Shown here piece after piece: positions 1 through 64,000 of a DNA stretch of 64,000 nt. The stretch is from Candidatus Gastranaerophilales bacterium. GTDB taxonomy: Bacteria; Cyanobacteriota; Vampirovibrionia; Gastranaerophilales; Gastranaerophilaceae. The notes beneath the pieces were generated by a model that did not search any database, was not told where the DNA came from, and saw only the letters and a program-made list of their open reading frames with translations. Position 1 is the stretch's first letter. Every line of letters starts with the position of its first letter. The stretch is from positions 62,001 through 126,000 of the forward strand of contig CALVEM010000004.1 of assembly GCA_944326605.1 (NCBI GenBank). The letters are read 5' to 3'. Both the position numbers and the translations under genes were made by a program.

Positions 1-415
1 GCCTCCGGCGGGTGCTGCGCGCACGGCGGTCGCTTTTGCGGAAAAGCGACGCAAACCGGCGACACACATTCACTCGCTAATAATTTGCAAGGCTCAGCAT
101 ACAGGCGTGTAAACTCGCTATATAATCCGTCATTCTGAACTTGTTTCAGAATCTCTTTACCGCTCAAACAATACACGCCTTTGAAGTTTGCTTCGCCTGC
201 AATTATTGCTCGTTCCGTTATCGTCGCTTTATTTATTTTACGTGCGCTTCGCGCACCGTAATGACTTATCGTCTTAACGTCCTATAGTCTTATAGACTTC
301 AAATAATATTTGTTATGTAAACAAATGTAACAAAAAATATACTTTGTGAAATTGTAGATTTTTAAAATACTTTATATTTGTAAGAGAGATTAAAAAAAAT
401 ATAAGGAGAGATGAG
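1..415. other. Intergenic region rich in palindromic repeats
   Basis: No supported gene. The first 60 bases are GC-rich and contain a 9-bp stem with a 4-base loop at 29-50. Bases 128-155 match the dispersed intergenic repeat centred on CTGAACTTGTTTCAG that recurs near 8655, 16022, 18190, 23848, 24060 and 35057. From about 300 the sequence turns AT-rich and becomes the promoter and leader of the gene at 416. Confidence 0.7.
368..389 (+). promoter_or_regulatory. Probable promoter/leader shared with the 30829 gene
   Basis: TACTTTATAT followed by TTGTAAGAGAGA is almost the same as TACTTTATAT-ATATGTAAGAGA at 30784-30808. Both sit a few dozen bases before genes for small proteins of unknown function. 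TTTATAT or TATATT could be the -10. A purine-rich leader with AAGGAGAG supplies the ribosome-binding site for the ATG at 416. Confidence 0.45.
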
Positions 416-736
416 ATGACTTTTTTAGCAATTGATGCACAGAAAAATTTATTTACTTTGCAGAAAAGCCAGCTGCAATTTGAACAAACACTTGTAATGA
501 GCAGAACAAACTACATTACAAAACAAATGGGCTTAAGAGCGGAACAACTTGGAGATGCGGATCCGGATGAAGATCCGGCATACATTGCACTTCAGCAGGA
601 AGAATCGTATCTTGAAACACGACAGGATTCGTTGGATTCACAGATTACGTTAATTGAGAGCGAGATATCCAGCTTGAAGAACCTTGTTAACAACAATATT
701 AAATCTGCCTGCACATTGAACCTGATCGGTAACTAG
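416..736 (+). CDS. Small coiled-coil protein of unknown function
   Basis: 106 residues with no family I can name. There is no signal peptide or membrane segment. Residues about 60-95 are heptad-like (LETRQDSLDSQITLIESEI) and suggest a coiled coil. An N-terminal stretch beginning FLAIDAQKNLFTLQKSQ and a C-terminal helix ending in a short hydrophobic tail resemble the ends of the 539-residue protein at 16268, so the two may be distant paralogues of a lineage-specific surface or secretion-related family. The start has a good ribosome-binding site (AAGGAGAG about 7 bases upstream). It stands alone, convergent with folD. Confidence 0.6.
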   Translation: MTFLAIDAQKNLFTLQKSQLQFEQTLVMSRTNYITKQMGLRAEQLGDADPDEDPAYIALQQEESYLETRQDSLDSQITLIESEISSLKNLVNNNIKSACTLNLIGN

Positions 737-836
737 GGTTAAGTTTAAAGTTTATTCTGAGTAACAGATAATAAACTGGCACTTACGGCTTGTTAGAAAA
801 ACCTGCCTCACAGGAGAGCGGAAAGAATTCTACTGT

Positions 837-1673
837 TTATCTGCAAGCTTCAGTTAGTTTAACAGTGTTAAGCATCAATGACGCAATGGTCATAGGTCCG
901 ACACCGCCGGGAACAGGCGTGATATAAGAAGCGGTTTTTGAAACAGTTTCAAAATCAACATCTCCGCTTAAGTTCCCGTTCTCATCCCTAAAAATTCCCA
1001 CATCAATTACGACACAATTACTTTTTAACATATTTTCCCCTACAACTTTTTTCCCGACTGCTGAAATTAATATATCAGCAGTTTTTGTTATGTCTGAGAG
1101 ATTTTTTGTTTTGCTGTGGCATTGCGTAACTGTTGCATTTTTGTTTAAAAGCATCTGGGCAACGGGTTTGCCTACAAGATTTGAACGTCCGATAACTACT
1201 GCATGTTTGCCTTCAATTTCAATCCCGTATTCATCCAGCAAAAGCAAAATGCCTTTTGGAGTACAGGGATATACATAAGGCTTTTCACCGGAAAACAGTT
1301 TGCCGCTGTTATAGGTTGTGAGACCGTCAACATCTTTTTCCGGAGTTATGGCATCAATTATTTTGAATTTGTCAATATGCACGGGCAGCGGAAGCTGTAC
1401 AAGAATTGCGTTGATATTTTTATCGTTGTTGAGTTCTTGAATTTTTTCAAGAAGTTCATTTTCTGTTACTGTTGAAGGATAATTTATTATAATAGAATTT
1501 ATCCCCAGTTTTTCCGCGCATTTTTTTTTGTTGTTTACATATATTTTGCTTGACGGGTCATCGCCTGCAAGAATTACGGCAAGTGACGGTTTGACAGACA
1601 TGTTTGCGACCTTTACTTTAAGATCTTCAAATATTTTATCTCTTAACTTTTTGCCGTCTAAAATAACTGTCAT
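837..1673 (-). CDS. folD: Methylenetetrahydrofolate dehydrogenase/cyclohydrolase FolD
   Basis: Bifunctional cytosolic enzyme that interconverts 5,10-methylene-, 5,10-methenyl- and 10-formyl-tetrahydrofolate using NADP. At 278 residues it has the normal family length. Visible hallmarks are YVNNKKKCAEKLGI carrying the catalytic lysine, the nucleotide-binding GRSNLVGKPVAQML and the C-terminal signature PVPGGVGPMT. It is the last gene of a minus-strand operon, 2 bases after the CooC-like ATPase and downstream of the MetE-core methyltransferase. That order places folate one-carbon supply beside a methyl-transfer enzyme. Confidence 0.97.
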   Translation of the reverse strand: MTVILDGKKLRDKIFEDLKVKVANMSVKPSLAVILAGDDPSSKIYVNNKKKCAEKLGINSIIINYPSTVTENELLEKIQELNNDKNINAILVQLPLPVHIDKFKIIDAITPEKDVDGLTTYNSGKLFSGEKPYVYPCTPKGILLLLDEYGIEIEGKHAVVIGRSNLVGKPVAQMLLNKNATVTQCHSKTKNLSDITKTADILISAVGKKVVGENMLKSNCVVIDVGIFRDENGNLSGDVDFETVSKTASYITPVPGGVGPMTIASLMLNTVKLTEACR

Positions 1674-1675
1674 TT

Positions 1676-2428
1676 CTACTCCCTAACCTGAGGCAAGTTC
1701 AAACGAAAATAAAACTGTTTTATCGCATCCTGTACAAGCTGTGATTCTCTTTCCATCGGCTTGTATTTTAATTCGCTGTCGTATGGAATAACACCCAGAA
1801 CATCCAGATCATATCGTTTTAAAAGTTCATAAACGGATGTCAAATCGGTATTTTCAACCTTATTTATTACAACACCGAGCTGGTTTCCTGCTGCGTATTT
1901 TGCGCTGAATTCCTCTATACGTTTTGCAAGATGCGCACTTTCATCTGTCGGATTTGCAACAATAAGTGTTGTGTCAATGTCGGTATCCACAAGCTGATTT
2001 AAATATTTTAAATCAAACTCACAGTCAAAAATTACTATATCATAACGTTTTAAAAGTTTCAAAACCGCATCATTAATCTGACCTGTAATCGGGCAGCGAC
2101 AGTCTTTTGATCCTACAAACCACGAAACAATTATATCTACATTGTCATACAGCGATACCACAATATCTTCCATTGCCCATTCAACAAATTCCTGCTTGCT
2201 CATACCTTCGGGAATTCCTGTTTTATATTCGTGTTTACCGCTTCTTATACCGTAAATTGTGTTTCTGATATCCAGACCGAAGCTGTGTGCAAGTTCGCTT
2301 GTCAAATCATTATCAAACAATAAAATTGATTTTTCGGGAAAATATTCCTGAAAAATTCTCAGAAAAGCTTTCGTAATTGTTGTTTTTCCGCTTCCGCTTT
2401 TGCCTGTTAATGCCAGTTTAAATGTCAA
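1676..2428 (-). CDS. CooC/MinD-type ATPase with a CxC metal motif
   Basis: 250-residue SIMIBI-class P-loop protein. The deviant Walker A GKSGSGKTT (residues 9-17) keeps the signature lysine of the MinD/CooC group. A CxC pair (C110, C112, in KDCRCP) lies where CooC nickel chaperones carry their dimer-bridging metal-binding CxC. FDCEFDL is the likely Walker B-like aspartate region. Known CooC/AcsF proteins insert nickel into CO dehydrogenase/acetyl-CoA synthase. No such enzyme is in this window. The gene overlaps the methyltransferase upstream by 4 bases and precedes folD by 2. I infer a maturation or activation role for a metal- or corrinoid-dependent one-carbon enzyme; the substrate is unknown. 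Confidence 0.72.
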   Translation of the reverse strand: MTFKLALTGKSGSGKTTITKAFLRIFQEYFPEKSILLFDNDLTSELAHSFGLDIRNTIYGIRSGKHEYKTGIPEGMSKQEFVEWAMEDIVVSLYDNVDIIVSWFVGSKDCRCPITGQINDAVLKLLKRYDIVIFDCEFDLKYLNQLVDTDIDTTLIVANPTDESAHLAKRIEEFSAKYAAGNQLGVVINKVENTDLTSVYELLKRYDLDVLGVIPYDSELKYKPMERESQLVQDAIKQFYFRLNLPQVRE

Positions 2429-3543
2429 ATTAAGTACCTTTCTTTCAAACTCTCAGATAATTCTTTTGTCAAATCCATTGCTTTTATTGCCAGTTCTTCG
2501 CTCAGTGAACCGGCACCGCATGATGGCGTTACCAGAGAATTATCTATAATGATTTTCTCATCAATTCCTTTTTCAGTCAAATATTTTACAGCTTTTTCAA
2601 AAACATTAATCATTTTATTTAAATCTGCTTTCTCAAGTAAATCCTCATTGAGTGTAGGAACAACGCCCCAGGCTATTTTTCTCCCTTCTTTAAAATATGC
2701 TTCAAGATAATTATTAAAAAGACTGAAATTCTGGGAATAAGCATAGGCATCAAGGTTAATAATATCTACTCCGGCTTTTATTGGAATAATCCAATCGCAT
2801 TTGCCGCAACAGTGGATAGCACTCATTGCCCCGTTTGCTTTTATTAAATCGGATATTTCTTTTAGCATTGAAATAACTTCTTCCTGCGAAATTGTTATAA
2901 ATGCTGATGTCCCCAGTTGAGATATTGAAGGTTCATCAATAAAAATAATTGGGATTGTGTTTTCATTTGCTGATTTTATTTGTTTAATCTGCCATAAAGC
3001 TTTCAGGGTAAGAGTTTTAACAATAATTTCTCTTAATGTTTCATCATAAATTGCACATTTGCCTGTTTTGTCAACTAAAGTTGTAGCAAGTGTGAAAGGA
3101 CCGACAATCTGTCCTTTTGCGTAAGATGGTTTTGTCTCTTTAACAATATCAATAAATTTCGGGAATGATAAAGAATAATTTATTGCATATTTTTCTATTG
3201 TGCCGGGTAAATCCCTCCATCGGTTACGCGGTTCCCCTACCTTTTCAATGGAGGTATAAGAGATAATTTCTTCATAGTCACAGAAAAATTGTTCAATATC
3301 TGAAAAAAATTTATCGCTTTCTGTTTCAAGATAAGTTTTCCCTGAAATTTCGTCTGAAAAAAACGAAGGCATATTTTCCAGAAACTGGACAATCATGTCT
3401 TCGTTTTTACTTATTTTTGGTAATTGTGGCCAAAACGGAATTGATTTGAAATCTTTTCTGACAACTGCCATGGCATCTTCTAAGTTGTTTTGCGGTAAAG
3501 AGCCGATTGCAAGACAGTTGAGTTTCAAATTGTCAGCCATCAA
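2425..3543 (-). CDS. MetE-core (cobalamin-independent methionine synthase-like) methyltransferase
   Basis: 372 residues covering a single UroD/MetE-type barrel, not the two-domain MetE of about 750 residues. The zinc site is visible: H244 and C246 in AIHCCGKC, and C342 in TPSCGAG, matching the HxC...C pattern of MetE. Short MetE-core proteins include folate-independent methionine synthases that take methyl groups from corrinoid proteins, so corrinoid-dependent methionine synthesis is one option; a methylthiol or methylamine:corrinoid enzyme is another. It is translationally coupled to the CooC-like ATPase. Residues about 95-112 are encoded by a copy of a 48-bp palindromic repeat, so this copy has a 16-codon insertion. 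Either of the two adjacent N-terminal methionines could be the start. Confidence 0.72.
   Translation of the reverse strand: MMADNLKLNCLAIGSLPQNNLEDAMAVVRKDFKSIPFWPQLPKISKNEDMIVQFLENMPSFFSDEISGKTYLETESDKFFSDIEQFFCDYEEIISYTSIEKVGEPRNRWRDLPGTIEKYAINYSLSFPKFIDIVKETKPSYAKGQIVGPFTLATTLVDKTGKCAIYDETLREIIVKTLTLKALWQIKQIKSANENTIPIIFIDEPSISQLGTSAFITISQEEVISMLKEISDLIKANGAMSAIHCCGKCDWIIPIKAGVDIINLDAYAYSQNFSLFNNYLEAYFKEGRKIAWGVVPTLNEDLLEKADLNKMINVFEKAVKYLTEKGIDEKIIIDNSLVTPSCGAGSLSEELAIKAMDLTKELSESLKERYLI
3209..3256. repeat. 48-bp palindromic element inside a coding region
   Basis: Matches the intergenic element at 5853-5900 at 41 of 48 positions with no gap. Ends are CCCTCC and GGAGG in inverted orientation, with an ACCGC...GCGGT-type inner hairpin that is degraded in this copy. 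It lies wholly within the MetE-core reading frame and adds 16 codons (around EKVGEPRNRWRDL) with no stop or frameshift. Confidence 0.85.
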
Positions 3544-3549
3544 ATATCC

Positions 3550-4047
3550 TTATTCTTCGGTTGTTTCTTCAACTTCTTCTACAGATTCTTTGAGAACTTC
3601 AGAAGCTGTTACAACAACATCAAGTTCGCATTTTACTTTTGAAGTAAGTTTAATAAGCATTTTGTATTCGCCGACTTTGTTAATCGGAGCGTTTAAAGAA
3701 ACATTTTTTCTGTCAACTTCAATGCCTGATTTAGCAAGGAGTTCTTCAGCCAATTTTTTAGTAGTAATTGTACCGAACAACTTGCCTGATTCTCCTGCTT
3801 TAGCTGAAAGTTCAAGTTTAGCAAATTCTTCAATTTTCTTAGCTGTTTCTAAAGCTTCAGCGTGTAATTTTTCCTGTTTAGCTTTAATTCTTGCCAGATT
3901 TTTTTCTCTGTTTTCCAAAGCGCCCTTAGTAGCTACTTCTGCAACAGACTGGGGAAGCAGAAAGTTTCTTGCGTAACCGTCTTTTACATTAACGATGTCG
4001 CCTGCTTCACCGAGGTTTTGTACATCTTTTTTCAATATAACCTGCAT
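3550..4047 (-). CDS. rplI: 50S ribosomal protein L9
   Basis: 165 residues. The N-terminal rRNA-binding domain MQVILKKDVQNLGEAGDIV is characteristic, with GYARNFLLP at 25-33, then a long lysine-rich helix and a C-terminal domain. An acidic tail (EEVEETTEE) extends past the usual length of about 150. It heads the operon with the MetE-core methyltransferase, CooC-like ATPase and folD, spaced 6 bases from the next gene. The usual partners rpsF, ssb and rpsR are absent, so the ribosomal gene has been joined to a one-carbon operon here. A clear AAAGGAGA ribosome-binding site precedes the ATG. Confidence 0.97.
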   Translation of the reverse strand: MQVILKKDVQNLGEAGDIVNVKDGYARNFLLPQSVAEVATKGALENREKNLARIKAKQEKLHAEALETAKKIEEFAKLELSAKAGESGKLFGTITTKKLAEELLAKSGIEVDRKNVSLNAPINKVGEYKMLIKLTSKVKCELDVVVTASEVLKESVEEVEETTEE

Positions 4048-4148
4048 TTTATATCTCCTTTTCTATTTATATTTCGCAAGTAAGCATATCCTATAATAAA
4101 CAAAACTTAATGTCGAGTATTTTTTTCGGATTGTAAAGCAGAAAATTA

Positions 4149-4367
4149 TTATATATATGGTTTTACTCTGATGAATTTTAATTCGTAGCCTAAAATTTCA
4201 CCTATGAGTTTTGCTTCTTCGTATTTAAGTGTCTGCCGCATAAGTTTTTGGGAAATGTTTGACTGTGAATAATATTTCCCTGTTTTTTCACTTAATTTTT
4301 TTGCAAGGCTGGTTATAGAAATGTCATTTTCAGCCAGTAGAGTTTTTATATCGGTTCTTACGCTCAT
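4149..4367 (-). CDS. Small HTH (XRE-like) DNA-binding protein
   Basis: 72 residues. LLAENDISITSLAKKL followed by YYSQSNISQKLMRQ reads as a lambda-repressor-type helix-turn-helix, with a short C-terminal strand (YELKFIRVKPYI). It is divergent from the prepilin gene at 4491; the 120-bp gap holds a 10-bp inverted repeat. This suggests autoregulation and control of the prepilin. The arrangement repeats at 22598-23791 with a different HTH protein. The exact family is not assignable by eye. Confidence 0.7.
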   Translation of the reverse strand: MSVRTDIKTLLAENDISITSLAKKLSEKTGKYYSQSNISQKLMRQTLKYEEAKLIGEILGYELKFIRVKPYI

Positions 4368-4419
4368 TTACGTCCTTTTATTATTATATTGACATATAAT
4401 GAACAATATAGTAAACTCT

Positions 4420-4455
4420 ATTATTATAAAGTAATAATTATTCCATTATAATAAT
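4420..4455. promoter_or_regulatory. AT-rich inverted repeat between HTH gene and prepilin
   Basis: ATTATTATAA (4420-4429) and TTATAATAAT (4446-4455) are perfect inverted arms 16 bases apart in the divergent promoter region. A plausible operator for the adjacent HTH protein, although such AT-rich dyads also arise by chance in this base composition. Confidence 0.4.
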
Positions 4456-4490
4456 AAAAAATGAAATAATTTTTAATGAAAGGCGGCAGA

Positions 4491-5198
4491 ATGGTTTTTT
4501 GGAGAAAAGGATTTACTCTGGCAGAAGTTTTAATTACACTTGGCATTATCGGCGTGGTAGCAGCTTTAACAATACCTGCTATGATTGCAAAATATAATGA
4601 AATGCTAATGGTTAATAAGCTGAAACGAACTTATTCAGAGCTTGCCAATGCAATTGAACTTAGAAAAGCGGAGCTGGGTACAGACAGTTACGCGGATCAA
4701 TTTAATCCTGATTTGAGTGCCGCTGAACAATTGGACGGTTTTTTAAAATATCTGAATGTTGTAGAAAGATGTTCAACTTCAGACAGCAAAGGCTGCGGCG
4801 GGAATTATACTACATATCCTAAAAAAAGGACAAATGATGGTAAAATGGATGGGCAGAGAGCTGTATTAAATGATGGTACTATTGTAAGGCTGGAGAAAAG
4901 AAACTGGACTGGAAATTGTGAAATAATTTATGAAAAATACGAAACTGATGCAAACGGGAATTATACAAATGTGGTTGACGGCAAGCCGGTACCTTCTGGT
5001 TCTTACGTGGCAACACAGTGTACTGAAATATTTTTTGATATAAATGGCCCTAAAAGAAGAAATCAATATGGGTATGATATGTACAGCTTTAACGTAGAAC
5101 CAGGAAAACTAAATCAGCATACAGGATACGGTGGATTATACGATACTATGCGCACAGGAAAACTTACTTATGAAAAATATTCAACAGGGAAGTTTTGA
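4491..5198 (+). CDS. Type IV prepilin-like (pseudopilin) protein
   Basis: Class III signal: short basic leader MVFWRKG, then FTLAEVLITLGIIGVVAALTI with glutamate at +5 after the predicted PilD cleavage between G7 and F8. The rest is a soluble domain with cysteines (CSTSDSKGC, C near residues 130 and 175) that may form disulfides. I chose the ATG at 4491 over 4476 because AAAGGCGG sits 5 bases before it and the leader is then of normal length. The family resembles the h/g-type pseudopilins that are highly duplicated in gut Melainabacteria. It is exported through a type IV pilus/type II machinery not present in this window. Convergent with the SH3 protein. Confidence 0.88.
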   Translation: MVFWRKGFTLAEVLITLGIIGVVAALTIPAMIAKYNEMLMVNKLKRTYSELANAIELRKAELGTDSYADQFNPDLSAAEQLDGFLKYLNVVERCSTSDSKGCGGNYTTYPKKRTNDGKMDGQRAVLNDGTIVRLEKRNWTGNCEIIYEKYETDANGNYTNVVDGKPVPSGSYVATQCTEIFFDINGPKRRNQYGYDMYSFNVEPGKLNQHTGYGGLYDTMRTGKLTYEKYSTGKF

Positions 5199-5200
5199 AA

Positions 5201-5848
5201 CTATTTCATATCCGGAAAGTAATATTTAACCCCGTTATCGCTGCGCCATCTTATATATCCGGTTTTTGGAACTCTGTCTATATCATAAACACTTACCAGC
5301 GCCCAGTTTCCTCTTATTACGTTCAAATTTATTTTTTGCGGCATATTTATTGTTCCGACAACCTGTGATTTGTCATCGGTAGATGTGTGTAAATCTTTTG
5401 CGCTGTCGGGAGCCTGTTTTAATATTTTTAAACCGTATTTGCGTCCGTACATATTGTAAAACATTACCCAGGTCATAAATCTGTATGGATCTTCATCTTT
5501 TTTAAGCCAGCCTTTAGCTCCGGTATTATTGTTATAGATTACCTGAACCCAGTCTTCTGTTTCATCTGACACTGCAAGAAGCCCTAAATTTTTTGACGGA
5601 ATAAATACCACAAACAAGTCGTCTGCTTTTATTTCCGGCGGGAAAATTTTTTCGCCGTTGAAACTTATACTGTGTATAATATGCGATTTTTCAGACGGTT
5701 GTTCATACAGTGTGAGCTTATCAGTTGCCTGATAAAGACCGAATGTGTTTGTGTATTCAAGGCTTACATTCTGAGGAATTACATCGGCACACAAGCCTTG
5801 GAAAGGTATCAGTAACATTATTATTATTGTTAAAAAGAATTTTTTCAT
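5201..5848 (-). CDS. Secreted SH3-like domain protein
   Basis: 215 residues with a Sec signal peptide (MKKFFLTIIIMLLIPFQGLCA, cleavage near residue 21). Two bacterial SH3-like stretches are suggested: one around residues 40-115, with LTLYEQPSEKSHIIHSI early and DWVQVIYNNNTGAKGWLKK at its end, and another around 150-205, with DLHTSTDDKSQVVGTI and NWALVSVYD...TGYIRW at its end. SH3b domains usually bind peptidoglycan or other wall polymers in the periplasm. No catalytic domain is attached. It stands alone, convergent with the prepilin and 2 bases from its stop. Confidence 0.7.
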   Translation of the reverse strand: MKKFFLTIIIMLLIPFQGLCADVIPQNVSLEYTNTFGLYQATDKLTLYEQPSEKSHIIHSISFNGEKIFPPEIKADDLFVVFIPSKNLGLLAVSDETEDWVQVIYNNNTGAKGWLKKDEDPYRFMTWVMFYNMYGRKYGLKILKQAPDSAKDLHTSTDDKSQVVGTINMPQKINLNVIRGNWALVSVYDIDRVPKTGYIRWRSDNGVKYYFPDMK

Positions 5849-5852
5849 ATTA

Positions 5853-5900
5853 AAATCCCTCCACCGCTTATGCGGTTCCCATCCCTTTGCAAGGGAGGTA
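5853..5900. repeat. Intergenic copy of the 48-bp palindromic element
   Basis: CCCTCC...GGGAGG inverted ends around an ACCGC-TTAT-GCGGT hairpin. It is the better preserved partner of the copy embedded in the MetE-core gene (3209-3256). It begins 5 bases upstream of the SH3 protein's start codon, so it occupies that gene's 5' leader. Confidence 0.8.
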
Positions 5901-5962
5901 GTGTTTATTTACCAGTATATCCATATTTTTTTTACCCCTTTATTTTCCCTATCTAACTCACT

Positions 5963-5996
5963 CGCGGATAACGGGGTTGCAACGCCGTTATCCGCG
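5963..5996. repeat. GC-rich 12-bp hairpin
   Basis: CGCGGATAACGG and CCGTTATCCGCG form a perfect stem with a 10-base loop containing GTTGCAAC. No T-run follows, so it is more like a repeat element than a terminator. A second hairpin GGAGCG-GCTA-CGCTCC lies at 6065-6080 and contains the pheT stop codon in its loop. Confidence 0.6.
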
Positions 5997-6071
5997 CGCC
6001 GCCGTTTCGCCTTCAGCTTGTTCGCGCTCCTCAAAAGGGAGGGGACAAAAAATAATATGTGGGTGGAGCGG

Positions 6072-8540
6072 CTACGCTCCTCGGAAACTGATTCCCGCAT
6101 AAGTTTTTTGCAGTTTTGCGCGGATGTTATTCATCTGATGTTCAATTACTTCATCTGTCAATGTCGCGTTCTCATCCTGCAGTTTTATACGGAAAGCAAG
6201 ACTTTTAAAGCCTTTTTCAATATTGTCGCCCTGATAGACGTCAAATATTTCAGAGCCTTTGAAAATATTTTGCTGTACTGCACCTTTGATAACTTTTTGG
6301 ATATCATCAAAGCTTACATCTTCATTGATAATGAAGGCAAGGTCACGGCGGACTTCAGGGAACTGCGGAAGTTTTTTGTACCGTGTTGTATGTTCTTTTA
6401 TGATACCGATTATTTCATCAAGATCAATTTCAAACATGAAAACTTCTTGACCTTTGATTTTCATTTTATCTTTCAATATAGGATGGATTTGTCCGAAATA
6501 TCCTATATTTGTCAGGTTTTTGCCTAATATATTTACTTTTGCGCTTCTGTAAGGGTGTAAATAGTCGATATCTTCACATGGTGTTAGTTTAATTCGTTTT
6601 GAAACACCGAGCTCTTCAAACAATTTTTCTATAATACCTTTGATAGTAAAGAAATCAGTTTGAGCTTTGACCTGCCATTTGGAATTTTCAACCTCGCCTG
6701 TTATAACACCTGCAAGTACGCGTGATTCTTTTACGCCGGTATTTTTTTCATCCGAAGGAGCAGTGATAATGTATTTTTTACCGATTTCATAGCCCCAGAA
6801 TATTTTTTGCCCGTTGTCATAATTCATTTTCAGGCAGTTAAGAACACTTGCAGCCAGATTTTGTCTGAGCATTGTGCATTCTTCACTCGCAGAATTCAAA
6901 ACTTTTACGGCTTTTGTATCGTCACAGTTTTGCATATATCTATCGAGCAGCGGTTTGCCGATAAGCGAACTTGTGACTATTTCATCAAGTCCTGATGAAA
7001 GCATTAACCCGTGAACTTTTTTCAAAACTTTTTCTTCTAAAGTTATTTCGGGCATTTCGTTTTTGTTCGGAAGTGTCGGAGTTATTTTGTCATAACCGTT
7101 AATTCTTGCAATTTCTTCAATCAAGTCAATTTCGCGTGTAACGTCATCTGCTCTGAACGAAGGAACAGCAAATTTTGCCGCGAGCTCATTCCCGCCGAGT
7201 TTTTTAAATCCGAGTTTTTCAAGGATTGTTATACATTTTTCGGACGCGATTTCGCAGCCGAGAACTCTTTTTACCTGCGCATATCTCAGAGTTATTTCAA
7301 TTGGTTCAAGTTTGTTTTTTCCGGCTTCAACAACGCCTTCAATATCAGCATCCGCAAGTTCAACAAGAAGCTGCATTGCGCGCATTAAAGCAGGTTTTAT
7401 GGCTTCTATATCAACTCCTCTTTCAAATCTTGCGCAGGCTTCCGAGCGGTAACCGACGCTTCTGGAACTTCTTCTGTTAGATACAGGTGTGAAATAAGCG
7501 GCTTCAAGTGCTATATTTTTTGTATTATCGTCAATTTCAGAGTTTTCTCCTCCGAATACGCCTGCCAGGCAAACCCCTTTAGTTTCGTCTGCTATTAAAA
7601 CGCTGTCAGTTGTAAGATTTCTTTCAACTCCGTCTAAAGTAACGATTTTTTCGCCTTCTTTTGCCCGTCTTACGCATAAATATCCGTTTAGTTTGTCTAA
7701 ATCAAATGCGTGGAAAGGTGTACCGTATTCAAGCATAACGTAATTTGTTATATCTACTACGTTATTTATTGCACGTACCCCTGATGTGATTAGTCTTTTC
7801 TGCATCCAGTCAGGCGACGGTTTTATTTTGATATTTTTCAAAACTCCGATTGAATAATATTTGCAGACATCACTGTCAATAATTTCAACTTTAAATTTGT
7901 CAGTTGATAAATCTCTGGTACATTCAAGCGGAGAAAATTTTAACGGTTTGTCAAATATTGCGCTCAACTCTCTTGCAATACCGATAACAGACATCTGATC
8001 TCCTCTGTTTGCAGTCGGAGCAACATGTAAAATATAATCTTTTTCAAATCCTAAAACATTTTCAACATCTTCTCCGATTTTTACATCCGGGAAAATTCTG
8101 TTCAAAATGAGTATGCCGTCTTCTTCCTGATAGTTTCTGTCAGCAACTCCGAGTTCATCTGCAGAACATAGCATGCCTTGAGATTCTACACCTCTGATAA
8201 CAGCAGGTGTGAGAGTAAACATTTCACCTGTTTTTCTGTCAAGAACTTTTGAACCCACAGAGGCGTAAGGAACAATTTGTCCTTCTTTAATATTTTGTGC
8301 ACCGCAAACTACCGTTTTTAAACCTGAACCTGTATTAACGGTTACAAGGTGTAAGTGATCGGAATTGGGGTGATTATCTATTTTTTCTATTTTAACCGTT
8401 TTTATATTAGTAAATTGTGGTTTAACTTCTTCTACTTCTTCCACTTCCAAACCGCTCATGGTAAGTTCATGTGCTATTTGTTCAACATCTTTATCTGATA
8501 AGTCTACAAATTCGTTTAACCAGTTTAATGATACCTGCAT
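6072..8540 (-). CDS. pheT: Phenylalanyl-tRNA synthetase beta subunit
   Basis: 822 residues, normal for the bacterial beta chain. The N-terminal EMAP-like tRNA-binding domain (NPNSDHLHLVTVNTG, about 55-70), the B3/B4 editing region, B5 and the C-terminal anticodon-binding FDX-ACB domain (YKKLPQFPEVRRDLAF near 735) are all visible. With PheS it charges tRNA-Phe. pheS, normally adjacent, is not in this window. The last codons and the TAG stop lie in a hairpin repeat (GGAGCG...CGCTCC), so the extreme C-terminus was probably rewritten by repeat insertion. Confidence 0.97.
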   Translation of the reverse strand: MQVSLNWLNEFVDLSDKDVEQIAHELTMSGLEVEEVEEVKPQFTNIKTVKIEKIDNHPNSDHLHLVTVNTGSGLKTVVCGAQNIKEGQIVPYASVGSKVLDRKTGEMFTLTPAVIRGVESQGMLCSADELGVADRNYQEEDGILILNRIFPDVKIGEDVENVLGFEKDYILHVAPTANRGDQMSVIGIARELSAIFDKPLKFSPLECTRDLSTDKFKVEIIDSDVCKYYSIGVLKNIKIKPSPDWMQKRLITSGVRAINNVVDITNYVMLEYGTPFHAFDLDKLNGYLCVRRAKEGEKIVTLDGVERNLTTDSVLIADETKGVCLAGVFGGENSEIDDNTKNIALEAAYFTPVSNRRSSRSVGYRSEACARFERGVDIEAIKPALMRAMQLLVELADADIEGVVEAGKNKLEPIEITLRYAQVKRVLGCEIASEKCITILEKLGFKKLGGNELAAKFAVPSFRADDVTREIDLIEEIARINGYDKITPTLPNKNEMPEITLEEKVLKKVHGLMLSSGLDEIVTSSLIGKPLLDRYMQNCDDTKAVKVLNSASEECTMLRQNLAASVLNCLKMNYDNGQKIFWGYEIGKKYIITAPSDEKNTGVKESRVLAGVITGEVENSKWQVKAQTDFFTIKGIIEKLFEELGVSKRIKLTPCEDIDYLHPYRSAKVNILGKNLTNIGYFGQIHPILKDKMKIKGQEVFMFEIDLDEIIGIIKEHTTRYKKLPQFPEVRRDLAFIINEDVSFDDIQKVIKGAVQQNIFKGSEIFDVYQGDNIEKGFKSLAFRIKLQDENATLTDEVIEHQMNNIRAKLQKTYAGISFRGA

Positions 8541-8654
8541 TATAATTCCCTCTTAAAATCTAATTTTCTAACAAAATTTTATAACAAACCGGATAAAAAA
8601 TCACCCCCTAAATTTGAGGATTTATATCACAGTTTACACTAAATTTGTGCAAGA

Positions 8655-8720
8655 CTGTCATGCTGAACTTGTTTCAGCATCTCATAACAGTTAAACCCTG
8701 AAACGAGTTCATGGTGACAG
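8655..8720. repeat. Dispersed palindromic repeat, inverted pair
   Basis: CTGTCATGCTGAACTTG...TTTCAG at 8655-8677 is mirrored by CTGAAAC...GTGACAG at 8698-8720. This is a full copy of the CTGAACTTGTTTCAG repeat family, lying upstream of pheT. The rest of 8541-8795 is AT-rich with no gene seen. Confidence 0.75.
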
Positions 8721-8795
8721 GTCAAATATTGTTTAGTGTATACTTTTATATAAGCCACTGAATTTTTAGAGAGTGAGTTTTAATTTATTAATGTT

Positions 8796-9341
8796 CTATT
8801 TTTCTTTAAATATGCGTTCGTACATCTTTTGTCTGCTGTTGTGTACACCGCCTTTTTCGCTCATCTTTAGTTTTTCAATGTAGTTTACAATATTTTCGGC
8901 AATATCAGCTGTTGCCTGATTTTTCATTTTTAAAGTTTCTCTTGCAGTTATGGCTTCGTTTTTATTACGTGCCGGAGTGAGTTCTCCATCAAAAACTGTT
9001 CTCAGTTTGATATTACTATTATTTTTATTAGGTTTTAGTTTTCTAAACAATTTATTGAAGAATTGTCCGATTTTTTTGTAGTATATAACGCCTGTTACAA
9101 CTGCTGCTGTACCAACTATTGCTGCGGCAATTTTTAAAGCTTTCCGGTCTTTTTTGAATTCAAAATCTTTACCCTTTTCAAATTTGTCTGCATTTAAAAG
9201 GATTTGTTTTTCAAATTCATCTGCGCTGAAAGTTTTAGTATCACCTTTTTTGTCAGTGACGACAAATCTGGGTTTTACTTCCATTTGAACTTTGTTACCG
9301 CCAATTGTAACTGACGGTCCGATAGCCATATTGTCTGCCAT
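8796..9341 (-). CDS. Membrane-anchored protein of unknown function
   Basis: 181 residues, family not recognised. The N-terminal half is charged and lysine-rich (about 22-70). A single hydrophobic segment ALKIAAAIVGTAAVVTGVIY (about 67-86) is followed at once by a basic cluster, suggesting one membrane span. The C-terminal part is helical and basic. There is no signal peptide. It is flanked by repeats on both sides, has no operon partner, and lies upstream of pheT on the same strand at a distance of 255 bases. Confidence 0.55.
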   Translation of the reverse strand: MADNMAIGPSVTIGGNKVQMEVKPRFVVTDKKGDTKTFSADEFEKQILLNADKFEKGKDFEFKKDRKALKIAAAIVGTAAVVTGVIYYKKIGQFFNKLFRKLKPNKNNSNIKLRTVFDGELTPARNKNEAITARETLKMKNQATADIAENIVNYIEKLKMSEKGGVHNSRQKMYERIFKEK

Positions 9342-9445
9342 AATTTTTACCTTTCAAATTATTACACACTTGCCTTTGTTCACATGAAAACGTGTAAAAG
9401 AAAAAATTTCCATATTTTCATATAAATATTAACATTAATTTACAA

Positions 9446-9480
9446 AAAATGCTACCCCCTTAAATATGAGGTAGCATTTT
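9446..9480 (-). terminator. Rho-independent terminator below the ribonucleotide reductase gene
   Basis: AAAATGCTACC / GGTAGCATTTT form an 11-bp stem. On the minus strand the stem is followed by a run of T. It lies about 140 bases past the reductase stop, after a repeat. It could also act weakly in the other direction. Confidence 0.75.
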
Positions 9481-9512
9481 GCTCTCAATCTTATTTCGCG
9501 GACAAGTTTTTT

Positions 9513-9554
9513 AGAGGTCAGGAAGACAAGAAGCCCAGATGTCAGGCTAGTATC
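9513..9554. repeat. Partial copy of the GTCAGGA...GGCAAGA repeat
   Basis: AGAGGTCAGGAAGACAAGAA and GATGTCAGGCTAGT match parts of the elements at 21291-21405 and 26062-26160. A fragment of the CTGAACTT repeat follows at about 9563. Confidence 0.6.
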
Positions 9555-9618
9555 ATTATTATGTCATCCTGAACTTATGTCATGTTAGGTGGAGCGGCAC
9601 ACTCCGTCAGCAAATTCG

Positions 9619-11601
9619 CTATGAACAGCCGGAATATCCGCATTTCAGACAGATAAAACATCCTTCTGCCATCTGAATTTCGTTTCCGCATTCAGGGCAT
9701 TTTACTGTTTTAATTTTGCCTGTCGGGTTATATTCTTCTTTAGTTTCTTCAATAGCAGGTTCTTCAGCCTTTGCTTCTTCAGATTTCTTTTTATCATCCA
9801 AATTCATCGGCTGGAACTGACGAGAGTTGTTTCTGTAAACAGTTATGCCTTTGAGGTTGTTTTCATAAGCCAATATATAAGCTTCTTCAATATCTTTACG
9901 GGTAGCGTGTTCTTCAAAGTTAACTGTTTTTGAAACAGCGTTATCTGTATGAAGCTGGAATGCAGCCTGCATTTTTACGTGCCAGTATGGTGAAACATCA
10001 TGAGCCGTTACAAAAATACGTTTCGCATCCTCAGGAACACCTGCAACGTGTGCAACTGAACCTGTTTTGGCTATTTCTTTCATCAAATCTTCTGAATAGA
10101 AACCATGCTCTACCGCGTAATCTTTGAATATCGGGTTAACTTCAAGCATTTCAGTTCCGTCCATGATTAATCTTGAGAATACAAGGCCAAACAGAGGCTC
10201 TACACCGCCTGAAGCTGATGCAATCATTGAAATTGTACCTGTTGGCGCAATACATGTTGTTGTTGCGTTTCTGATACCGTATTTTGCGATTTCTGCATCA
10301 AGCTCTTTCCATTGTTCATCAGAGATTTTACCTGCTGATTTGCCTTTATATTTGTTATAAAGGTAGTCAGGTCTTTCGTAAACACTGCCTTTGAAGTTAT
10401 TAAATCTTCCTCTTTCTTTGGAAAGTTCTATTGATTCGCATTTTGATTCGTAATCAATAAATTCCATAACCTGACCGGCAAGTTTTGTACCTTCTTCTGA
10501 TGCATAAGAAATACCGAGTTTCATAAGCATATCAGCCCAGCCCATTACACCTAAGCCGATTTTTCTGTTGTTTTGAACCATTTCAGAAATCTGCGGAAGC
10601 GGATAATTATTCACAGCTATTACATTATCCAAAAATCTGATAGCCGTTCTTGTAGTTTTTGCAAGCAAATCCCAGTTGATAGAGCCGTTTTCAACCATTC
10701 TGCCGAGATTGATTGAGCCCAAGTTACATGCTTCATAAGCAAGAAGAGGAACTTCGCCGCATGGGTTTGTCGATTCAATATCACCGATTAAAGGTGTCGG
10801 GTTATCGGAATTCATTTTGTCAATGAAGATAATTCCGGGTTCACCGTTTCTCCATGCACCGTCAACAATCATGTCAAATACTTTTTTAGCGCTCAATTTA
10901 CCTGCAACAGTGTTGTTTTGCGGGTTAATAAGCTCGTAATCAGTTCCGTTTTTCAAAGCTTCCATAAATTTATCGGTAATTGCAACGGAAATATTAAAGT
11001 TATTTAATTTATTATTATCGCTTTTGCATTCAATAAAATCTAAAATATCAGGGTGATCAACTCTTAAGATACCCATATTTGCACCGCGTCTTGTACCGCC
11101 CTGTTTTACAGCTTCCGTTGCTGCGTTAAATACTTCCATAAAAGATACAGGTCCTGAAGATACGCCCATTGTGGATCTTACAACGCTGTTTTTCGGTCTC
11201 AATCTTGAGAATGAAAAACCAGTACCGCCGCCTGATTTATGAATTAGAGCTGTATTTTTAACTGTTTCAAAAATTCCTTCAAGAGAATCTTCAACCGGAA
11301 GAACAAAGCATGCAGCCAATTGGCCGAGTTCTCTTCCTGCATTCATTAATGTTGGTGAATTCGGCATAAAATAGCAATTTGTAATAGCTTTGTAAAATCT
11401 TTCAGTTAATTTATCAACATCTGCTTGAGATTTTCCGAATTTCAAATCTCCTGATGCAATTGTACTTGCAACACGTCTGAACATGTCAGCAGGAGTTTCA
11501 ATACATTTACCCTCTTTATCTCTCTTCAAGTATCTTTTTTCAAGAACTTTGATTGCGTTTTCAGATAAATTCAACTTTTCCATGCATGTGCTTTCTGTCA
11601 C
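9619..11601 (-). CDS. nrdJ: Adenosylcobalamin-dependent (class II) ribonucleoside-diphosphate reductase
   Basis: 660 residues. Reduces ribonucleotides to deoxyribonucleotides using a B12-generated thiyl radical, needing no oxygen and no second subunit. Seen: FMPNSPTLMNAG, the redox cysteine in LAACFVLP (C98), HKSGGGTGFSFSRLRP, NPCGEVPL with the probable thiyl cysteine, EACNLGSINL, and ATTTCIAPTGTIS. The C-terminus carries a CPECG...CLKCG zinc-ribbon-like element and a terminal GCS tail. I accept the GTG start at 11601 because a strong GGGGAGG lies at the right distance; an ATG overlaps it out of frame. An alternative in-frame ATG follows six codons later. Indicates an organism that depends on corrinoids. 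Confidence 0.96.
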   Translation of the reverse strand: MTESTCMEKLNLSENAIKVLEKRYLKRDKEGKCIETPADMFRRVASTIASGDLKFGKSQADVDKLTERFYKAITNCYFMPNSPTLMNAGRELGQLAACFVLPVEDSLEGIFETVKNTALIHKSGGGTGFSFSRLRPKNSVVRSTMGVSSGPVSFMEVFNAATEAVKQGGTRRGANMGILRVDHPDILDFIECKSDNNKLNNFNISVAITDKFMEALKNGTDYELINPQNNTVAGKLSAKKVFDMIVDGAWRNGEPGIIFIDKMNSDNPTPLIGDIESTNPCGEVPLLAYEACNLGSINLGRMVENGSINWDLLAKTTRTAIRFLDNVIAVNNYPLPQISEMVQNNRKIGLGVMGWADMLMKLGISYASEEGTKLAGQVMEFIDYESKCESIELSKERGRFNNFKGSVYERPDYLYNKYKGKSAGKISDEQWKELDAEIAKYGIRNATTTCIAPTGTISMIASASGGVEPLFGLVFSRLIMDGTEMLEVNPIFKDYAVEHGFYSEDLMKEIAKTGSVAHVAGVPEDAKRIFVTAHDVSPYWHVKMQAAFQLHTDNAVSKTVNFEEHATRKDIEEAYILAYENNLKGITVYRNNSRQFQPMNLDDKKKSEEAKAEEPAIEETKEEYNPTGKIKTVKCPECGNEIQMAEGCFICLKCGYSGCS

Positions 11602-11786
11602 ATTAACCTCCCCTTTTATATTTTCTTATTAGTTAAATTATTATAGTACAAACTTCATGTCTATTCAATAATATTACATCAATTTACAAAAGGCATGGGT
11701 AGTAGTGTTAAAAAACATTTACGAAACGTTACAGGAATTTTTTCATAAAGCTATGTTTGTAATATAATTTTTTTGAGGTATAAAAT

Positions 11787-13091
11787 TTGAAACATTCAAA
11801 ACTCACAGCCCTGATATTTATAGCATTAATTTTAGGTGTTATAATAGGTCATTTTGCCCCTGACTTTGCAGTAAAAATGCGCCCGTTTGCCGTTATATTT
11901 TTACGAATGGTAAAAATGATAATTGCACCGTTACTTTTTGCAACGCTTGTTGTGGGTATTGCGGGACACGGTGATGCAAAAAGTTTAGGGAAAATCGGGC
12001 TTAAAACCATTATATATTTTGAAATAGTAACAACTCTTGCGCTGATAATCGGGCTTACAATGGCAAATATTTTTCAGCCGGGAGTCGGATTTGTTACGAG
12101 AAATACCCCGCACGCTATTCAGATGCAGGAAGCCGGACTTATGGCTGCGACACATGCTCACACTTCAATCAGCGAAATGGTTACGAGTATTTTTCCGACA
12201 AGTATTATTGATGCAATGGCGCAGGGTAATTTATTGCAGATTGTAGTTTTTTCAATATTCTTTGCGCTTGCTATGGTTGCTGTCGGAAAAGCTGCCAAAC
12301 CTGTTATTGATGTTTTAAATTCTGTCTCACAGATAATGTTTAAATTTACCGAATATGTGATGTATTTTGCGCCTTTAGGGATATTCGGGGCAATTGCATC
12401 AACAATCGGGGCAAACGGTTTATCGGTGTTAAAAAGCTATTTTAAAGTAATAGGTGCAATGTATTTTGCTCTGGCAGTGTTTGTTCTGCTGGTATTATTT
12501 ATTGCCTGCAAAATAGTCAGAATTTCATTCAGAAATTTATTAAGAGCCGTGCAGGAACCTGCACTTTTAGCATTTACAACGGCAAGTTCCGAGGCAGCAT
12601 TTCCTAAAGCTATGGAAATTATGGAACGCTTCGGTGTGCCCAAAAACATTGTAGGATTTGTAATGCCGACAGGATACACATTTAACCTTGACGGAAGTAC
12701 TATTTATCTTGCAATGGGCGTTATTTTTTCTTCCCAGATTGTGGGAATTCATCTTGATTTAAACCAGCAGATAATAATAATGCTTGCTTTGATGCTTACA
12801 AGCAAGGGAATTGCAGGAGCTCCGCGCGTTGCATTAATTGTACTTGCCGGAACTTTAGCAAGCTTTAATATTCCAATACTCGGGGTTGCAATACTTTTAG
12901 GGATTGATCAGATATTAGATATGGGCAGAACGGCAATCAACCTTGTAGGCAACTGTGTGGCAACCGTTGTTATTGCACGCTGGGAAAATGCTTTTGATTA
13001 CGATAAAATGAAAGAATTTGTAGAACAGTCCAAAGAAGAAAGTATTGGAAACGATATTCATAAAACATTAGAACAATTTAAAGAAGGATAA
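11787..13091 (+). CDS. Dicarboxylate/amino acid:cation symporter (DAACS family)
   Basis: 434 residues with about eight membrane helices and two re-entrant loops. Family motifs are FTTASSEAAFP (HP1), PTGYTFNLDGSTIYLAMG (TM7) and GIAGAPRVALIVLAGTLA (HP2). It takes up glutamate, aspartate or C4-dicarboxylates with Na+ or H+; the substrate cannot be fixed by eye. The start is TTG at 11787, with GAGGT 7 bases upstream. A TATAAT lies at 11763-11768. It is followed 6 bases later by ileS, so the two are probably co-transcribed, an unusual pairing. Confidence 0.93.
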   Translation: MKHSKLTALIFIALILGVIIGHFAPDFAVKMRPFAVIFLRMVKMIIAPLLFATLVVGIAGHGDAKSLGKIGLKTIIYFEIVTTLALIIGLTMANIFQPGVGFVTRNTPHAIQMQEAGLMAATHAHTSISEMVTSIFPTSIIDAMAQGNLLQIVVFSIFFALAMVAVGKAAKPVIDVLNSVSQIMFKFTEYVMYFAPLGIFGAIASTIGANGLSVLKSYFKVIGAMYFALAVFVLLVLFIACKIVRISFRNLLRAVQEPALLAFTTASSEAAFPKAMEIMERFGVPKNIVGFVMPTGYTFNLDGSTIYLAMGVIFSSQIVGIHLDLNQQIIIMLALMLTSKGIAGAPRVALIVLAGTLASFNIPILGVAILLGIDQILDMGRTAINLVGNCVATVVIARWENAFDYDKMKEFVEQSKEESIGNDIHKTLEQFKEG

Positions 13092-13097
13092 TTTATT

Positions 13098-15914
13098 ATG
13101 GCTAACGAAACAACTGCAAAAAAAGAGTACAAAGATACTTTAAATCTTCCCCAGACGACTCTTGCAATGAGAGCAAATGCAACTGTAAGAGAACTTGAAA
13201 TTCAAAAATTCTGGGAAGAACATGATATTTATAACAAAATTATCAATCAGCGTGATAAAGCAAATAAATTTATTTTGCATGACGGGCCACCTTATTTGAG
13301 TTCCGAAAAAATTCACGTTGGTACGGCTCTTAATAAAATCCTTAAAGATATTTTATTGAAGTACAAAGCTCAGGCAGGTTATTATACTCCTTATGTTCCC
13401 GGATATGACGGACATGGACTTCCTATAGAAAATAAAGTCGTAAAAAATATTAAAGGCGGAAGAAGTGCTTTAACGCCTTATGAATTAAGGCAGAAATGCA
13501 GAGAATTCGCACATAAAAATTTAAAAGGTCAGGAAAGTGAATTTAAGCGTCTCGGGGTTCTTGGAGACTGGGAACACCCATATTTGACTATTAATCCCGA
13601 TTTTGAAGCCGAACAGGTAAGAGTTTTCGGTGAAATGTACAAAAAGGGTTATATAGAAAAAGGCTTAAAACCTGTTTACTGGTGCGCTTCATGTGAAACT
13701 GCCCTTGCAGAAGCAGAAGTTGAATATGCCGATCACACATCAACTTCAATTTATGTAAGATTTAAATTTGATGAAGATAGCACAAAAAAACTCGCTTCAC
13801 GCTTCACTCTTCACGCTTCACCTGTTTACGCCGTCATCTGGACAACAACCCCGTGGACAATTCCTTCAAACATGGCAATAAGCATGCACCCGAAATTTGA
13901 ATATACTTTATTTGAATATAAAGGTGATGTTTATGTAGTTGCTCAGGAATTGTTAGGCTCATTCCTTGCTGATGTAGAATGGGAAGAAAAAGATATAAAA
14001 GTATTGGGTTCATGCACAGGAACTGAACTTGAGCTTTTGAACACACAGCATCCGCTTGTTGACAGAAAATCTCCGATAATTTTGGGAGAACACGTTACTC
14101 TTGATGCCGGTACAGGTTCCGTACATACCGCTCCGGGACACGGTTTGGAAGACTATGAAGTCGGGTGTAAATACGGTATCGAAGTATTTTCACCGCTTGA
14201 CAGCAAAGGTGTTTGGACTGACGCGGTTAAAGATAAAGACCTTGAAGGTGTTCCATATTATAAAGGAAACGCAATTGTTATCGAAAAACTGAAAAATTGC
14301 GGTGCGCTTTTAAAAGCACAGGATATAAATCACAGTTATCCGCACTGCTGGAGATGTAAAAATCCGGTTATCTACCGTGCAACTCCTCAATGGTTTGTAA
14401 AAGTCGACAGATTTAGAGATAAAGCTCTCGAAGAAATTAAAAAAGTAAAATGGATTCCATCAGGCGGCGAAGCACGAATTTCGAACATGGTCGCAGGACG
14501 TACTGACTGGTGTATTTCAAGACAAAGAGCCTGGGGCGTTCCTATCCCTGTATTCTATTGCGAAGACTGCGGCGAAGTTATCGTTACTGATGAAACAATT
14601 GAAAATGTTGCTAAAATTTTCGAAAAAGAAAGTTCTGATGCATGGGTTAAATACACTGCTGATGAATTATTACCTCAAGGGTTTAAATGCCCGAAATGCG
14701 GCAAAACTTACTGTTTCAAAAAAGAAAACGATATTATGGATGTCTGGTTTGATTCAGGGATTACATGGCGCGCTGTTGTAAACAAACGTTCAGAAGTCTT
14801 GGGCACAACACCTGTTGAAATGTATCTTGAAGGTTCGGATCAGCACAGAGGCTGGTTCCAGTCATCACTTTTAACTTCTGTTGCAACTGAAGGGATTGCA
14901 CCTTACAAATCCGTTCTTACTCACGGATTTGTGTTCGGGGAAGACGGCAGAAAAATGTCTAAGTCTCTTGGCAACTACATCAGACCTGATGAAATCATAA
15001 ACACATACGGTGCCGATATATTGAGACTGTGGGCAGCATCTGTTGATTACAGAAACGATACAAAAATCGGAAATAATATAATTAAACAGCTTGCTGAAAT
15101 CTTCAAGAAAACAAGAAACACCTCAAGATTTTTGGTCGGAAACCTTTTTGATTTCGACCCGAAAACCGATTATGTAAATTATGAGGATTTGAAAGAAATC
15201 GACAAATTTGCGCTTCACAAATTAAATCACTTAATCGAAAGTGTAACCGAAGCCTTTGATAATTATGAATTCTATAAATACTTCCAGCAGCTTCAAAACT
15301 TTGCGGCAGTTGATTTGAGTTCATTCTACCTTGATATTGTAAAAGACAGACTCTATACGGCAGGCAAAAAGTCGCTTTCACGCCGTGCCTGCCAGACTGT
15401 ACTTTATGAAACATTACAAACACTGGTTAGAATGCTTGTCCCCGTAATGCCTCATCAAGCGGAAGATATATGGATGAGCGTTCCCGAATGTCAGAAAGAC
15501 GGGCTTGAAAGTATATTGCTTTCAGACTGGGTTAAACCGAACGAAAAATGGACTAATGAAAAATTGGAAGAAGATTTTTCAAAAATTCTTAAAACACGTG
15601 AAGTTGTAACACGTGCAATTGAACCTCTTCGCGCAGACAAAAAGGTCGGAAGCTCTTTAGAAGTTGCAGTTTATGTAAAAGCAGACGATGACACTGTATT
15701 AAAAGCTAATGAAGAGGAACTTTGCAATATATTTATTACTTCACAGGCTTATGTAACGGATGAAAAACCTGACAATGTATTAAATGAATACACAGAAGAA
15801 GGTTACACCGTATGGGTTACAAAAGCTGAAGGCGAAAAATGCGCACGATGCTGGAAATACAGAAAACTAAATTCAGACGGCATCTGCTGTGAATGCGAAG
15901 AAGCTGTACAATAA
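13098..15914 (+). CDS. ileS: Isoleucyl-tRNA synthetase
   Basis: 938 residues, the normal length. Seen: the class I catalytic fold, CP1 editing domain with WTTTPWTIPSN, WCISRQRAWGVPIP, KMSKS intact (GRKMSKSLGNYI), and a C-terminal zinc site (CARCW...CCEC). The HIGH motif reads HVGT (residues 73-76): the second histidine, usual in IleRS, is threonine, as in some GluRS. Just before the editing motif a stretch (about residues 232-242) is encoded by short TTCACGC repeats, probably an in-frame insertion. Cotranscribed with the symporter upstream. Confidence 0.97.
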   Translation: MANETTAKKEYKDTLNLPQTTLAMRANATVRELEIQKFWEEHDIYNKIINQRDKANKFILHDGPPYLSSEKIHVGTALNKILKDILLKYKAQAGYYTPYVPGYDGHGLPIENKVVKNIKGGRSALTPYELRQKCREFAHKNLKGQESEFKRLGVLGDWEHPYLTINPDFEAEQVRVFGEMYKKGYIEKGLKPVYWCASCETALAEAEVEYADHTSTSIYVRFKFDEDSTKKLASRFTLHASPVYAVIWTTTPWTIPSNMAISMHPKFEYTLFEYKGDVYVVAQELLGSFLADVEWEEKDIKVLGSCTGTELELLNTQHPLVDRKSPIILGEHVTLDAGTGSVHTAPGHGLEDYEVGCKYGIEVFSPLDSKGVWTDAVKDKDLEGVPYYKGNAIVIEKLKNCGALLKAQDINHSYPHCWRCKNPVIYRATPQWFVKVDRFRDKALEEIKKVKWIPSGGEARISNMVAGRTDWCISRQRAWGVPIPVFYCEDCGEVIVTDETIENVAKIFEKESSDAWVKYTADELLPQGFKCPKCGKTYCFKKENDIMDVWFDSGITWRAVVNKRSEVLGTTPVEMYLEGSDQHRGWFQSSLLTSVATEGIAPYKSVLTHGFVFGEDGRKMSKSLGNYIRPDEIINTYGADILRLWAASVDYRNDTKIGNNIIKQLAEIFKKTRNTSRFLVGNLFDFDPKTDYVNYEDLKEIDKFALHKLNHLIESVTEAFDNYEFYKYFQQLQNFAAVDLSSFYLDIVKDRLYTAGKKSLSRRACQTVLYETLQTLVRMLVPVMPHQAEDIWMSVPECQKDGLESILLSDWVKPNEKWTNEKLEEDFSKILKTREVVTRAIEPLRADKKVGSSLEVAVYVKADDDTVLKANEEELCNIFITSQAYVTDEKPDNVLNEYTEEGYTVWVTKAEGEKCARCWKYRKLNSDGICCECEEAVQ
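13791..13822. repeat. Short TTCACGC tandem repeat inside ileS
   Basis: CGCTTCACGCTTCAC, CTCTTCACGCTTCACC: three to four near-copies of a 7-8 base unit lying in frame between two conserved parts of the IleRS editing domain. It encodes LASRFTLHASP. The region is naturally variable in IleRS, so it is tolerated. Confidence 0.65.
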
Positions 15915-15970
15915 TCAGCCCTCCCGGGGAGAGGGAGCGGCACATTTTCTTGCAAAGACAGAACAAATTC

Positions 15971-16049
15971 GTAATGTGGGATAAGCATAAGCTTATCCCA
16001 CATTACATCTATATATTTTAATGTCATCCTGAACTTGTTTCAGGATCTC
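15971..16049. repeat. 16-bp perfect hairpin followed by a dispersed repeat
   Basis: GTAATGTGGGATAAGC (15971-15986), loop ATAA, then the exact reverse complement to 16006. No T-run follows at once, so it may be a repeat element used as a transcript end for ileS. Bases 16022-16049 are a half copy of the CTGAACTTGTTTCAG repeat. The remainder of 15915-16267 holds a CCTTCTCCC/GGGAGAGG short hairpin and the AT-rich leader of the next gene. Confidence 0.65.
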
Positions 16050-16267
16050 AATTACCTTCTCCCATGGGAGAGGTAGTTATAGTCATGTTCCTCCACTGGG
16101 TGGAAGATTTGTAAAAATGTAAATATTTTGTAACATTTTATAGTAACAATTTAAAGATTTTATACAAATCTGCCGTAACCATGATTACAAGTACAACTTA
16201 TAGGAAATTGGCTTCTAATAACAAACTGAAAGCTTACACCAAAACCTAAGGAAAGGGTAAAAAAAAT

Positions 16268-17887
16268 ATGGGAATGGCAGCATCACAAGCTAGATTATTA
16301 AGCATAACAGCCAGACTGACCAATAACGAAAATTCTGGTCAGAGTATTTCCTATTCAAAACAACGTTTGGCAGATCAAACGCAGCAGATTACAAATGAAT
16401 ATAATGAAGCGTTAAATGCTACAAAATTAACTGTACTTACAGGTTTCAACGGTGCTGAAGCAAATTATACAGATATTTCTTACAATCTTATGACTGGTCT
16501 TGAAATGGCTGAAAATGTCAAACAGTATGTTGTAACAGATACAAAAGGAAGAGTTCTTGTAACTCCGAAAATTGCGGAAGCTTATGAAAAATCAAACGGA
16601 AATTATAACCAGTTTCTTGCGAATATGGGTTATTCTCAAGCGGATATTACTGTTCAAAAGACTTATACAAACATAGAAGACAGAACTGATGAACAAGCTG
16701 CAGCAGAGCAAAAAATTCATGAAGCATGGGATGAATATTTTGCAACTGTAGGTATTAACCTTGGTGATGCTGAACATGATTTTGGTTTCGGCTGGGTTGA
16801 AACTTATGTTCAAGGCGGTGATGTAAACAACCAGAACGATTATGCAATCGGTCAAGGATACGCTACGTATACAAAAGTTGATGAAAACGGTTATTATGTT
16901 GATAAAGACGGTAATCCTGCTTATATAACTAATGCTGATGGCGATTATATAGACACAGATAACAATATAATTGCAACAGATGTATACTCTGATGCCACAT
17001 TAAATAACACTGCTTATTCACGGAAGTATTTTGATGAAAATGGTACTCTAATTCCCTACGATGTTGCTTCAGATGGCGGCAGCACTATGGATAGCTATTC
17101 AAGCGATATAACAGATAATCCAAATTACACTTTTAAATTATATGAGGCGGATGGGAGGACAGAAGTTGCATATGATGATTATTCTGATGAAGCATTGTCA
17201 AAGCGTGTTGTTGATGAAAGTAAACTTGTTTATGAACCTATAAACTATGAAGGAACAACTGAAGAATCTCGCGATTTGTATGATTATGCGATGGCTTTGA
17301 CAGAAGCATATTTAAGGACAAATGACGCAAAAGCTCAAGATGATCCGACAAGATATAAAGTTGAATATAATATGGATTCAACTCTTGGACTGCAAACGGC
17401 AGCTGATGCTGAAAACGCTGGTGTATTAACTTATTATCGCAATATATATGACAAAATTCAGTCAAGCGGATACTTTACTTATACAACCACACCGGCAGAA
17501 GTAGATGAAAACCATATTTACGCCGGCGTAGGAACAGGTACGGCAGGCAATGTACAAAAATCTCCGCTGGAAGATAATGCAACATTTGAAGCTGCATTAA
17601 GAGACGGTACTTTGAGGTTAGAATACTATTCAACGACTGAAAATGCTTTCAAAACAACTACAATTTCAGAGGATACATGTATTCAGGAAGTTGAGGATGA
17701 AAGAGCAATTGCCAGAGCTGAATCCAAGTATACTCAAGATATGCAGGATCTTGAAAACAAAGATAAAAAACTTGATCTTGAATTGAAAAAACTTGATACG
17801 GAACACAGTGCATTGCAGACAGAATACGATTCGGTTAAAAACGTAGTTGATAAAAACGTTGAATCTTCTTTCAAGACATTTGGATAA
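16268..17887 (+). CDS. Large acidic protein with coiled-coil ends, lineage-specific
   Basis: 539 residues, function unknown. The N-terminus MGMAASQARLLSITARLT...SISYSKQRLADQT is the kind of helical start seen on many expanded Melainabacteria proteins and loosely recalls flagellar axial proteins, but no flagellar genes are near. The middle (about 170-440) is rich in D, Y, N and T, strand-like and acidic. The C-terminus (about 480-535) is a coiled coil: ENKDKKLDLELKKLDTEH. There is no Sec signal or membrane span. I infer a filament-like or cell-surface protein exported by an unknown route. It is monocistronic, bounded by a strong terminator. Confidence 0.55.
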   Translation: MGMAASQARLLSITARLTNNENSGQSISYSKQRLADQTQQITNEYNEALNATKLTVLTGFNGAEANYTDISYNLMTGLEMAENVKQYVVTDTKGRVLVTPKIAEAYEKSNGNYNQFLANMGYSQADITVQKTYTNIEDRTDEQAAAEQKIHEAWDEYFATVGINLGDAEHDFGFGWVETYVQGGDVNNQNDYAIGQGYATYTKVDENGYYVDKDGNPAYITNADGDYIDTDNNIIATDVYSDATLNNTAYSRKYFDENGTLIPYDVASDGGSTMDSYSSDITDNPNYTFKLYEADGRTEVAYDDYSDEALSKRVVDESKLVYEPINYEGTTEESRDLYDYAMALTEAYLRTNDAKAQDDPTRYKVEYNMDSTLGLQTAADAENAGVLTYYRNIYDKIQSSGYFTYTTTPAEVDENHIYAGVGTGTAGNVQKSPLEDNATFEAALRDGTLRLEYYSTTENAFKTTTISEDTCIQEVEDERAIARAESKYTQDMQDLENKDKKLDLELKKLDTEHSALQTEYDSVKNVVDKNVESSFKTFG

Positions 17888-17933
17888 TTTTAAAACTTTT
17901 CGGGGTGATGGATATCAGCGAATAGTTTTAAAG

Positions 17934-17966
17934 AACCGCCTTCTAATATTTTTAGAAGGCGGTTTT
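17934..17966 (+). terminator. Rho-independent terminator
   Basis: AACCGCCTTCTAA / TTAGAAGGCGGTT, a 13-bp perfect stem with a 5-base loop, running into TTTT. It lies 47 bases after the stop of the 539-residue protein. Confidence 0.93.
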
Positions 17967-18178
17967 CTGTTATTTTACCCGCTTTCCTATTGGGAGAGCA
18001 GTGGGTATTGGCAATAATTTAATTATCCCTCATCCTAACCTCCCCCTATATAGGAAGATGATTATTACTTGTTACAGTTTTCGTCATTGCGGACAAGCGA
18101 AGCTGATCCGCAATCGCATTATTTCTATTTTGTCAGTAATGATTGGTGATAACGCTTTGCTTATCTCACCATACGAAC

Positions 18179-18272
18179 TTATATAAAATTTTGTCATCCT
18201 GAATTTATTTCAGGATCCCAAAAAGATTCTGAAACTAGTTCAGAATGACGTTTAAGACAAAATTTTATATAA
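18179..18272. repeat. MITE-like palindromic element with 17-bp perfect terminal inverted repeats
   Basis: TTATATAAAATTTTGTC (18179-18195) is exactly inverted at 18256-18272. Inside lie two inverted copies of the CTGAA(C/T)TT...TTTCAG repeat. A nearby short inverted pair TTGCGGA...TCCGCAA at about 18097-18115 recurs in the 23.9 kb region. No gene is seen in 17967-18331. Confidence 0.75.
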
Positions 18273-18278
18273 TAAAAA

Positions 18279-18307
18279 ACAGACCCTTGAAATCTTCAAA
18301 GGTCTGT
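18279..18307 (-). terminator. Rho-independent terminator of fusA
   Basis: ACAGACCCTTGAA / TTCAAAGGTCTGT: a 13-base stem with one mismatch and a 3-base loop, followed by T-runs on both strands. It lies 24 bases past the fusA stop, so it most likely ends that transcript. Confidence 0.88.
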
Positions 18308-18331
18308 TTTGTGTTTAATTTAATTTTCTGC

Positions 18332-20422
18332 TTATTTTGCGGAAGCGCCTGATTTTTCGATAATTTCTTTTTCGATATTTGCAGGAACCTGTTCGTAGTG
18401 ATTGAATTCCATAGAGAAAGTTCCGCGTCCTTGAGTATTTGATCTCAAATCAGTTGCGTATCCAAACATGTTAGCAAGAGGAACAATTGCTCTTACAATA
18501 ACGTTTCCTGTGTTGCCTACAGGTTCTTGCCCTTCAACACGTCCGCGTCTTCTTGAAATATCGCCGATAATTGTTCCTGTGAATTCATCAGGAATTTCAA
18601 TTTCAACTTTCATCATCGGTTCAAGAATGCAAGGCTGAGCTTTGCGGCAGCCTTCTTTGATAGCCATAGAACCTGCGATTTTGAACGCCATTTCAGAAGA
18701 GTCAACTTCGTGGTAAGAACCGTCGTAAAGTTCAACTTTAACGTCAATCATCGGGAACCCTGCCAAGATACCGCCTTCTAAAGCTTCTTCCATACCTTTT
18801 CTGGCAGGTTCGATGTATTCTCTCGGGATAGCACCGCCGACGATTTTGTTTTCAAATACAAATCCGGCATTTTCTTCCGCAGGAGAAATTTTAACCTTAA
18901 CGTGTCCGTATTGACCTTTACCGCCTGACTGACGGATGAATTTAGAATCCTGATCGGCAGTTCCGCGAATTGTTTCACGGTATGCTACCTGAGGTTTACC
19001 GATATTTGCTTCAACTTTGAATTCTCTTAACATACGGTCAACGATGATGTCAAGGTGAAGTTCGCCCATACCGGAAATGATTGTCTGACCTGTTTCTGTG
19101 TCAGATTTAACACGGAATGACGGATCTTCTTCTGCAAGTTTTTGAAGTGCGATACCCATTTTATCCTGATCTGCTTTTGTTTTCGGTTCAATAGCAACAG
19201 AAATAACCGGTTCGGGGAATGTCATTCTTTCTAAGATAATCGGAGCTTTTTCGTCGCATAGAGTGTCGCCTGTAGTAGTATCTTTCAAACCAACTGCTGC
19301 ACAAATGTCGCCTGCATAAACTTCCTGTTCTTCAAGACGTTGATCAGCATACATACGAACCAATCTTGCGATACGTTCTTTTTTGCCGTTTGTAGCGTTA
19401 AGAACATAAGAACCGGAAGTGATTACACCTGAATAAACTCTCAAGAAAGTTAAACGGCCTACATAAGGGTCAGTCATAACTTTGAAAGCAAGAGCTGAGA
19501 AAGGTTCTGAATCTGAAGAATGTCTTTCTGTTTTAGTACCGTCTTCAAGTTCGCCTTCTATTGCTTTAACATCAACCGGTGACGGCATATAATCAACTAC
19601 GTTGTTCAATAACAATTGAACGCCTTTGTTTTTGAAAGCTGTACCGCAGCATACAGGAACGATTTTGTTTTCGCAAACAGCTTTTCTCAAACCTTTTTTC
19701 AATTCTTCTACAGTAATTGAATCAGGATCTTCGAAATATTTTTCCATCAATGCATCGTCTTCAGAAGCGATAGCTTCAACCATAGCATCTCTGTATTCTT
19801 TTGCTTTAGCAGCCATATCAGCAGGAATTTCTTCTTCTCTGATATCTGTACCCAAATCGTTTGTATAGATTTCGGCTTTCATAGTCATAAGGTCAATCAA
19901 GCCTGTGAATTTATCTTCAGCACCGATAGGAAGCTGAATAGGAACAGCGTTAGCGCCTAATCTGTTTTTAATCTGGTCTACAACTCTGTAGAAGTCTGCA
20001 CCGGTTCTGTCCATTTTGTTAACAAAAACCATTCTCGGTACTTCATATCTGTTAGCCTGTCTCCAAACAGTTTCTGATTGAGATTGAACACCGCCTACAG
20101 CACAGAATACTGCAACAACGCCGTCTAATACACGCAAAGATCTTTCAACTTCGATTGTAAAGTCAACGTGACCCGGGGTGTCGATAATGTTAATTTGATG
20201 TCCTTTCCATTCAGCGGTAACTGCGGCTGATTGGATTGTGATACCTCTTTCACGTTCCTGTTCCATAAAGTCTGTTACGGCAGCACCGTCATGTACTTCA
20301 CCGATTTTATGAGTTTTTCCGGTATAAAACAGGATACGTTCAGTAGTAGTGGTTTTACCTGCGTCGATGTGAGCGGCAATACCAATGTTTCTGATTTTTT
20401 CTAATGGAGTTTTTCTAGCCAT
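18332..20422 (-). CDS. fusA: Elongation factor G
   Basis: GTPase that drives ribosome translocation. 696 residues from the ATG at 20422 ([14 protein letters not shown]). An upstream in-frame extension to 20488 is not conserved in character and was rejected. G-box motifs: [11 protein letters not shown] (G1), DTPGHVDF (G3), NKMDR (G4). Domain [16 protein letters not shown] and domain V are intact. It stands alone rather than in the str operon (rpsL, rpsG, tuf), which is not in this window. Confidence 0.98.
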
Positions 20423-20519
20423 TTTTTCATTTTCCTTTTTTATATTGTGTACTTCGCTATTATATTTTAGCTTTATTAAAATTATCACACAAAAAAATAT
20501 TTTTACAAAATAAATTTAT

Positions 20520-20547
20520 TTGTAATTTTACATATTTGAAATATAAT
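20520..20547 (+). promoter_or_regulatory. Promoter of uppS placed for a leaderless transcript
   Basis: TTGTAA (20520-20525), 16-base spacer, TATAAT (20542-20547). The ATG begins 8 bases after the -10 and no Shine-Dalgarno sequence lies between, so transcription should begin at or next to the start codon. Confidence 0.6.
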
Positions 20548-20554
20548 TAAGAAT

Positions 20555-21283
20555 ATGAAAACGTCGGATAAATATGCACGAACCTCTGAAATTGTAAAGG
20601 AAACAGGGCTTAAACACATAGCTGTAATAATGGACGGCAACAGAAGATGGGCAAAAGAGAAAAATCTTCCGTCGGCTATGGGGCATAAAAAAGGAGTAGA
20701 TGCTTTAAAAGCAACCCTTAGAGCGTGTGATGATTTTGGAATAAAATATTTAACTGTCTACGCATTTTCAACGGAAAACTGGAACAGAAAAAAGGAAGAA
20801 GTTGATTTTTTAATGGAGCTTCTTGCAATTACACTTACAAACGAGCTTGCGGAAATGCACGCAGAAGGTGTTGTAATATCATTTATCGGCGACACAACAA
20901 AATTGAGCGAAAAATTACAAAAAATTCTTCAAAATTCTGTTGAAACCACAAAAAATAATACAGGTGTTCATTTACAGATTGCTTTTAATTACGGAGCAAG
21001 AGATGAAATTGTACATGCGGTGAAAAATATTGCAGCAAAAGGGATTAAACCCGAAGATATAACTGAAGATTTAATATCGCAAAACTTATACACAAAAAAT
21101 ATTCCCGATCCTGATTTATTAATCAGAACAGGCGGTGAGATGAGAATTTCAAATTATCTTTTATGGCAGATTGCGTATTCTGAAATTTATGTAACAAAAC
21201 AATACTGGCCTGAATTCGATAAAAACTCGCTTGTTTCGGCAATAGAAGAATTTCATAACAGACAAAGAAGGTTTGGAAAATAA
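20555..21283 (+). CDS. uppS: Isoprenyl (undecaprenyl) diphosphate synthase
   Basis: Cis-prenyltransferase that extends farnesyl diphosphate with isopentenyl units to make the undecaprenyl carrier for cell-wall and surface-glycan synthesis. 242 residues. Signature IMDGNRRWAKEK near the N-terminus carries the catalytic aspartate, followed by YAFSTENWNRKKEEV, with FNYGARDEI and DLLIRTGGEMRISN near the C-terminus. rdgB follows after 140 bases containing a mobile repeat. Appears to be translated without a Shine-Dalgarno leader. Confidence 0.96.
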   Translation: MKTSDKYARTSEIVKETGLKHIAVIMDGNRRWAKEKNLPSAMGHKKGVDALKATLRACDDFGIKYLTVYAFSTENWNRKKEEVDFLMELLAITLTNELAEMHAEGVVISFIGDTTKLSEKLQKILQNSVETTKNNTGVHLQIAFNYGARDEIVHAVKNIAAKGIKPEDITEDLISQNLYTKNIPDPDLLIRTGGEMRISNYLLWQIAYSEIYVTKQYWPEFDKNSLVSAIEEFHNRQRRFGK

Positions 21284-21290
21284 ATTTTTT

Positions 21291-21405
21291 AAGAGGGCAA
21301 GATGTTCAGAAGGCAAGAAGGCAGGCTAGTTTCAATAGTTAATTTTGTGCGTAGCACCGATAACAGCTTGACCTCCTGACCTCTGGACTTCCGTACTTCT
21401 TACAA
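21291..21405. repeat. MITE-like inverted-arm repeat between uppS and rdgB
   Basis: The left arm has GATGTTCAGAAGGCAAGAAG; the right arm has GCTTGACCTCCTGACCTCTG. The arms are inverted relative to each other (GTCAGGAGGTCAAG). The same structure separates two genes of the efflux operon (26062-26160), and a partial copy lies at 9513-9554. Confidence 0.75.
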
Positions 21406-21423
21406 AACAAAGGATAAATAAAT

Positions 21424-22002
21424 ATGAAACAAACAATCGTATTCGCCACAGGCAACGCGCATAAATTACAGGAAATAAACGAAATCGCTCAAGGAACAGA
21501 TATTGAATTTATCTTACCTCCCGATGGTTTTGCTCCTGTTGAAAACGGTGAAACATTTGAAGAAAATTCTTTGATTAAAGCCCGTGAGGCTGCGCGGGTT
21601 AGCGGAATGATTTCGCTTGCAGATGATTCAGGATTGTGTGTAGAGGCTCTTGGCGGAGCGCCCGGAATACATTCGGCGAGATACGCCGAAACAGCACAGG
21701 CGCGGATTGATAAATTATTAGGTGTTTTAAAAGATGAAACAAACAGAAAAGCAAAATTTGTCTGTGCAATGACTCTTGTTGATAAAGACGGAAATATATT
21801 ATTCCAAACCCGTGGTGAATGCCAGGGGAAAATATCTTATACGCAATCCGGCACAAACGGCTTCGGTTATGATCCTGTTTTTCTAACAAAAGATACTGAA
21901 TATAAAAAAACTATGGCAGAGATGTCTGAAGAAGAAAAAAATGAAATATCTCACCGTGGCAGAGCATTAAGGAAAGTTCTGGAGTATTTGAACAGTAAAT
22001 AA
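21424..22002 (+). CDS. rdgB: XTP/dITP diphosphatase (RdgB/HAM1 family)
   Basis: Removes deaminated purine nucleotides (XTP, ITP, dITP) from the pool by hydrolysis to the monophosphate and pyrophosphate. 192 residues. Motifs: FATGNAHKLQEI at the N-terminus, LADDSGLCVEALGGAPGIHSARYA with the catalytic aspartates, and NGFGYDPVF near the C-terminus, then SHRGRALRK. Ribosome-binding site AAAGGA about 9 bases upstream. Probably read through from uppS despite the intervening repeat. Confidence 0.96.
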   Translation: MKQTIVFATGNAHKLQEINEIAQGTDIEFILPPDGFAPVENGETFEENSLIKAREAARVSGMISLADDSGLCVEALGGAPGIHSARYAETAQARIDKLLGVLKDETNRKAKFVCAMTLVDKDGNILFQTRGECQGKISYTQSGTNGFGYDPVFLTKDTEYKKTMAEMSEEEKNEISHRGRALRKVLEYLNSK

Positions 22003-22013
22003 GCGCTATTATT

Positions 22014-22040
22014 TCCCTCTCCCCATTTGTGGGAGAGGGA
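22014..22040. repeat. CCCTCTCCC/GGGAGAGGG hairpin repeat
   Basis: TCCCTCTCCC and GGGAGAGGGA form a 10-bp stem with loop CATTTGT just after rdgB. The same theme recurs near 16050, 22430, 23803, 24230 and 24737, so it is a dispersed repeat, and here it might also end the rdgB transcript. Confidence 0.6.
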
Positions 22041-22056
22041 TTAAGGGTGAGGGGGA

Positions 22057-22389
22057 TTAATTTACAGCTTTATATATAGTATCCATTACTCCTTCAAAAT
22101 TATTACTCAATTCATTATTATAAAATCTTAAAACTGTATACCCCTGCTGTTTAAAAAAATCATCCCGCTTTCTGTCATATTCATATTGAGTTTGCTCAAG
22201 ATGCCCTGAACCATCCAGTTCTATTACAATGCGTTTTTCAAAACAAATAAAATCCGCAATATAATTTTGTATTGGAACTTGCCTTCTGAATTTTGCATTA
22301 CAAAATCTTCTGTCACGTAAATACTGCCAGAGTTTTTGTTCAAATTCAGTCATGTTTTTTCTTAAATTTCTAGCTTTATCAGAGTTCAT
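22057..22389 (-). CDS. DUF559 endonuclease-like protein
   Basis: 110 residues matching the DUF559/Vsr-like PD-(D/E)xK fold: RKNMTEFEQKLWQYLR, FRRQVPIQNYIADFICF (aspartate), IVIELDGSGHLEQTQYEYDRKRDDF (ExD/H motif) and GYTVLRFYNNEL. Small DUF559 proteins are common in repeat-rich and mobile regions. Their substrates are mostly unknown; a DNA-nicking or repair role is the family-based guess. It stands alone between hairpin repeats. Confidence 0.85.
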   Translation of the reverse strand: MNSDKARNLRKNMTEFEQKLWQYLRDRRFCNAKFRRQVPIQNYIADFICFEKRIVIELDGSGHLEQTQYEYDRKRDDFFKQQGYTVLRFYNNELSNNFEGVMDTIYKAVN

Positions 22390-22458
22390 AGATTTATATT
22401 ATTATAACCACCCTCATCCGTCACTACGTGCCACCTTCTCCCATCCAAGGGAGAAGGC

Positions 22459-22492
22459 AAAAAAAAAGACCGGCGTGAAAAGATTTCCGGTC
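22459..22492 (-). terminator. Rho-independent terminator for the second prepilin
   Basis: On the minus strand GACCGG-AAATCTTTTCACG-CCGGTC is followed by nine T. It lies about 105 bases past the prepilin stop. Confidence 0.8.
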
Positions 22493-22597
22493 TACAAAAA
22501 GATTCGTTTTACAAAAAGTTTTTTTGTCCGCTGTTGCGGAAGTCAGGTTGGTCACCCACCCCTTGTATTCCCCTCCCCTCGAGGTAGGGGAATTTTT

Positions 22598-23335
22598 TTA
22601 CTTACCGTACAATACAGCTTTTGCCGCATCTGATGCAGGGAGTATTGTTTGGTCATAAAATTCTACAGGATATATGTCTGTAGGATTGCTTACAGTACAA
22701 GTTCCTGTTGTTACATTTTCATTTCCATCGTCACATTTTACAATTTTGTTTGGTCCTTTAAGTCCGTTTACATCAATTACACCGGAACAATGTTTTACTC
22801 CGGCTACTTCGTCATCTGTACACTCTACTGCATCAGATGCTACATATGCAAACATACTGCCATCATTAAAGAATAAAAATGTATCAGGTGTGACTGATTG
22901 TTCTACGCATGGAGTATCTGGATCACTATCTTGGTCAACGCATGCTGTAACTTTTCCGTTGAAATTTGAAGTTGCAGCACCGCCTCCTTGTGGAGTTGTC
23001 ATTCCATATCCGCTGTTAGCAGCATTTGAATGATTAACGATATTCATTCTGGCATTAAGTATACTTGCTACTGATTCTCCTCCAGCAGGAGCTGTTACTT
23101 CACCTGCTGTTCCAGCTTTTGCGTCAGCAAAACTGCTTCCGTCCAGAGCTACGTTCAATGTTACGCCCTGTGAGATTGCTGACAAAGCTTTTTTGTAAGC
23201 AGCTTTGTACTGTGCACCCTGCGTAGAGTTCATCAATGTCGGCATAGTCATTGCCGCAACTACCCCGATGATACCCAAAGTAATCAATACTTCAGCCAAA
23301 GTAAAGCCGTTCATCCTCTTGTTTGATAATTTCAT
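22598..23335 (-). CDS. Type IV prepilin-like protein
   Basis: Leader MKLSNKRMNG then FTLAEVLITLGIIGVVAAMT, with prepilin cleavage predicted between G10 and F11 and E at +5. The mature domain has an A/G-rich stretch, SNFNGKVTACVDQD, and paired cysteines (CVDQDSDPDTPC; CSGVIDVNGLKGPNKIVKC). INGxKGPN-type motifs are typical of Melainabacterial pseudopilins. Three in-frame ATGs are possible; I prefer 23335 because AAAGGTGG lies 7 bases before it. Divergent from an XRE regulator over a 126-bp region with two identical dyads. Likely followed by its own terminator. Confidence 0.87.
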   Translation of the reverse strand: MKLSNKRMNGFTLAEVLITLGIIGVVAAMTMPTLMNSTQGAQYKAAYKKALSAISQGVTLNVALDGSSFADAKAGTAGEVTAPAGGESVASILNARMNIVNHSNAANSGYGMTTPQGGGAATSNFNGKVTACVDQDSDPDTPCVEQSVTPDTFLFFNDGSMFAYVASDAVECTDDEVAGVKHCSGVIDVNGLKGPNKIVKCDDGNENVTTGTCTVSNPTDIYPVEFYDQTILPASDAAKAVLYGK

Positions 23336-23377
23336 AATCATTCCACCTTTCTTGATTGTATACATGATTAATTATAC

Positions 23378-23418
23378 GATATAAATATCAATTTGTCAAG
23401 ATTATTGATATAAATATC
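23378..23418. promoter_or_regulatory. Twin GATATAAATATC operator candidates
   Basis: GATATAAATATC occurs at 23378-23389 and 23407-23418, same orientation, 29 bases apart, each a dyad GATAT-AA-ATATC. They lie between the prepilin start and the XRE regulator start. Identical 12-mers at near three helical turns suggest cooperative binding by the adjacent regulator. Confidence 0.65.
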
Positions 23419-23461
23419 ATTAAATCATTGTAAACTTGTTTTTATATTTTATTAGAGGTTT

Positions 23462-23791
23462 ATGATGAATTTAGACAAAGAAATTATCGGTAAAAAAATA
23501 CGCCAATTGCGCATAGAACGTGGACTTTCACAGGAGGAACTCTCGGAAAAAATCGACATTTCTCCGCGGCACATGTGCACAATTGAAAACGGTAATTCTT
23601 TTCCTTCAATAGAAACTTTTATCAAGATTGCTCAGATACTGGAAATAGATATCAACGAATTTTTTAACCTCTCAAAAATTAATGACGATAAATTGCGGAA
23701 TGAAATATATAATTTGGTTCAGATTTCTTCTGTTAAGGAACTCGGGCTGATAAGGGATATTATCGGGGCGATACATAAGAACAGAAGATAA
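23462..23791 (+). CDS. XRE-family transcriptional regulator
   Basis: 109 residues. Classic Cro/CI helix-turn-helix at about residues 10-65: IRQLRIERGLSQEELSEKIDISPRHMCTIENGNSFPSIETFIKIAQIL. The C-terminal 40 residues are helical and may dimerise. It is divergent from the prepilin at 22598; the twin GATATAAATATC sites between them are the obvious binding sites, implying autorepression and control of pilin expression. Two ATGs are adjacent; the second (23465) is better spaced from GAGG. Confidence 0.9.
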   Translation: MMNLDKEIIGKKIRQLRIERGLSQEELSEKIDISPRHMCTIENGNSFPSIETFIKIAQILEIDINEFFNLSKINDDKLRNEIYNLVQISSVKELGLIRDIIGAIHKNRR

Positions 23792-23841
23792 AACCTCACC
23801 CTAACCCTCTCCCTTAATTCCTCCCCCGAGGGAGGGGGGAA

Positions 23842-24262
23842 AATTCTGTCATCCTGAACTTGTTTCAGGATCTCTTAGCTATATGTCTTCCTATCTTCAA
23901 AATCAGTTTTGCTGATCCGCAATGACGTGAATATATCGCGTCTGCAATCCGTACTTTTGTCTTTCTGTTTGTTACCCACCCCTATCCCCTCCCTAATCAG
24001 GGAGGGGGAATATTTTTGCACCCTCTCCCCCAGACCCTTCCCCGATGGAGGGGAATTCTGTCATCCTGAACTTGTTTCAGGATCTCTTAGCTATATGTCT
24101 TCCTATCTTCAAAATCAGCTTCGCTGTCCGCAATGACGTGAATATATCGCGTCTGCAATCCGTACTTTTGTCTTTCTGACCGTTACCCACCCCATCCCTC
24201 CCTAATCAGGGAGGGGGAATATTTTTGCACCCTCTCCCCCAGCCCCTCCCCCGAGAAAGGGA
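23842..24262. repeat. 212-bp tandem direct duplication
   Basis: Copy 1 begins at 23842 (AATTCTGTCATCCTGAACTT) and copy 2 at 24054. Both carry the CTGAACTTGTTTCAG repeat, a TCCGCAATGACG block, a shared segment GAATATATCGCGTCTGCAAT, and a CCCTCCCTAATCAGGGAGGG hairpin. A further partial copy of the hairpin part lies at about 24690-24768. No protein gene fits 23792-24902. Confidence 0.85.
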
Positions 24263-24326
24263 AGTCGTCAAGCGTCCTATCTTCTAGGGAGAGAGTTAGA
24301 GAGAGGGTAAGAAAAATCGACAAATT

Positions 24327-24423
24327 GGGAGGTTTATGGTAATATAAGACCACTGGGTAAAAGATGTCCCTTTCGAAAAGCAACTGACCGACACTTATAT
24401 TGTAGACCTCGGGTTGGTTCCCG
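24327..24423. other. Possible structured RNA element, strand undetermined
   Basis: Nested complementary segments: GAGGTTTA (24329-24336) with TAGACCTC (24403-24410), enclosing AATATAAG (24341-24348) with CTTATATT (24394-24401), followed by CGGG-TTGGTT-CCCG (24410-24423). The about 45-base apical part includes TTTCGAAA. Two nested stems plus a flanking hairpin in an otherwise gene-free region suggest a folded RNA, but I match it to no known family. Confidence 0.35.
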
Positions 24424-24494
24424 ACTAGAAAGGGGGCTGATATGGATAAATTCAATATTAGTTTATTACTAATTTTTATGATTTTATTTGTATT

Positions 24495-24575
24495 AAAAAA
24501 CGGCTCTTACCTGAATAGATAAGAACCGTTAGACCTCTAAGGGCATCCGGCTAGCTTGGCAAGCTGCCACCCTGT
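24495..24575 (-). ncRNA. Candidate small RNA of about 80 nt
   Basis: On the minus strand a consensus promoter is followed by GGGTGGCAGCTTGCC, which folds as nested pairs GGG/CCC, GGC/GCC and AGCTT/AAGCT, a short linker, then the terminator ACGGTTCTTAT...GTAAGAGCCGT with six T. The terminator pairs better on the minus strand (U-G instead of C-A), which fixes the orientation. No reading frame with a ribosome-binding site is inside. Family unknown to me. Confidence 0.6.
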
Positions 24576-24581
24576 AATTAT

Positions 24582-24610
24582 ATTATTTACTATTTTTGTT
24601 AGTTTGTCAA
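24582..24610 (-). promoter_or_regulatory. Promoter of the candidate small RNA
   Basis: TTGACA (complement of 24605-24610), 17-base spacer, AATAAT (complement of 24582-24587). A consensus -35 with ideal spacing. The predicted start falls at about 24573-24576, just before the folded GGGTGGC. Confidence 0.65.
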
Positions 24611-24797
24611 GTGCTGGAAACAGTAAAAAAGTCTTCCCTGATTAGGGAAGATTTAGATGGGTATTGATTTGATAAAATGTAAAGATTGTTACCCACCCCT
24701 ATCCCCTCCCTAATCAGGGAGGGAGTATTGCTGTACCCTCTCCCTTAATCCCTCTCCCGAGGGAGGGGAAATAATTTATACTTATTCACCTATGTTA

Positions 24798-24842
24798 TTG
24801 ACATCAAAAAAAGTTGATAATAAAATTGTTGTTATAACAACA
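24798..24842 (+). promoter_or_regulatory. Promoter and 16-bp palindromic operator of the efflux operon
   Basis: TTGACA (24798-24803), 17 bases, TAAAAT (24821-24826), immediately followed by the perfect palindrome TGTTGTTATAACAACA (24827-24842) over the expected start site. This is the classic layout for repression by a TetR- or MarR-type regulator. No such regulator gene lies beside it. Confidence 0.75.
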
Positions 24843-24902
24843 CAAAAAATATTAAATATTATTATATATATAATTTAATTTTTACCGGATGAGGGAGAGT
24901 AC

Positions 24903-26063
24903 ATGAAGAAAAATATCATAATATTTCTTTCCGTAATTGTGGGTGCAATTTTGTTAAGATACGGTTTTTCACTGTTTAGCAATTTTATGCAGGGAAAAGC
25001 TATGATGAACAGACCTGACCCGTCTGTTACAGTACAGGAAATTCAGGAAGAAAGTGTAATAAGGAATTTTGAGGCGCCGGGGCGTGTGGTTTCAAAATAC
25101 AGGGTTGATGTTCTGGCGCGTATTTCAGGATACCTTCAAAAAAGTTACTTCAAAGAGGGTGATTTTGTAAAAGAAGGACAGGTTCTGTTTTTGATTGAGC
25201 CTACGGAATATTCAAATGCTGCAAATGTTGCGGCTGCGAATGTTAAAAATTTAACTGCAAAGCTTGTGTATGCGGAAAAACAGCTTGCGCGTTCGGCTGA
25301 ACTTGTTAAAAAGGATTATATTGCAAAGGCGCAGTATGATGAAATGCTTTCTAACAGAGATTCTCTGAAAGCCCAGCTTGCTTCTGCAAAGGCTTCATAC
25401 AACGATGCACAGAGAAATTTGGGATATACAAACGTAAAATCTCCCGTTGACGGAAAAGTAGGTATAATCAATGTAACTGTCGGAAACTATGTTTCGCCGA
25501 GCACCGGTGCTTTAACGACAATTAACAGCACGAATCCGATTTACGTTACTTTCCCGCTTGATTCAAAGGATTTTCAATCTCTTGCATCATCTGACGGCGA
25601 CGCTAACAAAAACCGCAAGGTTGAATTAATTATGAGCAACGGTTCAAAATATCCGCTTAAAGGTGTTCAGGATTTTCAGGACAACAAAGTTGACACATCA
25701 ACGGGTACGGTTACAATGAGAGCTACTTTTGAAAACCCTGACAATGCTTTAATTCACGGGGAATTTGTAACAGTAAAACTTTATGCAAACAAACCGGTCA
25801 ATGTGCCTGTAGCACCTGTAACAGCGGTTTTAGAAAATCAGGCAGGCAAATATGTTTATAAGCTTGATGAAAACAATCTGCCGCAGCTTGTTTACGTAAA
25901 GACAGGAGAGCAGGTAGGGCATAACTGGATTATTAATGAAGGGCTGCAAAAAGGCGACAGGATAATTACCGAGGGCTTGCAGAAGGTTACTCCCGGGAAA
26001 CCTGTTAAAATCGTAACAGAAGAAGAAATGCAGAAAATTAAAACAGAAAAAGTAACAAAATAG
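24903..26063 (+). CDS. RND efflux periplasmic adaptor (MFP family)
   Basis: 386 residues. N-terminal membrane anchor or uncleaved signal (about 4-24), split biotinyl-lipoyl domain (YRVDVLARISGYLQKSYF...VKSPVDGKVGIINVTVGNYV), a short coiled coil between its halves and a beta-barrel/membrane-proximal domain. It bridges the inner-membrane pump and the outer-membrane channel as AcrA/MexA do. First gene of a three-gene operon, led by a palindromic operator; GGGAGAG precedes its start. A mobile repeat separates it from the pump gene. Confidence 0.94.
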   Translation: MKKNIIIFLSVIVGAILLRYGFSLFSNFMQGKAMMNRPDPSVTVQEIQEESVIRNFEAPGRVVSKYRVDVLARISGYLQKSYFKEGDFVKEGQVLFLIEPTEYSNAANVAAANVKNLTAKLVYAEKQLARSAELVKKDYIAKAQYDEMLSNRDSLKAQLASAKASYNDAQRNLGYTNVKSPVDGKVGIINVTVGNYVSPSTGALTTINSTNPIYVTFPLDSKDFQSLASSDGDANKNRKVELIMSNGSKYPLKGVQDFQDNKVDTSTGTVTMRATFENPDNALIHGEFVTVKLYANKPVNVPVAPVTAVLENQAGKYVYKLDENNLPQLVYVKTGEQVGHNWIINEGLQKGDRIITEGLQKVTPGKPVKIVTEEEMQKIKTEKVTK

Positions 26064-26160
26064 AGGACAAGAGGACAGGATGTCAGGAAGGCAAGACTTC
26101 AACAAAAAATATTTATCAAACTCTGTAACAAGCTTGACCTCCTGACCTCTTGACTTCCGC
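26062..26160. repeat. MITE-like inverted-arm repeat within the efflux operon
   Basis: Left arm GAGGACAGGATGTCAGGAAG; right arm CTTGACCTCCTGACCTCTTG; inverted to each other. Its right arm is nearly identical to that at 21366-21393. It begins at the adaptor's stop codon and ends just before the pump gene's ribosome-binding site. Confidence 0.75.
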
Positions 26161-26180
26161 TCCTCCAAATAAAAAGGGAT

Positions 26181-29100
26181 ATGATGCAAAACGAAAAAAA
26201 AGGAAATTTATTTATAAAACGCCCCAAGCTGGCTATTGTAATCTCTCTGGCAATTATACTTGCCGGTGCATTGATGATATTAACGCTTCCTCTGGAAGAA
26301 TATCCGTCAATTACGCCGCCGCAGGTTATTGTAACCGCAACTTATGCAGGTGCAAGTTCTGACGTTGTTGAAGATACTATCGCAGCTCCTGTTGAAGCTC
26401 AGTTGAACGGTGTTGAAGATATGATTTATATGTCGTCAACTTCGCAAAACGGGCAGTATCAGTTGACCTTATATTTTGAAATCGGGTCAGACCCTGATAT
26501 GGCGGTTGTAAACGTTCAAAACCAGCTGCAGCTTGTTACGCCGCGTTTGCCTGAGGATGTCCGAAGGTACGGTTTGACGGTAAGGAAATCAACGGGCGGT
26601 CCGGGTTTGATGATGATTTCTGTTAACTCGCCGACGCATACGTATGATTCATTGTATATTGCAAACTATGCTTCTATATATATTAAAGATGAACTTGCCC
26701 GTATTAAAGGTGTTGGTAAGGTTGTTGTATTCGGCTCTTCCGATTATTCAATGAGAATATGGCTGGATGCCGCCAAAATGGCAAATCTCGGAGTTTCCGT
26801 ATCAGAGGTTAATGCGGCAATTCAGGCTCAAAACACACAGGTTCCGGCTGGTGATCTGGGTGTCGAACCTATGGCAAACAAACAGATGATAAAGCTTACG
26901 ATGAGGACAAAAGGGCGTTTGAAGGATGTTTCGGAATTTGAAAATATAATTATCCGTTCAAAGCCTGACGGTTCACAGATTAAACTTAAAGATATAGCAA
27001 GGGTTCAACTTGGTGCTGAAAGTTACTCTTACTTTTCGCGTATAGGCGGAAAGGATTCTGCAATTATTTCAATAAGTCAGCTTCCGGAAGCTAACGCTAT
27101 TGATCTTTCAAATAAAATCAGGGCAAAGATGGCGGAATTGAGCAAAAGTTTCCCGCCGGGGATTGAGTATAAGATACAGCGTGATGAGACGGAATTTGTG
27201 CGAGAATCTATTAAAGAGGTTATTAACGCCATCGGACTTGCGATTGTGCTGGTTGGTATTGTAACTTATATGTTCTTAGGCAGCGGCCGTGCGGCGCTTA
27301 TCCCTTTCTGTGCAATTCCGGTTTCTCTAATCGGTGTGTTTATCTTTATGAATATTCTCGGCTTTTCGATAAACCTGCTTATTTTATTCGGGCTTGTACT
27401 TGCAGTAGGTCTGGTTGTTGACGATGCTATCGTAGTTCTTGAAAACACGCAAAGGCATATACAGGAAGGAAAATCTCCTGTTGATGCAACAGAAGTTACT
27501 ATGGAAGAAGTTTTCGGCGCTGTTCTTGCAACATCTTTAGTTTTGATGGCGGTATTTGTTCCCGTATCATTTATGTCAGGTATTACGGGGCAGATGTTTC
27601 GACAGTTTGCGCTCTGTATAGCTTCATCAATCGGTTTGTCAACATTGGTTGCATTGACTCTTGCCCCTGCTCTTTGTGCAATGATATTGAAATCGGGTGA
27701 GGAAAAGGCGGATTTTGAATTTATCCAGAAATTTGATGACTGGTTTAACGGTATCAGGGACAAATATCTGGAAGGTGTTAAGCTGTTTATAAAGTCGCCT
27801 GTTCTGACGTTAAGCCTGTATGCTGTTGTTGTGGCATTCACTATCGGAATGTTTTATTTAATCCCGAAGGGGTTCTTGCCGACTGAAGATAAAGGTGCTG
27901 TTTTCTCTCAAATTCAGCTTCCTGACGGGTCATCGGCTTCAAGAACCGATATGGTGGCGACAGAGGTTGAACAAAGAATTTTAAAAATTCCGGGTGTAAA
28001 AAATACTATTACAATGGTAGGATATTCGGGCGAAAATACTGCTCTTATCGTTGCAGAACTCGATGATTGGTCTGAACGTAAGAGCAAAGATTTATCAATG
28101 CAGAGTATTTTGAGTAAAATTAAAAAAGAGTTCGCCAATTATCCTTCCGCAACTATTGCGTCTTTTTCTCCGCCGTCAATTTCCGGTTTGGGTATGTTCG
28201 GAGGTTTTGAATACCAGCTTCTTGACAAAGGCGACAGAACCCCGCAGGAACTTTATGACGAAGCTCAAAAATTAATTGAAGCCGCAAATAAAAACTCGGC
28301 TTTCCAGATGGTTTATACCTCGTTTACGGCTAATTTGCCGCAATTGATGATAAAAGTTAACGAAGATAAGGCGCTTGCACAGGGTGTTGATATCTCGGAA
28401 ATTTACAGTGCGCTTTCAGGATATTTCGGAAAATCTTATGTTAACGACTTTAATAAGTACGGTCGTGTTTATCGTGTATATTTGCAGGCTGATTCTCCGT
28501 TTAGGGAAAAACCTGCCGATATTGAAAAAATTTACGTAAAAAATTCCAAAGGAACAATGGTTCCTCTATCGGCTGTTGTATCTGTCAGCAATGTTGTAGG
28601 TCCTTACAGCTTGACCAGATTTAACATGTACCCTGCAATTACGATAAACGGTCAGGCGCGTAACGGCGTAAGTTCCGGTGATGCTATGGGTGCAATGGAA
28701 AAAATCTCGGATGAAGTTTTGCCGCAGGATATGGGTTATGCGTGGTCAGGAAGTTCGCTGCAGGAAAAAGAATCGAGCGGACAGATAGGACCTATCTTAG
28801 CCATGTCGCTCGTATTTATATACCTGTTTCTTGTAGGTTTGTATGAAAGCTGGATGCTTCCGGTTGCAGTACTGTTGATTTCTCCTGTTGCGCTTGTCGG
28901 GGCACTATTCTTCCAGTATGTTTCGGGATATTCGCTTGACTTATACTCGCAGATCGGGCTTGTTATGTTAATCGGTTTGTCTACAAAGCAGGCAATTTTG
29001 ATTATCGAATTTGCAAAAGACGCGCATCAAAGCGGTATGGGAATTGAAGAATCCGCTATGCAGGCAGCAAAATTAAGGTTCAGGGCTGTTATGATGACCA

Positions 29101-29303
29101 ATATTGCCTTCATTCTCGGTCTTTTGCCTCTCGTGTTTGCAAAAGGTGCAGGCGCTGCCAGCCGAAATTCCGTAGGTATGACTGTATTTGGCGGTATGAT
29201 GGCGGTTGCGTTTATAGGTACCTTCTTAGTACCGGCATTCTTTGTGCTTGTTGAAGATTTTAAAATCTTTACGGCAAAAAAATTCAAGAAAAAGGATAAA
29301 TAA
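26181..29303 (+). CDS. RND multidrug efflux permease (HAE1 family)
   Basis: 1040 residues, the normal AcrB/MexB size. Twelve membrane helices and two large periplasmic loops. The proton-relay residues are in GLVVDDAIVVLEN (paired aspartates of TM4) and LIGLSTKQAILIIEFAKD (lysine of TM10). N-terminal cytosolic start followed by PKLAIVISLAIILAGALMI. Pumps hydrophobic drugs, bile salts or similar compounds from the periplasm, driven by protons. Bile-salt resistance would suit a gut organism, but specificity is an inference. Confidence 0.96.
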   Translation: MMQNEKKGNLFIKRPKLAIVISLAIILAGALMILTLPLEEYPSITPPQVIVTATYAGASSDVVEDTIAAPVEAQLNGVEDMIYMSSTSQNGQYQLTLYFEIGSDPDMAVVNVQNQLQLVTPRLPEDVRRYGLTVRKSTGGPGLMMISVNSPTHTYDSLYIANYASIYIKDELARIKGVGKVVVFGSSDYSMRIWLDAAKMANLGVSVSEVNAAIQAQNTQVPAGDLGVEPMANKQMIKLTMRTKGRLKDVSEFENIIIRSKPDGSQIKLKDIARVQLGAESYSYFSRIGGKDSAIISISQLPEANAIDLSNKIRAKMAELSKSFPPGIEYKIQRDETEFVRESIKEVINAIGLAIVLVGIVTYMFLGSGRAALIPFCAIPVSLIGVFIFMNILGFSINLLILFGLVLAVGLVVDDAIVVLENTQRHIQEGKSPVDATEVTMEEVFGAVLATSLVLMAVFVPVSFMSGITGQMFRQFALCIASSIGLSTLVALTLAPALCAMILKSGEEKADFEFIQKFDDWFNGIRDKYLEGVKLFIKSPVLTLSLYAVVVAFTIGMFYLIPKGFLPTEDKGAVFSQIQLPDGSSASRTDMVATEVEQRILKIPGVKNTITMVGYSGENTALIVAELDDWSERKSKDLSMQSILSKIKKEFANYPSATIASFSPPSISGLGMFGGFEYQLLDKGDRTPQELYDEAQKLIEAANKNSAFQMVYTSFTANLPQLMIKVNEDKALAQGVDISEIYSALSGYFGKSYVNDFNKYGRVYRVYLQADSPFREKPADIEKIYVKNSKGTMVPLSAVVSVSNVVGPYSLTRFNMYPAITINGQARNGVSSGDAMGAMEKISDEVLPQDMGYAWSGSSLQEKESSGQIGPILAMSLVFIYLFLVGLYESWMLPVAVLLISPVALVGALFFQYVSGYSLDLYSQIGLVMLIGLSTKQAILIIEFAKDAHQSGMGIEESAMQAAKLRFRAVMMTNIAFILGLLPLVFAKGAGAASRNSVGMTVFGGMMAVAFIGTFLVPAFFVLVEDFKIFTAKKFKKKDK

Positions 29304-30721
29304 TGCTTAAAAAAATAATATCAATATGTTTAATATTAGGTTTGGCATCTTCTGCGGTATCGGCTGAGGAGATAGGAAATCCGGTGAGCGAAAAGGAATA
29401 CCCGAAAGCTGATGCTGTGCTTCCTAAACCTAAAGATAAGCAGCCTGATTTTGTAATAGAGGGATCTGTGGAAAAAAACATTGATATGACGCTGGAACGC
29501 TGTATTGAGCTTGCGTTAGGCAACAACCCGCAAATAAATGCAGCCTTTCACGATATTCTTGCTTCAGATTCCAGAATAAAACAGGTCTGGTCAAATTATT
29601 TCCCGCAGGTAAGCTGGCAGACAGGATACACTAGAATTAGACAATTACAGTTATCGGATGCTTTAGGCAGAAACTTGACGTTTAATTACTATATTCTCGG
29701 TCAGGTTACGTTGCAGCAGATGCTTTATGACTTTGGTGTTACGCAAAATCAGGCTACAATTAAGAGATTGGATTATGAAGCTTATAAAACAACACTTGGC
29801 GCAACAATCAACGATGTAATTTTTCAAACAAAAGATGCCTATTTCAATCTGCTTTATGCCTTTGAAAACAAAAGGGTCGCAGAAGATACTGTTCACAAGT
29901 TTGAAATGTTTTATAATCAGGCAAAGGCTTTTTATGAAATCGGCATGAACCCTAAAGTAGACGTAACTATTGCGGAAGTTAACCTGAGTAATGCTAAATT
30001 ACAGCTTATTCAGGCTGATAATGCAGTAAATCTTGCGGTTGCAAAGTTGAATAATATTATGGGTGTTCCTTTTATTGATAAATATAATGTTCAGGAAAGA
30101 TTAAAGTACGAGCCTGTAAATATTACGTTTAATAAATCAATCGAAATAGCAAGAGAAGCAAGACCGGAGCTTAAACTTGCAGAATTAAAAGTTGAAAGTG
30201 CAAACCAGACACTAAAGCTTGTTAAGAAATCTTATTTCCCTACACTTTCGGTCGAAGGTCAACTTCAAATAGGCGGTAAGCACTGGACATCAAACCATGG
30301 TTATAATATCGGCGGATACTTGAATTTCCCGACAATTAACGGCATGCTGATAAAGAATGAAATTCAGGAAGCCAGATATTTGTATGACAAAGAGATTGCC
30401 AATGCAAAAAATACCCAGAACCAGATATATTTGGAAATTCAAAACGCGTTTTTAACCCTTGAGGAAAAGAAAAATCAGATGCCTGTTGCAATTCTGGGGG
30501 TAAAACAGGCAAAAGAAAACTATGAGCTTTCCTACGGTCGATACCGTGTCGGAGAAGCTAACCCGACTGAGCTTAAAGACGCTCAAATTAACTATCAGCA
30601 GGCTCAGTTGAGTTATTATAACGCATTATACCAGTACAATTCAGCCAAAGCCCAGCTCGAAAAAGCAATAGGTAAAAACCTGACAGCGGATGAAGAGGAT
30701 ATAATAGAACTCGGACAGTAA
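29303..30721 (+). CDS. TolC-family outer-membrane efflux channel
   Basis: 472 residues. Sec signal peptide MLKKIISICLILGLASSAVSA. Two tandem TolC-type repeats rich in long amphipathic helices: LERCIELALGNNPQINAAFHD and later EEKKNQMPVAILGVKQAKENYELSYGRYRVGEANPTELKDAQ. The start overlaps the pump gene's stop by one base (TAATG), so translation is coupled. Completes an adaptor-pump-channel tripartite system in one operon. Its presence shows a two-membrane envelope. Confidence 0.95.
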   Translation: MLKKIISICLILGLASSAVSAEEIGNPVSEKEYPKADAVLPKPKDKQPDFVIEGSVEKNIDMTLERCIELALGNNPQINAAFHDILASDSRIKQVWSNYFPQVSWQTGYTRIRQLQLSDALGRNLTFNYYILGQVTLQQMLYDFGVTQNQATIKRLDYEAYKTTLGATINDVIFQTKDAYFNLLYAFENKRVAEDTVHKFEMFYNQAKAFYEIGMNPKVDVTIAEVNLSNAKLQLIQADNAVNLAVAKLNNIMGVPFIDKYNVQERLKYEPVNITFNKSIEIAREARPELKLAELKVESANQTLKLVKKSYFPTLSVEGQLQIGGKHWTSNHGYNIGGYLNFPTINGMLIKNEIQEARYLYDKEIANAKNTQNQIYLEIQNAFLTLEEKKNQMPVAILGVKQAKENYELSYGRYRVGEANPTELKDAQINYQQAQLSYYNALYQYNSAKAQLEKAIGKNLTADEEDIIELGQ

Positions 30722-30783
30722 CTTTTTTTGTAACGAAATATTACAAAAAAGAAAAAGAAAAAAGCAATTTTTTTCTCTTTATA

Positions 30784-30808
30784 TACTTTATATATATGTA
30801 AGAGATAA
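30784..30808 (+). promoter_or_regulatory. Promoter/leader resembling the one at 368
   Basis: TACTTTATATATATGTAAGA followed by GATAA, very close to 368-389, upstream of another small protein of unknown function. A related AATACTTTATTC lies at 40316-40326, before the JAMM-like gene. A TGTAAC pair forming an inverted TTTTTTGTAA/TTACAAAAAA lies at 30724-30750. Confidence 0.45.
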
Positions 30809-30828
30809 ATAAGAGAGAGAAAAAGAAA

Positions 30829-31113
30829 ATGCTTCCCACTACTAATGAATTAAATAACAATACAAGCGGAAACGGACAGTTTGGTTCGCTGCTCAGAAAA
30901 AGAAGAAATAAACATCAGGATACAGAGTTTAATATTGAAGATTACAACTATCTTGCTTTAAAAGACAGAAGAATGCGTTTTAATAATGCAAGGGATCCGA
31001 TTTATTACGTATTTGACGTAATCGAAAACAGACCGATTAAAACTCTGGCAAAAGAATTCGTCAAAGATTCATTTTTTGAAATAGCAAACTTTGTAACAAA
31101 TGTCGTTAGATAA
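30829..31113 (+). CDS. Small basic protein of unknown function
   Basis: 94 residues. The first 20 are N/T/G-rich and look disordered, then a basic patch LLRKRRNKHQ and a helical, aromatic C-terminal half (DPIYYVFDVIENRPIKTLAKEF). No signal, membrane span or known motif. It has its own promoter-like leader shared with the gene at 416 and a strong terminator, so it is an independent transcription unit. The purine-rich GAGAGAGAAAAAG leader serves as ribosome-binding site. Confidence 0.6.
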   Translation: MLPTTNELNNNTSGNGQFGSLLRKRRNKHQDTEFNIEDYNYLALKDRRMRFNNARDPIYYVFDVIENRPIKTLAKEFVKDSFFEIANFVTNVVR

Positions 31114-31142
31114 TCAATAGGAATTTAGGAAACAGGAACAAT

Positions 31143-31172
31143 AAAAAAGATGGGATTAAAACCATCTTTTTT
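31143..31172. terminator. Bidirectional rho-independent terminator
   Basis: AAAAAAGATGG / CCATCTTTTTT, 11-bp stem, 8-base loop, with T-runs on both strands. It serves the gene at 30829 on the plus strand and the O-methyltransferase operon on the minus strand, whose stop codon begins 2 bases past it. Confidence 0.9.
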
Positions 31173-31173
31173 T

Positions 31174-31746
31174 TTAATCTTTTGTTTTGCGGGCAAGTGA
31201 CAGTCCGGCAGGAAGCGGTAAAACTACATTTTCATATTTGGGGTGCGAGTTTATCGCATCTATGAAGGGTTTGCATTTTGCTTCGTGCGATAAAACATTA
31301 TCACAGGCTATGATACCGCCTTTTTTCATGTGTTTGTCTATAAATTCAAAATATTTGATATATTCTCCCTTATTTGCATCTACAAATGCAAAATCAATTA
31401 CAAAATCATCGGGTAAATATTCAAGATGCATTAAAGCTGAGCCTTTGAGTGTTGTTATTACATCATCAACATTGCAGATCTTAAAATTTTCTTTTGCGAC
31501 ATCAAGTCTTTTGTCATAAAACTCAATTGTTGTCAGATGTCCGCCGTTTTCTTTTACTGCTTTTCCTAGCCAGATGCCGGAATATCCGTTTGAAGTGCCA
31601 ATTTCAAGCACATTTTTTGATTTTTCAGCTTTTATAAGTGTATACAAAAATTCTCCGGTAACACGCGCTATATTCCAGAATTGTTTTTGGGTTTGCTCAA
31701 GATTTTTCAAAACATTTTCAGTTGTTTCATCAAAATATGTTATCAT
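31174..31746 (-). CDS. SAM-dependent O-methyltransferase (COMT-like)
   Basis: 190 residues of the class I Rossmann-type methyltransferase 3 family. SAM-binding VLEIGTSNGYSGIWLG, TTIEFYDKRLDVA, and the metal/catalytic region DFAFVDANKGEYIKYFE followed by GGIIACDNVLSH. Such enzymes methylate catechol-like or other small hydroxyl substrates; the substrate here is unknown. Its start overlaps the stop of the beta-propeller gene by 4 bases, placing it at the end of the grpE-dnaJ operon. Confidence 0.9.
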   Translation of the reverse strand: MITYFDETTENVLKNLEQTQKQFWNIARVTGEFLYTLIKAEKSKNVLEIGTSNGYSGIWLGKAVKENGGHLTTIEFYDKRLDVAKENFKICNVDDVITTLKGSALMHLEYLPDDFVIDFAFVDANKGEYIKYFEFIDKHMKKGGIIACDNVLSHEAKCKPFIDAINSHPKYENVVLPLPAGLSLARKTKD

Positions 31747-33206
31747 TTAATTTTCTGCACCTTTTCTGTTACAACAATGGAGCTTGCAGGAATATCAACG
31801 GGAATTGATTTGATGACTTTGTTTGTTCCCAGATCAAATACGGTATATAATGATGCTTTTGTATCAGTGATAAGTGCAATGTTTGTCCCTTCTATATGGT
31901 TAAGTTTTGTTGAAAATCCGTTTGTATTCAAATAAATTGCATCGGTTAACTGGTCTGTTTTTGTATCGAGAATTTGAATAGAATTGTCACCGGCTCCGAG
32001 TATATATAATCGGTCATGGAATGTGAGCATATCAACCGGTTTTTCACAAATTTCTATTTCCGCAATCAAGCCGATAGTCTGGTAATCAATAATTGCAAGC
32101 CGATTTTTAGTTCTGCTTGTTATATAAATTTTGTTATTTGTGAATGCGATTTTAGAGACATTCGGGAATTTCCCTATTTCTTTTAAAAGATAATTGTTGT
32201 CGAGTTCTATAGCCCAGATGTCGCGGGTCTTTTTGTCGTAATAAAAAAGTTTTGTTCCGTCATCCGAAAGCGTCAATTTTTCGCACATTCCTGTTATTTT
32301 AATCTGTTTTGATAAAGTCATTGTTTCAAGATTTACGGTATAAATACTTGAATCAACGGAGCTTGAAATATAAGCTATATTTTTATTTTTGTCAATTACA
32401 ATTTCATCAGGCTGGGTTTTTGTATAAATTTGTTTGATAATCTGGTCATCAGCAAGAGAAATTACGTCAACCGATGGTTTGTCATAAGCAGTTACAAGCA
32501 AAAATTTGTTGTCATAAGCCTGCATAGAAATAGGAACATTTATCTGTTTGAGAGAATATTCAGGCGTTTTTGCTCCGGGATTAAATACCTGAATATTTTT
32601 GGAATATGGGGATGAAACATAAAAACTCTTGTTCTTTAAAGGAGGGATTTGAGAAAGAGTTTTTAAAGTCGAACCGGAAAGTTCAGATATAACGGGTTTT
32701 GAATTCTCCACTCTTATCCCCGGATCATTAACGGTTTTAATTTCCAGATTCCCGACAATTGATTTTAAACTGTCCGGAACAACCAGACCTTTCGGGACAA
32801 GCAAGTCCTGAGGCAAAAGTCCTGTTCTGAGTTCCATAGGCGGATTTGCCATTCTTGCAATAGTTTTATATCCGCGCGGGTCATTAACGACTTTTAAAAG
32901 GGCAAAATCATTATTTAGTATAACAACATCCGGCTTTGAAGCAAGAGTTTTGCCTGAAGGATAGGTCTGTTTGATTGTAATGGTTTCCGGATTTAATATT
33001 TTTGCGGGAAAAAGCGGAAGATAAATTGTGTTGTCAGGCAGGATTATCATTCCGTCAAATCTGAAAGTAGTGTTCGGAAAATCCTTGCTGATAAATTTTT
33101 GGATATTATCGGGAATTGTTGCAGCATAAGACGGCAATGCAATTAAAAGCATCAGCATTAATAATAAAAATCTGTTAAATGCATTTTTAATTGCCTTTTT
33201 TGTCAT
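31743..33206 (-). CDS. Exported YncE-like beta-propeller protein
   Basis: 487 residues. N-terminal signal FLLLMLMLLIALPSYA. Residues about 200-480 show repeated blades of the YncE/40-residue YVTN type: NIAYISSSVDSSIYTVNLE, KIYITSRTKNRLAIIDYQT, RLYILGAGDNSIQILDTKTD. Probably periplasmic or surface-associated; YncE-like propellers bind DNA or polymers in some species, but no ligand can be assigned. The unusual context is translational coupling to dnaJ (1-base overlap) and to an O-methyltransferase. Confidence 0.82.
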   Translation of the reverse strand: MTKKAIKNAFNRFLLLMLMLLIALPSYAATIPDNIQKFISKDFPNTTFRFDGMIILPDNTIYLPLFPAKILNPETITIKQTYPSGKTLASKPDVVILNNDFALLKVVNDPRGYKTIARMANPPMELRTGLLPQDLLVPKGLVVPDSLKSIVGNLEIKTVNDPGIRVENSKPVISELSGSTLKTLSQIPPLKNKSFYVSSPYSKNIQVFNPGAKTPEYSLKQINVPISMQAYDNKFLLVTAYDKPSVDVISLADDQIIKQIYTKTQPDEIVIDKNKNIAYISSSVDSSIYTVNLETMTLSKQIKITGMCEKLTLSDDGTKLFYYDKKTRDIWAIELDNNYLLKEIGKFPNVSKIAFTNNKIYITSRTKNRLAIIDYQTIGLIAEIEICEKPVDMLTFHDRLYILGAGDNSIQILDTKTDQLTDAIYLNTNGFSTKLNHIEGTNIALITDTKASLYTVFDLGTNKVIKSIPVDIPASSIVVTEKVQKIK

Positions 33207-34333
33207 TACTGAAATACTCCCTTTACTTTGTCCATTATAGAAGATTGTTGTACTTTTTTGTTATTCTGAAGTTCGTATAATCTTCTGTAAAGACTTCGTT
33301 CTTCATCAGACAATTTAGTCGGAGTTTTGACAGCGACTATAACGATATGATCACCTCTTTGCGACGGTCGTTGAATAAACGGAACACCTGCACCTTTTAT
33401 TTTTATGGAATTTCCGCTTTGAATACCTGCTTGAACAGCGATTTTTTGTTCACCGTCAAGAGTTCTGACAATAACTTCATCGCCTAATGCTGCCTGAGCC
33501 GGTGTTATATCAAGTCTTGAATAAACATTATTTCCGTCACGTTTGAAGTAGTCTGATGATTTAACGTGCAGAACTACATACAGATCACCTGCCGGTCCAC
33601 CGTTAAATCCTGCATCGCCTTCTCCTGACACTCTGATTTTTGACATATTATCAACACCTGCAGGAATTTTGACGTTAATTTTCTTTTCTTTTTGAATTTT
33701 GCCCTGACCTTTACAATCTTTGCAGGGGTTCATTACTTTTTTCCCTTTGCCCTGGCAGTCAGGACATGTTACAATTTGAGCAAAGGAACCTAAAGGTGTG
33801 CGAGTTACATGCTGAACCTGACCGGAGCCATGACAGGTTGGGCAGGTTACGGGTTTGGAACCTTTTTCTGCACCTGTTCCTCCGCAGGAAGGACAATTTT
33901 CAAGGTGGTCAAACTTTATTTCTTTGTCGGTTCCGAATATTGCCTGTTCGAAATCAATTTCAATATCAAGTCTTAAATCATCTCCCTCAACAGGTGCATT
34001 AGGATCAGGTCTGCCGCCAAAACCAAAACCGCCCATTCCGCCAAAGAAAGAATTAAATATATCATTCAAATCGCCAAAACCGCCCGCAAAAGGTCCGCCG
34101 GTATCAAATCCTGCATTTTTCAGTCCGTCTTCTCCATAACGGTCATAGGTTGCGCGTTTGTTATCGTCCATCAAGGTTTCGTAAGCTTTGCCTAGTTCTT
34201 TGAATTTTTCTTCAGCATCGGGGGCTTTATTTACATCGGGGTGCAATGTTCTTGCTTTCCTGCGGAAAGCAGATTTTATCTCGTCTTTGGAAGCATCCTT
34301 TGATACTCCTAGTATTTCATAGTAATCTGTCAT
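33206..34333 (-). CDS. dnaJ: Chaperone DnaJ
   Basis: 375 residues, type I Hsp40. J domain with LHPDVNK at about 31-37, glycine/phenylalanine-rich linker (GGFGFGG), four CxxCxGxG zinc repeats ([32 protein letters not shown]), and the C-terminal substrate-binding domain. Works with DnaK and GrpE in protein folding. grpE lies 61 bases upstream. dnaK, commonly between them, is absent here, and a propeller protein and a methyltransferase follow in the same operon. Confidence 0.98.
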
Positions 34334-34394
34334 TTATCTTTAATTCTTCCCTATCCTTTAATAATATTTATTATAGCAAAAAAGCTGAAAAGTA

Positions 34395-34964
34395 TCAGTT
34401 TTCAGCAGTTGCAACATTTACAAGCGCGGGTCTTAAAACCTTGTCACCCATTTTATATCCTTTTTGTAATTCATTAATAATTGTATGTTCGGGTTTATCC
34501 GATGTCGGTGTTTGCATTACGGCATCATGGAAATTCGGATCAAATTCTTTACCTTCTGTTTCAATTGTTTCCAGACCGAGTTTTGTTAAAGCGTCAATAA
34601 CCTGTTTGTGAACCAGATTGAAACTTTCTTTAACTTTTTCACAGTCATCAACGTTTTCCAGTGCTTTTTGTCCTCGTTCAAAGTTGTCAAGAACTTCAAT
34701 CATTTTTTTCAGGGCATTTTCCGTTCCGAATTTTAACAATTCTTCTCGTTCATGTTCCTGTCTTTTGCGGTAATTATCAAAATCAGCTGCAAGCCTTATA
34801 TATTGCTGATTTAATGTATCGTATTTTTGCTGTAATTCACTTTCTTCATTATTACCGTCTTTATTTTCTTCTAATTTTTCATCGGATGAAACTTCTTCTT
34901 TTGCAGCCTGTTCAAGGTCATCAGGGTTTTTAAACGGATTGTTATTATGATGTTTATGTGACAT
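34395..34964 (-). CDS. grpE: Nucleotide exchange factor GrpE
   Basis: 189 residues. Acidic, low-complexity N-terminus (about 1-50), long coiled coil (LQQKYDTLNQQYIRLAADFDNYRKRQEHE) and the beta-domain ending PTSDKPEHTIINELQKGYKMGDKVLRPALVNVA, which is the family signature. Releases ADP from DnaK. First gene of the grpE-dnaJ-propeller-methyltransferase operon. No CIRCE-type inverted repeat (TTAGCACTC) is seen upstream, so heat-shock control by HrcA is not supported from this sequence. Confidence 0.97.
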   Translation of the reverse strand: MSHKHHNNNPFKNPDDLEQAAKEEVSSDEKLEENKDGNNEESELQQKYDTLNQQYIRLAADFDNYRKRQEHEREELLKFGTENALKKMIEVLDNFERGQKALENVDDCEKVKESFNLVHKQVIDALTKLGLETIETEGKEFDPNFHDAVMQTPTSDKPEHTIINELQKGYKMGDKVLRPALVNVATAEN

Positions 34965-35056
34965 ATTTCTACCTCGTAATTTATATTAATATTATAATTT
35001 ATCAATATTAATAAACAACAAAAATTTATTATTTTTTAATAATTCAAACAATAGTT

Positions 35057-35114
35057 TGTCATGCTGAATTTATTTCAGCATCTCAAAAAGATCCTGAAAC
35101 AAGTTCAGGATGAC
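35057..35114. repeat. Dispersed palindromic repeat, full copy
   Basis: TGTCATGCTGAATTTATTTC...TCAGGATGACA, the inverted-pair form of the CTGAACTTGTTTCAG repeat, flanked by GACAAAATTT as in the element at 18179. It lies between grpE and murA. The rest of 34965-35229 is AT-rich with promoter-like TATAAT at about 35191-35196. Confidence 0.75.
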
Positions 35115-35229
35115 AGACGAGACAAAATTTGCTTGAATTTATCTTTACATAATTTAACTTATTTACACCAGTGCAATCTGATTGTATTATTATAATGTAA
35201 GGTAAAGTATATATTTAAAGGTAAGAAAA

Positions 35230-36552
35230 TTGACACAAAAATATTATATAAAAGGCGGTACCCCGTTAAGAGGTGAGGTTTCAATAGGCGGCGCAAAAAA
35301 TTCGGTTTTAAAACTTATGGCTGCTGCACTATTAGCTAAAGGTGAAACAAAAATTCATAACGTTCCGGATTTAACCGACGTTGAAATTATGTTGAATGTA
35401 ATTGCACAATTGGGCGCAAAAACGACTTATAACAAAGCTGAAAAGTCAGTGACGATTGATGCAACAGATTTAACAAGCATTACGGCAAAGTATGAACTTG
35501 TTAGTAAAATGAGAGCTTCATTTATAGTTCTCGGAGCTCTTGTTACAAGATGCAAAGAAGCTATTGTTGCACTTCCGGGCGGCTGCGCAATCGGTGAACG
35601 CCGTGTGGATTTTCATATAAAAGGGCTTGAAGCGCTTGGCGCTAAAATAAAGATTGAAAACGGCTATGTTCATGCAAAGGCGTCAAAGCTTGTCGGCACC
35701 GATATATATCTGGATATTCCGTCGGTAGGCGCTACGGAGAACCTTATGCTTGCATCAATTCTTGCCGAAGGTTCAACAAGAATTCAAAATGCTGCTCAGG
35801 AACCCGAAATTGTTGATCTCGCAAACTTTTTAAATTCTATGGGGGCAGATGTAATAGGCGCCGGAACATCGGAAATTGTTATTAACGGTGTTAAACAGGA
35901 AAAACTTCATCCTATAGAATACACCACAATTCCTGATAGAATTGAAGCGGGAACTTTTATGTCAGCGATTATTGCAACTAAAGGTAAAGCAATTATTAAA
36001 AATGTTTTTCCTGCACATTTGACTTTCTTTACGGATAAACTTCTTAAAATGGGTGCAAATATCAAATTGATTGAACCTAATTCTCTTGAAGTTTCCTGCA
36101 AAAACAGGCTTAATTCAATCAACTTTATAACCCAGCCGTATCCGGGTTTCCCGACTGATTTGCAGTCAATGGCTATGACGCTTTTAACAACTGCAAACGG
36201 TGTCGGAATTATAACCGAAAGCCTTTATGAAAACAGATTCATGCAGGTTCCTGAACTCAGACGTATGGGAGCTGACATTCATCAGGACAGAAATCATGCT
36301 ATAGTCAAAGGTGTAAAAAAACTTACAGGCGCAACTCTTGCAGCCAGTGATTTACGCGCCGGAGCATCACTTGTCGTTGCGGCTTTAATGGCTGAGGGAA
36401 ATTCAACAATCGAAAACTTACATCATATAGATAGAGGATACGAAAATTTTGAAAGTAAGCTAAGATTATTAGGAGGGAAAATAGAGAGAAGAGACGATGA
36501 TATAATTTCTCCTGTTGAACCTAAAGTTAATCTAACGGAGGGCTTACTCTAA
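35230..36552 (+). CDS. murA: UDP-N-acetylglucosamine 1-carboxyvinyltransferase MurA
   Basis: 440 residues. Transfers enolpyruvate from PEP to UDP-GlcNAc, the first committed step of peptidoglycan synthesis. K23 in GGAKNS and the catalytic cysteine C119 in GGCAIGERRVDFH (the fosfomycin target) are present, so the usual fosfomycin-sensitive form is expected. The start is TTG at 35230 with AAAGGTAAG 8 bases upstream. It leads an operon with a repeat protein, ruvC and a metzincin. Confidence 0.97.
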   Translation: MTQKYYIKGGTPLRGEVSIGGAKNSVLKLMAAALLAKGETKIHNVPDLTDVEIMLNVIAQLGAKTTYNKAEKSVTIDATDLTSITAKYELVSKMRASFIVLGALVTRCKEAIVALPGGCAIGERRVDFHIKGLEALGAKIKIENGYVHAKASKLVGTDIYLDIPSVGATENLMLASILAEGSTRIQNAAQEPEIVDLANFLNSMGADVIGAGTSEIVINGVKQEKLHPIEYTTIPDRIEAGTFMSAIIATKGKAIIKNVFPAHLTFFTDKLLKMGANIKLIEPNSLEVSCKNRLNSINFITQPYPGFPTDLQSMAMTLLTTANGVGIITESLYENRFMQVPELRRMGADIHQDRNHAIVKGVKKLTGATLAASDLRAGASLVVAALMAEGNSTIENLHHIDRGYENFESKLRLLGGKIERRDDDIISPVEPKVNLTEGLL

Positions 36553-36896
36553 TGACAGCTGCCTATAAACGCTGGTATGATCATGATCCTTTATTACTTG
36601 AGGTTATTGAGCTTTTGAAGAATTATCAGACCGAATTGAGAGCTCAGGCTGAAATTTTTCTGCAGAAAATTGAAGAAAAAGTTTCAAAAGAAACTATTGA
36701 TAAATTTTATGCAATGGTAAAACCTGTTAATGCAAATAACCGCTGGTATGATAAAGATCCTGTTATATCAAAGACAGTTGAAATTTTGAGAATTGTGCCG
36801 CCGGAAGCCCAGAAAATCTGCGCACAGAATTTTATAAGAACGCTCAAAGAAATGGGCATTGAATACGTAAGTCCGAATAAAACAGATGTTAAATAA
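36552..36896 (+). CDS. Protein with two RWYDxDP repeats, unknown function
   Basis: 114 residues made of two related units: RWYDHDPLLLEVIELLK (about 7-23) and RWYDKDPVISKTVEILR (about 63-79), each followed by helices. No signal or membrane span. It overlaps the murA stop by one base and is followed 18 bases later by ruvC, so it is part of that operon. I do not recognise the family; the internal duplication and operon place suggest a small conserved cytosolic helical protein of this lineage. Confidence 0.7.
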   Translation: MTAAYKRWYDHDPLLLEVIELLKNYQTELRAQAEIFLQKIEEKVSKETIDKFYAMVKPVNANNRWYDKDPVISKTVEILRIVPPEAQKICAQNFIRTLKEMGIEYVSPNKTDVK

Positions 36897-36913
36897 GGAA
36901 TAGATTTATTTCT

Positions 36914-37384
36914 ATGAAAATTTTAGGAATTGATCCCGGGCTTGGAATAGTAGGATATTCAATTATTGAGTGTGGTGATGAAACGCCTGTACTTTTGCAT
37001 TCCGGCTCTATACAGACGCGGAAAGGCGATAGGGAAGCTGCGCGGCTTTTGGAGATTTTTGAGGATATGACCTCAATTGTTGAGAAATATAAGCCTGATT
37101 GTGCGGCAATAGAAAAACTTTTTTTCTTTCGTAACAGAACTACTGTAATGCCTGTTGCACATGCTCGCGGTGTTATTCTTACAGTGCTTGAAAAATACGG
37201 CATTCCGATTTACGAATATACCCCTATGGAGGTTAAGCAGGTTTTAACCGGTTACGGGCGGGCTGATAAAAAAGAGGTTGAACAGATGGTTAAATTGTCG
37301 CTCGGGGTTGATACATTACCAAAACTTGATGATACTGTAGATTCGATAGCTATTGCAATTTGCCACACAAGGTCAAAATTATGA
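36914..37384 (+). CDS. ruvC: Crossover junction endodeoxyribonuclease RuvC
   Basis: 156 residues. Resolves Holliday junctions during recombination with RuvAB. The catalytic acidic residues are D7 (GIDPGLG), the glutamate in CAAIEKLFFFRN, and the aspartates in KLDDTVDSIAIAICH near the C-terminus. FRNRTTVMPVAHARG and YGRADKKEVEQMV are family-typical. Its TGA overlaps the ATG of the next gene (ATGA), indicating coupling. ruvA and ruvB are not nearby. Confidence 0.97.
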   Translation: MKILGIDPGLGIVGYSIIECGDETPVLLHSGSIQTRKGDREAARLLEIFEDMTSIVEKYKPDCAAIEKLFFFRNRTTVMPVAHARGVILTVLEKYGIPIYEYTPMEVKQVLTGYGRADKKEVEQMVKLSLGVDTLPKLDDTVDSIAIAICHTRSKL

Positions 37385-38745
37385 ATTTTATAATAAGGTT
37401 TGTTTTAGCTGTTTTAATTTTGCATATAATTTTATCAGTTTTCAATGATAACGGTAATCAATGGAATAATAGTACGGGCGTTTTGACTTCTTCAATTTCT
37501 GTTGAAGAACAAAAAATTCAGGATACTGTATATAAAGAAGCAAATCAAAAAAAAGAAGAAAAGCAAGACATTGGCGGGCAAGGAAATACTGGTTTTATTC
37601 CGGATGTTAAACCTGATTTAGCAAATATTGATATTAACTATTCCGGAAATTATATAGACAGAGCCCTTAACCGCGGTTATCTGGTACGCTGGAATCCTGA
37701 GACATTCCCGTTGAAAGTTTATATTGAAGACAATCCTGAGCTTCCTGATTATTTTTATAAAGAAGTAAAAAAAGCTTTTAGAGCATGGGAAAAAGCCAGC
37801 GGTAATTATTTTAAATTTATATATATAACTCCTGAAGATTATGCTGATATAAGATGCAAATTCCCCTTAAATTTTGATCGTGAGTTTAACAGTAATGTTA
37901 TGAAAGGCGGTGAAAGCCGTTTTGAAATTTCAGATAAATTGATAAAGTATTCTGAAATAGAATTTGCAGTGTATGATAAGACAAATAAGTATATAAAACG
38001 GAAAAATTTGTATCGGACGGCTATACATGAGATAGGACATTCTCTCGGAATAAGCGGTCACAGTATAAATCCTGAGGATATAATGTATCCTGTTTCAACC
38101 CGCGATAAGATAAGCAAAGGAGATATAAATACTTTAAGGCTTTTATATTCAATAATACCGGATATTTCAAACAGAGAATTTTCGCAGGAAGCAAAAGCAA
38201 AAATGGCAAATGCTGACGATATTCTCGGGGATTATGACAGGAGAATAGCGAGAGAATTAAATTATACAATACAAGATATACAGCATTCATACGGTTCAAA
38301 AAGTAAAATTATCAGAATTGCCGAACTGTATTTTGAACAAAAAAACTATGAGGCTGCCGTAAAAAATTATAACAAAGTTCTTCCTAAAATTTCTGATACA
38401 AAATTAAAGGCTTTGGTTTATTACAAAATAGCATTTTCTTATTACAATATGTCTAAATATGATGAGGCTCTAAATTATGCAAAACAAGCCTATAATCTAA
38501 GTAATAATCCTGATATGTCGCCATTGATAGCAAAAATTTACTATGATACAGGAGATTATGAACAGGCGAAAGATTTTGCAAAATCAATTTTAGGTCGTTA
38601 CCCGAAAACTTATAACATGTATTCAATACTCGGAAAAATTTATGAACAGGAAAACAATATTGATGAATTAAAAATTCTTGCGCAAAAGGCAAAACAATAT
38701 TTTCCGGAGAGACCGCCCATTACTGTTACGTATACATATAAGTAA
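37381..38745 (+). CDS. Metzincin-type zinc protease with TPR repeats
   Basis: 454 residues from the ATG at 37381, which overlaps the ruvC stop (an upstream in-frame ATG at 37360 lies inside ruvC and was rejected). N-terminal membrane anchor or signal (about 2-20). Matrixin-like domain at about 100-255 with HEIGHSLGISGH (216-227) and a Met-turn DIMYP (M235), the HExxHxxGxxH signature with all ligands. At least three tetratricopeptide repeats follow (about 290-430: YFEQKNYEAAVKNYNKVLP, YNMSKYDEALNYAKQAY). Predicted extracytoplasmic peptidase; substrate unknown. The protease-TPR fusion inside a murA-ruvC operon is unusual. Confidence 0.85.
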   Translation: MNFIIRFVLAVLILHIILSVFNDNGNQWNNSTGVLTSSISVEEQKIQDTVYKEANQKKEEKQDIGGQGNTGFIPDVKPDLANIDINYSGNYIDRALNRGYLVRWNPETFPLKVYIEDNPELPDYFYKEVKKAFRAWEKASGNYFKFIYITPEDYADIRCKFPLNFDREFNSNVMKGGESRFEISDKLIKYSEIEFAVYDKTNKYIKRKNLYRTAIHEIGHSLGISGHSINPEDIMYPVSTRDKISKGDINTLRLLYSIIPDISNREFSQEAKAKMANADDILGDYDRRIARELNYTIQDIQHSYGSKSKIIRIAELYFEQKNYEAAVKNYNKVLPKISDTKLKALVYYKIAFSYYNMSKYDEALNYAKQAYNLSNNPDMSPLIAKIYYDTGDYEQAKDFAKSILGRYPKTYNMYSILGKIYEQENNIDELKILAQKAKQYFPERPPITVTYTYK

Positions 38746-38763
38746 TCTCTGTTTTGTTTGTGG

Positions 38764-38769
38764 TATAAT
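38764..38769 (+). promoter_or_regulatory. Extended -10 promoter for a leaderless transcript
   Basis: TGGTATAAT (TG at 38761-38762 region, TATAAT at 38764-38769) lies 6 bases before the ATG at 38776. No -35 of quality is seen and no Shine-Dalgarno can fit. An extended -10 explains initiation without a -35. Confidence 0.55.
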
Positions 38770-38775
38770 AGATCT

Positions 38776-39225
38776 ATGAATATTAATTATACACTTTTGA
38801 GACAAATTTCGGTTTTGAGTATTTTTTTCGGTTTATTGTTGGGGGCAATTACATTAATACCTTACGTCGGAACTTTTTCTTTTATCTTTTTAATTTGTTT
38901 TATGGCACCTCTTGTTATTTGGATACTTGTCAAATACAATTGTTTGTCTTTAACTTCAATTAAAGATAGTGTAATAGTCGGCGCAATAGCCGGTTTTGTA
39001 TCTTATATCGGATTTTCAATACTCTATGTGCCTGTTTCGGTTGTATTGATGAAATTTTTTCATCTTGCAGCGAATTACGGGGTTGGGTTTATGCTGCAAA
39101 ATGCAAGTTTTTTTATTCTGATTGTAGTTTCGATATTTATGGGAGTTCTTGGTGCTACCGTTAATGCTTTTACAGGTTTTTTAACTTTTTATGTAATAGA
39201 TTTTTTAAATTCAGTGAGGAAATAA
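38776..39225 (+). CDS. Four-helix integral membrane protein
   Basis: 149 residues from the ATG at 38776. The longer frame from 38758 would put the -10 box inside the gene and was rejected. Four hydrophobic segments (FFGLLLGAITLIPYVGTFSF; PLVIWILVKY; VIVGAIAGFVSYIGFSI; ILIVVSIFMGVLGATVNAF). Family not recognised with certainty; it resembles small DUF4199-like membrane proteins. mtnA begins 2 bases after its stop, so they share a transcript that seems to be leaderless. Confidence 0.65.
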   Translation: MNINYTLLRQISVLSIFFGLLLGAITLIPYVGTFSFIFLICFMAPLVIWILVKYNCLSLTSIKDSVIVGAIAGFVSYIGFSILYVPVSVVLMKFFHLAANYGVGFMLQNASFFILIVVSIFMGVLGATVNAFTGFLTFYVIDFLNSVRK

Positions 39226-39226
39226 T

Positions 39227-40282
39227 ATGGCAGAATTTCATTCAAAAATAAAAACAATAGAGTGGGTTGATAATTATTCAAAAATGGTTGATCAAACAGT
39301 TTTACCCTATGAGTTTAAGTTTGTTAATATTAAATCCGGTCAGGAAATGTTTGATGCCATAAAAAATATGATAGTCAGAGGAGCTCCGGCAATCGGCGTC
39401 GCCGGCGCGCACGGTGTTGTTTTGTATGCCCAGGAGCTTGCGAAAGAGAATCTTTCACGTGATGAATTTGTTAAAAAACTTCTTGAAAAAGCTGATTATA
39501 TGGCAACATCCCGTCCGACAGCCGTAAATTTGATGTGGGCTGTTGAAAAGCAGAAAGAAGTCATTAAAAATTCCAAATCAGATATAAATGGAATTGTTGA
39601 AGAATTGAAACAAAATGCAATAAAACTCGAAAATGAAGATATCGCAATCAACAAAAAAATCGGTGATTATGGTGCGGAAGTCGTTCCAAAAGGCGCTACA
39701 ATTCTTACTCACTGCAATGCAGGTGCCCTTGCGACAGTAGGTTATGGTACGGCTCTCGGGGTTGTACGTTCTGCTTTTGCAAACGACCCGACAATTCAGG
39801 TGTTTGCAGATGAAACACGTCCGCGCCAGCAGGGTGCAAGAATTACGACATTTGAACTTACAATGGACGGAATTCCGACAACTTTGATAACAGACGGTAT
39901 GTGTTCATATTTTATGAAAAAGAGAATGATTGATATGGTTGTAGTGGGCGCTGACAGAATTGCGGCAAATGGCGATACTGCAAATAAAATCGGTACTTAT
40001 ACGGTTGCGATTGCGGCGAAATTCCATAATATACCGTTTTATGTCGCAGCACCGCTTTCAACAATCGATACATCAATCAAAACCGGTGATGAGATAGTTA
40101 TTGAAGAACGTTCGCATGAGGAAGTTACGCATATAAACGGCAAATTAATATGCGCGCCGGATGTTAATATAATTAATCCTGGTTTTGACGTAACACCGTA
40201 TGAATTGATTACCGGAATTATTACGGAAAAAGGTATTTTAAGACCTGATTATAATAAGTCAATTGCAAAGTTATTTGAATGA
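39227..40282 (+). CDS. mtnA: S-methyl-5-thioribose-1-phosphate isomerase
   Basis: 351 residues. Converts methylthioribose-1-phosphate to methylthioribulose-1-phosphate in methionine salvage. GAPAIGVAGAHG, THCNAGALATVGYGTALG (active cysteine), DETRPRQQGARIT and VGADRIAANGDTANKIGTY (catalytic aspartate) are all present. No other mtn genes lie in this window. In some bacteria MtnA serves an anaerobic salvage route or acts on ribose-1-phosphate analogues, so the pathway end product is not settled. Coupled to the membrane protein upstream. Confidence 0.95.
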   Translation: MAEFHSKIKTIEWVDNYSKMVDQTVLPYEFKFVNIKSGQEMFDAIKNMIVRGAPAIGVAGAHGVVLYAQELAKENLSRDEFVKKLLEKADYMATSRPTAVNLMWAVEKQKEVIKNSKSDINGIVEELKQNAIKLENEDIAINKKIGDYGAEVVPKGATILTHCNAGALATVGYGTALGVVRSAFANDPTIQVFADETRPRQQGARITTFELTMDGIPTTLITDGMCSYFMKKRMIDMVVVGADRIAANGDTANKIGTYTVAIAAKFHNIPFYVAAPLSTIDTSIKTGDEIVIEERSHEEVTHINGKLICAPDVNIINPGFDVTPYELITGIITEKGILRPDYNKSIAKLFE

Positions 40283-40347
40283 TTTTTTATATTAACGCAA
40301 TTTTAATTATAAAAAATACTTTATTCATTTAAGGGGAAAATATAATT

Positions 40348-41196
40348 ATGTTAAAAGTGCGTTCATTTTTGCAATTTTCAAGGATGTTATCAAATAAACC
40401 TGCAAAATATGTAAAAAAACAATTTGATGATATTGCAAAGTATGGTACAACCGGAAAATATCCTAATGTCAGTGATGATATTTTGGAAAAATATACTCCT
40501 TTTCGCAGATTAAGCAAAAAGAAGTGTACCTTGAGCGAACCTGAATATTTTATTAATAAATTTGAGAAAGAAGCAACAAATGAATTGCCTCCGCTCTGGT
40601 CGAAAATGTCTGAAGCGGAAAAGGTTGATTTTATTGTTAAAAACAGATATGAAAGATTAGTTTCAAATAAAATCATGGATGACATAAAGAATTCACGTGT
40701 AGAGAATAGTTTTATTCTGTCAACTGACGGCAAAATAAAATATGCAGGTACGCTAAATTCAAGTACTCATTGTTGTATGCCGCCGGAGCTGACAAAGAAT
40801 TCAATAACAATACATAATCATCCGAAACAATTTGTAGCAAATCGTGTTTGGGATTACAGCGAACTTGATCAGGTCAATAAAAACTCAAGATCGTTTTCTA
40901 TTTCTGATTTGGCATTCGCCGTAGGAAAGAATGAAAGAAAATCATACGTTGTTGATAGCCACGGTACAAAATTTATGTTTATCCCTAAATATGATTATAA
41001 AAAACACGGTGATTTAGATTTTTATGCTTATAGTCTATATGAGGATTTAGCAGATATTCAAAAAAATGCGTTTAACGGAACAAGAAGTATAGAAGAGGCT
41101 TTTAAAATGAATTATTTAAAAGGGATTAAACGTGTTCGCAGCGACGGGCATGAGTTTAAAATTTTGAATTTTTTTGATAATTTTGACAGTTTTTAG
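40348..41196 (+). CDS. Putative JAMM/MPN-like metalloprotease-domain protein
   Basis: 282 residues, function not established. E119 (SRVENSFILSTDGK), then IHNHP (H156, H158) and SFSISDLAFA (S184, D187) give the E...HxHP...SxxD order of JAMM/MPN metal sites. The spacing between HxHP and SxxD is longer than in RadC or Rpn11. The first 100 residues are basic and charged, without a signal. It has its own AAGGGGA ribosome-binding site and no operon partner. Alternatives are a phage-derived or toxin-like protein that has borrowed this fold. Confidence 0.5.
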   Translation: MLKVRSFLQFSRMLSNKPAKYVKKQFDDIAKYGTTGKYPNVSDDILEKYTPFRRLSKKKCTLSEPEYFINKFEKEATNELPPLWSKMSEAEKVDFIVKNRYERLVSNKIMDDIKNSRVENSFILSTDGKIKYAGTLNSSTHCCMPPELTKNSITIHNHPKQFVANRVWDYSELDQVNKNSRSFSISDLAFAVGKNERKSYVVDSHGTKFMFIPKYDYKKHGDLDFYAYSLYEDLADIQKNAFNGTRSIEEAFKMNYLKGIKRVRSDGHEFKILNFFDNFDSF

Positions 41197-41210
41197 ATAT
41201 ATTTAAATTC

Positions 41211-41978
41211 TTAATTTAAAAGCATCTTTGATCGTATTTGCTTTAATTCGGCAATTGTTTTCGGATAATCGCCGTTTGTTAAATCTCCGACTGCCCTGTA
41301 GAGTTTTAAAATAGCCTGTTCTATATTTTTGTGGTTCATTGCCACCATATCGCATGCCATTTCTTCATTTGACAGAGCAAGTCTTGTCATATCCCGAAAA
41401 CCTCCGGCAGCAATTTCTAATGCAAGAGGGTTATCTTTTGCCGCAAGCATTAAAGCCTGTGCAATTACCATAGGCATATGTGAAATCATTGCAGCAGCCT
41501 CATCATGTTGTTTTGCTGTCATAAATACAGGTTTTGCACCTACGTAATTGATAATTTCTGTTAATAAAGCCTGCCCTCTTACCTTCTTGTCCTCTTCTTT
41601 GCCGATAACTACCCATTTGGCTCCATTAAATAAACCTTCAAAAGAATTTTCAAATCCTTTATTTTCCGTTCCCGCCATAGGATGTGACGGAATAAAATTA
41701 TAAGGACGCTCTTTTTTACATACAAATTCTTTCAAACTGCAAACATCCGTAACTGTTGTTTGAGCGGGAAGCACAGTTTCAAGTTCGTCGAGTACTGAAA
41801 GAGTTTTGTTCATTGGAGTGCAGACAAAAACAATATCTCTGTCTTTCAACACATCAAAAGATTTGTAGATATTTTCGCCGTTTTGTGATTGTGATACTGC
41901 AATCACGTCATAATTTTTTTTCAAATCTTTAAATAATGAGCCGCCGATAAGACCTAAACCGATAATTCCTATTTTCAT
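41211..41978 (-). CDS. tyrA: Prephenate dehydrogenase
   Basis: 255 residues. NAD(P)-dependent oxidative decarboxylation in tyrosine synthesis. N-terminal Rossmann GIIGLGLIGGSLFKDLKK, FVCTPMNKTL, DVCSLKEF, then HPMAGTENKGFE and the helical domain (HDEAAAMISHMPMVIAQAL). No chorismate mutase or ACT domain is fused. It stands alone and is convergent with the JAMM-like gene. The product could act on arogenate rather than prephenate, as cyanobacterial TyrA enzymes do. Confidence 0.93.
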   Translation of the reverse strand: MKIGIIGLGLIGGSLFKDLKKNYDVIAVSQSQNGENIYKSFDVLKDRDIVFVCTPMNKTLSVLDELETVLPAQTTVTDVCSLKEFVCKKERPYNFIPSHPMAGTENKGFENSFEGLFNGAKWVVIGKEEDKKVRGQALLTEIINYVGAKPVFMTAKQHDEAAAMISHMPMVIAQALMLAAKDNPLALEIAAGGFRDMTRLALSNEEMACDMVAMNHKNIEQAILKLYRAVGDLTNGDYPKTIAELKQIRSKMLLN

Positions 41979-42048
41979 AAGTTCATTATAACATTAAATT
42001 GATTTTTTTGTTGTATTAAGATATATTGTTGTAGTTGGGAAGATTTGG

Positions 42049-42933
42049 ATGAAAAGACAGACAAAAGGTATAATTAACGGTGCAATAGCATCTGCAAGCT
42101 ACGGAACTAACCCATTATTTGCTTTGCCGCTTTTTGCAAGCGGGGTAGGTGTTAATTCGGTTTTATTTTACAGGTATGCAATTGCTGTCATAATTTACGG
42201 CATCTGGCTAAAATTTGTAAAAAAGTTATCTTTGCATATTACACTTAAAGAGTTTTTCCCGCTTTTTATTATGGGGTTGTTTTTTTCATTATCGTCACTG
42301 ACATTGTTTGAAGCTTTCAAATATATAGAAGCCGGAATTGCCTGTACGCTTCTTTTTATTTATCCTGTTCTGGTTGCAATAATTATGTCTTTATTTTTTA
42401 AAGAAAAAATGACTAAAACGGTTATTGTTTCCATATTATTGACATTTACGGGAATTGTTCTGTTGTACCACGGCAAATCAGGTGCAAGTCTGAATATATA
42501 TGGCGTCACTGTTGTTTTTATGTCGGCGCTTTTGTATGCTTTGTATATTGTCGGAGTAAAAAATATTAAAACAATAAAACACATGAACGGTCTTAAGATG
42601 AGTTTTTATGTCATGTTCTTTGGATTATTGGTTTATATAGTAAATTTAAAATTTTGTACAGAACTGCAAATACTGGATAAACCTTTACTTTGGATGTATG
42701 TAACAGGATTAGCGATGCTGCCGACTATCATTTCAATTGAAACAATAAATATTGCGATTAAACTTATCGGATCTACCAAAACTGCGATTTTAGGCGCTCT
42801 GGAGCCTTTGACCGCAATATTTTTCGGAATTTTGTTTTTCAACGAACATTTAACGCTGAGAATTTCAATAGGGGTTTTACTGGTTCTTTTCGGAGTATTC
42901 CTCGCTGTTACAAGAAAACCTGTAAAAAATTAA
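42049..42933 (+). CDS. DMT-superfamily (EamA-type) transporter
   Basis: 294 residues, ten predicted membrane helices in two five-helix EamA halves (about 5-135 and 150-285). ASYGTNPLFALPLFASG near the N-terminus and IGSTKTAILGALEPLTAIFFGILFFNEHLTL near the C-terminus are typical. Probably exports a metabolite such as an amino acid; the substrate cannot be predicted. Single gene, ending 1 base from the convergent rarA stop. Confidence 0.9.
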   Translation: MKRQTKGIINGAIASASYGTNPLFALPLFASGVGVNSVLFYRYAIAVIIYGIWLKFVKKLSLHITLKEFFPLFIMGLFFSLSSLTLFEAFKYIEAGIACTLLFIYPVLVAIIMSLFFKEKMTKTVIVSILLTFTGIVLLYHGKSGASLNIYGVTVVFMSALLYALYIVGVKNIKTIKHMNGLKMSFYVMFFGLLVYIVNLKFCTELQILDKPLLWMYVTGLAMLPTIISIETINIAIKLIGSTKTAILGALEPLTAIFFGILFFNEHLTLRISIGVLLVLFGVFLAVTRKPVKN

Positions 42934-42934
42934 T

Positions 42935-44251
42935 TTAATGTGTTCTTTTCCATTCTTTAATTTTTTCCAGTTTTGCTTTGTATTTCGCTTCAAGCCCCTG
43001 TTCTGTCGGAATATAGTATTCTTTACCGAGCAGAGAATCCGGAAGGCATTGCATATTTGTTAATTTTTCCTCCGTATCATGGGCATATTGATAACCTTTT
43101 CCGTAATTAAGTTCTCTCATAAGCTTTGTAGGTGCATTTCTTATAACAAGCGGAACAGGCTCGGCGATTTCTTTTATTGCATCTATTTTAGCCGTATTGT
43201 ATGCAACTTCCATCGCATTTGATTTTGGTGCAAGTGACATATAAATAACAGCCTGTGTAAGATTAACAGAACATTCAGGCATTCCGATAAAATGACAGGC
43301 ATGATATGCAGCAACGGCAATTTCCAGCGCATGCGGATCAGAAAGTCCGACATCTTCGCTTGCAAACCTTACAACACGTCTTGCTACATAAAGAGGATCC
43401 TCACCTGCCTCAAGCATTCGCGCAAGCCAGTAAACAGCAGCATCAGGGTCAGAATTTCTCATTGATTTGTGCAGTGCTGATATTATATTGTAATGCTCTT
43501 CCCCGTTTTTATCATACAGAAGGGTTTTTTTTGAAATACATTGTTCTAAAGTTTCTTCCGTAACGGTTATTTCTCCATCAGGAGAAACTTCACCGTTTAA
43601 CACAACCATTTCAAGTGTTGAAAGAGCGTTTCTTGCATCTCCGTTTGCAAATTTAGCAACTATTTCCAGTTGTTCGTCCGTAATATGAACGGTTTGATTG
43701 CCAAAACCGCGTTTGTCAGTAATTGCACGCTTTAAAAGTTTGACTAAATCTTCTGTTTTAAGCCCCTGAAGTACGAAAACTTTGCACCTTGAAAGAAGCG
43801 CCCCGTTAACTTCAAATGAAGGATTTTCTGTTGTGGCGCCGATTAGTATAATGCTTCCTTTTTCGACAAACGGTAAAAATGCATCCTGCTGGGCTTTATT
43901 AAAACGGTGAATTTCATCTACAAAAACAATTGTTTTCTGTCCCATTTTGCGGGCTTCTTCCGCCTGCGTCATAACTGTTTTTATCTCTTTTATTCCGCTT
44001 GTGACTGCTGAAAAATTTATAAAAGATGAATTTGTTCTGTTGGCAATAATGCTTGCGAGTGTGGTTTTTCCAACTCCGGGAGGTCCCCAGAAGATCATTG
44101 ACGTAATTTTGTCTTCTTCTATCAACCTGCGCAGAATTTTACCTTCGCCGATTAAATGCTGTTGACCGGCAAATTCATCTAAATCCCGCGGTCGTAAACG
44201 GGAAGCAAGAGGCTGGTTGTTTTCATTTTCAAAAAGTGATTTTTGTTCCAT
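42935..44251 (-). CDS. rarA: Replication-associated recombination protein RarA (MgsA)
   Basis: 438 residues, AAA+ ATPase of the clamp-loader clade. N-terminal [16 protein letters not shown], Walker [12 protein letters not shown], Walker B FVDEIHRF, sensor region [17 protein letters not shown], and the C-terminal tetramerisation domain ([24 protein letters not shown]). Acts at stalled replication forks and gaps. Ends adjacent to the convergent transporter. No tRNA or alaS neighbour as in some genomes. Confidence 0.96.
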
Positions 44252-44302
44252 ATAAACATTTTATATTTTATTATTCAATAACATCTAATTTACTGTAATA
44301 TT

Positions 44303-44815
44303 TTAGCACGAAGAATGTTGCTTATAAATCTCTTTTTCCCAAGGTGTTAATCTGGGTATCCATCTTGGAACATGCTTTATATATTCTAAATATTCTTCTT
44401 TGAAACGTGCCTTTAATTGTTTTTCTTCTACTAGAGGAAAATAAATCATATTAATTACCCAGAAGACGATAAACCAATAAAAAATTTCTATAGAATTTAA
44501 TAATAAGCTTTCTGCAATAAGAATTGATAATACTGCAGTTATCATGGGATTTCTTACATATTTGTATGGACCTTTAATCACTAAATGTTTCGGAGGGGCC
44601 CAGGGAGCCGCCGTCCCTTTCCCAAATTTGTTAAATAATAACATTGTATAAATAGCTAAAGTCATTCCGCAAATTAAAAGGGAAATCCCTATAAATGATG
44701 TTAAAAATCCGTTAAAAGAATATTTATAACCGTTAAAATATAATATTAATGCAGGTATTACAATCAGTACATTAAAAGGTAATAAAATAATAGCTTTTAT
44801 CCATTCTTTTAACAT
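44303..44815 (-). CDS. ICMT/PEMT-type membrane methyltransferase
   Basis: 170 residues from MLKEWIKAIILL at 44815 (a longer frame to 44884 begins with a non-conserved extension). Four or so membrane helices. The SAM-binding signature of isoprenylcysteine carboxyl methyltransferase-like proteins is present: GKGTAAPWAPPKHLVIKGPY, RNPMITAVLSILI, and EEKQLKARFKEEYLEYIKHVPRWIPR. Bacterial members methylate small hydrophobic or lipid substrates, mostly unassigned. Monocistronic; upstream promoter divergent from the lipoprotein gene. Confidence 0.85.
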   Translation of the reverse strand: MLKEWIKAIILLPFNVLIVIPALILYFNGYKYSFNGFLTSFIGISLLICGMTLAIYTMLLFNKFGKGTAAPWAPPKHLVIKGPYKYVRNPMITAVLSILIAESLLLNSIEIFYWFIVFWVINMIYFPLVEEKQLKARFKEEYLEYIKHVPRWIPRLTPWEKEIYKQHSSC

Positions 44816-44989
44816 ATAAATTATCTCTAATTCGTTAAAGCCGTAATTTTTGTTAATGATAATCTCAAAAAATATTATAGTCAATATTTTTTTATTTAAG
44901 GTTAAAGTAAAAATACATTAATTAAACGAATGTTCAAAATAATAAATATAATATTATAAATAAATAACTAATTTAGGAGAAATGTTTTT

Positions 44990-45880
44990 ATGAAAAAAGG
45001 CTTATTTTTTGTTGTAATTGTGATGTTGTCTGTTTTTTGTACAGGATGTGTAAAATATTCATATAATATTGTTGTTGACGACAAAGACACAGTGTCTGTT
45101 TCTAAAACTCAAGCTATTAATTTCTCATTTTTTGAAAATTATGATCCTAATTTTAAGAAGCAATTTGATGAGTCTATGTTAGAATCTTCCGATGAATTTA
45201 AAAAGGAAGGTTATGAAGTTCAATCATATTCTGATGATACATATAGAGGGCTTACATTAATCAAAAAAAATCTATCTTTTGAAGATGCTTCTGATGCATT
45301 AAAAGATGATTTGGGAAATGAAGAGAATATTTTTTCAATACATCAGAATGGTTTAAGCAAAACTTATAGTATTCATTTTCTCTATGACGTAAAAAAGGCA
45401 ATGAATAACATGTCTGAAAAAGAAAGTCCTTTCAAAAATAACAGTAATGATGAAGATACTCTTATTGTAAACGGCGAAAAAATAGATGTAGTTTCAAAAA
45501 CAACACAAACAGATCCTCAAACAGGCGAAGTTGTGGAAACTGTCAAATATGCAGACGGCTCTGTTTCGACAACAAGATATAACCCGCAGGAACAGCAAAA
45601 ATTTAACGATGCGCTGGGAGAAACTTTTAATTCTATTCCAGGATTAAAGCCTGTTGCTGATTTGACTATAAAAATTCCAAAAAAGGCAACAAACCATAAT
45701 GCCGCAAAAGTTATAAGCGATACTGAATATTACTGGGATTTATCCGCGGATGAACAGCCGGTTGAAATAATTCTGGAATATAAAAAATTTGATTTTTCTA
45801 CGGCCGGACCCATATTGTCAATCTTAGTGATTATGGGAATTTTGTGCTTTATGATTTATAAATCAAAAGCTGATGCCTGA
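44990..45880 (+). CDS. Lipoprotein with a C-terminal membrane span (LppM-like domain)
   Basis: 296 residues. Signal MKKGLFFVVIVMLSVFCTGC with a lipobox-like CTGC (lipid-modified C20). A beta-rich middle (about 25-265) resembles LppM-type domains of secreted lipoproteins (NIVVDDKDTVSVSKTQAINF, LTIKIPKKATNHNAAKVI). A C-terminal transmembrane segment ILSILVIMGILCFMIYK lies at about 275-291. A Q/T-rich insert separates the halves. Good AGGAG ribosome-binding site. Anchored at both ends to the inner membrane if both signals are used; function unknown. Confidence 0.72.
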   Translation: MKKGLFFVVIVMLSVFCTGCVKYSYNIVVDDKDTVSVSKTQAINFSFFENYDPNFKKQFDESMLESSDEFKKEGYEVQSYSDDTYRGLTLIKKNLSFEDASDALKDDLGNEENIFSIHQNGLSKTYSIHFLYDVKKAMNNMSEKESPFKNNSNDEDTLIVNGEKIDVVSKTTQTDPQTGEVVETVKYADGSVSTTRYNPQEQQKFNDALGETFNSIPGLKPVADLTIKIPKKATNHNAAKVISDTEYYWDLSADEQPVEIILEYKKFDFSTAGPILSILVIMGILCFMIYKSKADA

Positions 45881-45890
45881 TTTTGTACGG

Positions 45891-46226
45891 CTATTTCCGT
45901 GAGTTTGTTGTGCTGTTCGACTTAAAAAAGAAGGTAATCGGAATTAACAGGAATGCAAGCAGTGCAAATACAGCAAAAACATCAACATAAGACATCAATT
46001 TTGCCTGCACTAGCATTTGATTGTATACGTAAGCGTTTGCTTTTGTCTGTGCAAATGTGCTTGAAGCTCTGCTTATGAATGTATGAACAAATGATGCCAT
46101 TTTCTGGTGAAAAACAATATTAAAATTTGAGAGATTTTCAACAAGGTATGTCTGATGTATTTGAGAATGTCTTGAAACAATTGTTGAAGATATTGATACA
46201 AACGATTTAGATGTTTTGTATACCAA
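45891..46226 (-). pseudogene. C-terminal fragment of an EmrB/DHA2-type MFS transporter
   Basis: 111 residues matching only the end of a DHA2 drug exporter: STIVSRHSQIHQTYLVENL (the TxxxRxxQxHQ loop) and YVYNQMLVQAKLMSYVDVFAVFALLAFLLIP (last helix). The first twelve helices are missing, and the 60 bases upstream carry no continuation. It sits between the lipoprotein gene and the glycan operon, so the rest was probably removed when that operon or another segment was inserted or rearranged. Not expected to work as a transporter. Confidence 0.8.
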
Positions 46227-46284
46227 AGAAGCATATTTATCTATAATATTACAAAATTGTTCTGTGTGATTTATGTCCGGTTTA

Positions 46285-47802
46285 TTAAATATATAAGTAA
46301 TTTTTTAAAAGATTTTTTAAATATTTTAGTCTTTTTTCTTTATTTTTTGCCAAAACATTAAGATAATAACTCATTAAATTATATAAAAGTTTTAGTAATT
46401 TCATTTTTTTATGTTTTTTATATAAAAAACTAAATAATAAGATATTATATTCGTTGATTTCATGATAATCTGTCATATCTGTGAAATGCCGGACTGTATG
46501 TTTTTCCGGTATTTTTTTATATAAAATATTTAGTTTTTTAAGCCAGTTTTCATTTGATGTTTCAGAAACAAAAAGTTCATTAATATTATTAAAATATTTT
46601 TTAGCCTCTTCTTTATTACTAAGAATTGAAACAGCCTTTTTTATAAATTCATCTGTATTCTGGCAGTAACAATCAGATTTATATACAAAATCACAGGTAT
46701 TTAAATAGGTTTTTAAGGAAAGAACCGGAATTTTACAATGCAGCGCATCTACAATGGTAGTCCCGCCGCCTACCGGCCACGAATCTAATAATAAATCTGC
46801 AGAATTCACATAATCAAAATATTCTTTGTCATAATCTACGTTCCCTGTAGCGATAATTCTGTTATTACTGGATTTATAAGCTTTTTCCCACATAGAAGAC
46901 TTCATATCAGGTCCAATAACATAACATAATGTATCGGGAGACTTGTCTAAAATTTGTTTAATAATGGGAATAAGACTTTTACCGTTAAATGGATTATATT
47001 TATTCTTTGAACCAACAGTTAAAATAATTTTTTTATTAAGAGGTATTCCAAGAATTTTTTTTGCTTCCTCCTTACTTTTTGTATTTATGTTTATTTTTGT
47101 ATCTGGTATTGGAAGAAATGAAGGGGTTGATATTCCTCTCCTTTTTGTTGTAATATCTTGAGCAGTAATAAAATCAATAACGATGTCAGCTATACTTTTT
47201 CCTATCCAGAACATATGACTTGCATGGTTAAAAAATAAAACGGGTCTTGTAAATTCTTCTGTTCCAAAGGCTATAACGGCTGTCGGATCATCCATATGAA
47301 CATGAAGTATTATATATTGAAATTTTGATGCTAGTTTGCGTAGTTTCAGCGCTTTGGATGTTATATCTTCATCTCTATCATATATGAAAACTTCGCCATG
47401 TTTATTTTGAACAGCTTTTTTCAGAAAAAACGGAGCAGGGCATGATGGACTGAGAATTACAACTGAGTGTTTTTCGTTGTCCGGCGCTAATTGAATCCAT
47501 CTTTCAACAACTCTTGTATGACCTCCGGTATTGTATGCTTCAGTCATAATATGCAACACTGTATTTTTATCGTATTTGGTATATAAATCTTTAGATTTAA
47601 GAGTTTTGGCATAATTACAATAGAAATTTTCAAGCTTATTTGAAGTAAAGTATCCGGTGCCGTTAAATGTTGTAAAAGACAATGCTGTTTGTGCTATTGT
47701 CAGCTTTTCATCAACATTATCAATATGTTCAAGTAGTTTAAGAAGATTATCAAATTTAGTTTTATTCTTTTTTATTTTCTGTATTATTGTTTTATTATCC
47801 AA
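46285..47802 (-). CDS. Glycosyltransferase (GT-B fold, group 1-like)
   Basis: 505 residues. The centre (about 85-420) has a GT-B layout: HIMTEAYNTGGHTRVVERW near the start of the first Rossmann domain, KIILTVGSKNKYNPFNGKS and the C-terminal donor-site region YFDYVNSADLLLDSWPVGGGTTIVDALHCKIPVLS. N- and C-terminal helical extensions flank it. It is the last gene of the glycan operon and could transfer the modified deoxyamino sugar. Very rich in K, N and I. Confidence 0.85.
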   Translation of the reverse strand: MDNKTIIQKIKKNKTKFDNLLKLLEHIDNVDEKLTIAQTALSFTTFNGTGYFTSNKLENFYCNYAKTLKSKDLYTKYDKNTVLHIMTEAYNTGGHTRVVERWIQLAPDNEKHSVVILSPSCPAPFFLKKAVQNKHGEVFIYDRDEDITSKALKLRKLASKFQYIILHVHMDDPTAVIAFGTEEFTRPVLFFNHASHMFWIGKSIADIVIDFITAQDITTKRRGISTPSFLPIPDTKININTKSKEEAKKILGIPLNKKIILTVGSKNKYNPFNGKSLIPIIKQILDKSPDTLCYVIGPDMKSSMWEKAYKSSNNRIIATGNVDYDKEYFDYVNSADLLLDSWPVGGGTTIVDALHCKIPVLSLKTYLNTCDFVYKSDCYCQNTDEFIKKAVSILSNKEEAKKYFNNINELFVSETSNENWLKKLNILYKKIPEKHTVRHFTDMTDYHEINEYNILLFSFLYKKHKKMKLLKLLYNLMSYYLNVLAKNKEKRLKYLKNLLKNYLYI

Positions 47803-47831
47803 ATTTAAATATCCTATTTTTTATTTTTTCT

Positions 47832-48941
47832 CTAATAATTCCATTTATTTAATATCTCCACAATCTTTTCTACTTCATTATCAGTCAGAACCGGTGACAT
47901 AGGTAAGCTTAAAATTGTTCTGTGAATTTCTTCTGTTACAGGTAAACTTAAATCAGCCCATTCTTTGTAAGCTTCTTGTTTGTGTGGCGGAGTCGGATAA
48001 TGAATGTTAGTTTGAATTCCGTTTTCTTCAAGATATTGTTGTAATTTATCTCTATTTTGTGTTCTGATTGCAAATATATGCCAGACATGAGAGAGATAAT
48101 CTTTTATTGGTTTTTCTTCACGGTTATAAGGTAAAATAATCTCTGCATTTCTAATGTTTTCGCAATAATATTGTGCTATCTCTCTTCTTCGTTGGTTATC
48201 ATTATCCAAATATTTAAGTTTGACATCTAATACGGCTGCCTGAATTTCATCCAATCGGGAATTTATTCCTTTATAAATATGGTGATATTTTTTGTCACTT
48301 CCGTAATTAGCTATTGCTTTTATTCTTTGAGCTAATTCTTCATCGTTAGTTGTAACACAGCCGCCATCTCCTAAACATCCGAGATTTTTACCCGGATAGA
48401 AAGAAAAACCTGCCGCATCGCCTAAGGCTCCTGTTCTTTTGGATTGATATAATGCTCCATGAGCTTGAGCGGCATCTTCAATTATTTTAAGATTGTATTT
48501 TTTTGCAAGTTCCAGTATTTTTTGCATTTGAACTGCCTGCCCATAAAGATGAACTACCATTATAGCTTTTGTTTTTGTGGTAATTTTTCTTTCGATCAAG
48601 TCAGGGTTTATATTATAAGTTTTTATATCCGGTTCAATAAGTACTGGAGTACATCCGTTTTGTGTAATTGCAAGAATAGACGCAATATATGTATTTGCAG
48701 GAACAATGATTTCATCGTCGTCTTTGAAGCCATAGGCTTTAATAATTAAATTCAATGCATCAAGCCCGTTTGCAACACCAATACAATATTTAACTCCGCA
48801 AAATTCTGCAAAATGGTTTGAGAATACTTTATTCTCTTCTCCTTGCAGATACCAGCCGCAATCAAGTACTTTTTTAATTCTAGAATCTATTTCATCTCTA
48901 TATCTTTCGTTAATTTTATGTAAGTCTAAAAATTTTATCAT
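47832..48941 (-). CDS. DegT/DnrJ/EryC1-type sugar aminotransferase
   Basis: 369 residues, PLP-dependent. [54 protein letters not shown] (lysine Schiff base) and [26 protein letters not shown] are family-typical; this subgroup includes FdtB/QdtB, which aminate dTDP-3-keto-6-deoxyhexoses at C3. An FdtA/QdtA-type ketoisomerase gene heads the same operon, which supports that role and predicts a dTDP-3-amino-3,6-dideoxyhexose. Confidence 0.93.
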
Positions 48942-48985
48942 TGTAGTAGAAATTCCTTTTTTTGCATTATTTAAATTTTTCTTTA

Positions 48986-49924
48986 TTATACAATAAGTTC
49001 ATAAAATTCATATACAACACCTCTGCCGCCAAATTCTTGTTTTTGAGAAATTAAACCTTCGTTCAAATATCTGCCTTGATTTTCTGTTGAAATGCCAAAA
49101 TCAAAATATTTTTTGTTTGTATAAATTTCATTAATTAATTTATCAAATACAAGATCTAGAGCACCACAATTTCGACCTTCTTCGGAATTTACAATATACT
49201 GTGCATGAGCAGTAGTTTCTGTTTCAAAAATTAGAACACCTGCAAGCATATTGTCTGAATTATATGCAGCATATAATTTTATATTATCAGGAAATGTTTG
49301 TGCAAGTTTTCGTAATTCATCTGCGGTATGTACAGGTTTTGTATTATGATGTATTTTTAGCACCTCAGATAAAATAGTTATATATTGTTCAAAATCTTCT
49401 GTTCGTTTAAATTTGAGGTCACTTTTTATTGCTTTTTTTATATTCCTTTTTCTACGTTCGTTAAATTTTATCCGTTCAGGAAGATATATCGCAGTAGAAA
49501 TATCGCATCTTATAAGAGAAGCTCCATATCTAAATAAAGCATAAAAATCTTCATCTGAAGGGTATGTATAATACACCCATGGAATTCTTTTGTATACAAA
49601 TTTCTTGATATTTTCTTTTTTTAAATAAATAATTAGATTATCAAAAATGTCCAGCATTTTTTGAACGGTCATCTTTTTGTCAGATACCACCCCGCCGTAC
49701 GTTAATCCACCATGTGAGAAAAGAACATTATCTGTGATGTTGGCCGGTATTACGGCAATCAATTCTTGTTTCTCATTGAAGAACATTAAGGAATTATCTT
49801 GAAATCTGTCAGAATGATAATCCATATAATCTCGGTCCAACATAAATGTACCGTTTTTTGATTTTTTTATAAAATTATTCCATAACTCTTTGTATTCTGG
49901 TTGATATTTTGTAATTTCAATCAT
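48986..49924 (-). CDS. FemAB-like/GNAT acyltransferase
   Basis: 312 residues resembling FemAB-type double-GNAT proteins: an N-terminal half ([24 protein letters not shown]) and a C-terminal GNAT-type domain ([41 protein letters not shown]). [21 protein letters not shown] near the end is a common motif of sugar-cluster members. It may transfer an amino acid or acyl group onto the sugar. Within the glycan operon its start overlaps the propeller gene's stop by 4 bases. Confidence 0.78.
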
Positions 49925-50862
49925 TGTTTCTCCAGTTCTGCATAACCAAAGCCTGTTTTCCCGCAGCCATTTCCATTGTAAAATAGATAGGTTTTATCTT
50001 TAAACTTGGTAATATAAGGATAACTTATATTTTCATTATCCCAGCCTTCTTTTGATAAAGTTATACCTGCTTCATTATCTTTTCTTATCCATTTTATTCC
50101 ATCTTCAGATTCTGCATAGCCTATATAATATCCTCGAGAATAAGTTCTTATAGAATAAAGCATTTTATACAATGAATTTTCTTTCCAGACGAAAGGTCTG
50201 CCAAAACCATGTTCATCTTCGTTTAAAAATTCCATACATTTATAAGGATTATCCAACCAGTGTATACCGTCGTCCGATAAGGCTGAAAACATTGTATAGA
50301 GAGGTTTTTCTTTATTCGTATATTTATTTTTTACCCAGCCTTTGCCTATTGTTCCTATATACCACATCTTATATGCCACACCCCAGGGCTCATCCTCGTT
50401 AATAACATTAACTCCGCAGCGAGCAAAAATTTGTTCGTTATTTCTATCTAAGATTGGACATTTTGAATATTTTTTAAAAGTTTCGCCGTTATCATTACTT
50501 ATTGCTAAACCGCAAAACATATAATACGGAATTTTTACACCTAGTTGAAAACCTATATAATATAAATATACTTTGTCATCTTTTCTTATTATTGATACAG
50601 GAACAACGCCATTATCATCAAAACATCCAGGCTCTCCTATATCCAGAACTGGCTTTTCACTAATTGATATAATTTCAGAAGGATTTGACGGGTTCACATC
50701 AACATAACCAATTCGTCCTACATTATTTTTATCACAAAACCCTATAAATATACGTAAACATTTATCATTAATTAATAATGGAGTAGGAAGCATTGCAAAT
50801 TGCTCCATCCAATCATATCTTCCGTCAGCAGAAAAAATTAATCCTTTTTTATTCCATTTCAT
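49921..50862 (-). CDS. Five-bladed propeller, glycosidase-like protein of glycan cluster
   Basis: 313 residues resembling the GH43/GH32/GH68-type fold of uncharacterised members common in surface-polysaccharide operons. Recurrent blade motifs: KVYLYYIGFQLG, YKMWYIGTIGKGW, YKMLYSIRTYSRGYYIGYAESEDGIKW, KTYLFYNGNGCGKTGFGYAEL. Whether the catalytic acids are present cannot be decided by eye. There is no signal peptide, so it acts in the cytosol, more likely as a transferase or sugar-binding protein than a secreted hydrolase. Overlaps the NeuD-type gene by 14 bases. Confidence 0.75.
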   Translation of the reverse strand: MKWNKKGLIFSADGRYDWMEQFAMLPTPLLINDKCLRIFIGFCDKNNVGRIGYVDVNPSNPSEIISISEKPVLDIGEPGCFDDNGVVPVSIIRKDDKVYLYYIGFQLGVKIPYYMFCGLAISNDNGETFKKYSKCPILDRNNEQIFARCGVNVINEDEPWGVAYKMWYIGTIGKGWVKNKYTNKEKPLYTMFSALSDDGIHWLDNPYKCMEFLNEDEHGFGRPFVWKENSLYKMLYSIRTYSRGYYIGYAESEDGIKWIRKDNEAGITLSKEGWDNENISYPYITKFKDKTYLFYNGNGCGKTGFGYAELEKQ

Positions 50863-51538
50863 TATTCAAATTAACTCCAAAATATTCTAATGTATTTATA
50901 TTCATGTTTTTAGCAGGGTTTCCGGTGTACATGCTATTAGGCTTTGTATTTTTGTTTACACATGCACCCATTGCGATGAAATTATTTTCAGCAATTTTTA
51001 CATTTTCAGCGGTGCAGCTATTTACGCCCATGAAAGAAAATTTCCCTATTTCACACATCCCGGAAATTACAATTTGAGAAGAAATAAAACAATTATCATG
51101 AATTATGCTTCTGTGTCCGATGTTATTTCCACTCCACAAAGTAACATTATCCCCTATTTTTACAAACGGCTCTAATACGTTATTTTGAAGTATAAAACAG
51201 TTATCGCCAATTTGCACATTGTCCCATACAAATGCATGTGAACTTATATAACTTGCAAATTTATATCCTTTTAATTTTATATAATTGTATAAAATTGTCC
51301 TTTGATGATTTAGTTTCCCATTGCCCAATGCAACGAAAGCATAGTATTTATCCGGTGAATAATGTTTTTCTATTTCTTCTAAACATACAACAGGTAAGTC
51401 TAAAAACTTGTTATAATTAAAATAGTTTTTATTTACACTAAATGCAGCAACTTCGTATTCACTATCACAGGTAAAATATTCATATGCATTATTTGCAATT
51501 TCACCTGTTCCAATTATAACTAATTTTTTATTCTTCAT
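50849..51538 (-). CDS. NeuD/PglD-family sugar O- or N-acyltransferase
   Basis: 229 residues. N-terminal small Rossmann domain LVIIGTGEIANNAYEYF, then a left-handed beta-helix of hexapeptide repeats (NVQIGDNCFILQNNVLEPFVKIGDNVTLWSGNNIGHRSIIHDNCF), ending MYTGNPAKNM. Such enzymes acylate amino sugars of nucleotide-linked sugars from acyl-CoA or acyl-ACP. Here the next upstream gene (51528) is an acyl carrier protein, overlapping by 11 bases, which favours an acyl-ACP donor. Confidence 0.88.
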   Translation of the reverse strand: MKNKKLVIIGTGEIANNAYEYFTCDSEYEVAAFSVNKNYFNYNKFLDLPVVCLEEIEKHYSPDKYYAFVALGNGKLNHQRTILYNYIKLKGYKFASYISSHAFVWDNVQIGDNCFILQNNVLEPFVKIGDNVTLWSGNNIGHRSIIHDNCFISSQIVISGMCEIGKFSFMGVNSCTAENVKIAENNFIAMGACVNKNTKPNSMYTGNPAKNMNINTLEYFGVNLNNEME

Positions 51539-51764
51539 ATTTGTCTCCTGCTAAATTTAAAATATCTTCAAAAGTTTTACAGGATTTTAATTGTTCTGTC
51601 TGCGGCATAAAATTGAATACTGATTTGAATATAGAAAGTACATTTATAACAGCTAGAGAATCCCAATCCTCAATGTCTTCTAAAATGGAATTGATATGTA
51701 TATTATCACTATTTTCAAAGGCGCATTTATTTTTTATTAATTTAAAAAACTCTTCTCTATTCAT
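51528..51764 (-). CDS. Dedicated acyl carrier protein
   Basis: 78 residues from MNREEFFKL at 51764 (an ATG 12 bases upstream is too close to the GGAG ribosome-binding site). WDSLAVINVLSIF carries the serine for the phosphopantetheine arm in the DSL motif, with acidic helices around it. It is not the housekeeping AcpP, which sits with fab genes elsewhere. It lies between a ketoacyl synthase III and a NeuD-type acyltransferase, overlapping both, so it presumably carries the acyl group for the sugar. Confidence 0.9.
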   Translation of the reverse strand: MNREEFFKLIKNKCAFENSDNIHINSILEDIEDWDSLAVINVLSIFKSVFNFMPQTEQLKSCKTFEDILNLAGDKYEE

Positions 51765-52818
51765 AATTTTCTCCATATTCTAAAATTTTTGAACAATATA
51801 TTTGATTAATATCAACAATTGCAGAAATCCAAGATAAACCAACTCCAAAACCGCTTAACAAAATTTTGTTATTGTTATTTGAAACCTCATATTCAAGTTG
51901 ATCTGATATAGTGCAGGGAATTGAAGCTCCACATTGGTTCCCGTATTTTGATAGAGTTTCGGCAGGTATTAAATTAGGTTGAATCTCAAGCTGCATAGCT
52001 ATATTTTGTAAAATAAATTTATTCGCCTGATGTAGTACATAGTGATTTATTTCATCTTTTTTTACATTGGCAAATTCCAAAATTTCTTCTATAGATGGGG
52101 ATATTTTTTCCATTGCAAAAGTGAATATTTCAGCTCCATTCATTTTCGCAGAGTATTTGTAATCCCCATTAGCATAAAAATCATCTTTAGAAATGATGTT
52201 CCTAAAACCTCCATTATTAGAAATCAAGGCATCATAATGCTGTCCGTCAGATTTAATGTTGAAATACATAGGACCGGCATTATCATCGTAATCTATTAAA
52301 GTTGCACTTCCGGCATCTCCAAATACTGGAGCTGTATTATCATTGAACATATCACTGAATTTTGAAAATGTATCTCCAACAAGAAGTAATACTCGTTTAC
52401 AACCGCTGTTTATCATCATGGCTGCCTGATATAGCCCGAAGACATAACCGGAGCAAGCCTGGGGAATATCTGCAACTATACAATTTTCGGATAACCCTAA
52501 TTTTTTATGTAAAACATACGATGTAGCAGGCATTATATAGTCAGGAGTGTAACTAACAAATAACAATCCATCAATAGTTTCTTTTTCAATTGATAATTTT
52601 GATAATAATTTTTTTGCAGCATATTCACATAAATCAGAAGTTGTAGTTTTTATATTGGTAACCCTTCGTTTTAAAAATCCGGAAGATTCTATCACTCTTT
52701 TAATTTTTTTTTCATTGCCGTTATATAAATGCGGATTATCAAGTAATGATAGTTCTCTTTTGGGAACTACTGATACAATACCTCTTATTTTTGTCTTATT
52801 TAAGGCTGTTTTTACCAA
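51757..52818 (-). CDS. 3-oxoacyl-ACP synthase III (FabH-like)
   Basis: 353 residues. Condensing enzyme with the Cys-His-Asn triad visible: DIPQACSGYVFGL (cysteine), HYVLHQANKFI (histidine), YGNQCGASIPC (asparagine). DAGSATLIDYD and ILLSGFGVGLSW are also typical. Starts with TTG at 52818, 1 base after the methyltransferase stop, with AAGGAG upstream. Together with its own ACP it should make a short 3-oxoacyl chain for the sugar. No ketoreductase gene is in the operon, so the acyl group may stay as a keto acid or be reduced by a general enzyme. Confidence 0.93.
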   Translation of the reverse strand: MVKTALNKTKIRGIVSVVPKRELSLLDNPHLYNGNEKKIKRVIESSGFLKRRVTNIKTTTSDLCEYAAKKLLSKLSIEKETIDGLLFVSYTPDYIMPATSYVLHKKLGLSENCIVADIPQACSGYVFGLYQAAMMINSGCKRVLLLVGDTFSKFSDMFNDNTAPVFGDAGSATLIDYDDNAGPMYFNIKSDGQHYDALISNNGGFRNIISKDDFYANGDYKYSAKMNGAEIFTFAMEKISPSIEEILEFANVKKDEINHYVLHQANKFILQNIAMQLEIQPNLIPAETLSKYGNQCGASIPCTISDQLEYEVSNNNNKILLSGFGVGLSWISAIVDINQIYCSKILEYGENYE

Positions 52819-53568
52819 TTACGGTCTCCTTATAATTATGTCGTCTCTTCTATTCGCAAATGGTAATTCTATAGCCTGAGGAACAATATAAGCATCATAA
52901 CCTGAATTTTGACATTTCATAATTACAGAATGCAACAATGAATCATCTATTTTCCCTTTTTCTATACAATTAAACTTAACTTCCGGAATTTCATCAGTTT
53001 GCATAAATTCTTGATGAAATTTTATGCCATTATTTGAAGCAAAAAAACGTTTTCTTTTTGATATGTTCGGAATATCCCCAATGATAGTTTGAGCTCCTTC
53101 ATTCATCAGTTCTAATAAACAATCAAGGAAATACCAGACATTACTGTCAACAAAAATATAATGGAAAACACTATAACAAATAATTATATCAAATCCATTA
53201 GCGCATAAGGATTTAATCTTGTCAAAAGTGTCTGGAAACATTCCCGGCACCTTGATAATATTATTACTATCATTATCAATTAAATCAAGCATTTCAGGGC
53301 TATCTGACAAATATAAAGAGTGTTGTTTTTCCTTACATATTTTAAAAATGTACTTTTGCAAGTTCGAGCATCCTGGACCGATATCTAAAACGTTCAATCG
53401 TTCTTTACTGTTTAACAAAGGACATTTCAACAAAATATCTTGAAAAATTTTATCTTCTACCCCTTTTCTATAACTATCAGGAAAGCCAATCTTTTCATAA
53501 ACAGATAAATTTTTGTTTAAAGCTAACTCTCTATATTTTTGATAATTATATCCGTCATAGTCCTTCAT
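52819..53568 (-). CDS. Class I SAM-dependent methyltransferase
   Basis: 249 residues. VLDIGPGCSNLQKYIF is motif I; FDIIICYSVFHYIF and LLELMNEGAQTIIGDIPN match later motifs. The N-terminus begins with a helical cap (YQKYRELALNKNLSVYEKIG). In this operon it might methylate the sugar or its acyl chain. It is coupled to the ketoisomerase gene upstream (4-base overlap) and the ketoacyl synthase downstream. Exact substrate unknown. Confidence 0.85.
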   Translation of the reverse strand: MKDYDGYNYQKYRELALNKNLSVYEKIGFPDSYRKGVEDKIFQDILLKCPLLNSKERLNVLDIGPGCSNLQKYIFKICKEKQHSLYLSDSPEMLDLIDNDSNNIIKVPGMFPDTFDKIKSLCANGFDIIICYSVFHYIFVDSNVWYFLDCLLELMNEGAQTIIGDIPNISKRKRFFASNNGIKFHQEFMQTDEIPEVKFNCIEKGKIDDSLLHSVIMKCQNSGYDAYIVPQAIELPFANRRDDIIIRRP

Positions 53569-53960
53569 TTTATAAACCTTAAAAATTCATTATAATTTCT
53601 AATATATTCTTTTTCATTGTAGTGAGTACTTGCGAGAATCATCAGCTTACACCCGTAAGAAAAATGCCTCATTTCACGCCACATATTTTTACCAATATAT
53701 AACCCTATATCGGGACGGTTTAACCATACTGTTTCTCTAGTTTTTCCATCGTCAAGTACAAACTGGCAGGCTCCGTCTATTGCGATTATAATTTGCTCTA
53801 AAGTTTTATGAGCATGTTTCCCTCGTTCTTGTTCCGGAGATGTGTCAAATATATAATAAACCCGTTTGATATCAAATGGGACATTGATATTACCTTCTAA
53901 AGATACTAACTTGCCCCTTTCATCACCGAAAACTTTCATATTTATAAGTTTGTAATTCAT
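53565..53960 (-). CDS. FdtA/QdtA-type dTDP-4-keto-6-deoxyhexose 3,4-ketoisomerase
   Basis: 131 residues, a single cupin domain. Family marks: GERGKLVSLEGNINVPFDIKRVYYIFDT, GKHAHKTLEQIIIAIDG (metal-like/catalytic histidines), VWLNRPDIGLYIGKNMWREM and LASTHYNEKEYIRNYNEFL. It moves the keto group of dTDP-4-keto-6-deoxyglucose from C4 to C3 so that the DegT-type enzyme can aminate C3. First gene of the glycan operon. RmlA and RmlB, which make its substrate, are not in this window. Confidence 0.92.
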   Translation of the reverse strand: MNYKLINMKVFGDERGKLVSLEGNINVPFDIKRVYYIFDTSPEQERGKHAHKTLEQIIIAIDGACQFVLDDGKTRETVWLNRPDIGLYIGKNMWREMRHFSYGCKLMILASTHYNEKEYIRNYNEFLRFIK

Positions 53961-53981
53961 AAAACCTCTCTTTTCATCCTA

Positions 53982-54017
53982 ACATAAAAATTTTATGTAA
54001 TACTTTAATTATTACAA
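53982..54017 (-). promoter_or_regulatory. Promoter and palindrome before the glycan operon
   Basis: On the minus strand TTGTAA (54012-54017), 16 bases, TAAAAT (53990-53995). ACATAAAA-A-TTTTATGT (53982-53998), an 8+1+8 perfect dyad, covers the -10. AGAGAGG serves the ATG at 53960. This could be a repressor site that switches surface-sugar synthesis. The rest of 53999-54187 is AT-rich with no gene. Confidence 0.5.
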
Positions 54018-54187
54018 AATTTTACTAATATTATTCTATTTAACCATAAAATTTTCAAAAAATTTTAGTAAACTAATTACGAAATAATTTTTAATTAGTA
54101 TGGTATATGTAATTTACTGAAATTTTATGTGACAAAATTTGCTAAACTGATTTAAAACAGTAAAAACAAAAAACAATTTAATAAGTA

Positions 54188-54229
54188 TGACTATTAGTCA
54201 TTGACTTTTAGTCATTTATTTGTTATAAT
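54188..54229 (+). promoter_or_regulatory. TetR promoter with two tandem operators
   Basis: TTGACT (54201-54206), 17 bases, TATAAT (54224-54229). Two dyads TGACTATTAGTCA (54188-54200) and TGACTTTTAGTCA (54202-54214) lie over and beside the -35. They are near identical, back to back, and the obvious targets of the TetR protein encoded next. Confidence 0.8.
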
Positions 54230-54251
54230 ATTTTATTATCAGGAGTATTTT

Positions 54252-54845
54252 ATGAATAAAAGACAAAAATCAGCCATTGAAACTAAACGAAAACTTATAT
54301 CCGCAGGGTTGGAGCTTATTAAAGAAAAAGGCTTTGACGCAATTAATGTCGAAGATATTACAAAAAAAGCCGGTGTTGCCAAGGGAACTTTTTATACTTA
54401 TTTCAAACGCAAAGAAGATATTGTTATGGAAATCAGCAGAACACCATTCGGTGAAATTGCTGATGAAATTGAGCAAATGGAAAACGCTGAATTGTTTGAC
54501 AAACTCAGGCATTATTTTCGCCGTTTTATGGAACAGGTTGAATTTTGTGGAATTCAAATCTGCCGTGAATGGATAAGAAATGTAATTGACCCGAATAATG
54601 TACCGGAAACAATGGACAGCAAAAAATGGTTCTATGATTACGAAATGCTTGAAAGTATCCTGAAAAACGCAAAGGAACTTAAAGAAGATACTCCTATTGA
54701 GTTGTTAACCCACATTATAATCAGCGAACTTTACGGAATGATGCTTTGCTGGTGCATGTCAGACGGAAAATTTGAACCGTTAGACTGGACAGACAGATTT
54801 TGCGATGTTCAACTCACGGCTATATTTAAGCCTTACTTGAAATAA
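54252..54845 (+). CDS. TetR/AcrR-family transcriptional regulator
   Basis: 197 residues from the ATG at 54252, with CAGGAG about 7 bases upstream; the longer frame to 54201 starts inside the promoter and was rejected. HTH domain at about 10-55: KRKLISAGLELIKEKGFDAINVEDITKKAGVAKGTFYTYFKRKEDI. The C-terminal ligand domain is helical. Heads an operon of two aldo/keto reductases, a flavoprotein and an SDR. Twin palindromic operators suggest it represses the operon until a small molecule, perhaps a reactive carbonyl or quinone, binds. Confidence 0.93.
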   Translation: MNKRQKSAIETKRKLISAGLELIKEKGFDAINVEDITKKAGVAKGTFYTYFKRKEDIVMEISRTPFGEIADEIEQMENAELFDKLRHYFRRFMEQVEFCGIQICREWIRNVIDPNNVPETMDSKKWFYDYEMLESILKNAKELKEDTPIELLTHIIISELYGMMLCWCMSDGKFEPLDWTDRFCDVQLTAIFKPYLK

Positions 54846-54858
54846 AGGAGAATTAATT

Positions 54859-55881
54859 ATGAAATACAGAAAATTAAGAGATATTGAAGTATCAGCAGTC
54901 GGCATCGGCTGTATGGGATTTTCTCACGGTTACGGGGCGATACCTACCGAGGAAGAATCCATAAGACTTATGCATAAAGCATTTGACCTTGGCTGCACAC
55001 TTTTTGATACGGCAGAAGCTTATGGGCCTTATACAAACGAAACCCTTGTCGGCAAAGCCGTTAAGCCTTTCAGAGATAAAATTATACTTACAACAAAATT
55101 TGTTCCTGTATTCCAGCCGGGACAAGAAATTCCCGAAGGCAAATTAAGCAAAAAAGGTGTTACTAATGCGCTGAATGACTCTTTAAAAAGATTGCAGACA
55201 GATTACATTGACATCTATTATGAACACAGGGTTCCTTTAGACAGTAATGTAGAAGAAGTTGCCGGCTGGATGGGCGAATTTATTAAAGAAGGCAAAATCC
55301 GTGCGTGGGGGCAATCCCAATCCACTCCCGAACAGATTAAAAAAGCCCATGCAGTTACCCCTTTAACTGCCATTCAAAGCGAATATTCAATGATGGAGCG
55401 GATGTTTGAAAAAGATGTTATACCGTTATGCAAAGAGTTAAACATTGGTTTTGTAGCATTTTCACCTATGGCATCAGGCTTTTTAAGCGGCAAATATAAT
55501 AAAAATACTCAATACAAAGGCGATGATGTAAGACGTGTAATCACAAGATTTGCACCAAAAAACGTTGAAAAGAACCAGCCGCTATTGGATTTGCTTAATG
55601 AAGTTGCAAGTAAAAAAGGTATTACTCCGGCTCAAATTTCTTTAGCGTGGATGCTTAAAAAATACCCTCATGTTGTACCGATTCCGGGCATGAGAAAAGA
55701 CGAAAGAGTAATAGAAAACCTTGGCGCAGCTGATATTATTCTCACGGATGAAGAATTTAACAACATCGAAAAAGAATTAATCAAAATCACAATCTATGGT
55801 AATAGGACGGATGAGGATATTCACAAACTCGGAACAGTTAATGCGATAGATTATAAAGGAGAAATTATTGATGTCAAATAA
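54859..55881 (+). CDS. Aldo/keto reductase
   Basis: 340 residues, (beta/alpha)8 NADPH-dependent reductase. Catalytic tetrad pieces: DTAEAYGPYTNETLVG (D, Y), KIILTTKF (K), IDIYYEHR (H). IPIPGMRKDERVIENLGA is the cofactor-binding region. The subgroup resembles YajO/Tas-like or quorum-type reductases of aldehydes and ketones. GGAG ribosome-binding site 9 bases upstream, 13 bases after the TetR gene. Its last 11 bases overlap the original start of the flavoprotein gene. Confidence 0.94.
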   Translation: MKYRKLRDIEVSAVGIGCMGFSHGYGAIPTEEESIRLMHKAFDLGCTLFDTAEAYGPYTNETLVGKAVKPFRDKIILTTKFVPVFQPGQEIPEGKLSKKGVTNALNDSLKRLQTDYIDIYYEHRVPLDSNVEEVAGWMGEFIKEGKIRAWGQSQSTPEQIKKAHAVTPLTAIQSEYSMMERMFEKDVIPLCKELNIGFVAFSPMASGFLSGKYNKNTQYKGDDVRRVITRFAPKNVEKNQPLLDLLNEVASKKGITPAQISLAWMLKKYPHVVPIPGMRKDERVIENLGAADIILTDEEFNNIEKELIKITIYGNRTDEDIHKLGTVNAIDYKGEIIDVK

Positions 55882-56530
55882 AAAAATATATATTATAAAC
55901 GGTTCACCGAGAAAGTAATGGAATACGGCTCAAATGTGCGAAAGTTTTGCCAAAGGGGCTAAAGACAATGGAACAGAGGTAGAAATTGTTCATCTTTATG
56001 ACATTGATTTTAAAGGTTGCAGAAGCTGCTTTGCCTGCAAATTAAAAGATGGGAAAAACTTTGGCAGATGTGCATATCCGGATGAATTAGCACCATTATT
56101 AGATAAAATCTCAAAAGCAGACGGGATTGTTCTGGCAAGCCCCATTTATTGCAGCGATGTAACTGGCATGATGAGGTGTTTTATTGAGCGCCTTACGTTT
56201 CCGTTTTTTGAATACAAGCAGGGCTATCCTTCAATTGCCCCTAAAAGGCTTAAAACAGCAATGATTTATACAATGAATGTTACAGAAGAACTTGCTAATC
56301 AAATGTATCCTGATATGTTCAACAGAACAGAGTTTATGATAGAAACAGTATTTACAAAACCTGAGCGAATTTTTGCGTATGATACATATCAATTCAACGA
56401 TTATGACAAATATGTTGTCGAAACATTTGATAAAAATAAAAAATTAAAACAAAAGGAAGAGCAATTCCCGAAAGATTTACAAAAAGCTTATGAGGCGGGT
56501 GTAAAAATGGCACTTTCACTAATTCAATAA
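55871..56530 (+). pseudogene. Flavodoxin-like NAD(P)H oxidoreductase interrupted by an in-frame stop
   Basis: The frame from ATG 55871 encodes MSNKKIYIINGSPRK, the FMN-phosphate loop of NADPH-dependent FMN reductases. It then meets TAA at 55916-55918 and continues in the same frame as WNTAQMCESFAKGAK. Intact relatives read NGSPRKxWNTA, so one codon has become a stop (for example AAA to TAA). After it, 198 further residues are open and conserved-looking: GCRSCFACKLKDGKNFGRC (cysteine motif), DGIVLASPIYCSDVTGMMRCFIERL (flavin site). A restart at ATG 55934 would lack the FMN-phosphate loop. Recent pseudogene, stop-codon readthrough or a sequencing error are the options. Confidence 0.85.
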
Positions 56531-56547
56531 AAAACGGAGTATTTAAG

Positions 56548-57312
56548 ATGGAACTTTCTTTTAAAAATAAAACTGTACTTATAACGGGCGGTGCCAGTGG
56601 TATCGGTTTTGAAACCGCTAAAATGTTCACTCAGTCAGGTGCAGATGTTGCAATAACCGATATAAATGCGGAATTATTGAATAACTCTACGGAAACTTTA
56701 AAACTATCAGGTTATAATGTTTTAGCTATTCAATGTGATATTTCAGTCGAACAGGAAGTTGAAAATGCGGTCAAGCAGACAGTAGAAAAATTTGGTAAAC
56801 TTAACATTGCATATAATAATGTTGGTATACAGGCTCCTGTTGCAAATATTACAGAGGCTTGCGGCGCAGACTTTGACCATGTTATTGCCGTAAACCTTAA
56901 AGGTATGTGGAATAGTTTGAAATACGAATTAAGGCAAATGAAGGTACAAGGGAAAGGCGGTGCTGTTATTAATTGTTCTTCACAGTGCGGATTGCTTGCA
57001 CAGCCAGGTTTAGGTGCATACAGTGCTTCTAAACACGGAGTTATTGGTCTAACAAAAGTTGCAGCATTAGAAGTTGCCAAAGATAATATAAGGGTCAATG
57101 CAATTTGCCCAGGTACAACCGATACCCAGATGGTAAGAACAGCAATAAAAGATTATCCCGCTCATATGCAAAAAGTAATAGACGGTATTCCGCTTGGAAG
57201 AATTGCAAATGTTCAAGAAATAGCTTCTGCTGTTTTGTATCTTGCAAGTGATTATGCAGGATTTGTTACGGGAGAAGTTATGGCACTTGATGGCGGGTGT
57301 ATATTAGTTTAA
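56548..57312 (+). CDS. Short-chain dehydrogenase/reductase
   Basis: 254 residues, classical SDR. TGGASGIGFETAKMF (cofactor), YNNVGIQAP, INCSSQCGLLAQPGLGAYSASKHGVIGLTK (S, YxxxK active site), RVNAICPGTTDTQM and GGCILV end. Reduces a ketone or oxidises an alcohol with NAD(P); substrate unknown. 17 bases after the flavoprotein gene, 13 before the second aldo/keto reductase, in the TetR operon. The usual NAG/NNAG motif reads YNNVG here. Confidence 0.95.
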   Translation: MELSFKNKTVLITGGASGIGFETAKMFTQSGADVAITDINAELLNNSTETLKLSGYNVLAIQCDISVEQEVENAVKQTVEKFGKLNIAYNNVGIQAPVANITEACGADFDHVIAVNLKGMWNSLKYELRQMKVQGKGGAVINCSSQCGLLAQPGLGAYSASKHGVIGLTKVAALEVAKDNIRVNAICPGTTDTQMVRTAIKDYPAHMQKVIDGIPLGRIANVQEIASAVLYLASDYAGFVTGEVMALDGGCILV

Positions 57313-57325
57313 AGGAGAATAAATT

Positions 57326-58162
57326 ATGCAGACAGTAAAATTAAATAACGGTGTTGAAATGCCGATTTTAGGCTACGGGGTTTTTCTTGTTGACCCGAAA
57401 GAATGCGAAAGATGTGTGACTGACGCTATTGACGTTGGTTACAGAATGATTGATACAGCACAGGCTTATTATAATGAAGAAGGTGTCGGCACTGCCATCA
57501 AAAAATCAGGGATAAAAAGAGATGAATTTTTCCTTGTGACAAAAGTCTGGATAACAAATTCAGGCGAAGAAAAAGCCGCAAAATCTATTGAAGAATCTCT
57601 GAAAAAATTACAAACAGATTATGTGGATTTGCTTTTAATCCACCAGCCGTTCGGCGATTATTACGGAACCTATAGAGCTATGGAAAAAGCCTATAAAGAC
57701 GGCAAGACAAGAGCAATTGGCGTCAGCAACTTTTTCCCTGACAGATTTGTTGATTTGTGTAATTTTGTTGAAATTAAGCCGATGGTTAACCAGATGGAAA
57801 CCCATGTATTCCAGCAGGAAACAACTTTGCGTAAATATATGGACAAATACAATGCGCAGCTTATGTCGTGGAGTCCTATGGCAAGAGGCGAAAACAATTT
57901 CTTTAACAACGAAATTTTGAAAGCAATCGGAGAAAAATATAATAAATCTGTTGCACAGGTCGCACTGAGATTTTTAACACAGGAAAATGTCATTGTTATT
58001 CCAAAATCTACGCACAAAGAAAGAATGAAAGAAAACTTTGAAATATTTGACTTTGAACTTTCCAAAGATGATATGGACACTTTGAGAAGTCTGGATAAAG
58101 GCGAAAGTATCTTTGTAAATCACTATGATCCTGAGTTTGTGCAAAGTATTATAAACTATTAA
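57326..58162 (+). CDS. Aldo/keto reductase (AKR5-like)
   Basis: 278 residues. MPILGYGVFLVDPKECERCV, DTAQAYYNEEGVGTAIKKSG (D, Y), FFLVTKVWI (K), DLLLIHQPFGDYYGTYRAMEKAYKDGKTRAIGVSNF (H) and IVIPKSTHKERMKENFEIFDFEL at the cofactor site, typical of 2,5-diketogluconate reductase-type enzymes. Last gene of the TetR operon, followed 24 bases later by a strong terminator. Together the operon looks like a carbonyl/quinone-detoxification set. Confidence 0.95.
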   Translation: MQTVKLNNGVEMPILGYGVFLVDPKECERCVTDAIDVGYRMIDTAQAYYNEEGVGTAIKKSGIKRDEFFLVTKVWITNSGEEKAAKSIEESLKKLQTDYVDLLLIHQPFGDYYGTYRAMEKAYKDGKTRAIGVSNFFPDRFVDLCNFVEIKPMVNQMETHVFQQETTLRKYMDKYNAQLMSWSPMARGENNFFNNEILKAIGEKYNKSVAQVALRFLTQENVIVIPKSTHKERMKENFEIFDFELSKDDMDTLRSLDKGESIFVNHYDPEFVQSIINY

Positions 58163-58186
58163 ATATTCAAAATGGAAAATTATTTA

Positions 58187-58230
58187 TTAACAATCAAAAA
58201 CGGGTTTATATAATCCGTTTTTATTGTTAA
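58187..58230 (+). terminator. Terminator of the reductase operon
   Basis: TTAACAAT-C-AAAAACGG / CCGTTTTT-ATTGTTAA: two 8-bp blocks around a bulged C with an 11-base loop. The T-run is part of the stem's right arm. Confidence 0.85.
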
Positions 58231-58599
58231 AGAAATTTTAAAATAATATAATCGGACTTTATTTACTTCCGACCGTCATAATCCAAACACAAAGCCAATC
58301 TTGCCGAATAATCTTTTTATGCGTTCAAGTAAAATGTCCCGTTAAAATACACTAATTGTAAAGAAACACCTTAAATGATTATTTGTAACAGTCAAAATGA
58401 GTATTTAATTAGATATAATTTATTACTAGTTTTTCTTGAATTTTTATAAAACAGAAAATTTTAAGATTTTGTTAGCTATAATTTAACACTTGGTACGAGA
58501 TTAAATTATCTGTAAAATGAAGATTTTAACTATAAAAATTATTTTATATAAGATTAATTTAAAAAAATATATTTGCTATTACAAATTTTGGAACATTAA
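58231..58599. other. AT-rich gap with a diverged repeat shared with 61179
   Basis: No gene seen. Bases 58339-58390 align with 61179-61232 (shared CCxTTAAA, TGTAAAGAA, CTTAAA, ATTATTTG and AACA blocks with a few substitutions and small gaps). It lies just past the 3' end of the nuclease-STAND gene, as the other copy lies past the helicase gene. Confidence 0.5.
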
Positions 58600-60813
58600 T
58601 TATTTATTATCTAATGAATTAAATAAGTTTTTAATATTCTTTTCTTCCTGTTCAATATCTGATATAACATTTCTATATGAATGCCCATACGACTTATTAT
58701 CCTCTTGCTGGAATTCAGATTTAAGTTCTTCTTGTTCTGATAATTCGTATATTTTCTCTTCGATATCTTCTAAATCATTTAATAAGTCAAGTTTGTCATT
58801 TATTTCTTCTAATTTATCTTTTGCTTCTTCTAAATAATATAAATCATCTTCATAATAATCAATTGCATCTTCTTGTAATTGTTCAAATTTATCATTTATA
58901 GTATCAATAATTTCCTGTACATATATTTCATTAAGAAGATCTCTCCATATATTTATAAACTTAGCTATATTAACATAATCATCTAAATCTTCAAGATTAT
59001 CAATGTCTAAATGAATTTTTTTCAAAATTTGATTTATAAAATTTATAACAATACCATTATCTTCAAAAAATGCTGTTCTCAAATTTGAAAAAATACCTTC
59101 ATTATTATATGGAGCACTTTCATGATTTAAAATATAATCAAAAGTATCTTGTATTTCTGATATTAAATCTTCATTACCGATTGTCTCAATAATCCGAATC
59201 ATTAATTCAGTTACATTTGAATTATGTTTTATAGAATTTTGTTTTTTTAATTTGTTAAAGAAAAGGTATGCATAATTTTTTTGTAGCTTTTTTCTTGTAA
59301 AATATGTGTTATATAGCCATCTGTACTGCTCTTGTCGATTACATAACTCTATAAAAGAGGGTAATAAGTCATTTTTATAAATATAATTTTCTATAAAATC
59401 TCTTATTGAAGGATCTGCAAAATGAATACTATTTTTGTTTATTGTTATAAAATCACCATCTAATATTTTAATAGAATTTTTGTAATCTAAACTATTTATT
59501 TTTTCTGAATATAATTTTTGACATATTATATTACTAATTAATTGAATGTCATCCTTGCCAAATGGTAAATAATATTGAGGAAAAGTTACTATTGCAAATA
59601 ATATACTTCTAGTTTTGTTATTAATCTGATTTTCAAATGCATGGTACCAAATTTCAGTTGGATTATCTAAATTTTTAATAAATTCAGAAAAATAATTCTG
59701 CGGTAATACTTCTTTATATCTTTTTTGCATTGTCATGTATTCAATTATTCTCGGATTATAATTAGGATGTTTAATGATATCTAAATAATGTTCGTTATCT
59801 ATTAATGCCAAAATATACTCATAAGGTAGTTCTGAAAAATAAAGATGACTATACAAAATTTCAGCTTTTATTCGTTTCGTATAGTTTTTTAAATCTATAA
59901 TACATTTTTTAAAATCAAAATAATCAATTTTTTCATATAAAATTTTTGTTTGTTGCAATATATATTCTCTAGTTGTTAATATCATTTTTTTATTCTGAGA
60001 TTTATTAACTTTGCTAATAAATAATATTAACCTAGAATCCTCATTTTTTGTAAGATTAGTTGTGCCTAAAAAATCATCATAATAAAAGATTTGCTTTCTA
60101 TTTGGGTCTAAACTATATAAAGAAAATGCTTCTTTTATGTTTTCAGAAATATTTACAAATTCATAACCTTTTATAACAAATTCCCATATCAGCATTTCTG
60201 CGAGGGTAGTTTTCCCAACACCAGGTGCGCCTGATATAACTACACAATTTTCTTTTTCTAATATTTCATGAGCTTTATCTAAACTTAGATTTGGAACGAA
60301 TCGTTTAATTTTTTCTTTAATTTCTTCAAGTCTAAATACAGACTCATTAACTATATCACTGTGTAAAATTCGTTCTAAAATATTAGTACTCGTCATCCAT
60401 AATTTAAAATGATCATTTTCAATTTTTGGATATTTTTGTATTAAATTATTTAAATCATCTAAACCATATATATCACCTGTTGATAAAATGTATGGAGTAC
60501 AAACTTGCAATATTTTTGTTTTATTTTGAGGTGTTAATGATAAAGATGTTACAATAATATATCTTTTTGGTAACAGTTTTTGAACTTTATTAACTTCTTC
60601 TTTTAAAGAAAAAATAAGATTGTTAAATGTTGAATTTTTATAATGCTTACATTGAACAATTAGTTCATTAGTTGAGTTTTTTGCAAATCTTAAATCTATT
60701 CCTTGATCTCTTCCATTTTTAAAAGACTCCAGACTAATGTTTAAATCTTTCTGTAAGAGATCTCTGGTTAATTCTTCAAAATCTTTTGGTGATAGGGATT
60801 CAAAATTATACAT
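58600..60813 (-). CDS. Mrr-type nuclease fused to a STAND-like NTPase
   Basis: 737 residues. N-terminal restriction-endonuclease domain (about 1-125): FEELTRDLL, GRDQGIDLRF (D40) and LIVQCKHYK (Q54, K56), the D...QxK pattern of Mrr-like nucleases. Then an NTPase: Walker A GAPGVGKTT (195-203), IFYYDDFLG as Walker B, LTTREYIL sensor-like arginine, and a long helical sensor region. The acidic coiled-coil end (about 660-715) is rich in D, E and L. This matches the nSTAND3-type anti-phage design, where phage recognition unleashes the nuclease. Single gene, very AT-rich, K/N/I-rich, consistent with transfer. Confidence 0.8.
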   Translation of the reverse strand: MYNFESLSPKDFEELTRDLLQKDLNISLESFKNGRDQGIDLRFAKNSTNELIVQCKHYKNSTFNNLIFSLKEEVNKVQKLLPKRYIIVTSLSLTPQNKTKILQVCTPYILSTGDIYGLDDLNNLIQKYPKIENDHFKLWMTSTNILERILHSDIVNESVFRLEEIKEKIKRFVPNLSLDKAHEILEKENCVVISGAPGVGKTTLAEMLIWEFVIKGYEFVNISENIKEAFSLYSLDPNRKQIFYYDDFLGTTNLTKNEDSRLILFISKVNKSQNKKMILTTREYILQQTKILYEKIDYFDFKKCIIDLKNYTKRIKAEILYSHLYFSELPYEYILALIDNEHYLDIIKHPNYNPRIIEYMTMQKRYKEVLPQNYFSEFIKNLDNPTEIWYHAFENQINNKTRSILFAIVTFPQYYLPFGKDDIQLISNIICQKLYSEKINSLDYKNSIKILDGDFITINKNSIHFADPSIRDFIENYIYKNDLLPSFIELCNRQEQYRWLYNTYFTRKKLQKNYAYLFFNKLKKQNSIKHNSNVTELMIRIIETIGNEDLISEIQDTFDYILNHESAPYNNEGIFSNLRTAFFEDNGIVINFINQILKKIHLDIDNLEDLDDYVNIAKFINIWRDLLNEIYVQEIIDTINDKFEQLQEDAIDYYEDDLYYLEEAKDKLEEINDKLDLLNDLEDIEEKIYELSEQEELKSEFQQEDNKSYGHSYRNVISDIEQEEKNIKNLFNSLDNK

Positions 60814-61431
60814 ATAATTATTCCTTTTTCTTATTATATATAAAAATGACTATAAGATAAATATTATTTACCTTCTAATGTTCAGAAGGTTTTAGACTAT
60901 CAAAAATCTGATGTAATACAAATGATTAAAGTTTGTAGGTTGAGCTTATAGCCCAACAATTAATTGGACTTTAACCTGACTGCCGGATTTTTTTGATTTT
61001 GGTGAGCATTAGGCAAATTTAAAAATATCCTTTGTAGATTCTAGTCCTAATAAAGTCCATTTCGGCAGTTTTATTTTTTGTAAACTTAATTTTCCGGCCT
61101 AAAAATGCCTGCACAAAGCGGACTGTCCAAAATAATCAAAGTATCCGTACAAATAAAACCGGTCGTTAAATTACAATTCCATTAAATTACATACAATCTG
61201 TAAAGAACCAACTTAAAATTATTATTTGCAACATTAATAACGTGCATTTGATTTTATATAGGTTACTATTATTTATTAGCAATAAATCTTTATATTATAC
61301 TAACATCTTTAGTTTGTAGAGTAGATATACTAATCCAATAAAAGTTATATGTTACAAAACTTTTTGGAAATCTGTTATAACAAGCAAAAAAAAAGTCTGT
61401 TCAACGACTCTATTAAATACTTTGCTATGTT
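60814..61431. other. Gap between the two defence genes
   Basis: 618 bases without a supported gene. ACCTTCT-AATGTTC-AGAAGGT at 60870-60890 followed by TTT is a small hairpin in the nuclease-STAND promoter region. 61179-61232 is the second copy of the diverged repeat. GC-richer scraps such as CGGCCT and GCGGACTGTCC near 61090-61135 may be the remnant of an older gene or insertion, but nothing translatable is left. Confidence 0.5.
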
Positions 61432-63906
61432 TTATATATGATATTTTAATTCAAATATCAAAATAGGATTTTCTCCTTCTGCTTCCATTTTGGCAAATAT
61501 TTCTGAATTAATATGATTAATTTCACAATTTTCTGTATCTAAACTCAAATATCTTAAATACTTCTCTTGAGTAATGCAGTCTGTTAATTCGATAGAGAAT
61601 CCGTTTTTTAACAAGCAAATGTTGATAGGGTTGTCGCTTCCATATTTAATAGAGTTATAAAGTCTAGGTTCAAGTAAATCCAAATCATTTAAAACTTCAA
61701 TATATTTTATTAAAAAATTATCAACAAAGTCTTGTTCTTCTTTTATTCTTAAAATTGCGATATTTATTAAAGATTGTTGAGATTCTTTTTGAAGGTCTAT
61801 ATGAAGTGGAATAAACCCATACATTCCAGGTTTTATTATCTTTCCCCACCTTTTACCTACATATATGTATCTTTGTGTATTTTTATGTATATTCCAATAA
61901 GTAGTAAAATGTGAAATTAAAGAATTAAAGGATTTTCCTTGAGAACGCCAATTTAAAAATACAACATAAAATTTTCTTGCTGATTCATTATTGAAACGTT
62001 TTATATTTTCATTAATTATCTCAACATTTACAAAAAATACATTATATATTGTTTCAATAAGCTCTGATGTTGTATCAATTTTTGCAGTTATATTCAGGTT
62101 ATTATAATTTTCAATTAGAATCGGTTCAAAATCCTTAATCTTAAAGTCATGAATATTATGTTTATAACATAATTTACCAATCACAGAATGTACTCTTGTA
62201 ATATTTGCCTCAGGTGCTTGTATAGTATTAGGTTCTACATTTTCAATATGGTCTATTATACTGTCCAATTCAGATCTATTTTCTGCAGAAATTTCACAAT
62301 TTTCTAGTAAAACATTCTTAACATCATCTTCAATATCTTTCAAGTCAAGAACTTTTTTTAAATATTTTGTAATATCTGTATTCTCTCGCATAATTGGATT
62401 ATAAATAAAGATAATATCAGGTCTTAACAATTTTAAATCTCCAGTATCTTTATTAAATATTTCTCCAAATCTGCAGACTCTACCAATTAGATTTTTAAAT
62501 TGAGATTTTGTTAAGTGTCCATTTCCTTTATTTATATCTAATAAAAACATTCTATCGGCGGGAATATTTACACCTTCTAATAATGTTGATGTTGTAACAA
62601 TATATTTAAAATTATAGTTTTTACTGAATAGTTTTTCTACATATAATTTTATTATGTCAGGCATACCGGCATGGTGATACACAACGCCTTTTTTTAGACA
62701 TTTCAACAGATTATAATCAGTATGCGAATATTTTTTTATTGCTATATATTCTTTACTATTTGTAATATCAGCAATTTCAGGTAGTTCATTAATAAACTCT
62801 AGAACAAATTTTTCTACACTTTTAGGGGCATTAATATATAAAATATTTTTTTTCCCACTATAAGTTTTGATAAAATCTATAGTCGATAAAGTTAAATTTT
62901 CATTTACCGTAAATGGCAACCCAAGGCATTGGTCAAATAATATAAGTTTATCATTATCTTTCTCATTATAAATATAAAATTTTTCTATTTTTTGCTGTTC
63001 AGTAATTTTTTGGGATTTTAACATGATATCAGAATATTTTAATTTTAAATTACTGATATCAGATATAAATGGACTAAAATAATTGAAGATTATGTCTGGA
63101 TTTCTTTTTTTAGAAATTAATAAAACTTGACCAAGTAATTTTGCCCTATCATCATCTGAAAATATATTATGAGCTTCATCAACTAAAATATAATCGAAAT
63201 TACACATAGGAAATTTATTTAGTAATGCTTGAAGCCTTTCTTGAGTTAAAACTGCTAAAACATTGCTCTCTGAGCCTTTATATAATTCAGGATGAGTTAT
63301 TATTTTCTGAAAAGAACGGCATATTTCATCATGTTGTATTAGTCTACGTTTAGTTTGAGCTAAAAGAGCTTTACTTGGAACAAGTATACAGATTTTTTTA
63401 TCTAAATTATTCAGAACCTTATCTATTATAAGTTCTGATTTTCCATATGAAGTAGGTGCAACAACTCCAATATTGTTAGATTTATCTTTAATAAATTCTT
63501 CAAATAGATTTTTTTGTTGGCAAGATAAGTATATATTTCCTTTACGAAAAGTATCATTGAAAGAAGAAAACCAATTCAAAAAGAAATTATTATCAAATCG
63601 ACTTGAATCAATATAATGTTCCTCTATAAATTTTGCAATTGGTATATATCCTTGGCTCATAGCTATTTCATAAAGAGGTTCATAATCATTAAATTTTATG
63701 GAATATTCTAAAATTATTCTGTAGCCTAGTTTGTTAATGTGTTCATCATCTTGGTTTAAAAACAAAATAGCAAGTTTTAATAAGAATTTTTTTTCTTCAT
63801 ACGTTAGAACAGGAATATCCTGCACTATAAGTTTCTCATACAACTTAAAAAAAGAATCATTCTTTGATCTTAACAACCGTATTTTTTGAAGAGTCAACGA
63901 TTTCAT
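61432..63906 (-). CDS. SF2 helicase of a Hachiman/AbpAB-like defence pair (HamB-like)
   Basis: 824 residues from the ATG at 63906, which overlaps the upstream stop codon (ATGA) and has GAGGAA before it; a longer start at 63915 is less likely. N-terminal helices, then a DExH helicase: SCQQKNLFEEF (Q-motif-like), APTSYGKSELI (Walker A, 151-157), VDEAHNIFSDDDRAK (DEAH 243-246), TSTLLEGVNIPADRMF and FKNLIGRVCRFGE (motif VI). C-terminal about 300 residues unassigned. Size, motifs and the DUF1837-like partner end upstream match HamB/AbpB. Very AT-rich. Confidence 0.72.
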   Translation of the reverse strand: MKSLTLQKIRLLRSKNDSFFKLYEKLIVQDIPVLTYEEKKFLLKLAILFLNQDDEHINKLGYRIILEYSIKFNDYEPLYEIAMSQGYIPIAKFIEEHYIDSSRFDNNFFLNWFSSFNDTFRKGNIYLSCQQKNLFEEFIKDKSNNIGVVAPTSYGKSELIIDKVLNNLDKKICILVPSKALLAQTKRRLIQHDEICRSFQKIITHPELYKGSESNVLAVLTQERLQALLNKFPMCNFDYILVDEAHNIFSDDDRAKLLGQVLLISKKRNPDIIFNYFSPFISDISNLKLKYSDIMLKSQKITEQQKIEKFYIYNEKDNDKLILFDQCLGLPFTVNENLTLSTIDFIKTYSGKKNILYINAPKSVEKFVLEFINELPEIADITNSKEYIAIKKYSHTDYNLLKCLKKGVVYHHAGMPDIIKLYVEKLFSKNYNFKYIVTTSTLLEGVNIPADRMFLLDINKGNGHLTKSQFKNLIGRVCRFGEIFNKDTGDLKLLRPDIIFIYNPIMRENTDITKYLKKVLDLKDIEDDVKNVLLENCEISAENRSELDSIIDHIENVEPNTIQAPEANITRVHSVIGKLCYKHNIHDFKIKDFEPILIENYNNLNITAKIDTTSELIETIYNVFFVNVEIINENIKRFNNESARKFYVVFLNWRSQGKSFNSLISHFTTYWNIHKNTQRYIYVGKRWGKIIKPGMYGFIPLHIDLQKESQQSLINIAILRIKEEQDFVDNFLIKYIEVLNDLDLLEPRLYNSIKYGSDNPINICLLKNGFSIELTDCITQEKYLRYLSLDTENCEINHINSEIFAKMEAEGENPILIFELKYHI

Positions 63907-64000
63907 TCTGCACATTCCTCAAACATAAACTTTATCATTTTATCTATAGTATTTTTTTGAATTGAAAAAATTATTACATTAGAAAAGGTATTTCTTCCTA
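63903..64000 (-). CDS. C-terminal end of the partner gene (HamA/DUF1837-like), cut by the window edge
   Basis: Reading the minus strand, 31 sense codons are open up to the TGA at 63903-63905: GRNTFSNVIIFSIQKNTIDK then MIKFMFEECAE. A strand ending VIIF followed by a helix fits the end of DUF1837 (HamA/AbpA), the usual first gene of Hachiman-type pairs. The identification rests mostly on position and coupling to the helicase. Confidence 0.45.
   Translation of the reverse strand, partial: GRNTFSNVIIFSIQKNTIDKMIKFMFEECAE

Follow-up and report, generated by a model that had tools for sequence, protein, structure and literature searches.

Two copies of a 48-bp repeat

We analyzed a window of 64,000 nucleotides from the genome of a Candidatus Gastranaerophilales bacterium (contig CALVEM010000004.1). 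The genome is small, AT-rich, and of a gut type, and the best DnaX model is the cyanobacterial PRK14948, both of which probably fit Gastranaerophilales. It contains two copies of a 48-bp repeat, one inside a gene for a methyltransferase-like protein and the other just upstream of a gene for an SH3-like protein:

2425..3543, minus strand: host gene, methyltransferase-like (URO-D/MetE-like, no formal family); 372 amino acids, intact, with a TTG start as listed
3209..3256, minus strand: element copy in frame; 48 bp; 66.1 bits with our model R1
5201..5848, minus strand: downstream gene, SH3-like, 215 amino acids; weak match to Pfam SH3_3, below the cut-off
5853..5900, minus strand: second copy in the window, upstream of ORF 5201–5848; 74.6 bits; hairpins on the 5' side and the GGAGGG tail toward the start codon
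5857..5862, minus strand: GGAGGG end of the element in the Shine-Dalgarno position; GGAGG lies 9 nt before the ATG at 5848–5846

When we realigned the two copies, we obtained the same result as the preliminary description of this DNA: both are 48 bp, they align without gaps, 41 of 48 positions are identical, and the similarity breaks off sharply at these ends.

The consensus of the element is TACCTCCCTTGTAAAGGGAGGGGAACCGCGTAAGCGGTGGAGGGATTT, and its modal length is 48. It has two adjacent hairpins, hairpin 1 (CCTCCCTT/AAGGGAGG) and hairpin 2 (CCGC/GCGG), followed by a tail, GGAGGGATTT. By "palindromic" we mean these two hairpins and the short inverted ends, CCTCC...GGAGG, which are only 5–6 bp. 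Hairpin 2 has compensatory changes (e.g., CCAC/GTGG); its pairs were counted directly, and the structure of alignment A2, which misaligns hairpin 2 (24% paired), was left out. The consensus lacks stop codons in four of the six frames, and the other two require just a loop change.

In the genome (2.05 Mb), searches by DNA, pattern, and covariance model (R1) gave about 12 strong copies, with E values down to 1e-23; related species have more than 110 copies. We extracted 116 copies with their flanks. The preliminary description had suggested searching the genome for further copies, and there are many, several of them inside genes. The 22-mer core of the element has zero matches in dinucleotide shuffles, and a search of the window against Rfam gave no matches.

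In a sister species (G024), the element also forms tandem arrays with a 70-bp period, and several of these reach the ends of contigs (L112, L114, L113, L108, L109). The unit is the 48-bp element plus a 22-bp AT-rich linker with TAAACAT at its end. Shorter arrays of two units are found in the source genome (G000; L106 and L105) and in G020. At 1501–1552 of L185 (G029), there is a variant with a different middle hairpin (TGGCTGAACGAAGTTCAGACGGAGGGATTT), which suggests a modular family whose hairpin 2 is exchangeable.

We considered that this might be a REP/BIME-type element that is moved by a RAYT (Y1) transposase. This would fit the small adjacent hairpins, the tandem arrays in G024 with their 70-bp period, and the compensatory changes (CCAC/GTGG). 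However, REPs are defined by a GTAG or CGTC tag, and the element has neither; its conserved ends are CCTCC and GGAGGGATTT. Furthermore, Y1 genes were not found in the element-rich genomes G015, G017, G018, and G024, and G006 and G007 do have Y1 but gave no copies of the element. We set aside Y1/RAYT as the mover for lack of co-occurrence with the element, and we think that a REP/BIME-type element is unlikely.

Distribution of the element

Of 146 relatives, about ten species in this genus have strong copies, as does one other genus of the same family (G081); most of the remaining species have no strong copies. The element had been described as this lineage's own. But a scan with one genome per species found the core (hairpin 2 plus the tail) in 119 or more stretches, and Clostridia/Oscillospiraceae account for nearly all of these; nearly identical copies of the element are frequent in Clostridia. 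Among the 120 copies in the Clostridia-type matches that were listed, only L316 is read through in a conserved protein, and few are at gene starts. (L316 has the sequence of a contig from G024.) When one exact pattern defines both sets, 3 of 25 copies are in frame here versus 0 of about 118 among the listed matches (P = 0.005, Fisher's exact test). In-frame copies may thus be rarer in Clostridia than in this genus, but the contrast is only suggestive because diverged copies within genes escape the exact pattern.

Copies at start codons

The copy at 5853–5900 lies upstream of the SH3-like gene, with 4 nt between its end and the start codon, and orthologous copies precede this gene in G015, G018, G020, G024, and G030. 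The preliminary description placed this copy between genes. It is not a neutral spacer, as its GGAGG is at the Shine-Dalgarno distance from the ATG. The source genome contains the anti-Shine-Dalgarno sequence GCTGGATCACCTCCT.

We grouped orthologous copies from the genus (excluding loci found only in G029; G081 belongs to another genus), which gave 27 independent loci. In 10 loci, the GGAGG tail is right before a start codon; 9 are in-frame groups; and 8 are others. Under random relocation, 8% of loci would be at a start codon, instead of 10/27 (P = 2.5e-5, binomial test). Almost all of the start-codon copies are in one orientation, and the reverse is nearly never seen. Conserved genes with a copy at the start include (names by eye) PheS, HydF, TsaB, an FAD protein, and the SH3 protein of the window, besides others. 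In some genes, the start codon arises at the junction, with TTG or GTG replacing ATG. In species without the element, the same genes have unrelated leaders that bear their own Shine-Dalgarno-like stretches. The accessibility of GGAGG averages 0.51 in the start-codon class versus 0.29 (P = 0.002). These patterns suggest that ribosomes use the GGAGG end. The ribosome-binding site is a second tolerated landing place for the element, which goes beyond the preliminary description. In a restricted literature search, we found no report of MITEs that supply Shine-Dalgarno sequences and no report of repeats in Gastranaerophilales.

Could the start-codon copies be a conserved regulator in 5' leaders (an RNA switch), and the source of the copies within genes? 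These copies are orthologous across species with similar spacing, they bear an anti-Shine-Dalgarno sequence (CCUCC) that could pair with the Shine-Dalgarno sequence, and the tandem 70-bp units have an AT-rich linker. However, the genes are unrelated in function, many species have no copy at the same gene, and in Clostridia the element is abundant and mostly away from gene starts. An RNA switch seems quite improbable to us.

Other sequences also caught our attention. At L249, L250, and L253 (G014 and G003), other repeats or decayed copies give GGAGG or GAGGG right before start codons. In the window, a GC-rich patch at 5960–6070, between the SH3-like gene and an 822-amino-acid ORF (PheT-like by eye), has an inverted CGGATAACGGGGTTGCAACGCCGTTATCCGCG palindrome and is possibly another repeat family.

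An insertion in the methyltransferase-like gene

The methyltransferase-like protein has orthologs in 52 of 58 relatives, and the motifs HCCGKC and DEPSISQ are conserved among them (alignment A3). We take its HCCGKCDW motif to recall the URO-D/MetE fold class. The repeat had been described as lying inside a MetE-core reading frame. The copy at 3209–3256 is indeed wholly within ORF 2425–3543 (minus strand), and the frame stays open, but neither Pfam nor NCBIfam calls the protein MetE: the only match is to URO-D, below threshold. A PDB search gave only low-complexity-like matches to PPR proteins, which we disregarded, and an AlphaFold model that was built with no alignment (pLDDT 38.6) was not used.

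The predicted translation of the insert lies within Y-TSIEKVGEPRNRWRD-L, at about residues 96–112. It is present in the source species (G000) and its sister G024, and it is absent from G014, G011, G008, G021, G032, and others. The surrounding sequence is EEIIS-YTSIEKVGEPRNRWRDLPG-TIEKYAI in G000 and EKIIS-YTSLAKGEDPRKRWRDLPD-AIEKYAI in G024, while the nearest empty orthologs have EEIISDINSDTIEKYAI. So the alignment of orthologs, which the preliminary description had proposed as a check, bears out its account in that the 16-residue segment is missing from them. Its figure of exactly 16 added codons does not hold: the net gain relative to the nearest empty orthologs is 42 nt, or 14 codons, because some of the old codons are gone. 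The copy in G024 is closer to the consensus than the copy in G000 (68.6 vs. 66.1 bits).

G020 has its own copy in this gene (36 bits; EEIIH-CFPCESEGDRLRWKD-CEKILDKYAI), in the same loop, shifted by a few residues, and in another frame. In the gene tree, G000 and G024 group together (support 0.97) and G020 is distant from them, so these are two separate insertions. The sequences place the first insertion in an ancestor that G000 and G024 share. Between these two species, the insert has 7 nonsynonymous and 1 synonymous changes; outside the insert, the gene has 45 and 108 (P = 0.002, Fisher's exact test). In the copy in the window, selection seems to act on the reading frame only.

We also noticed that in G015, the same loop of the ortholog (L429) has an unrelated 8-codon insert (NCHSVQNHA). 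And the orthologs from G012, G028, G010, and G023 (L440, L441, L442, and G023:C15) lack residues ~64–122, which contain the insertion loop; this region is dispensable.

In-frame copies in other conserved genes

In-frame read-through was found for 26 of the 116 copies; these occupy 16 sites, spread over about 13 conserved genes with long ORFs. Three genes have two sites each: the U32 peptidase, the methyltransferase-like gene (two events), and MurF (in different species). The others are TsaD, an M24 peptidase, MiaB, MetH, DnaX (best model PRK14948), a GH38 mannosidase, a NapH-like ferredoxin protein, an FAD oxidoreductase, an RlmD-like methyltransferase, and QueE. The families were confirmed by NCBIfam or Pfam, except that the methyltransferase-like protein has no formal family and QueE was identified by eye.

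For six sites, we compared filled genes to empty orthologs at the DNA and protein levels. Every net gain is a multiple of three: +42 nt for the gene in the window, +45 for TsaD, +30 for the M24 peptidase, +45 for MurF, +48 for MiaB, and +51 for U32 site 1 (our counts from the alignments). Since these gains vary (+30 to +51 nt), insertion may not be clean. The insert in MetH is missing in solved methionine synthases. For about half of the 16 sites, the basis is an open frame within a recognized family. At least four frames of the element are in use: TSLAKG.PRKRWRD and.LPCKREG..AVEGF, and, on the opposite strand, NPSTA.AVPLPFSREV and KSLHRFVVPLPLTREA.

At U32 site 1, where four species were compared, the insert has 4–5 synonymous and 0–1 nonsynonymous changes between G017 and the others (P about 0.002; the numbers are small), which hints that this peptide may itself be constrained. 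The U32 gene tree has a pattern that points to transfer between species, and gene trees conflict among loci; if species have exchanged filled alleles, there may have been fewer events than it seems. Other hairpin-forming repeats (e.g., LTCPSDTLSRKGRGK) occupy the loops of TsaD, U32, and MurF in G009 and G003, also in frame. These loops serve as landing pads, with the element as one among several visitors. As judged from these sequences, in-frame insertion does occur, has happened repeatedly, and is in part old; the inserted peptides are predicted.

Conserved proteins of G009, G029, and G003 also contain in-frame copies of a second, C/G-rich family of hairpin repeats, with peptides similar to SPLPLGEG or LSHKGRGE (L181, L154, L158, L167, L218, L223, and L212). 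One C/G-rich hairpin repeat of this second kind is in the window, at about 22015–22039.

It is very improbable that the segment in the methyltransferase-like protein is an ordinary variable loop that resembles the repeat by chance or through gene conversion: the loop does vary, with an unrelated insert in G015 and four species that lack all of residues 64–122, but the copy matches the model with 66 bits, the copy in G024 is even closer to the consensus (68.6 bits), and the same repeat is in TsaD, MurF, MiaB, U32, and the M24 peptidase, each with empty orthologs.

A proposed very small mobile element

We propose, with good confidence, that this is a very small (48-bp) non-autonomous mobile element that is kept where insertions are bearable, in loops or at the Shine-Dalgarno position. 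The two hairpins with the GGAGGGATTT tail would be the mobile unit, moved by a transposase acting in trans. The choice of site is probably close to random, and only those insertions that the host can bear would survive selection. The makeup of the element is unusually easy to bear. Because the frames are mostly free of stops and the usual length is divisible by three, the element could be read as a loop of ~15–17 residues wherever a protein already tolerates changes in length. The insert peptides are probably made. The end of the element would be a ready-made Shine-Dalgarno sequence, so a gene that an insertion cuts off from its ribosome-binding site would receive a new one. No target duplication is evident in the six comparisons of filled and empty sites, whose pairs have diverged, and no recent precise excision was found. 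A search that covered the Y1 family linked no transposase to the element.

We also speculate, tentatively, that the element might be built for harmless landing in loops and at starts, and that some of the peptides (U32 site 1) might have been recruited and be under purifying selection. If so, such elements would regularly supply gut bacteria with new loops and with swapped ribosome-binding sites.

Comparison to known repeats

Rickettsia palindromic elements (RPEs) are dispersed hairpin repeats that are found in frame in many conserved, unrelated genes (PMC10969869, PMC2229807). Similarly, our element is a dispersed hairpin repeat that is in frame in several unrelated conserved protein genes, with the frame kept. 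The preliminary description's comparison to protein invasion by RPEs was apt, and the element appears to work like an RPE; this is a likeness in behavior, and we do not claim membership. RPEs comprise ten families. They are 105–150 bp and form one long stem-loop, while our element is 48 bp with two short hairpins. Also unlike RPEs, it is found in Clostridia as well as in this genus, it has Shine-Dalgarno-like ends at gene starts, and at least four of its reading frames are used.

REPs and BIMEs resemble the element in size class and in being made of hairpins. However, they carry a tetranucleotide tag (GTAG or CGTC beside the hairpin, as described in part in PMC3733652) and track Y1 transposases, and the element does neither. 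REPs are extragenic by definition, while the element is also found in genes. ERIC, the 107-bp NEMIS of Neisseria, and YPAL/RU-2 are small non-autonomous repeats that are partly fused in frame with genes (PMC2229807). They are about 100–170 bp, and several have longer terminal inverted repeats, target site duplications, and TA ends, none of which were seen in the element.

A 2024 review described Rickettsia as the unusual case of protein-invading palindromes, with the same merely conjectured for other prokaryotes (PMC10969869). The in-gene habit has so far been best known from Rickettsia. A protein-invading palindrome is now seen in a genus for which 33 species have been sequenced, which makes empty and filled alleles, the ages of insertions, and selection on the inserted peptide directly measurable. 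And if the end of the element does serve as a Shine-Dalgarno sequence, as we propose, hosts would tolerate a mobile element in a second manner as well.
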